A DNA stretch of 64,000 nt from Limnohabitans sp. B9-3 (GTDB lineage Bacteria; Pseudomonadota; Gammaproteobacteria; Burkholderiales; Burkholderiaceae_C): contig NZ_NESI01000004.1 in NCBI RefSeq assembly GCF_002778325.1, forward strand, positions 124,001-188,000. The letters run 5' to 3'. A program made the position numbers and the translations under genes. The notes below the pieces were generated by a model. That model saw only the letters and a program-made list of their open reading frames with translations. It was not told where the DNA came from and did not search any database. Every line of letters starts with the position of its first letter. Position 1 is the stretch's first letter. This document shows positions 1 through 64,000 of this stretch, piece after piece.

Positions 1-1332
1 GTCGGTCAGCGCTTTCACGTGCTCGTTGGCAACAGGGCCTAAGTAAACGCGCTTGACCATCCACAAGGTGTAAGCGGCGCCAAAAATCAAGGCAGACGCA
101 GCAGCCAAGCCAATCCAGAAGTTGAACTTGATGGCGCCCAAAATGACCATCCACTCGCCCACGAAACCTGCTGTTCCGGGCAAACCGCAATTCGCCATGG
201 CAAAGAACAGGGCAAACGCTGCAAACTTGGGCATGGTGTTAACCACACCCCCATAGCTGGCAATTTCACGCGAGTGCATGCGGTCGTACAACACACCAAT
301 CGACAAGAACATGGCGGCAGACACAAAGCCGTGGGCGATCATTTGCACCAAGGCACCCGACACACCGATGTCATTGAAGATGAAGAAGCCCAAGCTCACG
401 AAGCCCATGTGTGCGACAGACGAATAAGCCACCAGCTTTTTCATGTCCTCTTGAACCATCGCCACCAAACCGACGTAAATCACAGCCACGAGCGACAAAG
501 CGATCATGAGCCAAGCGAATTCGCGCGCAGCATCCGGCGCAATGGGCAATGAAAAACGCAAGAAACCGTAAGCACCCAACTTCAACATGATGGCAGCCAG
601 CACCGCAGAGCCGCCGGTAGGCGCTTCCACGTGAACGTCTGGCAACCAAGTGTGCACAGGCCACATCGGCACCTTCACGGCGAAGGCGGCAAAGAAAGCA
701 AAGAACAAATAAGTTTGCGCGGTTGAGCCCAAAGGCAATTTGTGCCAAGTGGCCAAGTCAAAGCTGCCACCCGATTGGGTGTAAAGATAAATCAAGGCGA
801 TCAGCATCAGCAAAGAGCCGAGCAAGGTGTACAAGAAGAACTTGAACGCGGCGTAAATCTTGTTCGGGCCGCCCCAAATACCGATGATCAAGTACATCGG
901 AATCAGTGTGGCTTCAAAGAACACGTAAAACAGCATGCCGTCCACGGCCGTGAACACGCCAATCATCAAACCGCTCAAGATCAAGAACGCGCCCATGTAC
1001 TGGTTCACGCGCTCAGTGATGACTTCCCAACCTGCGAGCACCACAATCAAGGTGATGAAAGCGGTCAGCAACACAAACCACATCGACAAACCGTCGACGC
1101 CCAAGTGGTAGAACACATTGAAGCGTTCAATCCAAGGGGCTTTCTCGACCAACTGCATCGCAGAAGACGCCGTGTCAAAACCTGCATAGATAGGCAAGGT
1201 GACCAACACACTGACCAAGGCGCCAATCAAGGCCACCCAACGGACTGTTTTGGCGTGTTCGTCACGGCCGAAGGCCAACAACACGGCACCAAAGAAAATT
1301 GGTGTCCAAATGGCAAGGCTCAATAAACCCAT
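1..1332 (-). CDS. nuoM: NADH-quinone oxidoreductase subunit M (3' partial)
   Basis: Proton-pumping antiporter-like membrane subunit of complex I. The visible 444 codons run from an ATG preceded by a good AAGGAG site to the left edge of the window with no stop, so roughly the last 45-50 residues are missing if the length is that of relatives (about 490-510 aa). The protein is almost wholly hydrophobic helices and carries the proton-antiporter family segment around KVPMWPVHTWLPDVHVEAPT. It starts 13 bases after the nuoL stop, so it is cotranscribed as the penultimate nuo gene; nuoN is expected just outside the window. Identification is secure from sequence and position. Confidence 0.96.
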   Translation of the reverse strand, partial: MGLLSLAIWTPIFFGAVLLAFGRDEHAKTVRWVALIGALVSVLVTLPIYAGFDTASSAMQLVEKAPWIERFNVFYHLGVDGLSMWFVLLTAFITLIVVLAGWEVITERVNQYMGAFLILSGLMIGVFTAVDGMLFYVFFEATLIPMYLIIGIWGGPNKIYAAFKFFLYTLLGSLLMLIALIYLYTQSGGSFDLATWHKLPLGSTAQTYLFFAFFAAFAVKVPMWPVHTWLPDVHVEAPTGGSAVLAAIMLKLGAYGFLRFSLPIAPDAAREFAWLMIALSLVAVIYVGLVAMVQEDMKKLVAYSSVAHMGFVSLGFFIFNDIGVSGALVQMIAHGFVSAAMFLSIGVLYDRMHSREIASYGGVVNTMPKFAAFALFFAMANCGLPGTAGFVGEWMVILGAIKFNFWIGLAAASALIFGAAYTLWMVKRVYLGPVANEHVKALTD

Positions 1333-1345
1333 TTTTTTATTCTCC

Positions 1346-3367
1346 TTATTTGAGCCAGACGAACCACGTCATCAGCAAGAACACGCCCAGAATCATCACC
1401 AAGGCGTAGTGATAGAGGTAACCCGACTGCAGCTGACGCGAGGCCGTCGAGATCCAACCCACCAATTTCCAGGACGCGTTGACGATGCCACCTTCGATGA
1501 TGGCTTGGTCGCCGCCCTTCCAAAGGCCCGTACCCAACAGTCGTGCGCCTCGGGCCAAGATGTTTTCGTTGATCCAGTCCAAGTAATACTTGTTTTCCAA
1601 CAAGGTGTAGACGGGCTGGAAAGCACGTTTGATCGCGGCAGGCACGGCAGGGTTGACCATATACATGTAGTAAGCGCTGGCCACACCGGCCACGGCCAAC
1701 CAGAACGGTGCCGTGCTCAGGGCATGAATCGCCATGCCCACTGCGCCGTGATAGCCGTGCGCCAACTCTTTCATCACGGGGTGCTTGTCCGCGTTGATGA
1801 AGATGGCATCTTTGAAGAACTCGCCGTACAGCATCGGATCGATCGTCAAGTAGCCGATCACCACCGACGGAATGGCCAACAGCAGCAATGGCACCGTTAC
1901 CACCCATGGGGATTCGTGAGGGCTGTGATCGTGACCATGGTCGTCATGACCGTGGTGATCGTCGTGGTGGGCATCCGGGTTTTGGTCGTAACGCTCTTCG
2001 CCGTGGAACACGAGGAAGTACATGCGGAACGAGTAGAACGCGGTGACGAACACACCGGCCAACACGGCAAAGTGCGCGAAACCAGCACCGGGCAAGTGAC
2101 TTTCAGCCACAGCTTCGATGATGCTGTCTTTGGAGTAGAAGCCCGAGAAGAACGGTGTGCCGATCAAGGCCAACGAACCGAGCAACGAAGTGATCCAAGT
2201 GATGGGCATGTACTTGCGCACACCGCCCATCCAGCGGATGTCTTGGTTATGGTGCATGCCCATGATGACGGAACCAGCCCCAAGGAACAACAAGGCTTTG
2301 AAGAACGCGTGCGTCATCAAGTGGAACACGGCCACTGAGTAAGCCGATGCGCCCAAAGCCACCGTCATGTAACCGAGCTGCGACAACGTGGAATAAGCCA
2401 CGACGCGCTTGATGTCGTTTTGAATCAGGCCCAAGAAGCCCATGAACAACGCAGTGATGGCACCAATCACCAAGACGAAGTTCAAGGCTGTGTCTGACAT
2501 TTCAAAGAAAGGCGACATGCGCGCCACCATGAAAATGCCAGCGGTCACCATGGTCGCTGCGTGAATCAGTGCAGAGATGGGTGTGGGGCCTTCCATGGAG
2601 TCAGGCAACCACACATGCAGCGGAAATTGCGCTGACTTGCCCATCGCACCGATGAACAAGCAGATACAAATCACGGTCACCAACATCCATTCGGTGCCAG
2701 GCAAAGTCAATGCACCCAATTCGCCTGCTTTGGCAAATGCTTCGGTGTAGTTCAAAGTGCCTGTGTAGGCAGCGATCAGACCAATGCCCATGATGAAGCC
2801 GAAGTCACCGACACGGTTGACCAAGAAGGCTTTCATGTTGGCGAAGATGGCCGTAGGTTTGTTGAACCAAAAACCGATCAACAAATAAGAGACCAAGCCC
2901 ACCGCTTCCCAGCCGAAGAACAACTGGAGCATGTTGTTGCTCATCACCAGCATCAGCATGGCAAAGGTGAACAAGGAGATGTAGGAGAAGAAGCGGTTGT
3001 AGCCTTCGTCTTCTTCCATGTAGCCAATGGTGTAGATGTGCACCATCAGGGACACAAAGGTCACCACACACATCATCATGGCGGTCAAGCCGTCGACCAT
3101 GAAGCCGACTTCCATTTTCAAACCACCCACCACCATCCAGGTGTAGAGGGTTTCATTGAAACGCGCGCCATCGTTGGCCACGCTGTTCAAGGTCATGGCA
3201 GACAACACAAAGGCAACCAGCACGCCCAGAATGGTCAAGGTGTGGGTCAGACGGCGGCCGATCCAGTTACCGCCAAAACGGGTACCGAACAAACCGGCTA
3301 AGGTAGAACCCACGAGGGGTGCCAATGGCACGGCCAACAGCGTAGAAGCTTGAAGGGTTTGAGACAT
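1346..3367 (-). CDS. nuoL: NADH-quinone oxidoreductase subunit L
   Basis: Largest proton-pumping subunit of complex I in the membrane arm (673 aa, more than a dozen predicted membrane helices and the long lateral helix at the C-terminus expected of NuoL). The antiporter core is visible as KSAQFPLHVWLPDSMEGPTP in the middle of the protein. Around residues 464-484 a loop between membrane segments is strikingly rich in His and Asp (DAHHDDHHGHDD and following), just before PHESPW. Comparable His-rich loops occur in other betaproteobacterial NuoL proteins; their role is unknown to me. It lies 6 bases after nuoK. Confidence 0.97.
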   Translation of the reverse strand: MSQTLQASTLLAVPLAPLVGSTLAGLFGTRFGGNWIGRRLTHTLTILGVLVAFVLSAMTLNSVANDGARFNETLYTWMVVGGLKMEVGFMVDGLTAMMMCVVTFVSLMVHIYTIGYMEEDEGYNRFFSYISLFTFAMLMLVMSNNMLQLFFGWEAVGLVSYLLIGFWFNKPTAIFANMKAFLVNRVGDFGFIMGIGLIAAYTGTLNYTEAFAKAGELGALTLPGTEWMLVTVICICLFIGAMGKSAQFPLHVWLPDSMEGPTPISALIHAATMVTAGIFMVARMSPFFEMSDTALNFVLVIGAITALFMGFLGLIQNDIKRVVAYSTLSQLGYMTVALGASAYSVAVFHLMTHAFFKALLFLGAGSVIMGMHHNQDIRWMGGVRKYMPITWITSLLGSLALIGTPFFSGFYSKDSIIEAVAESHLPGAGFAHFAVLAGVFVTAFYSFRMYFLVFHGEERYDQNPDAHHDDHHGHDDHGHDHSPHESPWVVTVPLLLLAIPSVVIGYLTIDPMLYGEFFKDAIFINADKHPVMKELAHGYHGAVGMAIHALSTAPFWLAVAGVASAYYMYMVNPAVPAAIKRAFQPVYTLLENKYYLDWINENILARGARLLGTGLWKGGDQAIIEGGIVNASWKLVGWISTASRQLQSGYLYHYALVMILGVFLLMTWFVWLK

Positions 3368-3373
3368 GATCTG

Positions 3374-3682
3374 TTAACCCTTGAGCGTGTTGAGTTCGTC
3401 GACGTTGATGCTGGACTTGTTGCGGAACAACTGCACCAGAATCGCCAAACCAATGGCGGACTCAGCAGCCGCCACGGTCAAGATGAAGAACACAAAGATT
3501 TGCCCATTCAAGTCGCCCAAGTAGTGCGAGAACGCGACAAAGTTCATGTTCACAGCCAACAGCATCAACTCAATCGCCATCAACAAGACGATCAAGTTTT
3601 TGCGGTTCAAGAAAATGCCGGTCACAGAGAGCGCAAACAAAATCGCGCCCAACGTCAGGTAATGGCCTAAAGTAATGCTCAT
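3374..3682 (-). CDS. nuoK: NADH-quinone oxidoreductase subunit K
   Basis: Small membrane subunit of complex I (102 aa, three predicted transmembrane helices), part of the proton-transfer region at the junction of the two arms. It matches the family over its whole length, including the acidic residues inside the membrane in [14 protein letters not shown] and [16 protein letters not shown]. Its start codon overlaps the nuoJ stop by four bases (ATGA), indicating translational coupling. Length is normal for the family. Confidence 0.97.
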
Positions 3683-4317
3683 GCTGATTTCTCCTCTTCG
3701 GCTGCGGGTGCAACGGGCGGTTTGACCGCATCCATCTTCACCAACGCGACACGGTCGCGCGCTTTCACGCGGACTTGGTCAGCCGGATTTTGGTATTTGC
3801 TGTCTTTGCGTGTGCGCAAGGTCAAAGCGATGGCGGCAACCAGGGCGACAAACAAGATCAAAGCAGCGATTTGCACTGGGTAAAGGTACTCGGTGTACAG
3901 AAGCACGCCCAACTCTTTGGTGTTGGAAACTTGCACCGCACCCGCTGTGGCTTGCACTTGCGGCTCTCTGATGCGAAAACCACCCAACAACACCGCTGCC
4001 AATTCGAGTGCAATCACAGCACCCATGGTGGCAGCCAAGGGGAAATGTTTCCAAAAGCCTTGGCGAATGCTGTCCATGTTGATGTCGAGCATCATCACGA
4101 CGAACAAAAACAAAACCATCACCGCGCCGACATACACCAGCACCAAGGTGATGGATAAGAACTCAGCGCGCAAGAGCATCCACACACCCGAGGCTTGGAA
4201 GAATGCGAGCACCAAATACAGCGCGGCATGCACCGGGTTGCGCGCCGTGATGACGCGAAACGCTGCAAACAGCATGACGGCTGAAAACACATAAAAAAGA
4301 GCCGATTGAACGTCCAT
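3679..4317 (-). CDS. nuoJ: NADH-quinone oxidoreductase subunit J
   Basis: Membrane subunit of complex I (212 aa, five predicted helices in the first 165 residues and a charged cytoplasmic tail rich in Lys, Ala and Glu). The segment [21 protein letters not shown] is the conserved third helix. I chose the ATG giving [11 protein letters not shown] because a GAAAGA ribosome site lies 7 bases upstream; an upstream TTG at 4332 and an ATG at 4320 are in frame. The nuoI stop lies 11 bases upstream of the chosen start. It overlaps nuoK by four bases. Confidence 0.95.
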
Positions 4318-4328
4318 CATGAAATCTT

Positions 4329-4841
4329 TCAACGGTATTTGGCGTCCGCAGCCTTGTTGGCTGCGATCTCGGGTTCATAACGGTCGCCGACGGCCAACAA
4401 CATCTCTTTGGTGAAGTACAGGTCACCGCGTTTTTCGCCGTGGTACTCAAAGATGTGGGTTTCAACGATGGAGTCGACGGGGCAACTTTCTTCGCAGAAA
4501 CCGCAGAAGATGCACTTGGTCAAGTCGATGTCATAGCGTGTGGTGCGGCGGCTGCCATCGGCACGCTGGTCCGACTCGATGGTGATGGCCATCGCGGGGC
4601 ACACGGCTTCGCAGAGTTTGCAAGCGATGCAACGCTCTTCGCCGTTTTCATAACGACGCAGGGCGTGTAAGCCACGAAAACGGGGCGATGCAGGCGTTTT
4701 TTCTTCAGGGAACTGAATCGTGATGCTGCGCGAGAACATGTACTTGCCGGTCAGGGCCATGCCTTTGAACAGCTCGGTCAGCAAGAAGCTCGACAAAAAG
4801 TCGCGCAACGAGAAGGGAACAGATTGTGTGGTTGTTGTCAT
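4329..4841 (-). CDS. nuoI: NADH-quinone oxidoreductase subunit I (2 x 4Fe-4S)
   Basis: Ferredoxin-like subunit that carries clusters N6a and N6b and passes electrons towards NuoB and quinone. Two complete CxxCxxCxxxCP motifs are present, with cysteines at residues 71, 74, 77, 81 and 110, 113, 116, 120. Preceding them is an amphipathic N-terminal region that anchors the protein to the membrane arm. 170 aa, normal length. Lies between nuoH and nuoJ in the standard order. Confidence 0.98.
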
Positions 4842-4855
4842 GGTGTTTTACAGCC

Positions 4856-5938
4856 TCAGTTCCAGATGTTCCAAGGGGTCTGCATCCAGATACCCACCAC
4901 CAACAACCAAACCAGCGTCAGCGGAATGAAAATTTTCCAACCCAAACGCATGATCTGGTCATAGCGGTAACGTGGGAACGTGGCACGCACCCACAAGAAC
5001 ATGGTGACGACCACGAAGGTCTTCAGTCCCAGCCAAATCCAGCCCGGGATCATGTTGAACAGGGCGTTGTCAAAGGGTGACAACCAGCCGCCCAAGAACA
5101 TCACGACGGTCAACATCGAAATCAAAATCATGTTGGCGTATTCGGCCAAGAAGAACATGGCGAATGACATGCCCGAGTACTCGATCATGTGGCCAGCCAC
5201 AATTTCGGATTCCCCTTCCACCACGTCAAACGGGTGACGGTTGGTTTCAGCCAGACCAGAGATGAAATAGATGATGAACACAGGGAACAAAGGCAGCCAG
5301 TTCCAAGACAAGATGCCCAGGCCCTTGTCGGCCATCATGCCTTTGCCTTGACCCATCACGATGTCGGTCATGTTGAGGCTAGAAGACACCATCAACACAA
5401 TCACAAAGCAAAAGCCCATCGCAATTTCGTAACTCACCATTTGTGCCGACGCACGCATGGCACCCAAGAAGGCATATTTGGAGTTAGAAGCCCAACCGGC
5501 AATGATCACGCCGTACACCTCTAAGGAGGTGATGGCCATCAAAAACAGCAAACCTGCGTTGACGTTGGCCAAAGCCACATCGGGACCAAAAGGAATCACA
5601 GCCCACGCAGCCAATGCCGGCATGATGGTCATGATAGGGCCCAACAGGAACAAACCCGTCGACGCCTTGGTGGGGATGATGATCTCTTTGGTCAACAACT
5701 TGAGCGCGTCAGCGATCGGTTGCAACAAGCCAAAGGGACCGGTGCGGTTGGGGCCCTTGCGGATTTGGGTATAGCCAATGGCTTTGCGCTCCCACAAAGT
5801 CAGGTAAGCCACGCAACCCATCAAAGGCAACAGCACCGCCACGATCTTGAGCAAAGTCCAGAGAATAGGCCAAGCCAGAGTGGTCCACCAGGCATCGGCC
5901 ATCAAGCCAAAGCCTGCGTTGTAGATGTTGTCAACCAT
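4856..5938 (-). CDS. nuoH: NADH-quinone oxidoreductase subunit H
   Basis: Membrane subunit forming the quinone chamber of complex I (360 aa, eight or so predicted helices). Family signatures [16 protein letters not shown] and [16 protein letters not shown] are intact. I placed the start at the ATG at 5938 because an AGGAGG ribosome site ends 6 bases before it; a GTG one codon upstream is in frame but too close. The start overlaps the nuoG stop (TGATG), implying coupled translation. Confidence 0.97.
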
Positions 5939-8040
5939 CACAGACCTCCTTGCAATTTGGCATCAGCCGTGAGTTGCAGCGATGGTGCGCGACGCACCAA
6001 GCTGTCGAGTTGGTAAATCGCCGCAGAGGCCGGCTGACCTGCAGCTGGACTCACGTCCACTTGTGCACTGCATGCGTTGGACAACAAGGCTGGCACATCG
6101 GCAGGGATGGCTTGGGCACGCACGTCTTCAATGGTCTCGAAGTCGAAGCCGGGCACGGAGAGCATGGAGCCCAACACGCGCAACACTTTCCAGGCAGGAC
6201 GTGTCTCGCCCAAAGGCTTGACCACGCCATGGAAGCTTTGGACGCGCCCTTCGGTGTTGATGAACGTGCCCGCTGTCTCAGTGAATGGCGAAATGGGCAA
6301 CAGCACATCGCTGATGTCCATGTTGGCCTTGAAGGGTGACAAGGTCACCACCATGTCGGCTTGACCGATGGCTTGTGCCGCAGCCGCGCCGTTGGCTGCG
6401 TCGAAGGCAGGCTCAGTGTTGAGCAACACCACCGCCTTCAAACCACCTGCCAACATTTGGCCTGCATTTTGACCGCCTGCTTTTGGCAAGGCGCCCACCA
6501 CTTGAGCACCCACGGTGTTGGCGGCTTCGCCAAGGAAACCCACGGTCGCGCCGGTTTGTGCACCAATCCAGTTGGCCAAGCTCAGCAAGCTCGAAGCTTG
6601 TGGGTGGTGTGCCGCTGCGTTGCCCAACAAAATGGCTTTGCGCTCGCCGCCCGTTAATGACTTGGCAATGGCTTGTGCTTGGGCGCTGTTGGCGTTGCCC
6701 GCCACAGGCGCAGCAGCACTGGTGATGGCACCCACCGCTGCCGCGATGTCGGCCAAAGCTTGCACCCAATTGGCAGCGTCAGCCACCAAGGTGTTGGCGA
6801 CGGGCATGGCCCAGTCGAAGGCTTGTCCGTTCAAGGCATTCACCTTGCCACCGTGACGCACGGCCTGGCGCAGACGTTGGGCCAACAAAGGTTGGTCTTT
6901 GCGAATGTTTGAGCCAATCACCAAGACACGTTGCAGCGTGGTGAGAGAGGCCACAGAGGTTCCCAGCCAACGAACTTTTCCGTCGTGTTGGAAGTCTGCA
7001 GCGCGCAAACGTGTGTCGATGTTTTGGCTACCCAAACCGCGTGTCAGGCTAGTAGCCAAGTACAACTCTTCCGCTGTGCTGTGTGGGCTGGCCAAGGTGC
7101 CGATGGTTTGTGCGCCATGCTGAGCTTTGACGCCTTGCAAACCATTCGCCACGTATTCGAGGGCCGTTTGCCAATCGACTTCTTTCCACGCGCCGCCTTG
7201 CTTGAGCATGGGGGTGGTCAAGCGGTCAGCGCTTTCCAAGGCTTCGTAGCTGAAGCGATCACGGTCTGCAATCCAGCACTCGTTGACGTCTTCGTTTTCC
7301 AAAGGCACGACGCGCATGACTTTGTTGTTCTTGACTTGAACGATCAAGTTTGCGCCCGTCGCATCGTGGGGGCTCACCGACTTGCGGCGGCTCAGTTCCC
7401 ACGTACGTGCGCTGTAGCGGAATGGCTTGCTGGTCAACGCGCCCACGGGGCAAATGTCAATCATGTTGCCCGAGAGCTCAGAGTCCACCGATTGACCCAC
7501 AAAGGTTTCAATCTCGGCATGCTCGCCACGGTGAGACATGCCCAGCTCCATGACGCCAGCCACTTCTTGACCAAAGCGCACGCAGCGTGTGCAGGCGATA
7601 CAACGGCTCATCTCTTGCATGCTGACCAAAGGACCGACGTCCTTCGGAATCACCACACGTTTCTCTTCTTCGTAACGCGAGGTAGAACCGCCGTAACCCA
7701 CCGCCAAGTCTTGCAACTGGCATTCACCGCCTTGGTCACAAATTGGGCAATCAAGCGGGTGATTGATGAGCAAAAACTCCATCACCGACTTTTGCGCTTT
7801 AACAGCACGGTCTGTTTTGGTGCGAACCACCATGCCTTGCGTCACAGGCGTGGCACAAGCTGGCATGGGCTTAGGGGCTTTTTCCACATCGACCAAACAC
7901 ATGCGGCAGTTGGCCGCAATGCTGAGTTTCTTGTGATAACAAAAATGCGGAATGTAAGTGCCAGCCTTTTCAGCGGCATGCATGACCATGCTGCCTTCTA
8001 GGACTTCAACTTTTTTTCCGTCGAGTTCGATTTCAACCAT
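5938..8040 (-). CDS. nuoG: NADH-quinone oxidoreductase subunit G
   Basis: Peripheral-arm iron-sulfur subunit of complex I, cytoplasmic. Ligands for the 2Fe-2S cluster are Cys34, 45, 48 and 62; the His-Cys 4Fe-4S cluster uses His94, Cys98, 101 and 107; a further 4Fe-4S site is seen in [13 protein letters not shown] plus the later DICPVGAL. The C-terminal two thirds is a molybdopterin-oxidoreductase-like fold without catalytic cofactor. At 700 aa it is of the shorter, mitochondria-like type rather than the 900-residue enterobacterial type. The C-terminal part is Ala-rich and divergent, as is common. Confidence 0.97.
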
Positions 8041-8052
8041 GGTGCTTATCCG

Positions 8053-9429
8053 TCAAACGTACGCCGGGACCATGCAGGTCTTATGCGTGATGTGGTGTTC
8101 AAATTCGTGGCGGAAATGCTTGATCATGCCGCGCACGGGCATGGCGGCTGCATCGCCCAGAGCGCAAATGGTGCGCCCCATGATGTTCTCGGCCACGTTG
8201 TCGAGCAAAGCCAAGTCACTTTCGCGGCCTTCACCACGCTCAATGCGGTCGACCATGCGCCACAACCATCCTGTACCTTCGCGGCAAGGTGTGCACTGGC
8301 CGCAGGACTCGTGCATGTAGAAGTAGCTCAAACGTTGCAGACTCTTGACCATGCAGCGGGTGTCATCCAGCACGATCACGGCGCCAGAGCCCAACATGGA
8401 GCCCGCTTTGGCGATGGAGTCGTAATCCATGGTGCACTGCATGATCACATCAGAGGGCAACACAGGCGACGATGAACCGCCAGGAATCACAGCCTTCAAA
8501 GTGCGGCCTTTGCGCACGCCACCCGCCAACTCCAACAGCTTGGAAAACGGTGTGCCCATGGGAATTTCGTAATTACCGGGACGCTCGACGTCACCGCTGA
8601 CCGAGAAGATCTTGGTGCCGCCGTTGTTGGGCTTGCCGCATTCGAGGTAAGCCTGACCACCGTTGCGGATGATCCAAGGCACGGCCGCGAATGTTTCGGT
8701 GTTGTTGATGGTGGTGGGCTTGCCGTACAGACCAAAGCTCGCAGGGAACGGTGGCTTGAAACGCGGTTGGCCTTTTTTACCTTCGAGCGATTCGAGCAAG
8801 GCCGTTTCTTCGCCGCAAATGTAAGCACCAAAACCATGAGAAGCATGCAGTTGAAAACTGAACTTCGAGCCCATGATGTTGTCGCCCAAAAAGCCTGCTG
8901 CGCGGGCTTCTTCTAAAGCAGCCTCAAAGCGTTCGTAGCTTTGAAAAATCTCGCCGTGGATGTAGTTGTAACCCACGCTGATGCCCATGGCATAAGCCGC
9001 AATGGCCATGCCTTCGATCACGATGTGTGGGTTGTGCTGCAAGATTTCACGGTCTTTGCAAGTCCCAGGCTCGCCTTCGTCGGAGTTACAGACCAAATAC
9101 TTTTGACCTGGGAACTGACGTGGCATGAAGCTCCACTTCAAACCCGTGGGGAAACCCGCACCGCCGCGACCACGCAAGCCGGACTCTTTGACGGTGGCAA
9201 TCACCTGGTCTTGCGTCATGCCCACGGCGCCTGTTTCGGGGTCGGGCGTGCTGCCGTCTTGACCCAGAATTTTGCGCAGGGCTTGGTAGCCGCCTCGGGC
9301 TACGTAATCTTGCAAGGACCAGTTCTGGCCGTTCAAGCCAGCCAAGATTTGGGGTCCGAGGTGACGGTCGTGGAAACAAGTTTCCTCGGCGGTCGTTTGA
9401 AACTGGGAAAGCACTTGTTGAACGTTCAT
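8053..9429 (-). CDS. nuoF: NADH-quinone oxidoreductase subunit F
   Basis: NADH-oxidising flavoprotein subunit of complex I. The NADH site ([14 protein letters not shown]), FMN-binding region ([12 protein letters not shown]) and the N3 4Fe-4S motif ([13 protein letters not shown]) are all intact. I favour the ATG at 9429 (458 aa), which has GAAGGA six bases upstream at the very end of nuoE; another ATG two codons upstream (9435) overlaps the nuoE stop but would have no room for a ribosome site. Standard operon position after nuoE. Confidence 0.97.
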
Positions 9430-9431
9430 GC

Positions 9432-9947
9432 TCATTCCTTCGCAGCGCGCAAGCCGTCGACCAATTGGTCCAACTTGTCATTGCTCATGTAGCTGCACAT
9501 GGTGCGGTCGTTGACCAACAACACGGGCGCATCGGCGCAAGCACCCATGCATTCGCCAGGTTGCAAGGTGAACATGCCGTCGGCGGTGGTGCCACCGACT
9601 TCAATGCCCAGTTTCTGAGTCAAATGCACCAATGCCGCCTGCCCGTTGCGCAACTGGCAAGGCAAGTTGGTGCAAACGTTGATCTTGAACTTGCCAACCG
9701 GTTTTTGGTTGTACATGTTGTAAAACGTGGTCACTTCGTGCACGGCCATTGGCGCCATGTCCAAATGCTTGGCAATGGCGCGTTCGCTTTCAGCACTGAC
9801 GTAGCCCTGCTCTTGTTGCGCGATCGACAGGCAAGCCATGACGGCTGACTGTTTTTGATCTGCAGGATATTTGGCAACTTCACGGTCAAAACGCGCAAAG
9901 GCTTCGGCCGACAGCGGTAAGCTGTGGTGGGTAACTTCAGAACTCAT
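9432..9947 (-). CDS. nuoE: NADH-quinone oxidoreductase subunit E
   Basis: Thioredoxin-fold subunit of the NADH dehydrogenase module with one 2Fe-2S cluster (N1a). The ligand set is present as CTNLPC and CMGAC about 36 residues apart, the usual arrangement. 171 aa. Its start codon overlaps the nuoD stop by four bases (ATGA), and its last codons supply the ribosome site for nuoF. Confidence 0.97.
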
Positions 9948-11197
9948 CGGTCAATTTCCCCGAACACAATGTCCATGGTGCCAATCACCGCCACGGTGTC
10001 AGCGATCATGTGGCCACGCGCCATTTCGTCCATGGCTGCCAAATGGGCAAACCCTGGGGCGCGAATCTTTAAACGGTAAGGCTTGTTGGCACCATCGCTC
10101 ACGAGATAGATACCAAACTCACCCTTGGGATGCTCGACAGCGGCATACGCTTCGCCCTCGGGCACATGAAAACCTTCGGTGAAAAGTTTGAAATGGTGGA
10201 TCAACTCCTCCATGTTCGACTTCATACCTTCGCGGCTAGGCGCGGCCACTTTGTGGTTGTCTGTGATGACCGGACCGGGGTTGACGCGCAACCAGTCGAC
10301 ACACTGTTTGATGATGCGGTTGGACTGACGCATTTCTTCCACACGAACCAAATAGCGGTCGTAGCAGTCACCGGTTTTGCCCACAGGAATATCAAAGTCC
10401 ATGCGGTCATACACGTCGTAAGGCTGGTGCTTGCGCAAGTCCCAAGTGATGCCAGAACCACGCAACATGGCGCCCGTGAAACCGAGGTTTTTCGCGCGCT
10501 CTGGGGTGACCACACCGATACCGACGGTGCGTTGTTTCCAGATGCGGTTGTCGGTCAACAGGGTTTCGTACTCGTCCACCAATTTGGGGAAACGTTGCGT
10601 GAAATCGCCGATGAAGTCGAGCAAAGAGCCTTGGCGGTTTTCATTCAAACGCGCAATCGCTTTCGCATTTTTGATCTTGCTGACTTTGTACTGAGGCATC
10701 ACGTCTGGCAAGTCGCGGTAGACACCGCCTGGACGGAAGTAAGCCGCATGCATGCGCGCGCCAGACACGGCTTCGTACATGTCGAACAAGTCTTCACGTT
10801 CGCGGAAGCAATAAATCAAGATGTTCATCGCGCCGCAGTCGAAACCATGGCAGCCCAACCACAACAGGTGGTTGAGCAAACGGGTGATTTCGGAATACAT
10901 CACACGGATGTACTGCGCACGCTCTGGCACTTCGAGCCCCATCATTTTTTCGATGGCCAAGCAGTAAGCGTGCTCGTTACACATCATGGACACGTAGTCG
11001 AGACGGTCCATGTAGGGCAAAGATTGAATGTAGGTTTTGCTCTCAGCCAGCTTTTCAGTGGCACGGTGCAACAAGCCGATGTGTGGGTCAGCGCGCTGGA
11101 CCACTTCGCCATCGAGTTCAAGCACCAAGCGCAAAACGCCGTGTGCAGCAGGATGTTGAGGACCCAAGTTCAGGGTGTAGTTCTTGATATCAGCCAT
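9944..11197 (-). CDS. nuoD: NADH-quinone oxidoreductase subunit D
   Basis: 49-kDa-type subunit that forms the quinone site with NuoB (417 aa). It opens with the conserved [14 protein letters not shown] and contains the [19 protein letters not shown] and DVVVIG-like C-terminal blocks of the family (here [16 protein letters not shown] at the end). It is a separate gene from nuoC, unlike the fused nuoCD of enterobacteria. It follows nuoC by 2 bases and overlaps nuoE by four. Confidence 0.97.
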
Positions 11198-11199
11198 GG

Positions 11200-11811
11200 T
11201 CAGTGCACACCGCCGTAGTTGTCTTCACGAATGATGCGCGGCGTGATTTCGCGCGGTTCGATGGTGACGGGTTGGTACACCACACGTTTTTGCTCGGCGT
11301 CATAACGCATCTCAACGTGACCCGAGGTGGGGAAATCTTTGCGGAAGGGGTGGCCAATAAAACCGTAATCGGTCAGGAGGCGGCGCAAATCCAAATGGCC
11401 TTCAAACACGATGCCAAATAAATCGAAAGCTTCGCGTTCAAACCAATTGGCAGAACTCCACAGGTCATTGATCGAAGCGACAAGAGGCACGTCGTCGCTC
11501 ACCGCAAACACGCGCACACGAAGACGCCAGTTATGACTGATCGACAGCAAATGGATGGTGACTGCGAAACGAGGCGCATCTGTGAATTTGGAGTGCGCAC
11601 CGTCTTTGTAGCTGGAATAGTCCATGCCACATACGTCGATCAATTGCTCGAAACCTAAACGGGCGTTGTCGCGCAAGTGTTGGCAAACATCGTGGTAATC
11701 CGCAGCAGAGACGGTGAGGGTCAGCTCGCCCAAAGCCGAATCGAGTTGCTTGATTTGACCGCCCAGCACATCGTGCAAAGCCGCTTCAAGCGTTTGAATG
11801 GAATGACTCAT
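11200..11811 (-). CDS. nuoC: NADH-quinone oxidoreductase subunit C
   Basis: 30-kDa-type peripheral subunit of complex I (203 aa). The family block [17 protein letters not shown] followed by [19 protein letters not shown] is intact. It has no cofactor and is structural. It lies 14 bases after nuoB and 2 bases before nuoD in a tight operon. Confidence 0.97.
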
Positions 11812-11825
11812 CTTGAACTTCCTGC

Positions 11826-12302
11826 TCAGCGGGCAATGGTGTTTTCGCGACGAATCTTGCTTTGCAATTGCAAGATGCCATACAACAGCGCCTCAGCCGT
11901 GGGTGGGCAGCCCGGCACATACACATCCACAGGCACCACGCGATCACAACCACGCACCACCGAGTAGCTGTAGTGGTAGTAACCACCGCCGTTGGCACAT
12001 GACCCCATGGACAAGACCCAGCGAGGCTCAGACATTTGGTCATAAACCTTGCGCAAAGCGGGGGCCATCTTGTTGCACAAGGTTCCCGCCACGATCATCA
12101 AATCGGACTGGCGGGGACTGGGGCGAAACAACATACCAAAACGGTCAATGTCGTAGCGCGCAGCGCCGGCATGCATCATCTCAACTGCACAACACGCCAA
12201 GCCAAATGTCATGGGCCACAACGAGCCCGTTTTGGCCCAATTCACCACCGAGTCGTACGACGTGGTGATGAAGCCTTCTTTGAAAACGCCTTCAAGTGAC
12301 AT
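11826..12302 (-). CDS. nuoB: NADH-quinone oxidoreductase subunit B
   Basis: PSST-type subunit holding cluster N2, the last iron-sulfur centre before quinone (158 aa). The ligands appear as CC in [10 protein letters not shown], Cys in [10 protein letters not shown] and Cys in [12 protein letters not shown]. An additional Cys is found in the GTLCNKM segment where many homologues have Thr; it is not a known ligand. Operon position between nuoA and nuoC is standard. Confidence 0.98.
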
Positions 12303-12311
12303 AGTTGATCC

Positions 12312-12671
12312 TTATTCCCAGTCGATGGCACCCTTGATCCACATGTAGGCGAAGCCTGCAACCAGGATGGCAAGGAAGATCATCATGTCGATGAAGCCAA
12401 TGAAACCAATGTCCTTGAGCGCCACAGCCCAAGGAAACAAAAATGCAATTTCCAAATCAAACAAGATGAAGAGGATGGCGATCAAGTAGTAGCGCACATC
12501 AAACTTCATGCGCGCGTCTTCAAACGCTTCAAAACCGCATTCGTAGGGAGAATTTTTCGCTGGATCAGGGCGATTTGGACCTAAGAGATAGCCCAAAACC
12601 TGAGGAACCACCCCCACGACAAGACCAATGAGGATAAAAAGAAGGACAGGGAGGTAGGGTTCTAAGCTCAT
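12312..12671 (-). CDS. nuoA: NADH-quinone oxidoreductase subunit A
   Basis: First gene of the nuo operon: a 119-aa membrane subunit with three predicted helices and the conserved loop [27 protein letters not shown] segment, which lies at the quinone-site entrance. It begins about 90 bases downstream of tRNA-Leu on the same strand, so the operon either has its own promoter in that gap or is read through from the tRNA; a long hairpin lies between them. Confidence 0.97.
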
Positions 12672-12708
12672 CTCAATCTCGCGATATGACTATCAGTTTT
12701 AGTCAGCG

Positions 12709-12750
12709 AAGTTTGCTGTAACTGGATGACACCAGGGTTACAGCAAACTT
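12709..12750. repeat. Long hairpin between tRNA-Leu and nuoA
   Basis: Perfect 13-base inverted repeat (AAGTTTGCTGTAA at 12709-12721, its complement at 12738-12750) with an inner CTGG/CCAG stem and a six-base loop. On the plus strand it is followed by a T run; on the minus strand, where the neighbouring genes are read, it lies in the leader of nuoA. It could be a terminator or processing structure after the tRNA, or a leader element of nuo. Confidence 0.6.
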
Positions 12751-12757
12751 TTTTGGA

Positions 12758-12842
12758 TGGTGCCGTCGGCGAGACTCGAACTCGCACAGCTTTCGCCACT
12801 ACCACCTCAAGATAGCGTGTCTACCAATTTCACCACGACGGC
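12758..12842 (-). tRNA. tRNA-Leu(GAG)
   Basis: Complete 85-base tRNA with encoded CCA. The acceptor stem pairs GCCGTCG with CGACGGC, the D arm contains GGTAGACACGC, and the anticodon arm is CTATC-TTGAGGT-GGTAG with anticodon GAG at positions 34-36. A long variable arm typical of leucine tRNAs precedes the GTTCGAGTC T loop. It sits between secG and nuoA, a position common in Burkholderiales. Confidence 0.97.
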
Positions 12843-12950
12843 TTTGGGTTGATTGTTCAATGAAAACGAAGAGGGATAACGCTTCCTGAACAGCTTAAGA
12901 GTTTACTCTGAAAAGGGGCCCAATCACTCTAAAACTCAAAGGTTTTTAGC

Positions 12951-13313
12951 TTACTTTGTTGGAATTTGTGCGGCACCTGAAGCTGGCACAACGGCAGGTG
13001 CGGGAACAGCACCATTTTCAGTGGCAACGGGTGCAACCGCAGCACCTTCGAGCACGCTGCCAGAGCTGGCTGGGCGCAAATTACCAAAATAAGCCAAGCC
13101 CAAGGTGCACACAAAAAATACCGCAGCCAACACACCTGTTGTGCGAGACAAAAAGTTAGCACCACCCGTCGCACCAAACAAACTTCCAGAACTGCCACTG
13201 CCAAACGCAGCCCCCATGTCTGCACCTTTGCCGTGCTGAACCAAGATCAGGCCAATCATGCCCAAGGCTGCTAACAACTGGACCACTTGCACGATGTTAA
13301 GAATCAAACTCAT
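12951..13313 (-). CDS. secG: Preprotein translocase subunit SecG
   Basis: Small membrane subunit of the SecYEG protein-export channel (120 aa). Two transmembrane helices are visible, near residues 5-23 and 56-76, separated by the conserved cytoplasmic loop LVQHGKGADMGAAFGSG. After the second helix comes an Ala/Pro-rich, low-complexity tail of about 45 residues, common in this group. It follows tpiA by 23 bases on the same strand. Confidence 0.96.
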   Translation of the reverse strand: MSLILNIVQVVQLLAALGMIGLILVQHGKGADMGAAFGSGSSGSLFGATGGANFLSRTTGVLAAVFFVCTLGLAYFGNLRPASSGSVLEGAAVAPVATENGAVPAPAVVPASGAAQIPTK

Positions 13314-13336
13314 AAAAACTCCGGAAAAAATAGATT

Positions 13337-14095
13337 TCAGCGCGCCGCAGCGGCAATGATGGTGAGGAAGTCAGCTGACTTCAGAGCAGCGCCGCCGATC
13401 AAACCACCATCAATATCTGGCTGGCTCAACAGTTGGGCTGCATTGGCGGCATTCATGCTGCCGCCGTACAAAATTTGGACACGGTCTGCATGCTCTGTGG
13501 CAGCGTGCAATTGCGCACGAAGTACCGCATGCACAGCTTGCGCCTCTTCTGGAGAGGCCGTTTTACCGGTGCCGATGGCCCAAACAGGCTCATACGCCAC
13601 CACGATTTCGCTGATGCAATGACCGTTGGTGTGAATCACAGCGGCCAATTGGCGCTTGACCACCTCTTCGGTTTTGCCAGCGTCACGCTCGGCCAAAGTC
13701 TCGCCCACACACACAATGGGCGTGATACCCGAAGACAGTGCGCGTTGTGCTTTAGCCGCCACATGCTCATCGGTTTCGCCATGGTATTGACGACGCTCAG
13801 AATGCCCAACGAGGCAATAACGCACAGCAAAGTCTTTGAGCATGGCAGCCGATGTCTCACCGGTATAAGCGCCCTGCTCTTGAGCGGAAACATCTTGTGC
13901 ACCGACCTCAATGCCCGAACCTTTGACGAGTTGCTGCACTTGGGACAAATAAGCCACCGGCACACACACCGCCACTTGCGCTTGCTTGCCATTCAATGCT
14001 TGCGCCAAACCTTGCTGGACACCTTGCAATAAAACTTCGTTGGCAGCCAAACTGCCATTCATCTTCCAATTTCCTGCGATGAGTTTTTGCTTCAT
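13337..14095 (-). CDS. tpiA: Triosephosphate isomerase
   Basis: Glycolytic enzyme interconverting dihydroxyacetone phosphate and glyceraldehyde 3-phosphate, cytoplasmic dimer (252 aa). Catalytic segments are intact: AGNWKMNG (Asn9, Lys11), VGHSERR with the catalytic His, and [14 protein letters not shown] with the catalytic Glu. The ATG start overlaps the stop of the upstream oxidoreductase (TGATG) and has GGAG seven bases upstream; a GTG one codon earlier is possible. Confidence 0.97.
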
Positions 14096-15099
14096 CACAC
14101 ACTCCAGGTCAAAACGATTTTGCCCACATGCTGGTTGGACTCCATCAAACGGTGCGCATTGGCAGCACCATCAGCCGATGCCGCATCGAAGGTCGAATGA
14201 ATCACGGGACGAATATGACCCGCTTCAATCAAAGGCCACACATGCTCGCGCAAATTGCGCGCAATCGCCGTTTTGAAAGACACAGGGCGGGGACGCAAGG
14301 TCGACCCTGTGATGGCCAAACGACGGCGCAACACCAAGCCAGCGTTGAATTCGCTCTGAATACCGCCCTGCACCGCAATGATGACCAAGCGGCCATCTTC
14401 GGCCATGCACGTCACTTCGCGCGCCACATAGTCGCCAGCAACCATGTCGAGCACCACATCCACGCCTTTGCCATCGGTCAGGCGCAAGGCCTCGGCAGCA
14501 AAGTCATGGGTCTTGTAATTGATGGCGTGATCAGCGCCGAGGGCCACGCAGGCAGCGCACTTGTCGTCGCTTCCTGCCGTGACGATCACCTTGGCACCCA
14601 AGGCTTTGGCCATTTGAATAGCCGTCACCCCGATACCACTTGAACCGCCCTGCACCAGCAATGTCTCGCCCGCTTGCAAACGCGCACGGTCAAACACATT
14701 GCTCCAAACGGTGAAAAAGGTCTCTGGCAATGATGCCGCTTCCACATCGCTCAAGCCTTGAGGTACAGGCAAACATTGGCCAACGGGGGCCACGCAAAAC
14801 TGCGCATAACCACCACCGGCCACCAAAGCACACACACGGTCCCCGATCTTCAAGCCCGCTTCAGCCAAGGCGGAAGCATCACCAGACTCGATCACACCGG
14901 CGACCTCTAAACCCGGCACATCCGATGCGCCAGCAGGCACAGGGTAGTTACCGGTCCGTTGCAGCACGTCAGGGCGGTTGATGCCACTGGCGCTGACACG
15001 GATCAGCAATTCACCCACACCGGCTTGCGGAACAGGCCGCTGAGCAGGACGCAGCACCTCAGGGGCGCCAGGACTAGAGATTTCAACGATGTGCATCAT
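14095..15099 (-). CDS. NAD(P)H quinone oxidoreductase, PIG3-like
   Basis: Medium-chain dehydrogenase/reductase of the zinc-free quinone oxidoreductase group (334 aa). The N-terminal GroES-like part contains [15 protein letters not shown], and the nucleotide-binding part has the signature [20 protein letters not shown] followed by [20 protein letters not shown]. It most resembles PIG3/TP53I3-type NADPH quinone reductases; the physiological substrate cannot be told from sequence. It lies between pnp and tpiA in the same orientation, an arrangement common in Comamonadaceae. Confidence 0.9.
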
Positions 15100-15120
15100 G
15101 TGCGAACCTCGGAGCTTGGA

Positions 15121-17259
15121 TTAAGACTGTGCGTCGTGACGATCGCCGTGGTGTTGGTCGCCCGCAGGACGCTCCATCAAGGCTTTCATCGACAACTTCA
15201 CGCGACCTTTTTCGTCGGTTTCGAGCACTTTCACGCGCACGATCTGACCTTCGGCCAACACGTCAGTCACCTTCGCAATGCGCTCGTGGCTGATCTGGCT
15301 GATGTGCAACAGACCGTCTTTGCCTGGCAACAAGTTGACCAAGGCACCGAAGTCCAAGATCTTGGTGATCGGGCCTTCGTAGACCTTGCCGATTTCGACT
15401 TCAGCCGTGATTTCGGTGATGCGACGCTTGGCGATTTCAGCCTTCTCACCATCGGTGGCAGCGATGGTGATCGTGCCGTCTTCCTCGATGTTGATTTGGC
15501 AACCAGTTTCTTCGGTCAACGCACGGATGGTGGCGCCGCCCTTGCCGATCACGTCACGGATCTTCTCGGGGTTGATCTTCATGGTGAACAACTTCGGTGC
15601 AAAGTCAGACACTTCGGTCTTGGCTTCGCCCATCGCAGCTTGCATCTTGTCCAAGATGTGCATGCGCGCTTCTTTGGCTTGAGCCAATGCCACTTGCATG
15701 ATTTCTTTGGTGATACCTTGGATCTTGATGTCCATTTGCAAAGCGGTAATACCGTTGGTGGTACCGGCCACTTTGAAGTCCATATCGCCCAAGTGATCTT
15801 CGTCACCCAAGATGTCGGTCAACACGGCAAAGCGGTTGCCATCTTTGATCAAGCCCATGGCGATACCGGCCACGTGTGCTTTCATCGGCACGCCCGCGTC
15901 CATCATGGACAAACAGCCACCGCAGACCGAAGCCATCGATGAAGAACCGTTGGATTCTGTGATTTCAGACACCACGCGCATGGTGTACGGGAACTCTTCT
16001 TTGGTGGGCAAAACCGCCACCAAAGCACGCTTGGCCAAACGGCCGTGGCCGATTTCGCGGCGCTTGGTTGAACCCATGCGGCCCACTTCGCCGGTGGCGA
16101 ACGGAGGCATGTTGTAGTGCATCATGAAGCGGTCTTCGTATTCACCAGCCAATGCATCGATACGCTGTGCATCGCGCTCAGTACCCAAAGTGGTGACCAC
16201 CAAAGCTTGGGTTTCGCCGCGTGTGAACAAGGCAGAACCGTGGGTGCGTGGCAACACGCTGTTGCGAATTTCGATAGGACGCACCGTGCGTGTATCGCGA
16301 CCATCGATGCGTGGCTCGCCTGCCAAAATTTGGCTACGCACAATGCGGGCTTCGATGTCGAACAGCATGTTTTCGACTTTGACCGAATCAAACTCGACGC
16401 CATCCGCCTTCAAACCAGACATCACAGCGCCGTAAGCTTCACGGCAAGCGTGTGTACGCGCTTGTTTATTGCGGATTTGGTAGGCAGCGCGCAGCTTGTC
16501 TTCGGCTTGAGCAACAACCTTGGCGATCAGTGGCTCGTCCTTGGCAGGAGCTGTCCAGTCCCATGCGGGTTTGCCAGCGTCGCGCACCAACTCGTGGATG
16601 GCGTTGATCGCGATGTTGCCTTGCGCGTGGCCGAACACCACAGCACCCAGCATGATTTCTTCAGACAGCTGTTGGGCTTCTGATTCGACCATCAACACAG
16701 CCGCTTCGGTGCCCGCGACCACGAGGTCCATCTGGCTGTCTTTGCGTTGTGTTTGGCCTGGGTTCAAGACGTATTCGCCGTTGATGTAACCCACGCGCGC
16801 GGCACCGATCGGGCCGTTGAAAGGAATGCCAGAAATGCTCAAGGCAGCAGACACAGCGATCAAAGCCGCGATGTCAGCATCCACTTCAGGGTTCAACGAC
16901 ACGGTGTGAATCACCACGTGCACGTCGTTGTAGAAACCTTCAGGGAACAAGGGACGGATGGGGCGGTCGATCAGACGGCTGGTCAATGTCTCGTGCTCGC
17001 TGGGCTTGGCTTCGCGTTTGAAAAAGCTGCCGGGGATCTTGCCTGCAGCGTATGTTTTCTCGATGTAGTCAACGGTCAAGGGGAAGAAGTCTTGGCCAGC
17101 TTTGGCGATCTTCGAGCCCACGACGGTGGCCAATACCACGGTGTCGTCCATGTTGACGAGCACAGCGCCGCCCGCTTGACGCGCGATTTCGCCGGTTTCC
17201 ATGGTGACCGTGTGCTGGCCCCACTGGAAGGTTTTGGTAACTTTGTTAAAAATTGACAT
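15121..17259 (-). CDS. pnp: Polyribonucleotide nucleotidyltransferase
   Basis: PNPase, the 3'-5' phosphorolytic exoribonuclease of RNA turnover (712 aa from the ATG chosen here). Two RNase PH-like cores flank a helical domain; then a KH domain (around [18 protein letters not shown]) and an S1 domain ([20 protein letters not shown]) follow. I start at [14 protein letters not shown] because it matches the family N-terminus and has AGGAAAAAAC directly upstream; the frame is open 48 codons further but this part is leader. It lies downstream of rpsO, as in many bacteria, behind a structured leader. Confidence 0.97.
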
Positions 17260-17305
17260 GTTTTTTCCTAATGAAATTTGGCAAACCTCGGTGCAGTCAC
17301 GATGC

Positions 17306-17337
17306 CATTCCAGAAAAGCTGGGACTTTTTTGGAATG
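17306..17337 (-). promoter_or_regulatory. pnp leader hairpin
   Basis: In the pnp 5' untranslated region the transcript can fold CATTCCA-A-AAAAG with CTTTT-C-TGGAATG: twelve pairs with one A.C mismatch and a six-base loop. In Escherichia coli the pnp leader forms an RNase III-cut stem through which PNPase represses itself; this stem is placed similarly, about 50 bases before the start codon. The function here is inferred by analogy. Confidence 0.5.
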
Positions 17338-17402
17338 ACACAGCTTTCGAATCTGCGCCTCTTTGTCTTGCCTTGGGTTAAAAGTTCGTTCTTGAAAGTG
17401 CA

Positions 17403-17435
17403 AAACGCCTGAGCTTGTTGAAAACTCAGGCGTTT
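17403..17435 (-). terminator. rpsO: rpsO-pnp intergenic hairpin
   Basis: Perfect 11-base inverted repeat (AAACGCCTGAG and complement, arms 17403-17413 and 17425-17435) about 20 bases after the rpsO stop. Read on the minus strand the stem ends in GGCGTTT and then TGCAC, so the T run is short. It fits a leaky terminator or mRNA-stabilising stem between rpsO and pnp. Confidence 0.7.
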
Positions 17436-17454
17436 GTCGCTAAAAATTTAACGA

Positions 17455-17718
17455 TTACTTGCGCAGGCCAAGCTTGGCGATCAGTGCAGCGTAACGGTCA
17501 AAGTTTTTCGACTTGAGGTAGTCGAGCAATTTGCGACGACGGCTCACCATACGCAACAGACCGCGACGACCGTGGTGGTCTTTGGCGTGCAATTTGAAGT
17601 GAGGTGTGAGTTCGTTGATACGAGCGGTCAGCAAAGCCACTTGGACTTCGGGACTGCCTGTATCGCCTGCGGCGCGTGCGTTGTCTTTGACGACATTAGC
17701 AATAGTTGCTGTCAACAT
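17455..17718 (-). CDS. rpsO: 30S ribosomal protein S15
   Basis: Primary 16S rRNA-binding protein of the small subunit (87 aa). The conserved core [16 protein letters not shown]...[22 protein letters not shown] is intact. The ATG is placed where AAGGAAAAAACC lies just upstream; its N-terminus [13 protein letters not shown] is slightly different from the enterobacterial one but usual for this group. The gene has a recognisable promoter and two hairpins in its leader, which suggests autogenous control. Confidence 0.97.
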
Positions 17719-17744
17719 GGTTTTTTCCTTAAATATTTGACTTG

Positions 17745-17798
17745 CGTTGCACCGTGGAAATTGGTGCAACGTGCTGTTGCTTTACCCAAAAGTAAAGC
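17745..17798 (-). promoter_or_regulatory. rpsO: rpsO leader with two hairpins
   Basis: Between the promoter and start of rpsO two perfect stems lie in tandem: GCTTTAC/GTAAAGC with a six-base loop (17779-17798) and CGTTGCACC/GGTGCAACG with a nine-base loop (17745-17771). The second ends about 26 bases before the start codon. S15 is known to repress its own mRNA through leader structures that differ between bacterial groups; these two stems are the natural candidate here. Confidence 0.55.
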
Positions 17799-17804
17799 CC
17801 GCTG

Positions 17805-17833
17805 AGTATAACAGGACGCCCTCAGCGCTTCAA
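17805..17833 (-). promoter_or_regulatory. rpsO: Sigma-70 promoter of rpsO
   Basis: On the minus strand a -35 element TTGAAG (17828-17833) is separated by exactly 17 bases from a -10 element TATACT (17805-17810). The -35 overlaps the last codons of the upstream gene on the same strand. Start of transcription is predicted near 17798, giving a leader of about 80 bases. Confidence 0.7.
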
Positions 17834-19143
17834 TAGCGCTGCATTTGGCAACTCGTCGGCATCTGGGCAGCATCAGGCGAGAGTGACTTGATCACCCGAA
17901 AGCCGTAGCTTGAGCCTTCCACGTCAAAGGCCACACCCGGCTCGCCCTGGTGATCCATTTGCCCGACCACCAAGGCTTGCTGAAATTGATGGTCTGCCGC
18001 GCGCATGAATCCTTTTTGACCAAATTTTGTCAGGCTGACGCTTTCTAAAGCACGCGCCACGGGCGCAGCTTCCACCGTCCCGGCCTTTTCAAGCGCTTGC
18101 ACCAAGGCCTCGACCATCAGTTGCATGCGCATGTGCACGTAGTCGTCGGCAGGCTGGGGGAAACGTTGGCGAAATGACTTGTAAAAATCTGCCGAAGGCT
18201 TGGTCTGCACATTGGGCAACCAATCGGCCACTGCCACCACACGACCAACCCCCGACTGACCAATGGCCGCAGGCGCACCTAGCGCATTGCCGTAAAAGGT
18301 ATAAAACTTGCCATCAAACCCCACCTCGCGGGCCGCTTTGACCAACAGCGTCAAATCATTGCCCCAATTGCCCGTGATCACCGCTTGGGCACCACTGGCT
18401 TTGATTTTGGCGGCATAAGGCAAAAAGTCTTTCACACGCCCGACCGGATGCAGCTCATCACCCACGATCTGCACATCGGGGCGCTGCACCGTCAGTTGGC
18501 GACGCGCCTCACGCGAAACAGCCTGACCAAAACTGTAGTCTTGGCCCATCAAATACACACGCTGGGTGGCTTTGTCAGACTTGATCACTTGCATCAAGGC
18601 CGACATGCGCATGTCGGCATGTGCATCAAAACGAAAGTGCCAGAAGCTGCAACGCTCATTGGTGAGTGCAGGGTCAACGGCGGAATAATTCAAAAATAAC
18701 ACGCGACGCTCAGGCTCACGGTCGTTGTGCTTGTTGACCGCTTCAATCAACGCGGCGGCCACTGCGGAACTGTTGCCTTGCAACACAAAACTTGCGCCCT
18801 CATCCAACGCCGCACGAAAGGCAGAAAGCGCCTCTTCGGTTTGACCCTTGCTGTCGTGGCGCCCCAACACCAATTCGCGCGCACCGCCGGGTAATTTCAC
18901 CCCGCCGCGCTGGTTCACACGCTCGACGGCCCACAACAAATTGCGATACACCGCCTCACCGGTGTTGGCAAACGGACCACTCAAGCCTTCCACCATGGCC
19001 AATTTGATGGGAGGCAAAGCGGGTTTGACTTGCGTCACCGAGGGTGCAGCTTTGGGTGTTGTGGCACCCGCCACACACGCCAGTACGGCACCACACGCCA
19101 AGACGGCAGACCGTTTCAAAGCAACACGAAAAAAAACACGCAT
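17830..19143 (-). CDS. ABC transporter substrate-binding protein (Peripla_BP_6)
   Basis: Periplasmic ligand-binding protein of the branched-chain amino acid/amide type (437 aa). A signal peptide (MRVFFRVALKRSAVLACG...) is followed by the family opening IKLAMVEGLSGPFANTGEAV and the two-lobed receptor fold (FVLQGNSSAVAAALIEAVN, VYLMGQDYSFGQAV). I chose the internal ATG at 19143 because GAGAG lies 6 bases upstream; an ATG five codons earlier has no ribosome site. No permease or ATPase genes are adjacent, so it is an orphan and its ligand is unknown. It sits alone between tsaD and rpsO. Confidence 0.85.
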   Translation of the reverse strand: MRVFFRVALKRSAVLACGAVLACVAGATTPKAAPSVTQVKPALPPIKLAMVEGLSGPFANTGEAVYRNLLWAVERVNQRGGVKLPGGARELVLGRHDSKGQTEEALSAFRAALDEGASFVLQGNSSAVAAALIEAVNKHNDREPERRVLFLNYSAVDPALTNERCSFWHFRFDAHADMRMSALMQVIKSDKATQRVYLMGQDYSFGQAVSREARRQLTVQRPDVQIVGDELHPVGRVKDFLPYAAKIKASGAQAVITGNWGNDLTLLVKAAREVGFDGKFYTFYGNALGAPAAIGQSGVGRVVAVADWLPNVQTKPSADFYKSFRQRFPQPADDYVHMRMQLMVEALVQALEKAGTVEAAPVARALESVSLTKFGQKGFMRAADHQFQQALVVGQMDHQGEPGVAFDVEGSSYGFRVIKSLSPDAAQMPTSCQMQRY

Positions 19144-19219
19144 GACGAACTCTCTCATTTAAAAACAACAGGTGAAGGCTGCGCATGCCAAGCGGCATGG
19201 CACCAAGACGCACGCCCAA

Positions 19220-20275
19220 TCAGCCTAATTCAGCCAAAGGCCAGCGTGGTCGAATATCAAACCCGTAGTGATGAAGCGCTTGAGCTTGTCCACCCGAACC
19301 GCTTTGCAAGCGCATGGCAGCAGCCATCGCAATCATGGCGCCGTTGTCTGTGCACAAATGCAATTCGGGGTAATGCACGCGCACGCCTTGACGCTTGCAA
19401 GCGGCATTGAGTTGTTCGCGCAAATGCCGGTTGGCCCCTACGCCACCGGCCACCACCAAGCGCTTCAAGCCGGTTTCACGCAAGGCCGTGAGTGATTTTT
19501 TCAACAGCACATCCACAATCGCAGCCTCGGTCGATGCGGCCAAATCAGCCTTGCGGGCTTCTAAATCATCACCCAGTTTTTTGGCTTGGGTCATGACCGC
19601 CGTTTTCAAACCGGCAAAAGAAAAGTCCAAATTTCCGTTGTGCAGCAGCGGTCGCGGCAACTTAAAAGCAGCCGGATCGCCCTGCTCCGCCAACTTCGAC
19701 AAAGCAGGACCACCGGGGTAACCCAAGCCCATCAGCTTGGCAGACTTGTCAAACGCTTCACCCGCCGCATCGTCAATGGTTTCACCGAGCAATTCATAAC
19801 GACCCACACCATCGACGCGCATGAGCTGTGTGTGCCCACCCGATACCAGCAAAGCCACAAACGGAAACTCAGGCGGATCGGCACTCAAAAAAGGCGACAA
19901 CAAGTGCCCCTCCAAATGGTGCACACCCAACACAGGCTTTTGCAGCGCAGCGCCCAGCGCACACGCCACGCCTGCGCCCACCAGCAACGCACCCGCTAAG
20001 CCAGGACCTCGGGTGTAAGCCACCACATCGATGTCTTGCAAACTTTTTTGAGCCTCGGCCATCACCTCACGCGCCAGCGGAATCACCCGGCGAATGTGGT
20101 CACGGCTCGCCAACTCGGGCACCACACCGCCGTAGGCTTGGTGCATGGCAATTTGGCTGTACAGGGCGTGCGATAGCAATCTTGGCAGCACCGGTTGCGG
20201 CTCAGGGTGCGCGTCTAATTCCACGAGCGCAACACCCGTTTCATCGCAGGAAGATTCAATACCAAGGATCAACAT
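19220..20275 (-). CDS. tsaD: tRNA N6-adenosine threonylcarbamoyltransferase
   Basis: Universal enzyme that, with TsaB and TsaE, transfers threonylcarbamoyl to A37 of ANN-decoding tRNAs (351 aa). It begins [19 protein letters not shown] and has the metal-binding histidines in [11 protein letters not shown] and GVHHLEGH and the nucleotide-binding [11 protein letters not shown] and [11 protein letters not shown] blocks of the Kae1/Gcp family. Standard length. It is followed on the same strand by the receptor gene after a 76-base gap. Confidence 0.98.
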
Positions 20276-20301
20276 AGGCGCAGAGTTTATGCGCCAGCAC
20301 C

Positions 20302-20496
20302 TTACTTGGACGGGATGTCGGGGTGAGTCGCCGAAGACAGACTGGGCGCGTCTGGCACGCTGGAGCCCGTCGCAGCGGGGGCATCAGCACGGGAAAAACT
20401 CATTTTCTCGCCATCCCAGCGCTGGCCGCACCAGCACACACCATCGGCGTTGATGATGCAGGTTCCGGTGCCGCAGCACCTCACGTCATCGGTCAT
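20302..20496 (-). CDS. Small cysteine-rich protein, function unknown
   Basis: 64-aa protein whose first half is packed with cysteines: [10 protein letters not shown] then [14 protein letters not shown]. The second half is low-complexity (Ala, Ser, Pro). I recall similar short proteins with the CCGTGTC...CWCGQ pattern in Burkholderiales, so I judge it real; it could bind a metal ion or cluster. It has a good ribosome site (AAGGATGAGAC) and is divergent from the LitR-like regulator, sharing the palindrome-containing gap with it. It ends 26 bases before tsaD on the same strand. Confidence 0.65.
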
Positions 20497-20566
20497 GTCT
20501 CATCCTTCAGGTTGGACGTTAAAACTAAGTTGCGTTGAATTTTTAAGGATAAACCTACGCGACACC

Positions 20567-20582
20567 TTGAATATCTATTCAA
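20567..20582. promoter_or_regulatory. Palindromic operator candidate for the MerR/LitR-like regulator
   Basis: Perfect inverted repeat TTGAATA-TC-TATTCAA in the gap between the divergent small protein gene and the MerR-type gene, with further half-like sites nearby (TTGAAT at 20535, TTTCAA at 20591, CTCAAATA just before the start codon). The left half could serve as a -35 element for the regulator gene. MerR-family regulators, including LitR/CarH, bind inverted repeats overlapping promoters and usually control themselves. Confidence 0.5.
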
Positions 20583-20626
20583 ATAAAATATTTCAACACA
20601 TAATCTACGCAAATTCTACTCAAATA

Positions 20627-21658
20627 ATGATGTCAAACACCAGTGCCCTGCCAACAACCGCTCTGTACCGCATTGGTGCTGTGTCCAAAACCGCAGGCAT
20701 TCCTGTGTCGACGCTGCGCATTTGGGAGACGCGCTACGGCGCATTCACCCCCGTCAAGACCGAAGGCAAGCAGCGTTTGTTTGCCGAGCACGATGTCTCG
20801 AAAGCCTTGCTGCTCAAACAGCTGTCGCAAAACGGCCATGCCATCAGCACCATCGCCAACCTCGACCTAGAGCAACTTCGCCGCATGAGCAACTTGCCGC
20901 ACCACACATCGCCGAGCGTGGTGACACCTGGCCTGCCCGTCTCATTGGCGGTGGTCGGCCTGAGCATGGCCAATCGGATTGAATCCCAGAAATTTGCAGC
21001 GGGCTTGAAACAAAACCAAATCAAAGTCACCGATGTGTTGCAGGACTTGAGCACCGCCTCACAGGCCGAGTTGCCTCAGCAACCGCAGGTACTGCTGGTC
21101 AAAGTCAACACCTTGCAAACAACGGTGCACACCGACCTTCAAGCGCTGGTTGCCAAGCATAAATTTGCGCAAACCATCGTTATTTATAACTTTGCAACGG
21201 ATGCGGTGGTTCAGGCCATGAAGTTTTCGGGTTTCATCGTGCGGCGTGAACCCATCTCCGACATCGAGTTGGCTGAGTTGCTGCAATCGGTTTTGTTTGT
21301 CGATCCTGAGCGTGCGCAAGAGTTCGGCACCACGGGGGCAGTCATTGCGGCACGTAAATACTCAGACGCCACCCTCAGCCGCGTGGCGGGCATTTCTACC
21401 AATGTGCTGTGCGAATGCCCGCGCCATGTGGCCGAGCTGATTGCACAGCTTGCCAGCTTTGAGCAATACAGCCAAGAGTGCTTGAATCGAAACGCCGAAG
21501 ACTCACACCTGCACGCTTACCTGCGCTCTATTTCAGGGTCTGCACGCTCGCTGTTTGAAAACGCTTTAGAAAAAATTGCAGCGCATGAAGGCATTGATTT
21601 GCGGGACGATGTGCGGCCCCAAGATCGCCACGTCGCCGTGTTTCACGGAAAAAAATGA
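20627..21658 (+). CDS. MerR-family regulator, class II LitR-like (no B12 motif)
   Basis: 343-aa regulator with an N-terminal MerR winged helix (residues about 14-70: YRIGAVSKTAGIPVSTLRIW, then ETRYGAFTPVKTEGKQRLF). The rest is a degenerate Rossmann-like region and a helical C-terminal domain with LCECPRHVAELIAQL and FEQYSQEC. The cobalamin-binding DxHxxG-type motif of CarH/LitR class I is absent. I recall that class II LitR of Pseudomonas putida also lacks it and controls photolyase genes; the gene's overlap with a photolyase (ATGA) supports that role. No ribosome site marks the start; 20630 is equally possible. Confidence 0.8.
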   Translation: MMSNTSALPTTALYRIGAVSKTAGIPVSTLRIWETRYGAFTPVKTEGKQRLFAEHDVSKALLLKQLSQNGHAISTIANLDLEQLRRMSNLPHHTSPSVVTPGLPVSLAVVGLSMANRIESQKFAAGLKQNQIKVTDVLQDLSTASQAELPQQPQVLLVKVNTLQTTVHTDLQALVAKHKFAQTIVIYNFATDAVVQAMKFSGFIVRREPISDIELAELLQSVLFVDPERAQEFGTTGAVIAARKYSDATLSRVAGISTNVLCECPRHVAELIAQLASFEQYSQECLNRNAEDSHLHAYLRSISGSARSLFENALEKIAAHEGIDLRDDVRPQDRHVAVFHGKK

Positions 21659-22974
21659 CACATCCGGCCACCATCTCGGGCGTCGTTTACTGGTTCAGAA
21701 ACGACCTGCGCCTCCACGACAACCCAGCCCTGCAACACGCCATCGCACTGGCCGAGCGGCACCGTACGTGGCTGCTGCCGGTTTATGTGCACGACACCGC
21801 CTTGCAATTGACCAGCCCTTGGGGCTTTGTGCGCACCAGCGAGCACCGCTTAGCCTGGGCGGCCATGGCCGTGCACGATGTGAGCGAACAGTTGGCTGCA
21901 CTTGGCAGCCAGCTGCTACAAATCAGTGGCGATCCTAGCCAGGTGCTGGCCGAGCTGATGACCCGCCTCGGTGCCAGCACACTGGTGTGCGAAGACATTG
22001 CGGCCCCCTACGAAGAGGCCCACATCCAAGCCCTGCAAAAAGGAGGACGAGAGGTGCAGACCGTGTGGCAATCCACGTTGATGGCCCCCGACCAACTGCC
22101 CTTCGAGCCGCACGATGTGCCCGATGAGTTTTCTAGCTTTCGCCGCGCCGTTGAGCGCCATGCGTGCGCACCGGCCAAGCCAGCAGCCGCCATCACACGC
22201 CTGCCTGCGCGGCCGGAGAACCTGCCACACGACGCCCTAGCAACCCACGCCAGCACCTACACCCCACTGAACGATCCACGCTCTGCATTTCCTTGGTCGC
22301 AGCCTGCGTTTCATGGCGGCGAACGTGCGGCACTTGCGCATCTGGCGCAATACTGCAGCCGAGGTTTGCCGCACAGCTACAAGGCCACGCGCAATGGACT
22401 TTATGGGGCCGATTACTCCACCAAGTGGTCACCGTGGTTGGCCACTGGCGCGCTGTCTGCGCGTCAGGCATGGGCGGCCATTCAGGCCTTTGAAGCGCAA
22501 CACGGTGCCACGGACAGCACCTACTGGATCAGCTTTGAGCTGCTGTGGCGCGACCACTTCCGCTGGCTGCACCTCAAGTACGGCGAGCGCATGTATTGGC
22601 AACGTGGCTTGTCGGACGCCCCGTTACAACAACGCGCCCACAACGCACGCGGCTTTGAGCGCTGGCGCACAGGCCAAACGGGCCACGCGCTGATTGACGC
22701 AGGCATGCGCGAACTCAACGCCACAGGCTATTCGTCCAACCGTTTGCGGCAAAACCTAGCGAGTTTTTTGATCCACGATTTGCACGGCGATTGGCGTGCC
22801 GGTGCCGCTTGGTTTGAATCGCAGCTGATTGACTTTGACATCTACAACAACCAAGGCAACTGGTTGTACCTCAGCGGTCGCGGCACTGACCCCAGAGGGT
22901 CCAGGCGCTTCAACCCCGATAAGCAGGCACACGACTACGACGCCGACGGCACTTACCGCAAACTCTGGCTTTGA
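21655..22974 (+). CDS. Photolyase/cryptochrome, DASH family
   Basis: Flavoprotein (439 aa) that uses blue light to repair cyclobutane dimers, in this subfamily preferentially in single-stranded DNA. The N-terminal antenna domain begins VVYWFRNDLRLHDNPAL; the FAD-binding domain has TGALSARQAW, WISFELLWRDHFRW and, near the C-terminus, NNQGNWLYLSGRGTDPRGSR and FNPDKQAHDYD, which mark CRY-DASH. The start overlaps the regulator's stop by four bases, so the two are translated together and probably light-induced together. Confidence 0.93.
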   Translation: MTHPATISGVVYWFRNDLRLHDNPALQHAIALAERHRTWLLPVYVHDTALQLTSPWGFVRTSEHRLAWAAMAVHDVSEQLAALGSQLLQISGDPSQVLAELMTRLGASTLVCEDIAAPYEEAHIQALQKGGREVQTVWQSTLMAPDQLPFEPHDVPDEFSSFRRAVERHACAPAKPAAAITRLPARPENLPHDALATHASTYTPLNDPRSAFPWSQPAFHGGERAALAHLAQYCSRGLPHSYKATRNGLYGADYSTKWSPWLATGALSARQAWAAIQAFEAQHGATDSTYWISFELLWRDHFRWLHLKYGERMYWQRGLSDAPLQQRAHNARGFERWRTGQTGHALIDAGMRELNATGYSSNRLRQNLASFLIHDLHGDWRAGAAWFESQLIDFDIYNNQGNWLYLSGRGTDPRGSRRFNPDKQAHDYDADGTYRKLWL

Positions 22975-23026
22975 AACGCTGGCTTGTCCATCCCCTGATC
23001 GAACACCTGCTGGAGCAACTGCCGTC

Positions 23027-23689
23027 ATGCGCTTAAACACTCACACCCTCATCGCCTTGTTGGCTGGATTTTTATGGATGGAACCGACCATGGCCACGGA
23101 AGAACCTCGCTACGACGTGCGCATCGCGCAAGGCCCCTTCGAGCTGCGGCACTACGCGCCCACCTTGATCGCCGAAACCGTGGTGGACGGCGACATGGAT
23201 GCTGCATCTGGCAAAGGCTTTCGCTTGATTGCTGATTACATCTTTGGCAACAACCGCGCTGCGGGCTCACAACAAGCCGCCAAAATTGCCATGACGGCCC
23301 CTGTGACGATGGAGCCCCAATCTTCAAAAATTGCCATGACAGCGCCCGTCACCATCGAGCCACAATCGGGCAACACCGCGATGGTTGAGGCGAACCAATG
23401 GCGCATCCACTTTGTCATGCCCAGCCAATACACCTTGGCCAACATTCCCAAACCCAACAACAGCGCGGTGACCTTGCGCGAGCTACCGCACAAGTACTTT
23501 GTGGTGTACCGCTACTCGGGCTTCAACACGCAAGCGGGGGTGCAAGAAAAAACCAACGAAACCTTGGCATGGGCCAAGCAACAATCCCTTCAGGTGATAG
23601 GCACGCCGCAGCTCTCGCGCTACGACCCGCCTTGGACGCTGCCCATGTTCAGGCGCAACGAAATCATGGTGGAAGTCGCCGCGCCATGA
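23027..23689 (+). CDS. SOUL-family heme-binding protein
   Basis: 220-aa protein with an N-terminal signal-like segment (residues 1-24, MRLNTHTLIALLAGFLWME) followed by a SOUL domain (YDVRIAQGPFELRHYAPTL, DYIFGNNR, VTLRELPHKYFVVYRYSG). A nearly exact tandem repeat of KIAMTAPVT-EPQS occupies 23281-23372. SOUL proteins bind heme or porphyrin; the bacterial role is unclear. The start is the ATG with GGAG ten bases upstream. It lies 52 bases after the photolyase on the same strand, probably in one operon; SOUL genes are recurrent companions of light-induced photolyase genes. Confidence 0.88.
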   Translation: MRLNTHTLIALLAGFLWMEPTMATEEPRYDVRIAQGPFELRHYAPTLIAETVVDGDMDAASGKGFRLIADYIFGNNRAAGSQQAAKIAMTAPVTMEPQSSKIAMTAPVTIEPQSGNTAMVEANQWRIHFVMPSQYTLANIPKPNNSAVTLRELPHKYFVVYRYSGFNTQAGVQEKTNETLAWAKQQSLQVIGTPQLSRYDPPWTLPMFRRNEIMVEVAAP

Positions 23690-23739
23690 TCGCCAGCGCC
23701 TACGTGGCGCTACGCCAACAGCGCTAAAACACAGACCCA

Positions 23740-25002
23740 TCACACCACAGGCACTTGCTGCCAGTCCGTGGTGTAGCTCGGCGACTTGTGGTTTTGGTTC
23801 ATTTGCCAGGTCTTGAAAGCGCCTTGCGTCGACACCTTGACTGTGCCGCGGCCATAGCGTTGGTTCAAGCCATCAATCACAGCCATCAAGTGGCTGGCTG
23901 GGGCTTGCGCAGGCTCTAGCCAATCGGTTTGGTGCGTGGTGACGGCCGAAATATCGCTCAGCATGATGCCGGCTTTTTTGTAGCCGTACCCCTCTTTGAA
24001 CAAGCGACTCACCAAGTAATCAGCCCAGCGGTTGACCACCAAACTGTCTTGCGTGGGCTGCGGCAGCGGCAAGGTGAATGACGGGTTGTACTGAGGCTGG
24101 TCTGGGCGAAACCGGTTGGTGCGCAAAAACACGTGAATGGCCCCCGCGTGCGAGCCCTGCGCGCGCAGCTTGACGCAGGCATTGGCCGCAAAGGTGCTCA
24201 TGGCGTCTTGCAGCACGACCAGCTCGTGGACGGTTTGGCCAAAGGATCGGCTGCACACAATTTGCTGCTTGTCGGGCGCCATGTCTTGCAGTGCGAGGCA
24301 GGCCACGCCTTGCAGCTCGCGCTGCGTTTTCTCTAACACCACACCAAACTCGGCACGCAAGGTGGGCGTGTGTGCACCGCGCAAATCAGCGGCCGTGTGA
24401 ATGCTGTGTTCAGCCAGCCGTGCGCTCAGGCGTTGGCCGACGCCCCACACCTCGCCTACCTCAATTTGGCCCAAGATGCGCGCTTGCTGGGCGTCGCTCA
24501 AATCGTTGTAATTGAAAACGCCTTTAGACCTCGGGTGCTTCTTGGCAATGTGGTTGGACAGCTTGGCTAAAGTCTTGGTCGGGCCAATGCCCACACACAC
24601 CGGAATGCCTGTCCAAGCGATCACGCGGTCACGCATTTGGTAACTCAGGGCTTTGAGTTGGGGCATGCCCGTGAGGTCGACAAAACACTCGTCAATCGAA
24701 TACACCTCATGTTGCGGGGCATAGTCAGCAAGGATGGACATGACGCGGTTGGACATGTCGGCGTACAACGCGTAATTGGAGCTCAGGGCCACCACGCCTT
24801 GCTCTTTAGCCTGTTGCGCGTACGCAAACCACGGCTGGCCCATGCGCACGCCCAAGGCCTTGGCCTCGTTGGAGCGTGACACCGCACAGCCGTCGTTGTT
24901 GGACAGCACCACCACGGGCACGCCCTTCAAGTCGGGGCGAAACAAGCGCTCGCAACTGACGTAAAAGTTATTGCAATCGACCAAGGCAATTTGCGAGGGC
25001 AT
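23740..25002 (-). CDS. umuC: DNA polymerase V catalytic subunit UmuC
   Basis: Y-family translesion DNA polymerase (420 aa). Catalytic acidic residues are present in [16 protein letters not shown] and [14 protein letters not shown]; the [19 protein letters not shown] segment and the [18 protein letters not shown] helix-hairpin region are typical. A C-terminal little-finger domain follows. It is the third gene of a minus-strand operon umuD-cho-umuC, 21 bases after cho, and needs UmuD' for activity. Expression is expected to be LexA-controlled from the promoter before umuD. Confidence 0.96.
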
Positions 25003-25023
25003 GGGGTTCAGAGTGTTGCGGAC

Positions 25024-25917
25024 TTACCGCGCTGGCTCAACCACCGCTGTTTTCAGCATGATGGGCCGCACCAAAATTTTGTAGCTGTCCAAATCAAACT
25101 CGCGCGGCGCTGCGTCGCTCAACGCCAAGGCTTGACCGAAGTGCGGAGACGGCGGAGACGGCGAAGATGGCAATGACCGCGAGCACTGCGTGCCCAAATA
25201 ACACCAGTTGTTCACACGGTGGCGCTGCACCCAAGTGCCCGAGGTTTCCACCACATCCACCGCACCGGCAAAGGGCCACACCTCAACCTGCGAATCACAC
25301 AGGGCCGAGAACAAACGCGCGTCATGAATGCCTCGATCTTCCTGGCCCACACACACGCCCAAACAGGTTTTGATTTGCACCCCAAAGCAGCCGCGCTGGC
25401 CGGCTTTCTCAAGCCCCAACACCGACAAACACAAGCTGTGCTGCTCGGCCAAGGCCTTGAGCTTGGCCGCAGCCGCATGCGGCGATGCAAACAAACCGTA
25501 CAGCGCAGGCGTGGTGCCCAGGTTGACCAACTTGCTGTCCACCACCTCGGGCACCAACCCAGCGGGCGACTGCACCAAACGAATCGAACACAAGCTGCGA
25601 ATACGACGCAGCCGCTGGTTGAACAGCGGGTTGTCGGTTTTGATCATGCGCGACTCCAACAGCAAAGCACCCATCTCACCCGCGGTTTCGATGAAATCGA
25701 TGCGGCGCGTTTGCGCCACCATGCGCGCCTCGTCGGGCGCGCGCAGGTGGCTCATGACGCGGCTGCGAATGTCCACACTTTTGCCAATATACAAAGGCAA
25801 GGGGCTGTCACCTCGAAAAATATACACACCCGCGCCGCGTGGCAACGCCGCCAAACTGTCGGGGTCAATCTGGTGGGTCAGCACAGTTTGTGGATGTTGT
25901 GGGTCACCACGCCCCAC
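25024..25917 (-). CDS. cho: Excinuclease Cho (UvrC-like endonuclease)
   Basis: GIY-YIG nuclease homologous to the N-terminal half of UvrC; in Escherichia coli Cho is SOS-induced and makes 3' incisions at bulky lesions. GVYIFRGDSPLPLYIGKSVD, the SRVMSHLRAPDEARM helix and ALLLESRMIK are the catalytic core, and CFGVQIKTCLGVCVGQED matches the Cho cysteine region. About 297 aa, like the E. coli protein (295). The start is uncertain: GTG at 25917 overlaps umuD by 40 bases; GTG at 25884 would overlap by 7. Neither has a good ribosome site, so translation may be coupled to umuD. Confidence 0.9.
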   Translation of the reverse strand: MGRGDPQHPQTVLTHQIDPDSLAALPRGAGVYIFRGDSPLPLYIGKSVDIRSRVMSHLRAPDEARMVAQTRRIDFIETAGEMGALLLESRMIKTDNPLFNQRLRRIRSLCSIRLVQSPAGLVPEVVDSKLVNLGTTPALYGLFASPHAAAAKLKALAEQHSLCLSVLGLEKAGQRGCFGVQIKTCLGVCVGQEDRGIHDARLFSALCDSQVEVWPFAGAVDVVETSGTWVQRHRVNNWCYLGTQCSRSLPSSPSPPSPHFGQALALSDAAPREFDLDSYKILVRPIMLKTAVVEPAR

Positions 25918-26318
25918 ACCACGAAGTCGTCTTCTTCTTTGATGCGTCGGGGTTCGTAACTTGGGTTTTCGGCCATCAGCTGCACCACGCCCGCGCGTCG
26001 GTGCAAGCGCTTGACCGTGAACTCGTTGTTGAGCTGTGCCACCACAATGTGGTTGTGCTTGGGGTCAATGCTGCGGTCTACCAGCAAGGCGTCGCCCTCG
26101 TAAATGCCGACCCCTGTCATCGAATCGCCCTTGACACGAAACACATACGTGGCCGCTTTGTTGCGAATCAAATGTTGATTGAGGTCGATGCGTTCTTCGG
26201 TGTGGTCGGCTGCTGGCGACGGAAATCCCGCAGGCACCAACCAGCCGCACACATCCAGCCACACGCCGCCCACGTCCAGTGGCAGCATAGGATGAGAGAG
26301 TTCTTTTAAATGTGACAT
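25878..26318 (-). CDS. umuD: DNA polymerase V accessory protein UmuD
   Basis: Self-cleaving LexA-like protein; RecA filaments trigger cleavage to UmuD', which activates UmuC. With the start at the ATG at 26318 (146 aa) the cleavage site is Ala30-Gly31 in VPAGFPSPAADH (Cys-Gly in E. coli), the nucleophile is Ser66 in KGDSM and the general base Lys103 in FTVKRL; the 37-residue spacing equals that of E. coli Ser60/Lys97. It is first in the operon and lies just downstream of a LexA box. Confidence 0.95.
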   Translation of the reverse strand: MSHLKELSHPMLPLDVGGVWLDVCGWLVPAGFPSPAADHTEERIDLNQHLIRNKAATYVFRVKGDSMTGVGIYEGDALLVDRSIDPKHNHIVVAQLNNEFTVKRLHRRAGVVQLMAENPSYEPRRIKEEDDFVVWGVVTHNIHKLC

Positions 26319-26330
26319 TTGCTTATAATA

Positions 26331-26346
26331 CTGTACAAATAAACAG
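26331..26346. promoter_or_regulatory. LexA (SOS) box
   Basis: CTGT-N8-ACAG (CTGTACAAATAAACAG), an exact match to the gammaproteobacterial/betaproteobacterial LexA core, preceded by TA as in the extended consensus. It is 12 bases upstream of the umuD start on the minus strand and 28 bases upstream of the DUF2256 start on the plus strand, so it could repress both directions. Confidence 0.85.
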
Positions 26347-26374
26347 CCCAATTCAAGACACGCCCGACCACACC

Positions 26375-26542
26375 ATGCCGCCAAAAAACACGTTCAAAGG
26401 CAACAAGCAAAGCCTGCCCAGCAAACCCTGCAAAACCTGCGGGCGCGACATGACGTGGCGCAAAGCGTGGGCCAAAAACTGGGAACAGGTGCTGTACTGC
26501 TCAGACGCTTGCCGCAAAAACAAATCGGCCACGCCCCCATGA
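26375..26542 (+). CDS. DUF2256 zinc-ribbon-like mini-protein
   Basis: 55-aa basic protein with CKTCGRDMTWRKAWAKNW and YCSDACRK: four cysteines (19, 22, 42, 46) that could bind one zinc. This is the DUF2256 family, which is typically encoded next to photolyase/cryptochrome genes; its function is unknown to me. Its stop overlaps the start of the following photolyase (ATGA), so the two products are made together. The gene is divergent from umuD across the LexA box. Confidence 0.85.
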   Translation: MPPKNTFKGNKQSLPSKPCKTCGRDMTWRKAWAKNWEQVLYCSDACRKNKSATPP

Positions 26543-28116
26543 GCTACGCACTGGTTTGGTTCAAACGTGACCTGCGCTGGCAAGACCACGCGGCGTTGGC
26601 CAACGCTGCGCAGCAAGGGCCTGTCCGCTGCATTTACGTGGTCGAGCCCGAGCTGTGGCTGCAACCCGATGCCGCCTTGCAGCACTTTGAGTTTGTGCGC
26701 GAATCGCTGCAAGCACTGGATGCTGAGCTGCGTTTGCAAGGCGGCTGCGTAGAAGTGCACACGGGTGAGCTGCCCGAGGTGTTGAGCCGCATTTGGCAAG
26801 AAGCGCCCTTTCGCACACTGCACGCGCACCAAGAAACCGGCAATGGCTTTACTTATGCGCGTGACCTACAAGTGGGCGCGTGGTGCAAAGCCCACGGTGT
26901 GGGATGGCATGAGACCCCTCAGTTTGGTGTGGTGCGTGGGCTGAGAAACCGCAACTTGTGGCAGCCTGCTTGGGAAAGGCACATGGCAGAGCCTGTGCGA
27001 GATGTGGGCGCTTTGCAGTTTTGGCAATGCCAGACATTGAGCCGCGCTGGGTGCACCCCCTCGCAGATGCAAGCCCCCGCGCACCTGCAGCACAACCCGC
27101 CGCTGCGCCAACGTGGTGGCCGCCCGTTAGCCTTGGCCACCTTGCACAGTTTTTTGCATGCCCGCAGCTTGGGCTATCGCGGTGGCATTTCGTCGCCGCT
27201 GTCGGCACCCGATGCATGTTCGCGCCTGTCGGCGTATTTGGCTTGGGGCTGCATCAGCATGCGCGAGGTGGTGCAGCACACGCGCGCTCAGATCGCCCAG
27301 CTGCCTCCCAGCGCCAGCCGACACCGTGCAGGATTAACGGGCTTCATCAGCCGTTTGTATTGGCACTGCCACTTCATCCAAAAGTTAGAGAGCGAACCCG
27401 CCATCGAGTGGCACAACATGCACCGAGGCTACGACGGTTTGCGCGAACACGATTTCAACGAAGCGCACTTTGAAGCCCTCAAAGCCGCCCGCACCGGTTG
27501 GCCCATGGTCGACGCGTGTGTGACCATGCTGCGCGAGACGGGCTGGCTGAACTTTCGCATGCGGGCCATGCTGGTGTCGGTGGCGGCTTACCCTTTGTGG
27601 TTGCACTGGCGGCCCGTGGGCGAGTGGCTGGCCACGCAGTTTTTAGATTACGAGCCGGGCATCCACTGGAGCCAGTTGCAAATGCAATCAGGCACCACAG
27701 GGATCAACACCACACGCGTTTACAACCCCATCAAACAAGCGCAAGACCACGACCCACACGGCCGCTTCGTTCGTCAGTGGTTGCCCGAGTTACGCCAAGT
27801 GCCCGACACTTGGCTGTTTGAACCTTGGCTCATGCCGCACACCATGCAAGTGCACCTCGGTGTATTTGTCGGCACTGACCTGGCGCAACCCGTGGTCGAC
27901 TTAACCCAAGCAACACGCGAAGCGAAGCAATTGCTGCACAGCCGACGCCAAACCGACGAGGTCAAAGCCGCAAAAAAAGCGGTGGTCGACAAACACGCCT
28001 CGCGTAAAAACTGGGGTACAAGCACAAGCGCACGCCGCACACCTACACGCAAAGCAACACGAGCCTCTGCCGACACCACCCAAGCTGCCAAAGCGCAACT
28101 TGGTTTCGATTTTTAA
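26539..28116 (+). CDS. Cryptochrome/photolyase family FAD protein
   Basis: 525-aa member of the FAD_binding_7 photolyase family, distinct from the DASH protein upstream. Antenna domain begins ALVWFKRDLRWQDHAALA; the FAD domain has LSAYLAWGCISMREV, GFISRLYWHCHFIQKLES, TGWPMVDACVTMLRETGWLN and DYEPGIHWSQLQMQSGTTG. The last 70 residues are a Lys/Arg/Thr/Ala-rich tail (SRKNWGTSTSARRTPTRKAT) that could bind DNA. I cannot tell repair enzyme from photoreceptor by eye. The DUF2256 gene is coupled upstream and the iron-sulfur photolyase follows after 9 bases. Confidence 0.9.
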   Translation: MSYALVWFKRDLRWQDHAALANAAQQGPVRCIYVVEPELWLQPDAALQHFEFVRESLQALDAELRLQGGCVEVHTGELPEVLSRIWQEAPFRTLHAHQETGNGFTYARDLQVGAWCKAHGVGWHETPQFGVVRGLRNRNLWQPAWERHMAEPVRDVGALQFWQCQTLSRAGCTPSQMQAPAHLQHNPPLRQRGGRPLALATLHSFLHARSLGYRGGISSPLSAPDACSRLSAYLAWGCISMREVVQHTRAQIAQLPPSASRHRAGLTGFISRLYWHCHFIQKLESEPAIEWHNMHRGYDGLREHDFNEAHFEALKAARTGWPMVDACVTMLRETGWLNFRMRAMLVSVAAYPLWLHWRPVGEWLATQFLDYEPGIHWSQLQMQSGTTGINTTRVYNPIKQAQDHDPHGRFVRQWLPELRQVPDTWLFEPWLMPHTMQVHLGVFVGTDLAQPVVDLTQATREAKQLLHSRRQTDEVKAAKKAVVDKHASRKNWGTSTSARRTPTRKATRASADTTQAAKAQLGFDF

Positions 28117-28125
28117 AAAGCCCAC

Positions 28126-29691
28126 ATGACCACACCCCGACAACGCCTCATCCTCATCTTGGGCGATCAGCTCGACGAAGACGCCTCTGCCCTGAGCGAC
28201 TTCAACCCCGCACACGACACGCTGTGGATGGCCGAGGTGTTGGAAGAATCCACGCACATTCCCTCGTCCAAGCAACGCACCACGGTTTTCTTAAGCGCCA
28301 TGCGCCACTTCGCAGCGCACCTGCAAGCACGCGGCTGGCCGCTGATTTACAGCCAACTCGATGACCCACACAACTCAGGTACGCTGGCGGGTGAATTGGC
28401 CAAAGCCATCGCCCAAGTCAAGCCGCAACAACTGGTGATGACCGCCCCCGGCGACTGGCGCGTGTTGCAAAGCCTGCGCGCTGTGGCCCAACAACACGAC
28501 TTGCCACTGGAGATCAAAGACGACACGCACTTCTTCAGCACCGTGCGCGACTTTGCCGCCCACGCCGCGGGTCGCAAGCAGCTGCGTCTTGAATACTTTT
28601 ACCGTGAGCTACGCCAGAAAAACGGCATCCTGATGGAAGGCAAAAAACCCATCGGCGGCCAATGGAACTTTGATGCCGACAACCGAGGCAGCTTTGGCAA
28701 ACAAGGCCCAGGACTGCTGCCCGCCCCCACACGCGTAACCCCCGACACCATCACCCAAGATGTGATGGACATGGTCAATAAAAAATTAGCGCATCACCCA
28801 GGCTCAATTGCCCAATTTGGCTGGCCCGTGACACGCGCACAGGCCTTGGTCGCGCTGTATGAATTCATCACTCACCGACTGCCCAGCTTCGGGCTGTACC
28901 AAGATGCCATGTGGGAAGGCGAAGTGTGGCTGTACCACTCTCACCTGTCGTGTGCGTTGAACCTGAAGCTGCTCAACCCACGCGAAGTGGTAAGTGCGGC
29001 AGAGGCCGCGTTGCACAAGGGCCATGCGCCCCTAGAAGCGGTCGAAGGTTTTGTGCGGCAAGTTTTGGGCTGGCGTGAATACGTGCGCGGCATTTACTGG
29101 ACCCACATGCCCGACTACGCCGAAGGCAACGCTCAGCAAGCCCACGAGCCGCTGCCCGCGTTTTACTGGACCGGCAACACCGAGATGGCTTGCTTGCGCG
29201 ACGCCATTGGCCAAACCCTGCAACACGGCTATGCACACCACATTCAACGCTTGATGGTCACAGGCCTGTATGCCTTGATGCTGGGCGTAGAGCCCAAACA
29301 AGTGCACCAGTGGTACCTCGGTGTGTATGTAGACGCGGTGGAGTGGGTCGAGCTGCCCAACACCTTGGGGATGAGCCAGTTTGCCGATGGCGGCCTGATG
29401 GCCAGCAAACCTTATGTGGCCAGTGGCAAATACATAGACCGCATGAGCAACCATTGCAAAGGATGCCGCTTCAACCCCGCCGAATCCACAGGCGACACGG
29501 CCTGCCCCTTCACCACCTTGTATTGGGATTACCTAGGCCGCCACGCCGACATGCTGGCCAAAAACCCGCGCATGCTGATGCAACTGAAAAACCTCAACCG
29601 TCTCACCCCTGAGCAACGTGAGGCTATTGCCACGCAGGCACAGACACACCGCACCCAACTTCGCGCCAAAGAAAAAGCCCCCCAAGCCTGA
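28126..29691 (+). CDS. Iron-sulfur photolyase, (6-4)-type (FeS-BCP/PhrB-like)
   Basis: 521-aa protein of the bacterial iron-sulfur photolyase/CryB group (LILILGDQLDEDASAL opening; FWREYVRG-like block LGWREYVRGIYW). The four cluster ligands are Cys356, Cys444, Cys447 and Cys460 (MACLRD and HCKGCRFNPAESTGDTACPF), each six residues after those recalled for Agrobacterium PhrB (350, 438, 441, 454), a (6-4) photolyase. It is the last gene of the DUF2256-photolyase operon. Its final codons lie inside the terminator of the convergent icd gene. Confidence 0.93.
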   Translation: MTTPRQRLILILGDQLDEDASALSDFNPAHDTLWMAEVLEESTHIPSSKQRTTVFLSAMRHFAAHLQARGWPLIYSQLDDPHNSGTLAGELAKAIAQVKPQQLVMTAPGDWRVLQSLRAVAQQHDLPLEIKDDTHFFSTVRDFAAHAAGRKQLRLEYFYRELRQKNGILMEGKKPIGGQWNFDADNRGSFGKQGPGLLPAPTRVTPDTITQDVMDMVNKKLAHHPGSIAQFGWPVTRAQALVALYEFITHRLPSFGLYQDAMWEGEVWLYHSHLSCALNLKLLNPREVVSAAEAALHKGHAPLEAVEGFVRQVLGWREYVRGIYWTHMPDYAEGNAQQAHEPLPAFYWTGNTEMACLRDAIGQTLQHGYAHHIQRLMVTGLYALMLGVEPKQVHQWYLGVYVDAVEWVELPNTLGMSQFADGGLMASKPYVASGKYIDRMSNHCKGCRFNPAESTGDTACPFTTLYWDYLGRHADMLAKNPRMLMQLKNLNRLTPEQREAIATQAQTHRTQLRAKEKAPQA

Positions 29692-29705
29692 CGGCTTGGA
29701 GGGCT
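29671..29705 (-). terminator. icd: Terminator of icd
   Basis: Stem of AGCCC-CCAAGCC with GGCTTGG-GGGCT (one mismatch, four-base loop). Read on the minus strand it is followed by TTTTTC, a Rho-independent terminator about 25 bases after the icd stop. The left arm is inside the last codons of the convergent photolyase gene; on the plus strand the same stem could also stop that transcript, though no T run follows there. Confidence 0.8.
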
Positions 29706-29730
29706 CGGTTCGTTGAGCGACTGAGTGCGC

Positions 29731-31962
29731 TTAGACGCTGGCCATGGCGGCGTTCAGCGTGGCGCTGGGGCGCATCACAGCGTTCACCTTGGCTACATCG
29801 GGCATGTAGTAACCGCCGATGTCCACAGGCTTGCCTTGAACGGCATTGAGCTCATCCACGATCTTGCTTTCGTTCTCGGTCAGCGTTTTGGCCAAAGGCG
29901 CAAACTTGGCAGCCAAGTCTTTGTCGTCGCTTTGCGCGGCCAACTCTTGGGCCCAGTACATGGCCAAGTAGAACTGGCTGCCGCGGTTGTCCAACTGACC
30001 TGTCTTAGGAGACGGGTTCTTGTTGTTGTCGAGCAATTTGCCAGTGGCGGCATCCAGCGTCTTAGCCAACACGGAGGCCTTGGCGTTACCCGTCTTCAAT
30101 CCCAAATCTTCAAAACTGACGGCCAGTGCCAAGAACTCACCCAGCGAATCCCAACGCAGGTGGTTCTCTTCCACCAACTGCTGCACGTGTTTAGGGGCAG
30201 AGCCGCCCGCGCCGGTTTCGTACATGCCGCCACCTGCCATCAAAGGCACGATAGACAGCATCTTGGCTGAGGTGCCCAGTTCCATGATGGGGAACAAGTC
30301 GGTCAGGTAGTCGCGCAAGATGTTGCCTGTCGCGCTGATGGTGTCCAGACCACGCACCACGCGCTCCAAGGTGTAACGCATGGCACGCACTTGGCTCATG
30401 ATTTGAATTTCCAGACCCGCCGTGTTGTGCTCGTGCAGGTACATCTTGACCTTGGTGATCAACTGCGCTTCGTGCGGACGGTACTGGTCGAGCCAGAACA
30501 CCACGGGCATGCCGGAGTTGCGGGCACGGGTGACGGCCAGCTTGACCCAGTCGCGAATCGCTGCGTCTTTGCACTGGCACATGCGCCAGATGTCACCGGC
30601 TTCCACGTTTTCGCTCAACAGCACTTCGCCTGTGTTGATGTCGGTGATGTTGGCCACGCCGTCTTCAGAGATTTCAAACGTCTTGTCGTGCGAGCCGTAT
30701 TCTTCGGCTTGCTGGGCCATCAGGCCCACGTTGGGCACGGTGCCCATGGTCTTGGGGTCGAACGCACCATGCCATTTACAGAAGTTGATGATCTCCTGGT
30801 AAATGCGTGCAAAGGTGGATTCGGGCATCACGGCCTTCACGTCTTTCAAACGACCATCGGCACCCCACATCTTGCCGCCGTTGCGGATCATGGCGGGCAT
30901 GGAGGCGTCCACGATCACGTCGTTGGGCGAATGGAAGTTGGTGATGCCTTTGGCCGAGTCGACCATGGCCAATTCAGGGCGGCCTTCGTGGCAAGCGTGC
31001 AAGTCACGATTGATTTCGTCTTGCTTGGACTGGGGCAGCGTGGCGATCTTGTTGTACAGATCGGCCATGCCGTTGTTCACGTTCACACCCAGTTCGTCAA
31101 ACAACTTGGCGTGCTTGGCAAACGCGTCTTTGTAGAAAATCTTCACGCAGTGACCGAACACGATGGGGTGCGACACCTTCATCATGGTGGCCTTGACGTG
31201 CAAGGAGAACATCACGCCGGTTTGGTGCGCGTCTTCGATTTCTTTTTCGTAAAACTCGAGCAAAGCTTTTTTGCTCATGAACATGCTGTCCACGACTTCA
31301 CGGTCAAGCAAGGCCACCTTGGGCTTCAGGACAATGGTTTTACCGCTCTTGGTAATCAGCTCCATCTTCACTTCACGGGGACGGTCCATGGTCATGGACT
31401 TTTCACCGTGGTAGAAGTCGCCGGCATGCATGTGCGAGACGTGTGAACGCGAAGCTTGGCTCCAATCGGCCATGCTGTGTGGGTTCTTGCGGGCAAACTC
31501 TTTCACGGCGCGTGGCGCGCGGCGGTCCGAGTTGCCTTCGCGCAGCACAGGGTTCACGGCAGAGCCGGTGCACTTGGCATAACGGGCCTTGAGGGCTTTT
31601 TCTTCGTCGGTCTTGGCGTTCTCAGGGTAATCAGGCAACGCATAACCTTTGGACTGCAACTCCTTGATCGCCAGCACCAGTTGGCCCACCGATGCGCTGA
31701 TGTTGGGCAGCTTGATGATGTTGGCTTGGGGCTTCAAGGTCAGCTTGCCCAGTTCGGCCAAGTTGTTGGTGACGCGCTGCTCAGGGGGCAGCAAATCCGA
31801 AAACTCACCCAAAATGCGGGCCGCGACGGAGATGTCGCTCTCCACCACGTCAATACCCGCGGCGTCTGCAAACGTGCGAACGATGGGCAAAAACGCACGG
31901 GTGGCCAGCAAAGGCGCTTCGTCCGTCAAGGTGTAAATGATTTTTGATTTTTCAGCAGCCAT
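29731..31962 (-). CDS. icd: Isocitrate dehydrogenase, NADP-dependent, monomeric type
   Basis: TCA-cycle enzyme converting isocitrate to 2-oxoglutarate with NADP (743 aa from the chosen ATG). It matches the Azotobacter-type monomeric IDH throughout: [11 protein letters not shown] at the N-terminus, [76 protein letters not shown]. ATGs at 31974 and further upstream are in frame; I prefer 31962 because it gives the family's usual N-terminus and length (about 741-745). Single gene with its own terminator. Confidence 0.96.
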
Positions 31963-32097
31963 GTGTGCGCTCATTCTTTTAATAGATGGATTGGTAAGAA
32001 ATGCGGTGTCCGATTCCAAACCCAAGCCTGAGTGACAGGCTAGGCTTTGCGGTCAACACTTTACAACAAGTGAAGAAGCGCTTCGCTTACAAATAAC

Positions 32098-32127
32098 AGC
32101 GGCGGCGAGATTGCACCCGCCGCCGCT
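32098..32127. terminator. GC-rich hairpin between lipoprotein genes and icd
   Basis: Perfect ten-base inverted repeat AGCGGCGGCG/CGCCGCCGCT with a ten-base spacer. It lies about 110 bases after the end of the minus-strand lipoprotein genes and is followed on that strand by GTTATTTGT, so it may end their transcript before icd; on the plus strand A's follow. The whole gap 31963-32236 otherwise shows no gene. Confidence 0.5.
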
Positions 32128-32236
32128 AAAAACAATTTGTTTCACTAAATTAATTAACCCAAAGCTAGCTTTAACTGCTCGAAATGAGCACAGAGATGCA
32201 GTGGATACATCGCACGCCTGTCCAATCTACCAACGG

Positions 32237-32819
32237 CTATTGCAACTTCAAATTCAGCAGATCATCAATCACCAACTTGATACTGTTTCGAATGGCACCT
32301 TCGTTAGCAATTGTCAAACGATCGTTGTACGCAAAAGCATCATTCCATTTGGCTGTATGCGTTGCTTGAACAACACGCGCATAAACCTCTTTGCGCGTGT
32401 TGTTCAAGCAACGAATAACGAACTGATGAAGAGACGTCAAGGTTTGCCCCCATAAACGGTTGACTCAAATCCAATAAATCTGCTGTCAACTGATATTGAG
32501 CAGTAGCAAAAACCGGATTCAGCAGCGTCGCATTTCGCAAAGACTCTTCTAGCGCACGCTGAAATGCATCAGACGAAACTTTAGAACGCCACATCGCATT
32601 GGTCTCAGAACCCCCAGTCACCATTGAAACCGCAACATTAGTTTTCAAAGCTGAGTTGACGGGCGACTTAGAAACTTGATCGAAATCAGTTCGCGCTGCT
32701 GTCATCTGGTCAATTCTTGCTGACGAAGCACAGCCAGAAAGCAACGCAACTGTTGCAACTGCGACGAACAGGCTAGTCACTGACCGCATTTGCGGTACGG
32801 AAATCATCAACTTTTTCAT
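32237..32819 (-). pseudogene. Small outer-membrane lipoprotein, frameshifted
   Basis: The first part (frame reaching to 32340) encodes a signal peptide with lipobox LLSGC and then a conserved-looking domain ending ADLLDLSQPFMGANLDVSSS, VRYSLL. The frame then drifts into a spurious 20-residue tail. The expected continuation, NTRKEVYARVVQATHTAKW and then NDAFAYNDRLTIANEGAIRN, is encoded in another frame down to 32237. A net gain of one base (or loss of two) at about 32400 explains this. The break coincides with a perfect 22-base inverted repeat. The start overlaps the upstream lipoprotein's stop (ATGA). Either a genuine mutation or a sequencing/assembly error. Confidence 0.75.
32360..32413. repeat. 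Perfect 22-bp inverted repeat inside the frameshifted gene
   Basis: Arms 32360-32381 (CGTTGCTTGAACAACACGCG, then CA) and 32392-32413 are exact reverse complements, separated by 10 bases. In the gene's direction the downstream arm encodes ARVVQAT in the correct frame; the upstream arm straddles the frameshift. Confidence 0.95.
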
Positions 32820-33172
32820 GAACATTTTTTCTGAGTGTTGGTCGTTTGAATTGCCTCGTATTCACCCTTCAAACGCGACAACTCAGCCTCTTGCTGTTTT
32901 GTTCCTCCAAGGGCAAACAACGCCGGCCAAAACAAAAGTCCGCCTGCAACAAGCGCTTTATCGTTACCTGCAGCCTCATCCAAACGCCCTGTCAGTTGAT
33001 TGACGCGACCGTTGAGACGGCTCATTTCCATCCGTAACTGATCGCAATCCAAGTTTGAAAACTGCGCTGGTGAAACATAGGAAGCTGAAACATCCTTCCC
33101 TGCCGTTGCACAACCAGCACATAAAGAAACCACTGCCATTGCAGCAGCGATCACATTCAATTTGCTTTTCAT
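32816..33172 (-). CDS. Small lipoprotein, function unknown
   Basis: 118-aa predicted lipoprotein: signal peptide MKSKLNVIAAAMAVVSLCAGC with lipobox LCAGC, then a mature part with a heptad-like stretch (DCDQLRMEMSRLNGRVNQLT), a hydrophobic Gly-rich segment (ALVAGGLLFWPALFALGG) and a second charged helix. The layout (helix, hydrophobic hairpin, helix, ending in Cys) suggests an envelope stress or structural lipoprotein; I do not recognise the family. Start chosen for GGAG six bases upstream. It is the first gene of a two-gene unit with the frameshifted lipoprotein and is divergent from the XRE regulator. Confidence 0.75.
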   Translation of the reverse strand: MKSKLNVIAAAMAVVSLCAGCATAGKDVSASYVSPAQFSNLDCDQLRMEMSRLNGRVNQLTGRLDEAAGNDKALVAGGLLFWPALFALGGTKQQEAELSRLKGEYEAIQTTNTQKKCS

Positions 33173-33212
33173 CTGAGTCTCCAAAAGTAAAAAAACTGAT
33201 AAACACCACTAA

Positions 33213-33240
33213 TGTACGAATTAAGGTGTGTACGAATTAA
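33213..33240. promoter_or_regulatory. Direct repeat, candidate XRE operator
   Basis: Two exact copies of TGTACGAATTAA (33213-33224 and 33229-33240), 16 bases apart start to start, in the gap between the divergent lipoprotein and XRE genes. Spacing near one and a half helical turns and location suggest binding by the adjacent regulator. Confidence 0.5.
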
Positions 33241-33249
33241 AGCACGAAA

Positions 33250-33561
33250 GTGATAAATGTTGCCGTGACAAACGACAACATCCATCCCCTACAAAAAAGT
33301 TTTGGTCTTCGCATCAAAGAGTTTCGAGATCTAAAAGGCATGACCCAAGAGGACTTAGCAGAAGGGGCTGCGCTCTTCAGAACTTACCTAAGCAGAATTG
33401 AGATGGGACATGCAAATCCAACATTGACTGTCATTCATGCGCTTGCGAAAGGTTTAAACGTGGCACCGGGATTACTTCTTGAAGAACCCGAAATTCTTAG
33501 CATCCCAAAGAGAAAACGAGCCACAAGCTCAATCTCCAGAGGTCGGGTCGATAAAAATTGA
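33250..33561 (+). CDS. XRE-family transcriptional regulator
   Basis: 103-aa helix-turn-helix protein; the HTH covers residues about 17-72 (LRIKEFRDLKGMTQEDLAEG, LFRTYLSRIEMGHANPTLTV). A basic Ser/Arg/Lys tail follows (IPKRKRATSSISRGR). The start shown is GTG at 33250; GTG at 33265 is also possible, and there is no clear ribosome site. The gene is AT-richer than its surroundings and is divergent from the lipoprotein pair, which it may regulate together with itself. Confidence 0.85.
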   Translation: MINVAVTNDNIHPLQKSFGLRIKEFRDLKGMTQEDLAEGAALFRTYLSRIEMGHANPTLTVIHALAKGLNVAPGLLLEEPEILSIPKRKRATSSISRGRVDKN

Positions 33562-33628
33562 CAACCGACGCTGAATCCAAACACAAGACTCCTGCAGTTC
33601 TGGTACACGTTTTGCATAGCAGTACGCA

Positions 33629-34276
33629 ATGCAAACCCAAAAAACACCACGCCCACAAGCCCTGCGCATCGTGGTCGTGGCCCCCGACTTGGTGGTGGAA
33701 GACCCCGAGGACGACCACGCACTGAGCCAAGCCGAGCGCTCACGCGCCTTGCGCATTGGGCTGCTGGAAAGCGGCTTCAACCTGATTGCCACCCTGCCCG
33801 CCGACGTGTTCTTGGCCGACCGAATTCACCAATTGCAGCCCGATCTGATCATCGTGGACGCCGAGTCTGAGGCGCGTGATGCTCTGGAGCATGTGGTGTT
33901 TGCCACCCGCGACGCCCGTCGCCCCATCGTGCTGTTCACCGACGACAGCGACACCAGCCATGTGCGTGATGCCGTGGCTGTAGGCGTGTCGGCCTATATC
34001 GTGGACGGCTTGTCGAGCACCCGCATACGCCCCATCTTGGACGTGGCCATGGCCCGCTTCGACTATGAAGAACGCCTGCGCTTGGAGCGAGACGACGCGC
34101 GCAGCGCCTTGCAAGAGCGCACCGTCATCGACCGCGCCAAAGCACTGCTGATGGAGCGACAAGGCCTGAGCGAGAAAGAAGCTTTCACCAAACTGCGCAA
34201 GGTCGCCATGGACAAAGGCCTCAAGTTAGCGGAGGTCGCGCATCGCATGCTGGACATGGCGGAGTTGCTGGCTTGA
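33629..34276 (+). CDS. nasT: NasT-type ANTAR response regulator/antiterminator
   Basis: 215-aa protein with an N-terminal receiver-like domain (LRIVVVAPDL, PDLIIVDAESEARDAL) and a C-terminal ANTAR RNA-binding domain (residues about 150-212: ERTVIDRAKALLMERQGLSE, then EAFTKLRKVAMDKGLKLAEV). NasT proteins bind hairpins in nitrate-assimilation leaders and prevent termination. The gene lies directly upstream of the nitrate transporter operon, whose leader contains a matching hairpin and terminator. The usual nitrate-sensing partner NasS is not next to it. Confidence 0.88.
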   Translation: MQTQKTPRPQALRIVVVAPDLVVEDPEDDHALSQAERSRALRIGLLESGFNLIATLPADVFLADRIHQLQPDLIIVDAESEARDALEHVVFATRDARRPIVLFTDDSDTSHVRDAVAVGVSAYIVDGLSSTRIRPILDVAMARFDYEERLRLERDDARSALQERTVIDRAKALLMERQGLSEKEAFTKLRKVAMDKGLKLAEVAHRMLDMAELLA

Positions 34277-34380
34277 GTGCACGAAACCCACAAAAACGCC
34301 AATTCGGTGCAAAGTTAAAACACACAACCCCAGCAGTCACCAAGATGGGGCGCTAAAAACTCGGGAGAACCCCTAGAAGC

Positions 34381-34396
34381 TGGCACAGCAATTGCA
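34381..34396 (+). promoter_or_regulatory. Sigma-54 promoter of the nitrate operon
   Basis: TGGCACAGCAATTGCA has GG (34382-34383) and GC (34394-34395) separated by exactly 10 bases, matching TGGCACG-N4-TTGCW with one change. The start of transcription would be near 34407, about 115 bases before the nrtA start codon. A GGTGCA half-site near 34305 is compatible with an NtrC enhancer but is weak. Confidence 0.75.
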
Positions 34397-34411
34397 AACA
34401 GTTCATCACAA

Positions 34412-34427
34412 GAACCAATGACGGTTC
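34412..34427 (+). promoter_or_regulatory. ANTAR-target hairpin in nitrate leader
   Basis: GAACC-AATGAC-GGTTC: a five-pair stem with a six-base loop having A at position 1 and G at position 4, the loop pattern recognised by ANTAR proteins. It starts about 5 bases after the predicted transcription start and 10 bases before the terminator stem. Confidence 0.65.
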
Positions 34428-34437
34428 AAGGACAAAG

Positions 34438-34490
34438 GCGTCCCCACCCATGCACCCAAGGTGTATGCGGTGAGGACGCTTTTGTCGTTT
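34438..34490 (+). terminator. Leader terminator (attenuator) of the nitrate operon
   Basis: Long stem: GCGTCC/GGACGC, one mismatch, CACC/GGTG, then CATGCACC/GGTGTATG around a three-base loop, followed by TTTTGTCGTTT. It lies between the sigma-54 promoter and nrtA, so without antitermination the operon would be silenced 30 bases before the gene. Confidence 0.75.
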
Positions 34491-34520
34491 CTGCCCAGCC
34501 ATTTATCAAGGAGTGAAGTC

Positions 34521-35765
34521 ATGACGAAACTTTTGGAGACCCCCATGAGCCGCCGCAATATCTTGCAAGCTGCCACAGCAGGCGCACTCACCATCGCGCC
34601 CGCCTTGCGTGCCGCCGTGTATGCCCAAGGCTCGGACAAGCCTGAAAAAGAAGAGGTCAAGATTGGCTTCATTCCCCTCACCGATTGCGCGAGCGTGGTG
34701 ATGGCGTCTGTCCTTGGCTTCGACAAGAAATACGGCGTCAAGATCATCCCGTCTAAAGAATCTAGTTGGGCCGGTGTGCGCGACAAGCTGGTCAACGGTG
34801 AGCTCGACTTTGCCCACGCCTTGTACGGCTTGATTTATGGCGTTCACATGGGCACGGCTGGTCCGAAAAAAGACATGGCCGTGCTGATGAACCTGAACCA
34901 AAACGGCCAGGCCATCACCCTGTCCAAAAAGCTGGCTGACAAAGGCGCGGTCGACGCCGCCAGCTTGGCCAAACTGATGGCCACTGACAAGCGTGAATAC
35001 ACCTTCGCGCAAACTTTCCCGACGGGCACACACGCCATGTGGTTGTATTACTGGTTGGCCAGTGTCGGTGTGAACCCCCTCAAAGACGCCAAGGTCATCA
35101 CCGTGCCACCGCCTCAAATGGTCGCCAACATGCGCGTGGGCAACATGGATGGCTACTGCGTGGGCGAGCCTTGGGGCCACCGCGCAATTGCCGATGGCAT
35201 TGGTATCACCGCAGCCACCACACAAGACATCTGGCGTGACCACCCTGAAAAAGTCTTGGGCACCACCGGCGAGTTCGTCAAGAAATACCCCAACACCGCA
35301 CGCGCTGTGACCGCTGCCATTTTGGAAGCTGGCAAGTGGATTGACGCGGGCTTGCAAAACAAAATGAAGATGGCTGAAACCATCGCCGACAAGTCGTATG
35401 TCAACACCAGCGTGGACGTGATCAACCAACGCATCTTGGGCCGCTACCAAAACGGTTTGGGCAAAACTTGGGACGACCCCAACCACATGAAGTTCTTCAA
35501 CGACGGCACGGCCAACTTCCCTTACCTGTCTGACGGCATGTGGTTCCTCACACAGCACAAGCGTTGGGGTTTGCTCAAAGACCACCCTGATTATTTGAAG
35601 GTGGCCAAAGAGATCAACCAGATCGACATCTTCAAACAAGCGGCCGCCGCCAGCAACACACCCGTGCCCAAGAGCGACATGCGCAGCAGCAAGTTCATGG
35701 ACGGTGTGGTGTGGGACGGCAAGGACCCGAAGAAATACGCGGACAGCTTCAAAGTTCACGCTTAA
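34521..35765 (+). CDS. nrtA: Nitrate ABC transporter substrate-binding protein
   Basis: Periplasmic nitrate/nitrite-binding protein (414 aa) of the NrtA/NasF family. It has a twin-arginine signal (MSRRNILQAATAGALTIAP), so it is exported folded by Tat. The mature part starts KIGFIPLTDCASVVMASVLG and has FPTGTHAMWLYYWLASVGVN, PPPQMVANMRVGNMDGYCVGEPW and WRDHPEKVLGTT, all typical. The start with GGAG upstream is well placed. First gene of the operon, behind the attenuator. Confidence 0.93.
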   Translation: MTKLLETPMSRRNILQAATAGALTIAPALRAAVYAQGSDKPEKEEVKIGFIPLTDCASVVMASVLGFDKKYGVKIIPSKESSWAGVRDKLVNGELDFAHALYGLIYGVHMGTAGPKKDMAVLMNLNQNGQAITLSKKLADKGAVDAASLAKLMATDKREYTFAQTFPTGTHAMWLYYWLASVGVNPLKDAKVITVPPPQMVANMRVGNMDGYCVGEPWGHRAIADGIGITAATTQDIWRDHPEKVLGTTGEFVKKYPNTARAVTAAILEAGKWIDAGLQNKMKMAETIADKSYVNTSVDVINQRILGRYQNGLGKTWDDPNHMKFFNDGTANFPYLSDGMWFLTQHKRWGLLKDHPDYLKVAKEINQIDIFKQAAAASNTPVPKSDMRSSKFMDGVVWDGKDPKKYADSFKVHA

Positions 35766-35801
35766 AGCACCTACAAACGCTCTCGCACAAGGACACATGC
35801 C

Positions 35802-36587
35802 ATGACTTTGAAACACCTGTTGTCACGCGTGGTGCCGCCCTTCATGGGCTTGGCGCTGCTGGTGGGCATTTGGTCGCTGGTGTCCATCACCAGCACCAAC
35901 AATTTCCCTAACCCCACCGACACCTTCTGGCAAGCCGTGGATGTGTTCAGCAACCCGTTCTACAGCAACGGCCCCAACGACCAAGGTGTGGGCTGGAACG
36001 TGTGGAGTTCTCTCAAGCGCGTGGCACTGGGCTTTGGCTTGGCCGCGTTGGTGGGCATTCCTTTGGGTTTCTTGATTGGGCGCTTCGAGTTTTTGTCGCG
36101 CATGTTTAACCCACTCATCAGTTTGTTGCGTCCTGTCTCGCCACTGGCTTGGTTACCCATTGGTTTGTTGGTGTTCAAGGGCGCCAACTCTGCTGCCATT
36201 TGGACCATCTTCATTTGTTCGATTTGGCCCATGGTCATCAACACCGCGGTGGGGGTGCAACGTGTGCCGCAAGACTACATGAACGTGGCCCGCGTGCTCA
36301 ACCTCTCGGAGTGGAAGATCGTCACCAAGATTTTGTTTCCTGCGGTATTGCCCTATATGTTGACCGGTGTGCGTCTGGCCGTGGGCACAGCGTGGTTGGT
36401 CATCGTCGCCGCGGAGATGCTGACCGGTGGTGTGGGCATTGGCTTTTGGGTGTGGGACGAATGGAACAACCTGAATGTGAAGAACATCATCATCGCCATC
36501 TTCGTGATTGGCATCGTGGGCTTGGTGTTGGAGTACGCCCTCATCAAACTCGCCACCGCATTCACCTTTGAGGAGGTGCAGTCATGA
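35802..36587 (+). CDS. nrtB: Nitrate ABC transporter permease
   Basis: Inner-membrane permease of the NrtB/TauC type (261 aa, about six helices) with the EAA-type loop around MNVARVLNLSEWKIVTKILF and PAVLPYMLTGVRLAVGTAWL. AGGA lies 8 bases before the ATG. It follows nrtA by 36 bases and overlaps the ATPase gene by four (ATGA), as expected of one transporter. Confidence 0.94.
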   Translation: MTLKHLLSRVVPPFMGLALLVGIWSLVSITSTNNFPNPTDTFWQAVDVFSNPFYSNGPNDQGVGWNVWSSLKRVALGFGLAALVGIPLGFLIGRFEFLSRMFNPLISLLRPVSPLAWLPIGLLVFKGANSAAIWTIFICSIWPMVINTAVGVQRVPQDYMNVARVLNLSEWKIVTKILFPAVLPYMLTGVRLAVGTAWLVIVAAEMLTGGVGIGFWVWDEWNNLNVKNIIIAIFVIGIVGLVLEYALIKLATAFTFEEVQS

Positions 36588-37417
36588 ACGCATCGTTGAC
36601 CAGCAAATATTTGCAAATTCAGGGCGTGGCCCAAACCTTCAAAACAGCCAAGGGCGATTTCCCTGCCCTGCGCAACATCGACCTGACGGTGAGCAAAGGC
36701 GAGTTTGTCACCCTGATTGGCCACTCGGGTTGCGGCAAGTCCACCTTGCTCAACCTCATTGCGGGCTTGACCATGCCCACTGAGGGCACCTTGATTTGCG
36801 CCAACCGCGAAATCGCAGGCCCAGGCCCAGAGCGTGCGGTGGTGTTTCAAAACCATTCGCTATTGCCTTGGCTCACTTGCTTTGAAAACGTCTACCTCGG
36901 CGTGGAACGCGTGTTTGGCCAAAGCGGCATCGTGGACGGCAAACCCAAAGAAGACAAAGCCCAACTCACCGCACGCACACACGCCGCCCTAGAGATGGTG
37001 GGCCTGAGCCACGCGGCCTTCAAACGCCCGGGCGAAATTTCGGGTGGCATGAAGCAACGCGTGGGCATTGCACGCGCCTTGGCCATGGAACCACAAGTAC
37101 TGTTGATGGACGAACCCTTTGGCGCTCTGGATGCATTGACCCGCGCCAAGTTGCAAGACGAGTTGCTGGCCATCGTGGCCAACACCCAAAGCACCGTGGT
37201 GATGGTGACACACGATGTGGACGAAGCTGTGTTGCTGTCCGACAAGATCGTGATGATGACCAATGGCCCCGCCGCCACCATCGGCGAAGTGCTGAGCGTC
37301 GAGCTGCCCCGCCCCCGCTCACGCGTGACGCTGGCCGACGACCCTGCCTATTTGCACTACCGCAAAGCCGTGATTGACTTTTTGTACACGCGCCAAGCGC
37401 ACGTTGAGAAACACTGA
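36584..37417 (+). CDS. nrtD: Nitrate ABC transporter ATP-binding protein
   Basis: ABC ATPase (277 aa) energising nitrate uptake. Walker [12 protein letters not shown], signature SGGMKQRVGIARAL, Walker B VLLMDEPFGALD and the switch His in VMVTHDVDEAV are intact. There is no NrtC-like extra substrate-binding domain, so it is of the NrtD/NasD form and probably works as a homodimer. nirB starts 10 bases after it. Confidence 0.93.
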   Translation: MNASLTSKYLQIQGVAQTFKTAKGDFPALRNIDLTVSKGEFVTLIGHSGCGKSTLLNLIAGLTMPTEGTLICANREIAGPGPERAVVFQNHSLLPWLTCFENVYLGVERVFGQSGIVDGKPKEDKAQLTARTHAALEMVGLSHAAFKRPGEISGGMKQRVGIARALAMEPQVLLMDEPFGALDALTRAKLQDELLAIVANTQSTVVMVTHDVDEAVLLSDKIVMMTNGPAATIGEVLSVELPRPRSRVTLADDPAYLHYRKAVIDFLYTRQAHVEKH

Positions 37418-37427
37418 GGAACCACCC

Positions 37428-39914
37428 ATGACGAACAAACTCAAACTCGTGATGGTGGGCAACGGCATGGCCGGTGTGCGCACCTTGGAAGAACTCATCA
37501 AGCTCACGCCAGACCTCTACGACATCACGGTCTTTGGCTCAGAGCCTCACCCCAACTACAACCGCATCTTGTTGTCGCCCGTGTTGGCGGGTGAGCAAAC
37601 CTTGGATGAAATCATCCTCAACCCACTCGACTGGTACAGCGACAACCACATCACGCTGCACACCAGCTGGACCGTGACCGAGGTGGATCGCGTCAAGCGC
37701 GTGGTGCACGCCACCAACGCTGCAGGCGAAGTCCAAAGCGCGCCGTATGACCGCTTGATTTTGGCCACGGGTTCCAACCCTTTCATGCTGCCCGTGCCGG
37801 GCCGAGAGTTAGATGGCGTGCTGGCCTACCGCGACATTGCCGACACACTGGCCATGATTGACGCAGCCACGACATACAAACACGCGGTGGTGATTGGCGG
37901 CGGTTTGCTCGGCCTCGAAGCGGCCAACGGCTTGATGAAACGCGGCATGCGCGTGACCGTGGTGCACGTGGCCGAATGGCTGATGGAGCGTCAACTCGAC
38001 AAAGTCGCGGGCGGCTTGTTGCAACGATCACTCGAAGAGCGCGGCATGCAGTTCCGCATGCAGGCTCACACCCAAGAATTGCAAGCCGACAAAAACGGCC
38101 GTGTGGCGTCTGTCTTGTTCAAAGACGGCTCGCATGTGCCAGCAGAGTTGGTAGTGATGGCCGTGGGTATTCGCCCCAACACGGCGCTGGCCGAAAAGAT
38201 GCACCTGCATTGCGAGCGCGGCATTGTGGTCAGCGACACGCTACAAACCGTGACAGACCCTCGCATTTACGCCGTAGGCGAATGTGCGGCCCACCGTGGC
38301 ATCGCCTATGGTTTGGTGGCACCTTTGTTTGAGCAAGGCAAGGTGTTGGCCAACCATTTGGCCGAGTTCGGCATTGGCCGCTACACCGGCTCGCTCACCT
38401 CGACCAAGCTCAAAGTCACTGGCATCGATTTGTTCAGCGCGGGCGACTTCATGGGCAGTGACGACGGCAGCACCGAAGAAATTGTGCTGAGCGACCCGCA
38501 CGAAGGCGTTTACAAAAAGCTCGTCATCCGCAACGACCAATTGGTGGGCGCGTGTTTGTACGGCGACACCGTGGATGGCAGCTGGTACTTCAAGCTGCTG
38601 CGCGATGGCCGCAGCGTGGCCGACATCCGCGAGAAGCTGATGTTTGGCGAATCGAACATCGGCGACGTGGGCCATGAAGGCCACAGCAAAGCCGCCAGCA
38701 TGCCTGACGACGCCGAGGTGTGCGGTTGCAACGGCGTGAAAAAAGGCGCGATCTGCAAAGCCATCCAAGACAAAGGTTTGTTCACCTTGGATGAGGTGCG
38801 CAAGCACACCAAGGCCAGCGCCTCGTGCGGCTCGTGCACAGGCTTGGTCGAACAAATTTTGATGTTCACCGCAGGCGGCGACTACTCGGCCACGCCCAAG
38901 AAAAAAGCCATCTGCAGCTGCACCGACCACAGCCACCAAGAAGTGCGCAACGCGATTTCGCAGAACAAGCTGTTGACCAACGACGCAGTGTTTGAATTTT
39001 TGAATTGGAAAAAACCAAGCGCAGACGTCAAAGCCACAGGCTGCGCCACCTGCCGCCCTGCCATCAACTATTACCGCATGAGCAGCTGGCCCAAAGAAGC
39101 GCTGGACGATCCGCAAAGCCGCCTCATCAACGAGCGCAGCCACGCCAACATTCAAAAAGATGGCACCTACAGCGTCATCCCACGCATGTGGGGCGGCGAG
39201 ACCACCGCCGACGAATTGCGCCGCATTGCCGACGTGGTGGACAAGTACAACATCCCCACCGTCAAGGTCACGGGCGGTCAACGCATTGACTTGCTCGGTG
39301 TGAAGAAAGAAGACCTCGTCAATGTGTGGAAAGACATTGGCATGCCCAGCGGCCACGCCTATGCCAAAGCTTTGCGCACCGTTAAAACCTGCGTGGGCAG
39401 TGAGTGGTGCCGCATGGGTACACAAGACAGCACACAAATGGGCAAAGACCTTGAGAAAGCCATGTGGCGCATGTATGCCCCACACAAGGTGAAGTTCGCG
39501 GTGTCGGGCTGCCCGCGCAACTGCGCAGAAGCCGGCATCAAAGACGTGGGCATCATCGGCGTGGACAGCGGCTGGGAGATGTACATCGCCGGCAACGGGG
39601 GCATCAAAACCGAAGTGGCCGAGTTCTTTGTGAAGGTGAAAACCTCCGACGAAGTGATGGAGTACACCGGCGCCTTCATGCAGCTGTACCGCGAAGAAGG
39701 CTGGTACCTCGAGCGCACCGTGCACTACGTGAACCGCGTGGGCATGGACTACGTGAAGAAAAAAATCTTGGACGACGAAGCAGGCCGCAAAGCCTTGTGG
39801 GCACGCTTGCAATTCACGCTCGACGGCGAACCTGACCCATGGTTTGAGTTCGACAAAGCACAAGTCGACACGCGCCAATTTGAAGCCATCACCGTTGAAG
39901 GACACACACCATGA
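37428..39914 (+). CDS. nirB: Nitrite reductase (NADH) large subunit
   Basis: Cytoplasmic assimilatory nitrite reductase that makes ammonium from nitrite with NADH (828 aa). Domains in order: FAD/NAD-binding oxidoreductase (VMVGNGMAGVRTLEEL, VVIGGGLLGLEAANGL); two BFD-like 2Fe-2S segments (CGCNGVKKGAIC, CGSCTGLV and CSCTDHSH, CATCRP); then the siroheme/4Fe-4S reductase with CVGSEWCR and SGCPRNCAEAG. The ATG is chosen for TGAGGA 8 bases upstream. It overlaps nirD by four bases. Siroheme is likely supplied by the methyltransferase encoded downstream. Confidence 0.97.
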   Translation: MTNKLKLVMVGNGMAGVRTLEELIKLTPDLYDITVFGSEPHPNYNRILLSPVLAGEQTLDEIILNPLDWYSDNHITLHTSWTVTEVDRVKRVVHATNAAGEVQSAPYDRLILATGSNPFMLPVPGRELDGVLAYRDIADTLAMIDAATTYKHAVVIGGGLLGLEAANGLMKRGMRVTVVHVAEWLMERQLDKVAGGLLQRSLEERGMQFRMQAHTQELQADKNGRVASVLFKDGSHVPAELVVMAVGIRPNTALAEKMHLHCERGIVVSDTLQTVTDPRIYAVGECAAHRGIAYGLVAPLFEQGKVLANHLAEFGIGRYTGSLTSTKLKVTGIDLFSAGDFMGSDDGSTEEIVLSDPHEGVYKKLVIRNDQLVGACLYGDTVDGSWYFKLLRDGRSVADIREKLMFGESNIGDVGHEGHSKAASMPDDAEVCGCNGVKKGAICKAIQDKGLFTLDEVRKHTKASASCGSCTGLVEQILMFTAGGDYSATPKKKAICSCTDHSHQEVRNAISQNKLLTNDAVFEFLNWKKPSADVKATGCATCRPAINYYRMSSWPKEALDDPQSRLINERSHANIQKDGTYSVIPRMWGGETTADELRRIADVVDKYNIPTVKVTGGQRIDLLGVKKEDLVNVWKDIGMPSGHAYAKALRTVKTCVGSEWCRMGTQDSTQMGKDLEKAMWRMYAPHKVKFAVSGCPRNCAEAGIKDVGIIGVDSGWEMYIAGNGGIKTEVAEFFVKVKTSDEVMEYTGAFMQLYREEGWYLERTVHYVNRVGMDYVKKKILDDEAGRKALWARLQFTLDGEPDPWFEFDKAQVDTRQFEAITVEGHTP

Positions 39915-40261
39915 CCGAATGGAAAGTCATTTGCAAAGTTGACGACATCCCCGTGCTGGGCGCACGCCGGGTGCAGCGCGCCAAGGGGGTGGAAGTGGCG
40001 GTGTTTCGCAACGCCGAAGACAAAGTGTTTGCCCTGCTCGACCAATGCCCGCACAAGCATGGCCCTCTGAGCCAGGGCTTGGTGTTTGGCGAAACCGTGG
40101 TGTGCCCGCTGCACAACTGGCACATTGGGTTAGCCGACGGCTGCGCCCACGCCCCAGACGTTGGCTGCACCACCCGCTTTGCGGTGCGTGTGGAAAACGG
40201 CGATGTGGCCTTGGATGTGAACGAGCTCAACACACTCGCCATTGACGACGCCCCACACTAA
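39911..40261 (+). CDS. nirD: Nitrite reductase (NADH) small subunit, Rieske type
   Basis: 116-aa Rieske-fold partner of NirB. The full 2Fe-2S ligand set is present (CPHKHGPLSQG and CPLHNWHI, that is CxH...CxxH), unlike the enterobacterial NirD, which lacks the ligands. It may therefore carry a cluster and pass electrons. Translationally coupled to nirB. Confidence 0.95.
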   Translation: MTEWKVICKVDDIPVLGARRVQRAKGVEVAVFRNAEDKVFALLDQCPHKHGPLSQGLVFGETVVCPLHNWHIGLADGCAHAPDVGCTTRFAVRVENGDVALDVNELNTLAIDDAPH

Positions 40262-40311
40262 AACACCCACCCACCGCCTCACAACTCGTCACCCACTGCC
40301 CGAAAGAAGCC

Positions 40312-43269
40312 ATGAAAGAAACGCGTTCAACCTGCCCCTACTGCGGTGTGGGCTGCGGCGTCATCATCGAATCGAACGCGGGCCAAATCACGGGCGTGCG
40401 TGGCGACCCCGCGCACCCTGCCAACTTTGGCCGCTTGTGCAGCAAAGGATCGACCTTGCACCTCACGGCCAGCCCCGTGATGGCGGAACAAACGCGTTTG
40501 CTGCAGCCCATGCGCCGCTTGGTTCGCGGCGGGAGTTTGCAACCCATGGCGTGGGACAACGCCATGCAACTGGCCAGCCAGACACTGGCCAGCATCGTGC
40601 GTGCGCACGGGGCCGATGCGCTTGGGTTTTATGTCTCAGGCCAGTTGCTGACCGAAGACTATTACGTGTTCAACAAATTGGCCAAAGGTTTGCTGGGCAC
40701 AAACAACATCGACACCAACTCGCGTCTGTGCATGAGCAGCGCGGTGGCGGGCTACAAGCTCACCCTCGGCGCCGATGCCCCACCCGCTTGCTACGACGAC
40801 GTGATGCACGCCAACTGCCTGTTCATCGCGGGCAGCAATGCGGCCTATGCGCACCCTGTTTTGTTCAGGCGCATCGAGGACGCACGGGCGAAAAACCCAA
40901 ACCTCAAAATCATCGTCGCCGACCCGCGCCGCACCGACACCGCGAGCAGCGCCGACCTGCACTTGCAGCTGCAACCCGGCACGGATGTGACCTTGTTTCA
41001 CGGCATGCTGCATGTGATGTTGGCCGAGGGCTGGGTCGACACGGCCTACATCGCCGCGCACACCGAGGGCTTTGAAGCACTGCAAAATTTGGTGGCCGAC
41101 TACACGCCCGCACGCGTGCACGACGTGTGCGGCATCACGCCCGAACAACTGCTGCAAGCCACCCGCTGGTTTGCGGGCGTGCCCCCCCACAGTTCAAACA
41201 ACGCGCCTGACCCCAAGTGGCGCACGCTCAGCCTGTATTGCCAAGGCTTGAACCAGTCGAGCAGCGGCACGGCCAAAAACGCCTCTCTCATCAACTTGCA
41301 TTTGGCAACCGCACAAATTGGCAAAGCCGGGGCAGGACCTTTCTCACTCACCGGTCAACCCAACGCCATGGGCGGTCGCGAGGTGGGAGGCTTGGCCAAC
41401 CTCATCAGCGCCCACCGCGACATGAGCAAACCCGAACACCGCGCCGAAGTCGCAGCCCTGTGGGGCATTGACGATGTGCCATCCAAGCCCGGCAAGACCG
41501 CGGTGGAAATGTTTGAAGCCGCTGCCGATGGCGAAATTAAAGCGCTGTGGATTGCCTGCACGAATCCCGCGCAATCCATGCCCGACCAAGCCACGGTGCG
41601 CCGTGCCTTAGAACGCGCAGAGTTTGTCGTGGTGCAAGAAGCCTTTGCCACCGCCGAAACTTGTGACTTCGCCGATCTGCTGCTGCCCGCCACAACCTGG
41701 GGCGAAAAAGAAGGCACGGTCACCAACAGCGAACGCCGCATCACACGCGTTCGTGCGGCCGTGCCAGCCCCCGGCCAAGCCAAACATGATTGGCAAATCG
41801 TGGTGGACTTGGCAGCCCGTTTGCGTGAAGAGCCCGGTGTCGCGGCACATGCCACACCCAGCCTGACACCGTCATTGGACGATGCCCACGCGACCAGCAA
41901 CACTCCCCCCCGCGGCCTGCACATGGCCTACACCTCGCCCGAAGAAATTTGGGTGGAGCACCGTGAATCCACACGAGGCCGAGACCTCGACATCACTGGC
42001 CTGAGCTACGCGCACTTAGAACACACCCCCGAGCAGTGGCCCATGCGCGAGGGTGCCGCCCAAGGCCAAGCGCGCTTGTACGAAGACGGCGTGTTTGCCA
42101 CAGCTAACGGACGCGCCAAATTTGCAGCCTTGCCTTATGTGCCCACGGCGGAAGCCCGCGAGTCACGTTTTCCGTTCTCGCTCAACACAGGCCGCTTGCG
42201 CGACCAATGGCACGGCATGACGCGCACCAGCTTGGTCGGCAAACTCTTTGGCCATGTGGCTGAACCCGTGGTGCAGCTGCACCCAGACGACATGGCGCGA
42301 CTCGACTTGACCGAAGGCGGCTTGGTGCACGTCACCAGCAAGCGCGGCTCCATCGTGGTGCCCGCCCAAGCCAGCAGCGACCTCGGCGCTCACCAAGCCT
42401 TCATCGCCATGCATTGGGGTCCTGCGTTTTTGAGCGGTCGCGACCACCAAAACAAACCGCTCGCGGGCGTCAACGCCATCACCACCTCGGCGTATTGCCC
42501 CAGCTCCAAGCAACCGGAGCTCAAGCATGCCGCTGTCAAAGTGCTTAAGGCCGAACTGCCTTGGACTTTGCTGGCTGTGGCTTGGTTGCCCGAAGACAAG
42601 GCGCAAACCATTTTGCAAGCCCTGCGCGCGCGCATGGTGCAGTTTGAATTTGCCAGCTGCGTGCCTTTCAGTGGCGACGCGACCTCCGATGGGCAAGTTA
42701 AAGGCCCCGCATGCCAAGGTGTGCTCATGCGTGCGGCGTGCAGCGAAGCGCCCAACATGGCGTTGCTGCACGACATCGAGAAACTCTTGGGGCTGAACGG
42801 TATAGACAGCCTGCGTTATATCGATGCCAAGCATGGCCAACTGCGCAGTCTGAGGTTGAAACGCCAACAACTCAAAACCAACGCGGGCAACAACACAGGC
42901 GCCACATCTCACACGCAACTGGACGCCTTCGTGATCGCGGGGGACACCTCCGCTGAAACGTGGCTCAAAGCCCTGCTTCAAACGCAGGCATCCACGCAAG
43001 ACTTTGGCCGTCGCCTGCTGATGACAGGCAATCAACCCCCGGTTGCCTTGGTCGATGCAGGCGCAACGGTGTGCGCCTGTGTCGGCGTGAAAGACGTGGC
43101 CATCCAAGCCCATTTAAAGGCCGGCCAAGGCGACGAGAACGCGCGTTTGGCCACCCTGCAAGACGCGCTGAAATGCGGCACCCAATGCGGCTCGTGTGTG
43201 CCTGAGTTGCGCCGCATGATTCGCCTCACCTTGTCCAGTGACGCACCTGCAGCGTCATTGGCCTTATAG
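40312..43269 (+). CDS. nasA: Assimilatory nitrate reductase catalytic subunit
   Basis: Cytoplasmic molybdopterin enzyme reducing nitrate to nitrite (985 aa). The N-terminal 4Fe-4S motif is CPYCGVGCG with the fourth Cys in FGRLCSKG; the molybdopterin-guanine-dinucleotide domains follow (SGTAKNASLINLHLATAQIG, TGQPNAMGGREVGG, NTGRLRDQWHGMTRT). A C-terminal extension from about residue 880 ends with a BFD-like 2Fe-2S site (CACVGVKD, CGTQCGSC), found in NADH- or ferredoxin-linked NasA forms. A short Ser/Thr/Pro-rich linker interrupts the middle (around 41860-41920). Last structural enzyme of the nitrate-to-ammonium route. Confidence 0.96.
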   Translation: MKETRSTCPYCGVGCGVIIESNAGQITGVRGDPAHPANFGRLCSKGSTLHLTASPVMAEQTRLLQPMRRLVRGGSLQPMAWDNAMQLASQTLASIVRAHGADALGFYVSGQLLTEDYYVFNKLAKGLLGTNNIDTNSRLCMSSAVAGYKLTLGADAPPACYDDVMHANCLFIAGSNAAYAHPVLFRRIEDARAKNPNLKIIVADPRRTDTASSADLHLQLQPGTDVTLFHGMLHVMLAEGWVDTAYIAAHTEGFEALQNLVADYTPARVHDVCGITPEQLLQATRWFAGVPPHSSNNAPDPKWRTLSLYCQGLNQSSSGTAKNASLINLHLATAQIGKAGAGPFSLTGQPNAMGGREVGGLANLISAHRDMSKPEHRAEVAALWGIDDVPSKPGKTAVEMFEAAADGEIKALWIACTNPAQSMPDQATVRRALERAEFVVVQEAFATAETCDFADLLLPATTWGEKEGTVTNSERRITRVRAAVPAPGQAKHDWQIVVDLAARLREEPGVAAHATPSLTPSLDDAHATSNTPPRGLHMAYTSPEEIWVEHRESTRGRDLDITGLSYAHLEHTPEQWPMREGAAQGQARLYEDGVFATANGRAKFAALPYVPTAEARESRFPFSLNTGRLRDQWHGMTRTSLVGKLFGHVAEPVVQLHPDDMARLDLTEGGLVHVTSKRGSIVVPAQASSDLGAHQAFIAMHWGPAFLSGRDHQNKPLAGVNAITTSAYCPSSKQPELKHAAVKVLKAELPWTLLAVAWLPEDKAQTILQALRARMVQFEFASCVPFSGDATSDGQVKGPACQGVLMRAACSEAPNMALLHDIEKLLGLNGIDSLRYIDAKHGQLRSLRLKRQQLKTNAGNNTGATSHTQLDAFVIAGDTSAETWLKALLQTQASTQDFGRRLLMTGNQPPVALVDAGATVCACVGVKDVAIQAHLKAGQGDENARLATLQDALKCGTQCGSCVPELRRMIRLTLSSDAPAASLAL

Positions 43270-43287
43270 CGCTGGGTTATCAGCGCT
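43268..43287 (+). repeat. Hairpin between nasA and trpD2-like gene
   Basis: AGCGCTG-ggttat-CAGCGCT, a perfect seven-base stem beginning at the nasA stop codon. No T run follows, so it may be a processing or stabilising stem rather than a terminator. Confidence 0.5.
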
Positions 43288-43303
43288 GCGAGACAATACA
43301 CGC

Positions 43304-44275
43304 ATGGGAATTGGCCACTACATCAAAGACATCGGGCGCGGTCGCGACGGCGCTCGCCCCCTCACGCGCGAACACGCCACCGACCTGATGGGCCAAGTGC
43401 TCGATGGCCAAGTGAGCGACTTAGAAATTGGCGCGTTTTGCTTGGCCATGCGCATCAAAGGCGAAACGCCCGAAGAAATGGCCGGTTTTTTAGACGCCAC
43501 GCATGCACGCCTGCAACACGTAGGCGCCCACGCTAACACGCCAGTTGTTGTGCTGCCCAGCTACAACGGCGCACGCAAATTGCCTGTACTCACCCCGCTG
43601 TTGGCCTGTCTGTTGGCCCGCGAGGGCTTGGCAGTGGTCATGCATGGCACGGCCACCGAAGCCAGCCGTATCACCTCAGAAGCGGTGTTGGCGGCCTTGG
43701 GCATTCAAGCGCGTCAAACTGCCAGTACTGTGGCCGCAGGCGAGGTGGCGTTTGTGCCGACCGAGGTGCTCAATCCTGCCTTGAAACGCTTGTTGGATGT
43801 TCGCCGCGTTGTGAATCTGCGCAACCCCGCACACAGCTTGGTGAAGTTGATGAACCCTGTGGCGCGCTTATCCCTGTCTACGTCGCCATCGACGTCACCG
43901 ATAGTCGGCAGCACACCCCAGATCCCAGAGGCGCGCACCTTGCTGGTCAGCAGCTACACCCACCCCGAGTACGCCATTTCCATGGCGGCCACGTTGGCGT
44001 TGACCGAGGCTCGCGCCCTCTTGCTTCGGGGCACCGAGGGCGAAGTGGTGGCCGATGCACGGCGTTTGCCGCAAATTGATGCGTTTGTGAACGGCACACG
44101 CACCCCCTTGGTCGAAGCGCAAGCGGGCTCGTTGCTCAAACTGCCAGAACTGCCCACACAGATCGACGCCGACAGCACCGCCCACTACATCCAAAACGTG
44201 CTCGACGGCCAACTGCCCGTGCCCGCCCCGATTGCCCGCCAAGTTCAGGCCGCGCTGCAAGCGCTGGCACTCTGA
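43304..44275 (+). CDS. ybiB: TrpD2/YbiB-like glycosyltransferase-fold protein
   Basis: 323-aa protein of the anthranilate phosphoribosyltransferase fold (YbiB/TrpD2 group). IGHYIKDIGRGRDGARPLTR at the N-terminus is characteristic of YbiB; MHGTATEASRITSEAVLAAL and LMNPVARL lie in the catalytic-like core. E. coli YbiB is reported to bind nucleic acid rather than make tryptophan. Between residues about 187 and 205 there is a Ser/Thr/Pro-rich insertion. The placement within the nitrate cluster is recurrent in Burkholderiales but its reason is unknown. Confidence 0.82.
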   Translation: MGIGHYIKDIGRGRDGARPLTREHATDLMGQVLDGQVSDLEIGAFCLAMRIKGETPEEMAGFLDATHARLQHVGAHANTPVVVLPSYNGARKLPVLTPLLACLLAREGLAVVMHGTATEASRITSEAVLAALGIQARQTASTVAAGEVAFVPTEVLNPALKRLLDVRRVVNLRNPAHSLVKLMNPVARLSLSTSPSTSPIVGSTPQIPEARTLLVSSYTHPEYAISMAATLALTEARALLLRGTEGEVVADARRLPQIDAFVNGTRTPLVEAQAGSLLKLPELPTQIDADSTAHYIQNVLDGQLPVPAPIARQVQAALQALAL

Positions 44276-44325
44276 ACTGCCCCTCGATCGCCCTGCCTTG
44301 ACACCCTTGCTTTGAAAATTCAACC

Positions 44326-45123
44326 ATGACACCTGTCAAATCTTCCACGCCTCATGTCACCTTGGTGGGCGCTGGCCCTGGTGACCCTGAGCTGTTGACA
44401 CTCAAAGCGGTCAAAGCCATTGCATCAGCCACTGTGTTGCTGGTGGACGATTTGGTGAGCGATGCCATCACGGCCCATGCCTCCCCCACCGCACGCATCA
44501 TCCATGTGGGCAAACGCGGTGGCTGCCAATCCACGCCGCAAGCCTTCATCGAAAAACTCATGCTGCAAGAAGCGCTTGCGGGCGAGACGGTGGTACGGCT
44601 GAAAGGCGGCGATCCCTTCATTTTTGGGCGTGGCGGCGAAGAAGTTGAACATTTGCAAACGCAAGGCGTGGCGGTGACAGTTGTCAACGGCATCACCTCA
44701 GGGCTCGCAGGCGTCACCTCGTTAGGCGTGCCACTGACGCACCGCGAACACGCGCACGGCGTGGTGTTCATCACCGGCCATGCCAAGCAAGGTTCGTCCG
44801 ACGGGGTGGACTGGGTGGCGCTGGCCAAAACCGCACAGCAAGCCAAGCTCACCTTGGTCATTTACATGGGCATGCGTGGCGCATCCGCCTTGCAAGCAGC
44901 GTTGTTGAAAGGATTGCGCGCAGAGACCCCAGTGGCCATCGTGCATCAGGTGAGCCTGCCCACGCAACGGCACGCCGTGTGTACCTTGGCGGAGTTGCAC
45001 CAAACGGTGGCGCGCGAAAAACTGGCAAGCCCCTCTGTGATTGTGGTGGGTGATGTGTTCAAGGGTTTGTTGGAAATGCAAAACCAAGCGGCATCGACGG
45101 TGCAACAAGCCGCACAAGGCTGA
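44326..45123 (+). CDS. cobA: Uroporphyrinogen-III C-methyltransferase
   Basis: SAM-dependent enzyme making precorrin-2, the precursor of siroheme (265 aa). VTLVGAGPGDPELLTLKAVK, VRLKGGDPFIFGRGGEEVEH and the GITSGLAG...PLTHREHAHGVVFITGH blocks are the family signatures. It is the single-domain form (SUMT), not a CysG fusion, so dehydrogenase/ferrochelatase must come from elsewhere. Its position after nirB-nirD-nasA points to siroheme for NirB. Confidence 0.95.
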   Translation: MTPVKSSTPHVTLVGAGPGDPELLTLKAVKAIASATVLLVDDLVSDAITAHASPTARIIHVGKRGGCQSTPQAFIEKLMLQEALAGETVVRLKGGDPFIFGRGGEEVEHLQTQGVAVTVVNGITSGLAGVTSLGVPLTHREHAHGVVFITGHAKQGSSDGVDWVALAKTAQQAKLTLVIYMGMRGASALQAALLKGLRAETPVAIVHQVSLPTQRHAVCTLAELHQTVAREKLASPSVIVVGDVFKGLLEMQNQAASTVQQAAQG

Positions 45124-45213
45124 ACACGCCAACCCAGGCTGTCACCCATAGAACAGCCCTTGCAAGAGGCCTGTGCTCAGATCGCAGCATCTGACAACAT
45201 AGGAGACATCGTC

Positions 45214-45990
45214 ATGAGCAATTCACTCAAAGGTCAAGTGGCTTGGGTCACAGGGGGCGGCAGCGGCATTGGTTTAGCAGGAGCCATTGAGTTGGTCAAA
45301 GCAGGTGCCCATGTGGTGATTTCTGGCCGCAACGCAGCGTCTAACGCCTCGGGCTTGGCGGTACTGCAAGCCTTGGGCAGTGCGCAAGGCATTGAACTCG
45401 ATGTGGCCGACAAACACGCGGTCAAAGCAGCGGCAGACCAGATCTTGGCGCAGCACGGGCACATTGACATCTTGGTCAACAGCGCGGGCACCAACGCCAC
45501 CAAGCGCAACTTCGATGTGGTCTCGGTCGACGATTGGGACAACGTGGTGGCCATCAACCTGTCGGGCTCGTTTTACACCGTCCACGCCGTGCTGCCCAGC
45601 ATGCGCGCACGAGGCGGCGGCTTGATCATCAACGTCTCGTCGTGGGCGGGTTTGTATGCCTCCAAGCTCACCGGTCCGGCTTACAACGCCACCAAACGTG
45701 CGGTGATCGCCTTGACCGAATCGATCAACATGGAAGAAGGCGGCAATGGCATTCGCGCCAGCTCGGTGCTGCCAGGCGAAGTGGCCACACCCATTTTGAA
45801 CAAGCGCCCCGTGCCGCCTTCGCAAGAGCAACGCGACCGCATGGTGCAAGCCGAAGACATGGGCCAAGCCATTTTGTTTTTGGCCCAAATGCCGGCGCGC
45901 ACCTGCATCAACGAGCTCATCATCTCGCCCACCTTCAACCGCTTTTACATGGGCGGCTTGGAGACACCGCCGGCCAAGCCCAGCGTCTGA
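45214..45990 (+). CDS. Short-chain dehydrogenase/reductase
   Basis: 258-aa SDR oxidoreductase: cofactor motif TGGGSGIG, NSAG, catalytic Ser/Tyr/Lys as NVSSWAGLYASKLTGPAYNATK (Tyr in AYNATK). The substrate is unknown. An AGGAGA site sets the start at the ATG at 45214. It is separated from cobA by 90 bases and convergent with the next gene (9 bases apart). Confidence 0.88.
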   Translation: MSNSLKGQVAWVTGGGSGIGLAGAIELVKAGAHVVISGRNAASNASGLAVLQALGSAQGIELDVADKHAVKAAADQILAQHGHIDILVNSAGTNATKRNFDVVSVDDWDNVVAINLSGSFYTVHAVLPSMRARGGGLIINVSSWAGLYASKLTGPAYNATKRAVIALTESINMEEGGNGIRASSVLPGEVATPILNKRPVPPSQEQRDRMVQAEDMGQAILFLAQMPARTCINELIISPTFNRFYMGGLETPPAKPSV

Positions 45991-45999
45991 GTTCACGGA

Positions 46000-46857
46000 T
46001 CAAGGGTTGCAATAGTTGCAGCGCGCAGGGTCGGCCGATTCAACCCGCTCAACAGCCCTCTGCTCTTGAAAATTGCACGACACACACTGCCAAACTTCTG
46101 CGAGAGGCAACTGCGTAGGACGTGCGCATGCTCGGCAAGGTAAGCCTGGACTTTTTTTCGTCAAGCTAAAACCAGGCTTGGCGCATTGAGGACAGGCTGA
46201 ACGTAACTTTTGTATCAAATCGTCCATGGCTTGACGGATCAGTGCTTGTCGGGTCGGGTTTGAAAATGCCCGCAGGTCGTTTTCAACCACCACCCCACCC
46301 TCTGCAGACTGCGTCTGAGCGACATGGAATGCCTGCGTCAGTGCCTGCGTGTCACAAATGCCTTTTTGCCACTCACCCGCGTCTGCGTGTTCAGGGCGTA
46401 AGTTCAAACCATGGCTCGGAAAATTGGCATGGCCGACGAAGCTGTGCAGCTCATCCAAGGTGTGGAGGGTTCTTTGCACGCTCTGAGCCGGACCATGCGC
46501 GAAGCCTTGCACTTCCAAGCCAAGTTGTTGATCAACCCAGATTAAAACTTCCGAGTTCCAGGGGATAAAACCGACAAACGGATCGGGTCCAAATGCACCC
46601 TCACTGGCGATCCCAATGTGCAAACCCGTCAGACGCATGCCGATCTGTGCTTTGGCCCTGGCGGCATCGAGTTGCGAACCTTGTCGTGCCACCTCTTTGG
46701 TGAATGTGCCCAACAAATCCGTGTCGTAAGCCGCCGTGTGCACCAGTTGGCAACCCAAGGACGCCTCTAAGCGATCTCGGACCAAATGCTCTTTGCCGTG
46801 CTGCGTCAGAAAGGCAACTTGACTGCCTTGGTAAACAAGCCCTGCACACGTTGCCAT
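46000..46857 (-). CDS. DUF6671-type protein with zinc-ribbon C-terminus
   Basis: 285-aa protein of unknown function. The N-terminal 215 residues contain VAFLTQHGKEHLVRDRLEAS, DTDLLGTFTKEVARQGSQLD, AARAKAQIGMRLTGLHIGIA and SEGAFGPDPFVGFIPWN, the pattern I associate with DUF6671. The C-terminal 65 residues hold four CxxC pairs (CPQC, CRAC, CVSC, CNYC), enough for two zinc sites. It starts 7 bases after the bicarbonate-transporter-like gene on the same strand (start ATG with GAGG upstream), so the two are an operon. Confidence 0.75.
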   Translation of the reverse strand: MATCAGLVYQGSQVAFLTQHGKEHLVRDRLEASLGCQLVHTAAYDTDLLGTFTKEVARQGSQLDAARAKAQIGMRLTGLHIGIASEGAFGPDPFVGFIPWNSEVLIWVDQQLGLEVQGFAHGPAQSVQRTLHTLDELHSFVGHANFPSHGLNLRPEHADAGEWQKGICDTQALTQAFHVAQTQSAEGGVVVENDLRAFSNPTRQALIRQAMDDLIQKLRSACPQCAKPGFSLTKKSPGLPCRACARPTQLPLAEVWQCVSCNFQEQRAVERVESADPARCNYCNP

Positions 46858-46864
46858 TGACACC

Positions 46865-47872
46865 TCATCCTAAAAAATTTTGCGCCAAGGATACATAAAT
46901 CGGAATGCCAAACAAAATATTCAAGGGAAAGGTCACGCCAAGACTCAAGCCAAAGTACAAGGACGGGTTGGATTCAGGCAGTGCATATTTCAAAACAGCA
47001 GGCACCGCAATGTAAGAGGCACTGGCCGCCAAGACCATCAACAAGGCGCCGTCACCCACAGGAAGGCGCAATAAGACAGCCAGCCCCAAGGCCAAGCTGG
47101 CATGGGTCAAAGGACCCAACACGGCGTAGGCCATCAACACAGGTGAACGATCGCTCGCCTTGGGCAAATTGCGCGCGGCCATCAAACCCATGTCGAGCAA
47201 AAAGAACGACAGCATGCCCTTGAACAGATCGCCTGAGAAAGGCTGCATGGCAGCCTTGCCCGCTTCACCCGTGAGCAAGCCCACCAGCATCGCACCCAAA
47301 AGCAGCAACTGGGCGCCGTCGGTGAAGGACTCGTGCAAGATCTTGCCCACCTTCATACTGGGCAGCGCGGATGAAGCCTGTGGCGCAACAGCGCTGCCAC
47401 CCAAGGGCAGCCAAGCATGGCCCTTGTTTTGCCGCAACACATTGGCAAACACCACCGCCATGATGATGGCCGGAGACTCCATCAAAGCCATCGCTGCCGC
47501 CATGTGTCCGCCATAGGACACCCCTGAATTTTCTAAATATTGAACGGCCGTCACAAACGTCACCGCACTCACAGACCCGTACGTGGCAGCGACCGCCGCA
47601 GCATCAAACCCTGAAACGAAACGGCGTAAAAACCAGTACCCCATCAGTGGAATGCAGATGGCAAGCGCGACGGCCGCCGCCAAACTGATGCCAACTTGAG
47701 CCGTCAGGCCTGAATGTGACAGCGCAAAGCCACCTTTCAAACCCAGCGCCATGAGCAGGTACAAAGACAGAAAACGGGAAATAGCAGGCGGAATTTCAAG
47801 ATTAGACCGGACAGCCCCGGCTAGGACCCCGACGATAAAAAACAAGATGGCAGGGTCGAGAAGATTGTGCAT
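46865..47872 (-). CDS. Sodium-dependent bicarbonate transporter, SbtA family
   Basis: 335-aa integral membrane protein, about ten helices, of the SbtA/DUF897 family (LDPAILFFIVGVLAGAVRSN, IPPAISRFLSLYLLMALGLK, TYGSVSAVTFVTAVQYLENS, GHMAAAMALMESPAIIMAVV). Cyanobacterial SbtA imports bicarbonate with sodium. The ATG at 47872 has AGGA 7 bases upstream. The divergent LysR regulator resembling CbbR supports a role in inorganic carbon supply; transport substrate is inferred. Confidence 0.85.
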   Translation of the reverse strand: MHNLLDPAILFFIVGVLAGAVRSNLEIPPAISRFLSLYLLMALGLKGGFALSHSGLTAQVGISLAAAVALAICIPLMGYWFLRRFVSGFDAAAVAATYGSVSAVTFVTAVQYLENSGVSYGGHMAAAMALMESPAIIMAVVFANVLRQNKGHAWLPLGGSAVAPQASSALPSMKVGKILHESFTDGAQLLLLGAMLVGLLTGEAGKAAMQPFSGDLFKGMLSFFLLDMGLMAARNLPKASDRSPVLMAYAVLGPLTHASLALGLAVLLRLPVGDGALLMVLAASASYIAVPAVLKYALPESNPSLYFGLSLGVTFPLNILFGIPIYVSLAQNFLG

Positions 47873-47942
47873 GGTGGATTCCTTTGCCGAAATCTTAAAT
47901 TTCACGCACTGTTTTGTAAAATTGATTCTTCAATACATCACT

Positions 47943-47958
47943 ATAGATAAAAGTCTAT
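47943..47958. promoter_or_regulatory. Candidate LysR-type operator
   Basis: Inverted repeat ATAGA-N6-TCTAT overlapping the start codon of the LysR gene, in the 84-base gap shared with the SbtA-like gene. LysR-type regulators usually bind such a site next to the divergent promoter and repress themselves. Confidence 0.4.
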
Positions 47959-48853
47959 GCATTTAACGTTTCGCCAACTGCGACTTTTTCAAGCCTTGGC
48001 CGATAAAGGCAGTGTCAGCGCCGCTGCAAAAGCGGTGCATGTCACGCAGCCCACGGCATCCATGCAACTCAAAGAAATGAGCTTGGCCATAGGCCTGCCG
48101 CTTTACGAGGTCATTGGTAAAAAGATTTATCTGACCGAGACCGGCCTGTTACTGGCGGCCACCGCGCGAGAAATGGGTCAGACCTGGGAATCGTTTGAGC
48201 AAGGCGTCGATGCCATCAAGGGCATCACGCGAGGTCGACTGAAAATTTCTGTCGTCAGTACGGCCAAGTACTTCATGCCCAAACTGATGGGTTCTTTTTG
48301 CAAACGTCATCCGTCCATCGATGTCTCACTGGAAATCTTGAACCGTGATGGGGTATTGGAGCGTTTGCGTGACAACCGAGATGACCTCTACATCATGTCC
48401 ATGCCGCCGAGTGACCTCACGCTGATCGACGAAATCGTGATGCCCAACCCGATCGTGATGATTGCGGCTTCTAAGGACCCACTGGTCAAACAAGCCAAAG
48501 TTTCGCTCGCCGAATTGTCAAAGCACAGATTCATTTTGCGTGAGAAGGGATCGGGCACCCGAATGGCTGGCGATGCGCACTTTGCCAAAACAAAATTTCG
48601 CCCCAACATTCGCTTGGAGCTGGGGAGCAACGAGGCCATCAAAGAAGCTGTGGCTGGCGGCCTCGGCATTGGTGTGATCTCTCAACATGCTTTGCATGGG
48701 CATCAAAAAGAGCATGGTGCCAGCGTCATTCAGGTGCCGGGGTTTCCATTGCGCTCTTCATGGCATTTGGTACACCTCGCTGCAAAAAATCTTTCACCGG
48801 TCGCAGAGGCATTCAAACAACACATCTTGAACGACAAAAAACTAGGCCACTAA
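47957..48853 (+). CDS. LysR-family regulator, CbbR-like
   Basis: 298-aa LysR-type regulator. HTH at residues about 5-62 (TFRQLRLFQALADKGSVSAA, AKAVHVTQPTASMQLKEM), then a substrate-binding domain (GRLKISVVSTAKYFMPKLMG, GVLERLRDNRDDLYIMSMPP). The HVTQPTASMQLKEM and STAKYF segments resemble CbbR regulators of carbon fixation. It is divergent from the bicarbonate-transporter-like gene and probably controls it; no RuBisCO genes are in the window. Confidence 0.88.
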   Translation: MHLTFRQLRLFQALADKGSVSAAAKAVHVTQPTASMQLKEMSLAIGLPLYEVIGKKIYLTETGLLLAATAREMGQTWESFEQGVDAIKGITRGRLKISVVSTAKYFMPKLMGSFCKRHPSIDVSLEILNRDGVLERLRDNRDDLYIMSMPPSDLTLIDEIVMPNPIVMIAASKDPLVKQAKVSLAELSKHRFILREKGSGTRMAGDAHFAKTKFRPNIRLELGSNEAIKEAVAGGLGIGVISQHALHGHQKEHGASVIQVPGFPLRSSWHLVHLAAKNLSPVAEAFKQHILNDKKLGH

Positions 48854-48862
48854 ACTCACGCC

Positions 48863-50113
48863 ATGAAATTGTTTGATGTGGTGATCGTGGGTGCCGGTGC
48901 TGCCGGTTTGTTTTGTGCAGGCGTGGCTGCGCAACAGGGCTTGCAAGTGCTGGTGCTCGACCACAGTGAAAAAGTGGCCGAAAAAATCCGCATCTCAGGC
49001 GGTGGCCGCAGCAATTTCACCAACCGCGAACTTGATGTACGGGCTCCGCATAAGCACTTTTTGGGCGATAACCCGCAGTTTTGTCGCAGCGCCCTCTCGC
49101 GCTACACGCCGCAAGACTTTGTGGCGCTCATGCAAAAACACAGCATCCCGTTTCACGAAAAGCACAAAGGCCAGCTGTTTTGCGACCGCTCCGCCGAAGA
49201 CCTGATTCAAATGCTGCTGGCCGAATGCCATGGGTCCGCCAACGGCGGCAGCGTGACGCGCTGGCAGCCCTGCAGCTTGAAAGCCATTCGCTATTCAGAT
49301 ACTGCGCCCGAGGCCCAGCGCTACGAAGTGGACACGGACCAAGGCACCGTGCAAGCCGCCGCAGTGGTGGTGGCAACGGGCGGCTTGTCGATACCGAAAA
49401 TTGGGGCGACTGACATCGGTTACCGACTGGCCAAGCAGTTTGACCTGCGTGTGGTCGAACCCCGCCCAGGGCTGGTGCCGCTCACCTTTGATGGCGACGC
49501 TTGGGGGCCCTACGCCCAACTGTCTGGCTTGTCTCTGCCGGTTCGGATTGAGACGGGCAGCAAAAAAACGCTGCAAAGCTTTGACGAAGACCTGTTGTTC
49601 ACCCACCGCGGCCTCTCTGGCCCCGGGGTGCTGCAAATATCAAGCTATTGGCATGCTGGCTCAGACATTCGCATCAACTTGGCGCCCGAGGTCGACATGG
49701 CAGATGCGCTCTTGCGTGCCAAGCAGCACTCTAAAAAGTTAATCGCCAATGAACTCAATGCTTGGGTGCCCTCACGTTTGGCCGACACCTGGGCCAGCCA
49801 AGACACCGCGTGGCAGCGACCCGTGATTGAGGCCAGCGACAAAGCACTCAACCTTTTGGCACAACGTTTGAGCAGTTGGCCCCTCACCCCCACAGGCACC
49901 GAAGGTTACAAAAAAGCCGAAGTCACGGTGGGCGGCGTGAACACACGCGACTTGTCGCAACAGACCATGGAATCCAAGCAGCCCGGGCTGTATTTCATTG
50001 GCGAAGTAGTGGACATCACAGGCTGGCTGGGGGGCTATAACTTCCAATGGGCTTGGGCCAGCGCCCATGCCTGTGCAAAAGCCTTGGGCGAACGCGTCAA
50101 ACCCGCTGGATAA
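48863..50113 (+). CDS. HI0933/YhiN-family flavoprotein
   Basis: 416-aa NAD(P)/FAD-dependent oxidoreductase. DVVIVGAGAAGLFCAGVAAQ is the dinucleotide fold; EKIRISGGGRSNFTNRELD, FSKHKGQLFCDRSAED-like FHEKHKGQLFC, VATGGLSIPKIGATDIGYRL and VGGVNTRDLSQQTMESK are family signatures, as is GWLGGYNFQWAWASAHAC near the end. Function is not established. It lies 10 bases after the LysR gene on the same strand. Confidence 0.9.
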   Translation: MKLFDVVIVGAGAAGLFCAGVAAQQGLQVLVLDHSEKVAEKIRISGGGRSNFTNRELDVRAPHKHFLGDNPQFCRSALSRYTPQDFVALMQKHSIPFHEKHKGQLFCDRSAEDLIQMLLAECHGSANGGSVTRWQPCSLKAIRYSDTAPEAQRYEVDTDQGTVQAAAVVVATGGLSIPKIGATDIGYRLAKQFDLRVVEPRPGLVPLTFDGDAWGPYAQLSGLSLPVRIETGSKKTLQSFDEDLLFTHRGLSGPGVLQISSYWHAGSDIRINLAPEVDMADALLRAKQHSKKLIANELNAWVPSRLADTWASQDTAWQRPVIEASDKALNLLAQRLSSWPLTPTGTEGYKKAEVTVGGVNTRDLSQQTMESKQPGLYFIGEVVDITGWLGGYNFQWAWASAHACAKALGERVKPAG

Positions 50114-50118
50114 GCCGC

Positions 50119-50124
50119 TATAAT
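50119..50124 (+). promoter_or_regulatory. rpsU: -10 element of rpsU promoter
   Basis: Exact TATAAT just after the upstream stop codon, 126 bases before the rpsU start. A -35 element at the right distance is weak (GTCAAA region around 50096). It gives a leader of about 120 bases containing a hairpin. Confidence 0.55.
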
Positions 50125-50144
50125 TTATCTCTTTGCTGGCAAAC

Positions 50145-50175
50145 CCCCAACGGCCTGATCAACTTCATGTTGGGG
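50145..50175 (+). promoter_or_regulatory. rpsU: rpsU leader hairpin
   Basis: CCCCAAC (50145-50151) and GTTGGGG (50169-50175) form a seven-pair stem with a 17-base loop in the long rpsU leader. A repeat TTAGGCAC/CTAGGCAC follows at about 50194-50217. Candidate autogenous control region; no known motif recognised. Confidence 0.4.
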
Positions 50176-50249
50176 AACATCGCAGGCACGGCGCTTAGGC
50201 ACGATCTTCCTAGGCACCCTCTGACTGCAAATAATTGGAAATTTTGGTA

Positions 50250-50462
50250 ATGACCACCATCCGTGTTAAAGAAAACGAACCGTTTGACGTTGCTCTGCGT
50301 CGCTTCAAGCGCACCATTGAAAAATTGGGTCTTTTGACCGACTTGCGCGCTCGCGAGTTCTACGAGAAGCCAACGGCTGAACGTAAGCGTAAAAAAGCAG
50401 CTGCCGTGAAACGCAACTACAAGCGCATCCGCAGCATGCAGTTGCCCAAGAAGCTGTACTAA
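50250..50462 (+). CDS. rpsU: 30S ribosomal protein S21
   Basis: 70-aa ribosomal protein ([20 protein letters not shown] opening, highly basic [18 protein letters not shown]). Length and sequence are standard. It has its own promoter and terminator. Confidence 0.97.
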
Positions 50463-50503
50463 CCAGCTTCTTCCTGATCTGGGTTGAAAAACCTAATCAG
50501 ACG

Positions 50504-50535
50504 CTCGCATGGGGACGCTCATGCGAGTTTTTTTT
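50504..50535 (+). terminator. rpsU: rpsU terminator
   Basis: CTCGCATG (50504-50511) pairs with CATGCGAG (50520-50527), followed by eight T's: a textbook Rho-independent terminator 41 bases after rpsU. The next gene starts 41 bases further on. Confidence 0.93.
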
Positions 50536-50576
50536 TGCCTCATCACACTTCCCACCTTTCGCCAACGGAGCCGACC

Positions 50577-51023
50577 ATGAGCCTCAAAGCACAAATCACC
50601 GAAGACATGAAAACCGCCATGCGCGCCAAAGACAGCGTGCGTTTGGGCACCATCCGCTTGCTGCAAGCCGCGATGAAACAAAAAGAAGTGGATGAGCGCG
50701 TGGAGCTGGACGACGCCATGGTGATCGCCATCGTCGACAAACTGATCAAGCAGCGCAAAGACTCGGTTGCCGCCTACCTGAGCGCGCAACGCCAAGACTT
50801 GGCCGACGTGGAAAGCGCTGAAATGAAAGTGTTGGAGGTGTACTTGCCCCAACGCCTGAGCGCCGACGAAATCACAGCTGCCGTGAAAGCCATCGTGGCT
50901 GAAGTCGGTGCCGCTGGTCCTGGCGACATGGGCAAAGTCATGGGCGCGGTGAAAGCGCAATTGGCCGGCAAGGCCGACATGGGCTTGGTGTCTGCGGCCG
51001 TAAAAGCAGCATTAGCGGGCTAA
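50577..51023 (+). CDS. yqeY: GatB/YqeY-domain protein
   Basis: 148-aa protein of the YqeY family, related to the tRNA-binding tail of GatB. TEDMKTAMRAKDSVRLGTIR, QRKDSVAAYLSAQRQDLAD and GKVMGAVKAQLAGKADMGLV are typical. Its role is thought to concern tRNA or amidotransferase function but is unproven. It commonly follows rpsU. I use the ATG giving MSLKAQITEDM, with CGGAG upstream. Confidence 0.92.
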   Translation: MSLKAQITEDMKTAMRAKDSVRLGTIRLLQAAMKQKEVDERVELDDAMVIAIVDKLIKQRKDSVAAYLSAQRQDLADVESAEMKVLEVYLPQRLSADEITAAVKAIVAEVGAAGPGDMGKVMGAVKAQLAGKADMGLVSAAVKAALAG

Positions 51024-51044
51024 AAACGCACACCACGCATAAAA

Positions 51045-51067
51045 AAACGGGCCTTGAAGGCCCGTTT
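51045..51067. terminator. Bidirectional terminator between yqeY and pmbA
   Basis: ACGGGCCTT/AAGGCCCGT stem flanked by seven A's on the left and TTTT on the right, between convergent genes; it can stop transcription in both directions. Confidence 0.88.
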
Positions 51068-51086
51068 TGCTTGGAGGTTTGACGTT

Positions 51087-52475
51087 TTAACTGCCTGCCA
51101 CCTTCATGCGGTTGATCAACACGGAGCCAATCGTTTTGGCGCCCATGTTGTAGGCGTCAGCACCAATCGCGTCGATGCCTTGGAACATGTCTTTCATGTT
51201 GCCCGCGATGGTGATTTCTTGAACAGGGAAGGCGATTTGGCCGTTCTCCACCCAAAAACCGCTGGCACCGCGCGAGTAATCGCCGGTCACGTAGTTCACG
51301 CCTTGGCCCATCAGCTCAATCACGAATAGGCCTGTGCCGAGCTTTTTCAACATGGCGTCTAAGTCGTCGCTGCTTTGGGTCAAACGCGAGCGCATCACCA
51401 AGTTGTGCGAGCCACCGGCATTGCCCGTCGTGGGCATACCCAGTTTGCGGGCTGAGTAGGTGCTCAAGAAGTAGCCTTCCACACGACCGCCTTTGACCAC
51501 GCTGCGCGCGCGGGTGGTCACGCCTTCGTCGTCGAACGGCGAGCTGCCTTTGCCGCGCAAGATGAACGGGTCTTCCGAAATGTCGATGTGCTTAGGGAAC
51601 ACCTTTTTGCCCAAGGAGTCCAGCAAAAACGTACTCTTGCGGTACAGAGATCCGCCGCTGACGGCCTGCACAAATCCACCCAACAAGCCTGCAGCGACCG
51701 GCGCTTCAAACAGAACGGGGCATTCGGTGGTAGCAATTTTGCGAGACTTCAAACGGCTCAAGGCGCGCTCTGCCGCGTAGCGCCCCACCGCTTCGGGCGA
51801 GGCCAAATCTTCGGCAGAACGCATGGAGCTGTACCACGAGTCGCGCTGCATGTTGTTCCCTTTACCGGCAATCGGAGCGACCGAAAAACCTTGGCGCGAA
51901 CTCGCGTAGCCGCCACGAAAACCGTGCGTGTGTGCGCTGAAAAAGTGACTTTGCTGGGCAGACACCCCAGCACCTTCGCTGTTTGTGATGCGCTTGCTGG
52001 TGCGCAAAGCCGCCTCTTCGCAACGCAAAGCCAACACCGCCGCTTCTTCGCTGGTGATGGCCCAAGGGTGAAACAAATCCAAATCGCGGTGCGTTTTGGC
52101 GATGTCTTTTTCGTCAGGCAAACCTGCAGTCGGGTCTTCTGCCGTGAACCGGGCGATGTCGTAGGCCGCCTGCACGGTACGTTCAACCGCAGCCCCTGAA
52201 AAATCAGAGGTGCTGGCGTTGCCACGGCGGTTGCCCAAATACACGGTCACGCCCAACGACTTGTCGCGGTTGCGTTCCACATTTTCTAACTCGCCCTTGC
52301 GCACAGACACGCTCAAACCGCAGCCTTCAGAGGCCTCAGCCCCCACATCGGTGGCGCCTAGTTTTTTGGCGTGTGCGATGGCGTGATCCACCAGCGCTTC
52401 GAATTGCTCGCGGCTGTGGCTGAAGCCTTGCGCAGGCGAATGGAGAGGGGCTTGGTTTTTGGAGGCTTTGGTCAT
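51087..52475 (-). CDS. pmbA: Metalloprotease PmbA (TldE)
   Basis: 462-aa TldD/PmbA-family protein; with TldD it forms a protease for peptide processing and antitoxin turnover. GLSVSVRKGELENVERNRDK at the N-terminus and FDDEGVTTRARSVVKGGRVE, STYSARKLGMPTTGNAGGSH and GDYSRGASGFWVENGQIAFP near the C-terminus are typical of PmbA (TldE). The HExxxH zinc motif is in the partner TldD, not here. Divergent from darP. Confidence 0.95.
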   Translation of the reverse strand: MTKASKNQAPLHSPAQGFSHSREQFEALVDHAIAHAKKLGATDVGAEASEGCGLSVSVRKGELENVERNRDKSLGVTVYLGNRRGNASTSDFSGAAVERTVQAAYDIARFTAEDPTAGLPDEKDIAKTHRDLDLFHPWAITSEEAAVLALRCEEAALRTSKRITNSEGAGVSAQQSHFFSAHTHGFRGGYASSRQGFSVAPIAGKGNNMQRDSWYSSMRSAEDLASPEAVGRYAAERALSRLKSRKIATTECPVLFEAPVAAGLLGGFVQAVSGGSLYRKSTFLLDSLGKKVFPKHIDISEDPFILRGKGSSPFDDEGVTTRARSVVKGGRVEGYFLSTYSARKLGMPTTGNAGGSHNLVMRSRLTQSSDDLDAMLKKLGTGLFVIELMGQGVNYVTGDYSRGASGFWVENGQIAFPVQEITIAGNMKDMFQGIDAIGADAYNMGAKTIGSVLINRMKVAGS

Positions 52476-52538
52476 ATCGGCGGCTATGATACTTGTCAGT
52501 GCGTTGGCCTCCGTTTTGGAGGGCGAAACAGCCGATAT
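52474..52538. promoter_or_regulatory. Inverted repeats in the pmbA-darP divergent gap
   Basis: ATATCGGC (52474-52481) is mirrored by GCCGATAT (52531-52538), enclosing a TATGAT -10-like box (52485) and a CCTCC-gtttt-GGAGG hairpin (52508-52522). These may be regulatory sites shared by both genes. Confidence 0.35.
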
Positions 52539-52551
52539 TTACCTCCCCCCT

Positions 52552-53226
52552 ATGTCACGTAAACCCAAAAAAGGTTATTTCGTCCGCGGCCAATTTGTGG
52601 CCGAAGGCAGCGAACTCGACCTCGAACTCAAAGCCGAACTCAAAGGCACCGACGGCGCCAGCCGCACCGACCGCAAAAAAGACAGTGACGATCGCCAAGA
52701 CCTAGGCGTGGACATGCTGACGCTTCGAAACGATTTGGCGCAGCGTCTGAACCTCCAAGGCCATGTCACCGACCAACTGCGCGAGGCCTTGGCCGAAGCC
52801 CGCCGCATCACGAACTTTGAAGGCAAGCGCCGTCAAATGCAGTACGTGGGCAAACTCATGCGCAAGCTGAGCGAAGAATCGATTGCAGCCGTCAAAGACG
52901 CGCTCAACGAACAACGCATGGGCAGCACCCGCGACACCTTGGCACTGCATTTGGCCGAGCACTGGCGCGACCGTTTGATCGCCGACGACACCGCCGTCCA
53001 AGAATGGATGAACGAACACCCCAGCACCGACAGCCAGCAACTGCGCGCCTTGGTGCGCCAAGCCCGCAAGGACGACACCACCTCCAAAGCCGATGTGGCC
53101 AAGGGCTTGTTGCCGCGTCAAGGCCGTGCGTTCCGTGACATTTTTCAACTCATCAAAGAACAGATGAATTTGGCGGACGATGCCGCCCACACGCCCGAAG
53201 AAGACGACGGAGAGTACAAGCCATGA
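52552..53226 (+). CDS. darP: Ribosome biogenesis factor DarP (YjgA, DUF615)
   Basis: 224-aa hydrophilic protein. GHVTDQLREALAEARRITNF and EGKRRQMQYVGKLMRKLSEE are the YjgA/DUF615 signature; this family associates with 50S precursors. The start is the ATG giving MSRKPKKGYF; there is no good ribosome site, and upstream codons (frame open to 52459) are probably leader. Its stop overlaps the mogA start by four bases (ATGA). pmbA and darP are neighbours in many proteobacteria. Confidence 0.92.
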   Translation: MSRKPKKGYFVRGQFVAEGSELDLELKAELKGTDGASRTDRKKDSDDRQDLGVDMLTLRNDLAQRLNLQGHVTDQLREALAEARRITNFEGKRRQMQYVGKLMRKLSEESIAAVKDALNEQRMGSTRDTLALHLAEHWRDRLIADDTAVQEWMNEHPSTDSQQLRALVRQARKDDTTSKADVAKGLLPRQGRAFRDIFQLIKEQMNLADDAAHTPEEDDGEYKP

Positions 53227-53840
53227 GCGAGATATCTTTGCCAACACCAGACGCACGTTGCGACACCATTCGCGTGGGCATCGTCTCCATCAGCGACCGC
53301 GCCTCAAGCGGCACCTACGAAGACAAGGGCTTGCCTGCGCTGCGCGACTGGTTGGGCCAAGCCCTGCTCAACCCCATCGAGTACCAAGCCCGCTTGATCC
53401 CCGATGACCAGGCCACAATCAGCCAAACGCTGATTGAATTGGTCGATGCGGGTTGCGCCTTGGTGCTGACCACAGGCGGCACAGGCCCTGCTCTGCGCGA
53501 TGTCACGCCAGAAGCAACCTTGGCCGTGGCCGACAAAGAGATGCCCGGTTTTGGCGAGCAAATGCGCCAAATCAGTCTGCGGTTTGTGCCGACCGCTATT
53601 TTGTCGCGCCAAGTGGCAGTGATTCGCGGTCAAAGCTTGATCATCAACTTACCCGGCCAGCCCAAGTCGATTCAAGAAACCTTGGGCGGCTTAAAAGATC
53701 CACAAGGCCAACAACTGGTGGACGGCATTTTTGCCGCGGTGCCTTATTGCATCGATTTGATCGGAGGTCCCTACATGGAAACGCGTGATGCGTTTTGCAA
53801 AGGCTGGCGACCCAAAACGGCTGTGCGACCCGCGCGCTGA
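53223..53840 (+). CDS. mog: Molybdopterin adenylyltransferase MogA
   Basis: 205-aa enzyme adenylating molybdopterin before molybdenum insertion. IRVGIVSISDRASSGTYEDK and LVLTTGGTGPALRDVTPEAT are the MoCF signature blocks; IINLPGQPKSIQETLGG is the C-terminal family motif. It would support NasA encoded 10 kb away, although there is no operon link. Translationally coupled to darP. Confidence 0.95.
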   Translation: MSEISLPTPDARCDTIRVGIVSISDRASSGTYEDKGLPALRDWLGQALLNPIEYQARLIPDDQATISQTLIELVDAGCALVLTTGGTGPALRDVTPEATLAVADKEMPGFGEQMRQISLRFVPTAILSRQVAVIRGQSLIINLPGQPKSIQETLGGLKDPQGQQLVDGIFAAVPYCIDLIGGPYMETRDAFCKGWRPKTAVRPAR

Positions 53841-53848
53841 GCCACGTT

Positions 53849-54274
53849 TCAGCGCTTGACGGGTTTCCCTTTGGCTTTGGCTTTAGTCTTGCCATCAGGC
53901 GTGGGGTTGGCACTGCGCGCACGCGGTTTCTCTTCGGACATGTCGAAGAAGATTTCATCGAAGAAAAGCTGAATGCGCGGCGAGTCGCTGCCCTGTCGTT
54001 TCAAATGCGGCTCAAAGCACAAGACGTTGAACACATAGCTGTTCATCGCATCAACAAACTTGGTGAAGTGCGGCACCTCCACCGAGTCGATCGGGTCGAT
54101 GGCCAAGTACCAAGGCTGTGCGTGACCGGCCTCGATACGCATCGTGATGGCGCACTTCACTTCACTGAAAAACAAACCGTACTGCTCAATGTTCATGCTC
54201 ATCTCGCCGACAAAGCTACCTTCGTCGTTCAGCACAGCAGAAATTTCGGTGGGATAAAGGGTTAAAAAATTCAT
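53849..54274 (-). CDS. Conserved-looking hypothetical protein
   Basis: 141-aa soluble protein that I do not recognise. The first 110 residues look folded (NDEGSFVGEMSMNIEQYGLF, YLAIDPIDSVEVPHFTKFVD), and the tail is Lys/Pro/Ala-rich (DGKTKAKAKGKPVKR), possibly nucleic-acid binding. The start overlaps the cysE stop (TGATG), so translation is coupled to cysE. It is convergent with mogA (8-base gap). Confidence 0.65.
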   Translation of the reverse strand: MNFLTLYPTEISAVLNDEGSFVGEMSMNIEQYGLFFSEVKCAITMRIEAGHAQPWYLAIDPIDSVEVPHFTKFVDAMNSYVFNVLCFEPHLKRQGSDSPRIQLFFDEIFFDMSEEKPRARSANPTPDGKTKAKAKGKPVKR

Positions 54275-55047
54275 CACTCTTCAAGCAACTGGTTGATACG
54301 CGCCGCTTCGAATTGTTCTTTTCGCGCTGCATCGTTGGGCACGCGAACGGGCAGGGCTTGACCGCTAGACAATTGCTCAATGGCCTGCCAAAGCAAGGCA
54401 ATTTGGTGCTCTTGCGTGGCAGCGTTGTCAATCAAGCCACGCATGGCTTGGCTGACGGGATCGTCGTTTTGGGTGACACCGTAAGCTGAAAAGCCCATTT
54501 TGGACGCGGTTTCTTCACGTTTGGCATCAGTCTCAGCGTGAATGATGCGCGCGGGGTTACCCACCGCTGTAGCACCCGCAGGCACAGGTTTGGTCACCAC
54601 CGCGTTGCTACCCACCTTGGCACCATCGCCGACGGTGAAGCCCCCCAGCACCTTGGCGCCTGCACCAATGACGACGTCTTTGCCCAAGGTCGGGTGACGT
54701 TTCGCGCCTTTGTACAGGGACGTACCGCCCAAGGTCACACCTTGGTAAATCGTGCAACCGTCGCCAATTTCTGCCGTCTCACCCACGACCACGCCCATGG
54801 CATGGTCAAAAAACACACGTTCACCAATCTTGGCGGCTGGGTGGATTTCAATGCCAGTGAGCCCACGCGAGATGTGAGAAATAAAACGACCCAGCCATTT
54901 CAAACCCAGCGTCCAAGAGCCATGTGCCAAGCGATGCAGCACCACCGCGTGCAAACCGGGGTAGCAGGTCAAGACTTCCCAGCGGCTGCGAGCGGCGGGG
55001 TCACGGTCCAAAATGCATTGAACGTCTGAGCGGATGCGAGAAAACAT
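54274..55047 (-). CDS. cysE: Serine O-acetyltransferase
   Basis: First enzyme of cysteine synthesis, acetylating serine (257 aa). N-terminal helices are followed by a left-handed beta helix of hexapeptide repeats: GIEIHPAAKIGERVFFDHAM, VGETAEIGDGCTIYQGVTLG, GKDVVIGAGAKVLGGFTVGD. Both histidines of the active site (FFDHAMG and KRHPTLG) are present. The C-terminal 60 residues after KPVPAGATAVGNPARII are a longer tail than in the shortest forms. Confidence 0.95.
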   Translation of the reverse strand: MFSRIRSDVQCILDRDPAARSRWEVLTCYPGLHAVVLHRLAHGSWTLGLKWLGRFISHISRGLTGIEIHPAAKIGERVFFDHAMGVVVGETAEIGDGCTIYQGVTLGGTSLYKGAKRHPTLGKDVVIGAGAKVLGGFTVGDGAKVGSNAVVTKPVPAGATAVGNPARIIHAETDAKREETASKMGFSAYGVTQNDDPVSQAMRGLIDNAATQEHQIALLWQAIEQLSSGQALPVRVPNDAARKEQFEAARINQLLEE

Positions 55048-55079
55048 ACGTGAATTATCGTTGTCTGAACAGCGTGGTT

Positions 55080-55889
55080 TCAGACTTGTTTGGTCGCTGC
55101 GGTTTGGGCCGCCTGCGACATGGCTTTGGCGATGCCACGCAAAATGTGAATTTCTTCTTGTGTGACCTGGGCGCGGTTGAACAACTGGTTCAAACGAGGC
55201 ATGAGTTTTTTAGGGGCTTGTGGGTCTAAAAAGCCAATATCGGTGAGCGACTGCTGCCAGTGATCGAGCAACCCTGCGAGTTGCTGGGCGTCGGCCAACG
55301 GTGTGACCTCTGGTACTGAGGCTGTGCGTGCAGTAGCGGTCGCAGATAGGGGTGCGGGTGCGGCATCGGCAGACGGCAACATCGTGACAAGTCCGCCCAA
55401 AGCCTGTCGCCAGTCGTAAGCCAACACTTGCACAGCGGCCCCCAAATTGAGTGAGCCAAATTTTGGGTCTGTCGGAATGCTCAAGCACGTGTGGCAGCGG
55501 TACACGTCCTCGTTGCGCATGCCAAAACGCTCGGAACCAAACAAAAACGCCACGCCGAAGTCTGGGTCGTTGAGGTGATCAGCAGCCAAAGCCGCAAAGT
55601 GCGGTCGAGGCTCTAAGGTGGGCGGGCCAAAGTCGCGGGGCGTCATGGCAGTGGCACACAGGTGGGTCATGCCTTCCAAAGCTTCGTCCAATGTGGCCAC
55701 CACGCGGGCGTTGGCCAAAACATCGAGGGCACCGCTGGCGCGCTGGATGGTCTCTTCGCGGCGCAGCACGTTGTCCCAACGGGGAGCCACCAGCACCATT
55801 TCGGTGAATCCCATGACCTTCATGGCACGGGCTGCGGAGCCCACATTGCCAGCGTGGCTGGTGTGGATGAGGATGAATCGGGTTTTCAT
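55080..55889 (-). CDS. trmJ: tRNA (cytidine/uridine-2'-O-)-methyltransferase TrmJ
   Basis: SPOUT-class RNA methylase modifying position 32 of tRNA (269 aa). ILIHTSHAGNVGSAARAMKV, AFLFGSERFGMRNEDVYRCH and LSIPTDPKFGSLNLGAAVQV form the trefoil-knot SAM site. A linker and a C-terminal helical region (FNRAQVTQEEIHILRGIAKA) match the TrmJ type. It is on the same strand as cysE, 32 bases upstream, and divergent from suhB. Confidence 0.94.
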   Translation of the reverse strand: MKTRFILIHTSHAGNVGSAARAMKVMGFTEMVLVAPRWDNVLRREETIQRASGALDVLANARVVATLDEALEGMTHLCATAMTPRDFGPPTLEPRPHFAALAADHLNDPDFGVAFLFGSERFGMRNEDVYRCHTCLSIPTDPKFGSLNLGAAVQVLAYDWRQALGGLVTMLPSADAAPAPLSATATARTASVPEVTPLADAQQLAGLLDHWQQSLTDIGFLDPQAPKKLMPRLNQLFNRAQVTQEEIHILRGIAKAMSQAAQTAATKQV

Positions 55890-55993
55890 GACGGAGATGT
55901 GAGTGTTAGCGCGTAAAATACTGAGCTATTGTCGCCGCCCGCATCGCCGGGCGTTCATCCTCGGCCTGGTTGGGTCAGCTCTTCACAAAATCT

Positions 55994-56884
55994 ATGTCGT
56001 CCTCTTCTGTACACCCCATGCTCAACGTGGCCGTTAAGGCTGCACGCGCCGCAGGCGCCATCATCAACCGCGCCGCGCTCGACGTGGAAGCTGTGCGTAT
56101 TTCACAGAAGCAAGTGAACGACTTTGTGACCGAGGTTGACCACAACAGCGAACGCATCATCATCGAGACCCTCTTGGGCGCTTACCCTGACCACGGTATC
56201 TTGGCCGAAGAGTCTGGCGCCACACACGGCAACCCCGACGCCGACCACATCTGGATCATCGATCCGCTTGATGGCACCACCAACTTCATTCACGGCTTCC
56301 CTTTTTACTGCGTGAGCATTGCGCTGCAAGTGCAAGGTCGCGTCGAACAAGCCGTGGTGTATGACCCCACCCGCAACGATCTGTTCACCGCCAGTAAAGG
56401 CCGTGGCGCATTCATGAACGACCGCCGCATCCGCGTGAGCAAGCGCACCCGCCTGGAAGAGTGCTTGCTGTCCACCGGCTTTCCCTTCCGCCCGGGTGAC
56501 GACTTCAACCGATACCTCAGCCTCATGGGCGACTTGATGCAACGCACCGCCGGCCTGCGCCGTCCCGGTGCAGCCGCGCTCGACTTGGCCTACGTGGCCG
56601 CGGGCTTTAGCGATGGCTTCTTTGAATTTGGCTTGAAGCCTTGGGACATGGCCGCGGGCGCTTTGCTGGTCACCGAAGCCGGTGGCTTGGTGAGCAACTT
56701 CACTGGCGAGGGCCCCTACCTTGAGCACGAAGAGTGTTTGGCGGCGCCGCCTCGCATTTACGCCCAATTGGTTCCGCTCACGGCAAAGTATTCAAAGTTT
56801 GCGGGCGTGGACGACAAGCGTGCAGCCAGCACGGCAGCCAAGACGTTGAGCGTGTCGCGCGCTGCGCCAAACGCGCCGCTTTAA
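55994..56884 (+). CDS. suhB: Inositol monophosphatase family protein SuhB
   Basis: 296-aa phosphatase; in E. coli SuhB also acts in rRNA antitermination. [15 protein letters not shown] at the N-terminus, metal ligands in AEESG and [15 protein letters not shown] and the C-terminal [17 protein letters not shown] are intact. The start at [10 protein letters not shown] is chosen by family comparison; 56018 is an alternative. A hairpin AGAAGCC/GGCTTCT follows the gene at 56942-56963. Confidence 0.94.
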
Positions 56885-56941
56885 CGAAACAAGCGGCTGC
56901 CGGGCCATAGCAGCAAGCCGCACCCAATGCCCCATGGGCAA

Positions 56942-56963
56942 AGAAGCCTGATATGCGGCTTCT
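56942..56963 (+). terminator. suhB: Hairpin after suhB
   Basis: Perfect seven-base stem AGAAGCC/GGCTTCT with an eight-base loop, about 57 bases after suhB. It lacks a T run, so a weak or Rho-assisted terminator at best. Confidence 0.4.
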
Positions 56964-56979
56964 CAATCGGCATATGCGA

Positions 56980-56991
56980 GTAAACGCTAAC
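56980..56991. promoter_or_regulatory. LacI-type operator candidate before the sugar operon
   Basis: GTAAACGCTAAC is an imperfect palindrome around CG (8 of 12 positions symmetric), the shape of LacI/GalR-family sites, 58 bases before the first gene of the sugar transporter operon. No LacI-family gene is in the window. Confidence 0.35.
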
Positions 56992-57048
56992 GAAATGACG
57001 CCATTGGCAGGCCTATCATTCATCATACGTTTAACCCAAGGTGCCTGC

Positions 57049-58338
57049 ATGTCTATGATTAAGTCCAACGTTCGTTGCCACTCCTTACAAGTTTTGAGCA
57101 TGGCCTTGATTGCCGCAGGCGCCATTTCAGCGCAAGCACAAGAAGTTCGTGTCATGTGCTACCAAGATGGCGTCGAATGTGATGTGACGGCAGAATTGGC
57201 CAAGAAGTTTGAAGCACAAAACCCTGGCATCAAAATCGTGGTCGATGCCGTGCCTTACAAGACCATTCTTGAGCAACTCCCCGTTCAATTGGCCGCAGGA
57301 CAAGGTCCAGACATTGCGCGCGTGACCGACTTGGGCGGCTTATCCAAGTTTTATTTGGACATTTCGTCCCACATCAAAGATCAAAAATATTTCGATGCAC
57401 AATTTGGCAGCACTGCCGGATGGTTGAGCCCCAATGCCGGGGACAAAGGCATTTATGGCTTTATGTCTCAACTGACGATGACAGGCCCATACGTCAACAA
57501 AACCCTGTTTGAACAAGCCAAAGTCGCGCTCCCCGGCCCCAAAGCGACATGGGATGAATGGGTTGTCGCCGCCAACAAAGTCGCCAAAGCCACGCAAACC
57601 AAAGCAGCCATGGCCTGGGACCGCTCGGGGCACCGATTTGCGGGTCCCGCCATCAGCAACGGCGCTGCCATTTTTGATGCCAAGGGCGATTTGACGCTGG
57701 ATGCGGGCTATAAAACCACGGTCAACAAATTTGTAGGCTGGCACAAAGACGGCACCCTGCTCAAAGAAGTATGGGCAGGCTCAGGCGGTTCCACTTATGC
57801 CGACTCGATTGGTGAATTCATCAACGGCAACACCGTGATGGTCTTGTCTGGGTCATGGCAAATTAACCGTTTGCAAAAAGACATCGGCAACAAATTTGAC
57901 TGGGTGGCCGTGCCAAACCCTTGTGGCGTAGCCGCTTGCACCGGCATTCCCGGAGGCGCAGCTTGGGTCGCGTTGAAAACCAGCAAGTCGCCCAAAGAAA
58001 CGGCCGCCTTCTTGAACTTCATGGCTGCTGAGGCCAACTATGCCGATTTCATCGCCAAAACAAACAACATTCCAGCGCACGCTGGATTGGCCAAAAAAGG
58101 GGTGAATTACGTCAATGCACAACCCGCTGCTCGCGCAGCCTTGGGCATTTTTGGCTCTGGTGTGGCTCAGTTATCACCCGTCGCCTACAAATTCCAAGGC
58201 TACAAATACAACCGCGCCCTGATGCTGCCGACCGTGTCACGCGTCACACAAGCCTTGGTGGGTGAATTGAGCACCGACGAAGCCCTCAACAAAATCAATA
58301 CGGATATGCAAGACGCAGTAAAACAAGCGCAAAAGTAA
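57049..58338 (+). CDS. Sugar ABC transporter substrate-binding protein
   Basis: 429-aa periplasmic binding protein of the carbohydrate (MalE-like, family 1) type. Signal peptide to about residue 36 (QVLSMALIAAGAISAQAQ, cleavage at AQA), then VRVMCYQDGVECDVTAELAK, LAAGQGPDIARVTDLGG, TWDEWVVAANKVA and GGAAWVALKTSKSPKETAAF. It resembles binding proteins of alpha-glucoside importers (AglE type); the ligand is inferred from the GH31 enzyme in the operon. First gene of a five-gene operon. Confidence 0.88.
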   Translation: MSMIKSNVRCHSLQVLSMALIAAGAISAQAQEVRVMCYQDGVECDVTAELAKKFEAQNPGIKIVVDAVPYKTILEQLPVQLAAGQGPDIARVTDLGGLSKFYLDISSHIKDQKYFDAQFGSTAGWLSPNAGDKGIYGFMSQLTMTGPYVNKTLFEQAKVALPGPKATWDEWVVAANKVAKATQTKAAMAWDRSGHRFAGPAISNGAAIFDAKGDLTLDAGYKTTVNKFVGWHKDGTLLKEVWAGSGGSTYADSIGEFINGNTVMVLSGSWQINRLQKDIGNKFDWVAVPNPCGVAACTGIPGGAAWVALKTSKSPKETAAFLNFMAAEANYADFIAKTNNIPAHAGLAKKGVNYVNAQPAARAALGIFGSGVAQLSPVAYKFQGYKYNRALMLPTVSRVTQALVGELSTDEALNKINTDMQDAVKQAQK

Positions 58339-58347
58339 GTCGGCGCT

Positions 58348-59325
58348 GTGCGTTTTCTCGCGTTCTTTTTTAACCTTTTTGAACCCGTCTTCCGATTCAG
58401 CCAGAAGTGGCTGGGTCAGTCGCGTCTTGCTTGGTTATTCGTTGCGCCCAACTTGTTGGTGTTTGGCGTGTTCACTTTTTTGCCGATCATCATCAACGTG
58501 CTCTACGCCACGTCGGCAGGTGTGGCGCTCATGCCCTCAGAGCGGCCTTATTCAGGCCTAGAGAATTTTGAAATTCTGTTTGAGTGCCGCGACTACTTCG
58601 ATTTTCAAAGTTGCCGCAAAGACGTCTTTTGGCGTGCCATTGCCAACACCCTGAAATTCAGCGCCATTCAAGTCTCGCTGATGGTGTTTTTCTCGCTACT
58701 CACCGCCTTGGTCTTGAACCGAAAAATCATCGGTCGTGGTTTTTGGCGTGGCGTTTTTTTCTACCCTGTGCTGCTCTCGCCGGTCGTGGTTGCCTTGATC
58801 TGGAAATGGCTGCTGCAAAGCCAAGGCGTCTTTAATGCGGTGTTGATCTCGATGAACCAAGGGCCGGTCGATTGGCTCACAGACCGACATTGGGCTTTCT
58901 TTTGGACCATCTTTGTGTCGATTTGGGCACACATGGGGTTCTACACACTCATCTTGCTGGCGGGTCTACAAGCTATTCCCAAAGATGTGTATGAAGCCGC
59001 CTTGATGGACAAAGCGTCGCCTTGGCGCACGCTGACCCACATCACCCTGCCCTTGCTGATGCCCAATTTGATTGTGGTGCTGGTACTGGCCATGATTCGC
59101 GCCGTTCAAGTATTTGACGAGGTGTTTGTGCTGACAGGCGGAGGCCCAGGCTCGGCCACCACCTTCATCGTGCAATTCATCTACCAAACAGGCTTTGCGG
59201 AGCAAATTCATTTGTATGGCTTGGCTGCTGCCGCGTCCTTGGCATTGGCAGTGGGCTTGATCCTGCTCACGCTGCTGCAACTCAAGTTGACCCGAGCCAC
59301 AGACGCTGGCCAAAAGGTGCGCTGA
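58348..59325 (+). CDS. Sugar ABC transporter permease 1
   Basis: 325-aa inner-membrane permease of the MalF/UgpA type with about six helices. AWLFVAPNLLVFGVFTFLPI opens the domain; the EAA loop is YEAALMDKASPWRTLTHITLP and is followed by TGGGPGSATTFIVQFIYQTG. The start is GTG, 9 bases after the binding-protein stop. It ends 1 base before the next permease. Confidence 0.92.
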   Translation: MRFLAFFFNLFEPVFRFSQKWLGQSRLAWLFVAPNLLVFGVFTFLPIIINVLYATSAGVALMPSERPYSGLENFEILFECRDYFDFQSCRKDVFWRAIANTLKFSAIQVSLMVFFSLLTALVLNRKIIGRGFWRGVFFYPVLLSPVVVALIWKWLLQSQGVFNAVLISMNQGPVDWLTDRHWAFFWTIFVSIWAHMGFYTLILLAGLQAIPKDVYEAALMDKASPWRTLTHITLPLLMPNLIVVLVLAMIRAVQVFDEVFVLTGGGPGSATTFIVQFIYQTGFAEQIHLYGLAAAASLALAVGLILLTLLQLKLTRATDAGQKVR

Positions 59326-59326
59326 C

Positions 59327-60373
59327 ATGGTGTTGAAATTTCTCACCCGCACACGACATGCCCAACGCTTCGGCTGGACTGATGCGCTGAGCTATGCGTA
59401 TTTGGTAATTGGCTTGTTCACCTTGTTTGCACCCGTGGTGTGGGTGCTCATGTCGTCCTTCAAAACAGAAGCGGCGATCGGCGAGTTCCCCCCGACCTTC
59501 TTGCCCTACACGCAACGGACGGTTCAGGTCGACAACTACCCGCAGCCTTTGCCCTTGTTCAACGTCACCACCGAGCAAGGCGTGGTCAAGCCCATGGCGC
59601 AAGTCAGCCGCATCGGCATCATGGCGACGATGGTCGACCCAAGCAAGCCTCAGGAAACGCTTCAAGTCAACATTCAAAAACGCCAACCCATTCGTGAATT
59701 AAGTTTCTCCACGAGCAACTACACCGAGCTGTTTGGGAAGTTTGCGTTTGGCAAGTACTTGTTCAACAGCGTGTTCATCACGGTCGTGGCCACGGTGCTG
59801 ACCTTGCTCTTCAATTCGATGGCTGCGTTTGCTCTGTCTAAGTACAAATTCACAGGCCAAAAGACAGTGTTTTTGCTCATCATCGCAACCCTGATGATTC
59901 CACCCACCATCGTGTTGGTGCCTATCTTTTTGGTCATCAACTCTGTGGGCTTGCTCAACAGCCTGTGGGGCGTCATCTTGCCCGCTGTGGCCACACCCAC
60001 GGGCGTGTTTTTGCTGCGCCAATACATGCTGACCATTCCCGACGAATTGCTCGAAGCGGCGCGCATGGACCATGCGAGCGAATGGCGTATCTACTGGCGC
60101 ATCGTGTTGCCTTTGAGCGCCCCTGCCTTGGCCGTGCTGGCTATTTTCTCGGTCATGTGGCGTTGGAACGATTTCTTGTTGCCTTTGATCGTTCTGTCCA
60201 AGTCTGAGTTCTTCACCTTGCAATTGGCTTTGAACTCATTCCAGGGCGAACTCAACACGCAATGGCATTACTTGCTGGCCATGACCGTCATCACGCTGCT
60301 GCCCATCACCTTGGTGTTTGCCTTCTTGCAGCGCTACATCACCACAGGCATTGCCAGCGCCGGTGTCAAATAA
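59327..60373 (+). CDS. Sugar ABC transporter permease 2
   Basis: 348-aa permease of the MalG type, with about six helices and the EAA loop [21 protein letters not shown] periplasmic insertion of about 75 residues after the first helix (residues about 50-125: [20 protein letters not shown] and following) is longer than in the shortest MalG proteins and resembles AglG-type permeases. It pairs with permease 1. Confidence 0.92.
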
Positions 60374-60387
60374 CTCGGGGATTTTCT

Positions 60388-61425
60388 GTGTCCACGCTCG
60401 AACTTCACGCTGTCACCAAATCATTTGGTGAAACACACGTCATTCAACCTATCGATCTGAAAGTCCGGCACGGCGAGTTCATGGTCTTTGTAGGGCCGTC
60501 GGGTTGTGGCAAATCCACCTTGCTGCGCATGATCGCGGGTTTGGAAGACACCACCGCTGGCGACATCTTGATCGACAACGAGGTGGTCAACACCGTGTCG
60601 GCTGCGGATCGAGGTTGCGCCATGGTGTTTCAGTCTTACGCGCTTTACCCCCACATGAGTGTGTATGCCAACATGGCCTTCGGCCTTGAAAACATGGGCA
60701 TGCGCAAAGACCTGATCCAAGAGAAAGTCACCGCAACGGCCAAGCTGTTGCGCCTCGACCCTTTGCTAGACCGACGCCCCACCCAGCTCTCTGGCGGCCA
60801 ACGTCAACGCGTTGCCATCGGGCGCGCCATTGTGCGAGAGCCCAAAATATTCTTATTTGACGAGCCCTTGTCCAATCTCGATGCCGAGTTGCGCGTCTCC
60901 ATGCGCAGCGAACTGCGCGAGCTGCATCACCGCTTGGGAGCAACCATGATTTATGTCACCCACGACCAAGTCGAAGCCATGACCTTGGCAGACCGCATCG
61001 TGGTGCTGCGCCAAGGACAAATTGAACAAGTGGGTTCACCGCAAGAACTCTACGAACGCCCTGTCAACACATTCGTTGCGGGCTTCATTGGCAGTCCGCG
61101 CATGAACTTCATTCCGGTCAGCAGCTTATCGGGCCTGCCCGCCGATCAATTTGCACCAACAGCACACACGCACACGCTGGGTATTCGTCCCGAACATTTC
61201 ATTACGTGTGCCGCACACGAAGGCTTGACCTTGACGGTGACCAACACCGAGTACATGGGCTCTCAAACCTTGGTGCAAGCCACCTTGCAAGACGGGACAA
61301 AGATTGAGGCTCTGCTGCAAGACACGACACCGCCCGCACTCCATCAAACCCTCTCGTTGAAAACGACTGGCGCGCACATCCACACGTTCGATGCCAACGG
61401 CCAAGCCCTAGGAAACCACGCATGA
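60388..61425 (+). CDS. Sugar ABC transporter ATP-binding protein (MalK/UgpC type)
   Basis: 345-aa ATPase. Walker [12 protein letters not shown], signature [15 protein letters not shown], Walker [16 protein letters not shown], switch [16 protein letters not shown]; the C-terminal 100 residues are the regulatory OB-fold domain of MalK-like proteins. The start is the GTG preceded by GGGGA, 14 bases after the permease; the open frame upstream lies within permease 2. It overlaps the glucosidase gene by four bases (ATGA). Confidence 0.93.
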
Positions 61426-63560
61426 CCCCCTGGACCGCAGAACAATGGGCGCCACATGCGCAAGGCGCAGACGTCCAGCTCAGCTCACGCGGCAATCTGC
61501 GTTTGCGCTTTTTGAGCGACCGCATGGCACGCGTCACCTTCCAGCCCAAAGATGGCTACCGCGAGCCCAACACCTGGTCCATTGCACCCCTCAGCGCACC
61601 CACGCCCAACGACGCGCCATGGCAAGGTCGCCATCGCGATGACCTGTCGTGCTTTGCAACGCCTGCGGTGGCGCACCAGCACAGCCAAGGTTTGCAAACC
61701 TTGTCCACCCCTTGCTTGCAGGTCGAATTGCACACACACCCTTTGCGCTTGGTGTGGCACTGGCAGCAAGACGGCCAAGACGAGGTGGTGCTGTCTGACC
61801 GGTCCACCAGCGCTTACCTGAGTGACAAGCGCACGGGCGCGTTGCGGCATTACATCCAACGCGACGATGCCGAAAAGTTTTATGGCTTGGGTGATAAAAC
61901 AGGCCCGCTCAACCTCATTGGTCGGCGTCTGCGCACCCTAGCCATGGACTCGCTAGGCTACGACCCCGAACACGGCGACCCACTGTATAAACACTGGCCT
62001 TTTGTGTTGAGCCGCACACCCAACGGAAAGTGGCTGGGTCTTTATTACGACACCTTGGCCAGCTGCACGTTTGACTTTGGCTGCGAACACGACAACTACC
62101 ACGACTTTTACCGCTACGTCGACATCGACGACGGTGACCTCGACTACTACGTGATGGTGGGCAACACCCCCGCTGAAGTCATCCAGCAATTCATGACCTT
62201 GATCGGTGGCACGCACTTACCACCGCGTTGGACAGTCGGCTACGCCCAAACCGCCATGGGCTTGGCAGACTCACCCGATGCGCAAAATCAACTGTCCAAC
62301 TTCATTGATTTAACCCAGCAGCACAAATTGCCGGTGTCGGCATTTCATTACGGCTCGGGCTATTCCTCACGCGGCAAACGCCGCTACGTGTTCACCTGGA
62401 ATCACGACAAGTTTCCAGACCCCAAGTCCTTGAACCAGAAATTTCACGCACACGGCATGCACTTGGTGGCCAACATCAAGCCGTGCTTGCTGGACGACCA
62501 TCCCGCGTTTGAGGGACATATCAAAGACGGCCTTTTTATTCAAGACAACGCACAGCAAGCCGTGGTCGAACCTTATTGGGATGGTCAAGGAGCCCACTTG
62601 GACTTCACCAACCCCAAAGCTGTGCAATGGTGGCAAGACCAACTCAAAGCTCAAATTTTGGACATGGGCTTTGACGCGGGCTGGAACGACAACAACGAAT
62701 ACGCCATCCTCAACGAAGACGCGCAATCCAACGGCTGGGGCCAAGCCATGGCCATGCACCGCTCGCGTCCCTTGCATGCCTTGCTGATGACCCGCGCCAC
62801 CTTTGAAGCACAAGAACAAGCCTTGGGCCGTGACCAAGTGTTCACCGTCACCCGCGCTGGCCCACCTGGCATTCAGCGTTACGCACAAACTTGGTCGGGT
62901 GACAACACCACCAGTTGGCGCTCACTGAAATGGAACATTCGCACCGGACTGCAAATGAGCTTGTCGGGCATGTTCAACGTCGGCCACGATGTGGGCGGTT
63001 TTTACGGGCCCCTGCCCGATCCAGAGTTGTTTTTGCGTTGGGTCCAAGCGAGTTGTTTGAACCCGCGTATGGTCATGAACTCGTGGAAACCGGGCAACGC
63101 CAGCAACCTGCCGTGGATGCACCCCGAAGTCAAAGACGATGTGATTCGCGCCATCGAATTACGCTACACCTTGATGCCGTATTTGTGGTCCTTGTTCGAA
63201 CGGGCATCGTCACACCACGAGCCCATCATTCGACCGACGTTTTACGACTTCCCGGACGACGCGCAGTGCTTTGAAGACAGCGACGATTTCATGCTGGGCT
63301 CATGGCTACTGGTCGCGCCCGTGGTGCACCCAGGCCAAACCACGCGTGAGGTTTATTTGCCCCAGCTGGCCCAAGGCGCGTGTTGGTTTGACTTTGAAAC
63401 CGGCGAACGTTTTACGGCAGGACAAACCCACACGGTACCAGCCCCCTTGAACAAGTTGCCTTTGTTTGCACGCCAAGGTGCACGCATTGCCTGCGCTGCG
63501 CCACAAGCTGGACGCGTGGCGCGGTTTGATGACCCCGTTCAGACAACCCGCAAGTTCTGA
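61422..63560 (+). CDS. Glycoside hydrolase family 31 alpha-glucosidase
   Basis: 712-aa retaining alpha-glycosidase of GH31, cytoplasmic (no signal peptide). Nucleophile Asp423 is in [13 protein letters not shown] and the acid/base Asp494 in [10 protein letters not shown], both standard. An N-terminal beta-sandwich (to about residue 250) precedes the barrel; [24 protein letters not shown] and [13 protein letters not shown] are family blocks. Coupled to the transporter genes, it probably hydrolyses the imported alpha-glucoside; exact linkage specificity is not readable. Confidence 0.92.
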
Positions 63561-63638
63561 CGCTGCTGCGCGACACAAGCGCTGGGCAAATTACGTCGTT
63601 ACGCAGAAGACGCACGCTTTGCTACGCTGAATGGGCCT

Positions 63639-64000
63639 TTAATCGTGCTTGTGCAAAGCGCGCCAGCCCAATCGCAGGTCTAAAGCCTCGGATTTGCGCA
63701 CGACAGACTCGTAGCCCATATCGCCGAAATCGGCGGCATCTAAATGCAAATAATTGGCTGACTTCACACTGGGTTGAGGCCAGCTGTCGGGAGGCGTTGG
63801 TGCAGACGCTTTCAATTCAAAACGCACGGTCGTTCCACCCTTCGCTTCACGCACCAAGAGGTGAGGCAGTTGCAAAGCCGGCCACCAATCTACCGTCACG
63901 CGTTCTCGCCCCAATTGCCCACGCAAGCGCACACGAGCTTGACTTCCTTGGCCGTAGCGGGACACCACCTTGAGTTGCGACAACTCAGTGGGGTCGACAA
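63639..64000 (-). CDS. Hypothetical protein, 5' partial at window edge
   Basis: The reading frame enters from the right edge (no start is visible; the first in-frame TTG at 63983 is probably internal) and ends at 63639. The visible 120 residues (VVSRYGQGSQARVRLRGQLG, WWPALQLPHLLVREAKGGTT) are not recognised. It is convergent with the glucosidase gene, with a 78-base gap that shows nothing clear. Confidence 0.5.
   Translation of the reverse strand, partial: VDPTELSQLKVVSRYGQGSQARVRLRGQLGRERVTVDWWPALQLPHLLVREAKGGTTVRFELKASAPTPPDSWPQPSVKSANYLHLDAADFGDMGYESVVRKSEALDLRLGWRALHKHD

What the first reader, a model, noticed from the sequence alone, without database searches (positions are those of the whole stretch)
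20302..29691. Combined light-repair and SOS-mutagenesis island
Within 9.4 kb the window holds a LitR-like MerR regulator, a DASH photolyase, a SOUL protein, umuD-cho-umuC, DUF2256, a second photolyase and an iron-sulfur (6-4)-type photolyase. Seen directly: gene order, ATGA couplings and a LexA box. Known: each family acts in UV damage or light response. Inferred: the block is a functional sunlight-damage module with two inputs, light (LitR-like) for direct reversal and RecA/LexA for error-prone bypass and back-up excision. Individual families are known, but a joint module of this content is not one I recall described.
Basis: partly seen in the sequence, partly recalled or inferred. Interest (0 to 1): 0.75.

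Follow-up and report, generated by a model that had tools for sequence, protein, structure and literature searches.

The report
SOS genes inserted in light-repair cluster
A freshwater bacterium carries a fairly common light-response DNA-repair gene cluster into which an error-prone, damage-induced (SOS) gene set has been inserted backwards, possibly leaving half of the cluster beside a damage-controlled switch.

Summary
The genes are as described: MerR/LitR-like regulator, CRY-DASH, SOUL (+); umuC, cho-like, umuD (-); DUF2256, photolyase-like protein, FeS-BCP (+); plus a perfect LexA box at 26331-26346. The joint module is not general. The light cluster without umuDC recurs in Burkholderiales. 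The umu operon inside it was seen only in the window and three kin (L004, L005, L009): one insertion between folB and a pterin dehydratase gene; two same-genus genomes keep umuD-cho-umuC elsewhere. Of 140 other UmuC loci none had a photolyase, LitR or DUF2256 hit. L097, L024/L027 and L031 also have umuDC near photolyase genes. New here: a conserved operator candidate, CTACKCAA-N3-CTACKCAA, before litR (window 20605-20623), with none before DUF2256-phr-FeSBCP, whose 56-bp leader holds the LexA box and umuD promoter region. Most likely: light controls litR-dash-SOUL, while the back half is expressed from the umuD-side region and may answer to LexA. That step is inferred, and kin show that the older array was not always tied to litR. 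New variant of a known kind; interest moderate.

The parts
20605..20623 (+). candidate LitR operator CTACGCAA-ATT-CTACTCAA (two 8-bp units at 11-bp spacing) upstream of litR
   Evidence: conserved upstream of litR in relatives; 14 matches at up to 1 mismatch in window stretch + 80 loci, 0 for the reversed pattern; only perfect site in the genome
20627..21658 (+). litR-like MerR regulator: HTH, Rossmann-like domain, helical C-terminal domain
   Evidence: Pfam MerR_1; 18-sequence alignment; model pLDDT 71, pTM 0.43, top Foldseek hit CarH 5c8f E 2.4e-4
21655..22974 (+). CRY-DASH family protein, ATGA overlap with litR
   Evidence: TIGR02765 over cut-off; PDB 1np7 E 4.3e-92
23027..23689 (+). SOUL-family protein (internal 15-aa tandem repeat)
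   Evidence: PF04832; translation
23740..25002 (-). umuC (Pol V catalytic subunit)
   Evidence: IMS, IMS_C, DUF4113; NF002955 423 bits
25024..25917 (-). cho-like GIY-YIG excinuclease (start probably about 25884)
   Evidence: NF007833 282 bits, below curated cut-off 367
25878..26318 (-). umuD
   Evidence: NF007621 over cut-off
26331..26346 (.). LexA box CTGTACAAATAAACAG in the umuD/DUF2256 divergent gap
   Evidence: identical in L004, L005, L009
26324..26329 (+). TATAAT (-10-like) facing DUF2256, overlapping a -10-like TATTAT on the umuD strand; no good -35 on either strand
   Evidence: read; not called by the consensus scan
26375..26542 (+). DUF2256 (small Cys-rich protein)
   Evidence: PF10013
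26539..28116 (+). photolyase-family protein with non-canonical active-site residues
   Evidence: PF00875+PF03441; alignments; contrast with L261
28126..29691 (+). FeS-BCP / (6-4)-photolyase family (PhrB/CryB type)
   Evidence: PF04244; PDB 9hnk, 3zxs, 4dja; 4 Cys invariant in 6 sequences

Best explanation
A light-response photorepair cluster of a LitR-type kind was split by the insertion of a reversed umuD-cho-umuC SOS operon in one Limnohabitans-like clade. Shown: gene content, orientation, the insertion point (between folB and the pterin dehydratase gene), absence from the window of neighbours that kin have there, and the operator-candidate and LexA-box positions. Inferred: litR-dash-SOUL is light-controlled (LitR leaves its operator in light), umuD-cho-umuC is LexA-controlled, and DUF2256-phr-FeSBCP, separated from everything upstream, is transcribed from the 56-bp divergent umuD promoter region, so that LexA may influence it too. 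It is a composite locus made by one insertion, not a conserved module.
For: L002, L008 and L100 lack the insertion and have folB followed by, or fused to, the dehydratase gene, in one plus-strand array down to FeS-BCP; L004/L005/L009 have lipoprotein-umuC-(cho)-umuD reversed at that point. Same-genus G080 and G184 hold umuD-cho-umuC elsewhere (L102, L103). litR lies upstream of FeS-BCP on the same strand in 15 of 80 loci, 9 of them with no reversed ORF of 100 aa or more between except ones overlapping the FeS-BCP gene. Operator pattern: 14 matches vs 0 control; 12 precede litR, one starts about 31 bp before DUF2237 (L008) and one 72 bp before FeS-BCP (L043). No operator at up to 2 mismatches lies between litR and FeS-BCP on the plus strand in the window, L004, L005 or L009. 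LexA box and adjacent TATAAT are identical in the 4 insertion genomes. CCACACCATG at the start codon is kept although the gene behind it is the dehydratase in L004/L005/L009 and DUF2256 in the window. One LexA gene in the genome.
Against: No expression data. In L004, L005, L008, L009 and L100 a reversed gene follows litR at once, so in these nearest kin the array is not one transcript with litR; only L008 has a second operator before the array, and L100 (no insertion) has none at up to 2 mismatches. So earlier LitR control of the back half is not shown in the nearest kin. The plus-strand TATAAT lacks a good -35 and the scan called no promoter there. A promoter inside umuD could drive the back half. 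The same TATAAT sits by the umuD box in L104-L106, where another gene faces it. The four insertion genomes are one event. LitR binding is untested.
Confidence: 0.56

Rival explanations
1. One reading: a selected, functional sunlight-damage module whose two inputs (light, RecA/LexA) are kept together because joint presence is useful.
For: 6 of 77 genomes with both FeS-BCP (PF04244) and UmuC (PF13438) matches have them within 15 kb, 0.93 expected under random placement. Clusters in L097 (umuCD, SRAP, DCC1-like, phr, DUF2256, dash, FeS-BCP), L024/L027 and L031. In L109 umuDC lies beside DUF2237, a dehydratase-like hit and cho.
Against: The 6 include the window and three from one genus, so only 3 other genera; in those three (L104-L106) transporter-like genes lie between and no other gene of the light cluster was hit. 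0 of 140 other UmuC loci; none of 14 class-wide genomes.
Confidence: 0.2
2. Neutral neighbourhood: the umu operon landed here by chance in one clade, each part keeps its own control, and DUF2256-phr-FeSBCP uses a weak or internal promoter.
For: UmuDC neighbourhoods in the survey are otherwise unrelated to light genes; the genome has a canonical photolyase elsewhere (L261); several cluster genes of kin are absent from the window; in L100, without the insertion, the array shows no operator match either.
Against: Insertion at a gene boundary shared by four genomes; back-half ORFs remain open and the leader next to the start codon was kept through the later deletion.
Confidence: 0.34

Closest known systems
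LitR/PplR/PmlR light-inducible photolyase operons of Pseudomonas (PMC9758184, passages read) and class III LitR of Burkholderia multivorans (Sumi 2018, not held; recalled)
   Same: MerR-family regulator near photolyase/cryptochrome genes and, in kin, pterin-synthesis genes; [quoted passage not shown]
   Different: The operator proposed here (CTACKCAA repeats) differs from the TGTACA-N12-TGTACA of class II PmlR2; umuD-cho-umuC is inserted
umuDC (Pol V) SOS operons
   Same: umuD first, umuC last, LexA box at the umuD promoter
   Different: a cho-like gene lies between umuD and umuC (also in L102, L103, L098); the operon faces a photolyase operon across the LexA box
SOS gene neighbourhoods with SplB-type photolyases (PMC3765255, passages read)
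   Same: a DNA photolyase linked by neighbourhood to mutagenic-repair genes
   Different: SplB is a radical-SAM enzyme; here the neighbours are flavin photolyase-family proteins
CarH
   Same: HTH plus Rossmann-like domain in the model; top Foldseek match 5c8f, though with low TM 0.22-0.26; 11-bp operator repeat (CarH repeat recalled)
   Different: no B12-binding Pfam domain; in the model the helical domain follows the Rossmann-like domain, in CarH it precedes it (recalled)

Membership tests
class III LitR | MerR-type HTH | tested here: met
   PF13411 47.6 bits, cut-off 21.6
class III LitR | C-terminus without recognised B12-binding domain | tested here: met
   no Pfam or NCBIfam B12 domain matched outside the HTH
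class III LitR | genomic link to photolyase-family genes | tested here: met
   15 of 80 loci have litR upstream of FeS-BCP on the same strand
class III LitR | sequence relation to B. multivorans LitR | not tested
   that paper was not held and the sequence was not sought
class III LitR | light-weakened DNA binding | not testable with these tools
   needs protein
FeS-BCP | DPRP domain and four cluster Cys | tested here: met
   PF04244; C356, C444, C447, C460 invariant in 6 sequences
CRY-DASH | TIGR02765 over cut-off | tested here: met
   435.6 vs 317 bits
CPD photolyase (gene at 26539) | canonical residues of class I enzymes (E..WR, NRLRM, NNGGW; roles recalled) | tested here: not met
   query has ISRLYWHCHF, NFRMRA, IHWSQL; the own-genome protein L261 has the canonical ones
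Pol V operon | umuD, umuC and LexA box | tested here: met
   UmuC 423 vs 431 bits NCBIfam cut-off, over the Pfam cut-offs
Cho | NF007833 over cut-off | tested here: not met
   282 vs 367 bits, best of 14 families; called Cho-like only

The most novel reading that the evidence does not exclude
Regulatory capture: by inserting backwards into a light-response photorepair array, the umuDC operon's divergent LexA-controlled promoter took over DUF2256-phr-FeSBCP, so that a (6-4)-type photolyase operon became part of the SOS regulon while litR-dash-SOUL beside it stays light-controlled.
Probability: 0.27. Interest if true: 0.6.

Novelty: new variant of a known kind. Interest (0 to 1): 0.4.

Why it matters
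If true, it is a natural rewiring in which photoreactivation genes come under DNA-damage control by a single insertion, with close kin lacking the insertion as ready controls. It also offers a testable operator for LitR-like regulators of Burkholderiales and a clear prediction of which part of the cluster answers which signal. If the regulatory step fails, the locus is an ordinary light-repair cluster with an SOS operon that landed in it.

Tried and rejected
Class II LitR operator (TGTACA-N12-TGTACA): between 19000 and 30500 only a TGTACA at 26332, inside the LexA box, one at 20158 within the tsaD ORF, and two TATACA at 25788 and 25821 inside cho; rejected as a LitR site. General umuDC-photolyase module: rejected. 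TATAAT facing the photolyase side as special to the insertion: of 142 umuD loci 54 had a strict box and 7 of these the perfect TATAAT, 4 being the insertion genomes and 3 (L104-L106) facing another gene, so not specific. Cho next to FeS-BCP in L017/L026 as SOS control: no perfect LexA box in the stretches scanned, only one-mismatch ones. One unbroken litR-to-FeSBCP transcript in the nearest kin: rejected after (reversed gene behind litR in L004, L005, L008, L009, L100); for this I lowered the best explanation from 0.62 to 0.56 and the novel case from 0.30 to 0.27, and raised the neutral rival from 0.30 to 0.34. Literature: among the papers listed by searches I saw no title or abstract start that describes umuDC within a LitR/photolyase cluster or a LexA-controlled flavin photolyase; only passages of six papers were read and the two LitR papers of Sumi were not held, so this is weak evidence of novelty. 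Dropped before the count: G188 (FeS-BCP match below cut-off, UmuC 9.5 kb away; L099). G277 was kept with no UmuC position, its weak match not being among the listed places.
Full report
Observation. Family scores are in the observation check. Two names need care. The Cho-like protein is below the NCBIfam cut-off for Cho (282 vs 367 bits). The 'second photolyase' at 26539 lacks residues that mark class I CPD photolyases: ISRLYWHCHF where E. coli has NELIWREF. This stretch and GWLNFRMRA / EPGIHW are invariant or nearly so in a 15-sequence alignment, all 75% identical or more to it, and L097, 59% identical, keeps them. The same genome holds a protein with the canonical residues on contig C17 (L261). 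The role of those residues is recalled.

What the light part is. In 80 FeS-BCP loci (the best 80 kept of 583 confirmed; many cut by contig ends) hits were: DUF2256 63, phr-like 34, DASH-like 20, litR 16, SOUL 13, cho 7, umuC 6. Some DASH hits are only about 33% identical, and the roughly 47% phr hits may be another subfamily. In close kin the array also holds DUF2237, FolB, pterin-4a-carbinolamine dehydratase and a 115-aa protein without a family. This resembles published LitR-type light regulons: in Pseudomonas they include phrB, cryB and folE/folX/folM (PMC9758184, passages; see also PMC11417400, passages). For B. multivorans class III LitR I rely on memory (paper not held) and on the sentences in PMC9758184. 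Some of the 120 listed homologues carry a source's name 'light-induced transcriptional regulator'.

Operator. Upstream regions of litR in 14 loci were printed and share a CTACKCAA direct repeat. Searching CTACKCAA-N3-CTACKCAA with up to one mismatch gives 14 hits in the window stretch plus 80 loci and none for the reversed pattern; 12 precede litR, one starts about 31 bp before DUF2237 in L008 and one 72 bp before FeS-BCP in L043; L100, outside that count, has one before litR. The pattern was drawn from most of the same litR promoters; the hits in L035, L043 and the second in L008 are the independent ones. Of the 14 regions used, L058 fits only at 2 and L059 only at 3 mismatches; L022 and L030 are nearly the same sequence. 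In the whole genome one site is perfect (window 20605-20623) and two have one mismatch. Those two face, downstream, ORFs that look like a RecD-like helicase and a bactofilin (names recalled); a DUF2805 gene and an Rrf2 gene lie divergently. Up to two mismatches the genome has 7 hits against 13 for the reversed control, so weak matches mean nothing. LitR binding is inferred.

The insertion. L002 (one open frame) and L100 (from its sequence) have folB fused to the dehydratase, and L008 has the two genes 30 bp apart. L004, L005 and L009 have lipoprotein-umuC-(cho)-umuD, reversed, at that point; L009 gave no cho hit. The window has umuC-cho-umuD but none of DUF2237, folB, the lipoprotein, the dehydratase or the 115-aa gene. 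Two same-genus genomes keep umuD-cho-umuC elsewhere at 60-85% identity (L102, L103). So the block looks like one event in one clade, followed by loss.

What the kin say against a simple split. In L004, L005, L008, L009 and L100 a reversed gene of about 250-290 aa follows litR at once. The array DUF2237-SOUL-folB-dehydratase-...-FeSBCP was therefore not one transcript with litR there. L008 has its own operator before DUF2237; L100, L004, L005 and L009 have none at up to 2 mismatches between litR and FeS-BCP. In more distant kin litR does run into the array: of the 15 loci with litR upstream of FeS-BCP on one strand, 9 (L011, L012, L013, L022, L030, L035, L040, L058, L059) have no reversed ORF of 100 aa or more between, apart from ones overlapping FeS-BCP itself; L042 and L045 are unclear. 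LitR control of the older array is thus likely in some lineages and not shown in the nearest.

How it probably works. In the window litR-dash-SOUL follows the operator without a reversed gene. DUF2256-phr-FeSBCP has only 56 bp before it (26319-26374, if umuD starts at 26318), holding the LexA box and overlapping -10-like hexamers on both strands. LexA bound there would be expected to hinder transcription both ways; this is inference. Against it: no -35, no promoter called by the consensus scan, and the TATAAT also occurs in L104-L106 facing another gene.

Is the joint module general? Among 77 sampled family and order genomes with both PF04244 and PF13438, 6 have them within 15 kb (window; G031; G092; G281, G325, G464 of one genus), 0.93 expected (one genome had no listed UmuC position, one weak case was dropped). 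These 140 leave out ten UmuC loci fetched earlier, five of which (L097, L098, L104-L106) have FeS-BCP; among the other five, L109 has DUF2237, a dehydratase-like hit and cho, and L108 a weak DUF2256 hit. In 369 class-wide genomes, 14 others had both families over cut-off and none had them within 60 kb on one contig (read by eye). Further assemblies: L097 (umuCD, SRAP, DCC1-like, phr, DUF2256, DASH, FeS-BCP; the photolyase-family proteins 41-59% identical to the window's), L024/L027=L098 (umuC-cho-umuD 2.9 and 5.5 kb from dash-phr-FeSBCP) and L031 (umuD-cho-umuC 6.6 kb beyond FeS-BCP). The linkage is rare, perhaps somewhat above chance.

LitR structure. The model (mean pLDDT 71, pTM 0.43) has an HTH, a Rossmann-like domain and a helical end; the best Foldseek hit is CarH 5c8f (E 2.4e-4, TM 0.22-0.26), among many receiver-like folds. 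It is a lead, not proof. The C-terminal domain has invariant C262, C264, H267, C285, H294 and H296 in 18 sequences.

Verdict. Observation confirmed; interpretation partly supported. A known kind of light cluster, altered by a rare SOS insertion, with an inferred and testable regulatory split.

Noticed in passing
window 26539-28116: Photolyase-family protein with a conserved but non-canonical active site, overlapping DUF2256; the genome has a protein with canonical residues elsewhere (L261). Its function may not be CPD repair.
   Followed up: partly
window 26375-26542; 63 of 80 FeS-BCP loci: DUF2256 is a very frequent neighbour of FeS-BCP; the search listed 2 papers that mention it, and their abstract starts give no function.
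   Followed up: partly
L017 9048-10001; L026 about 121-1017: A cho-like gene alone, less than 100 bp upstream of FeS-BCP; in L017 a palindromic element of about 40-base arms lies on both sides of it, as if moved as a cassette; in L026 it is seen in the gap.
   Followed up: partly
L097 8376-16545: Cluster in another genus: umuCD, divergent SRAP, DCC1-like protein, phr, DUF2256, DASH, FeS-BCP, with a LexA box at 10148.
   Followed up: partly
L109 7061-11713: umuDC beside DUF2237, a dehydratase-like hit and cho, that is, beside genes of the light cluster but no photolyase hit.
   Followed up: no
L134 1501-1519; L135 1501-1519: One-mismatch LitR-operator-like sites in the own genome; DUF2805 and Rrf2 genes lie divergently, other ORFs downstream.
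   Followed up: partly
L004 1907-2782, L005 2133-3008, L008 4945-5712, L009 1474-2250, L100 6553-7311: A reversed gene of about 250-290 aa directly behind litR in near kin, with no Pfam match in L008; absent behind litR in the window.
   Followed up: partly
L002 1080-1778: FolB and the pterin dehydratase form one open frame (fusion) in this relative.
   Followed up: no
window 23027-23689: SOUL protein carries a tandem 15-residue repeat, KIAMTAPVT(M/I)EPQS plus one residue.
   Followed up: no
window 20627-21658: LitR C-terminal domain has invariant CECP.H, C and H.H residues in an 18-sequence alignment, a possible cofactor site.
   Followed up: no
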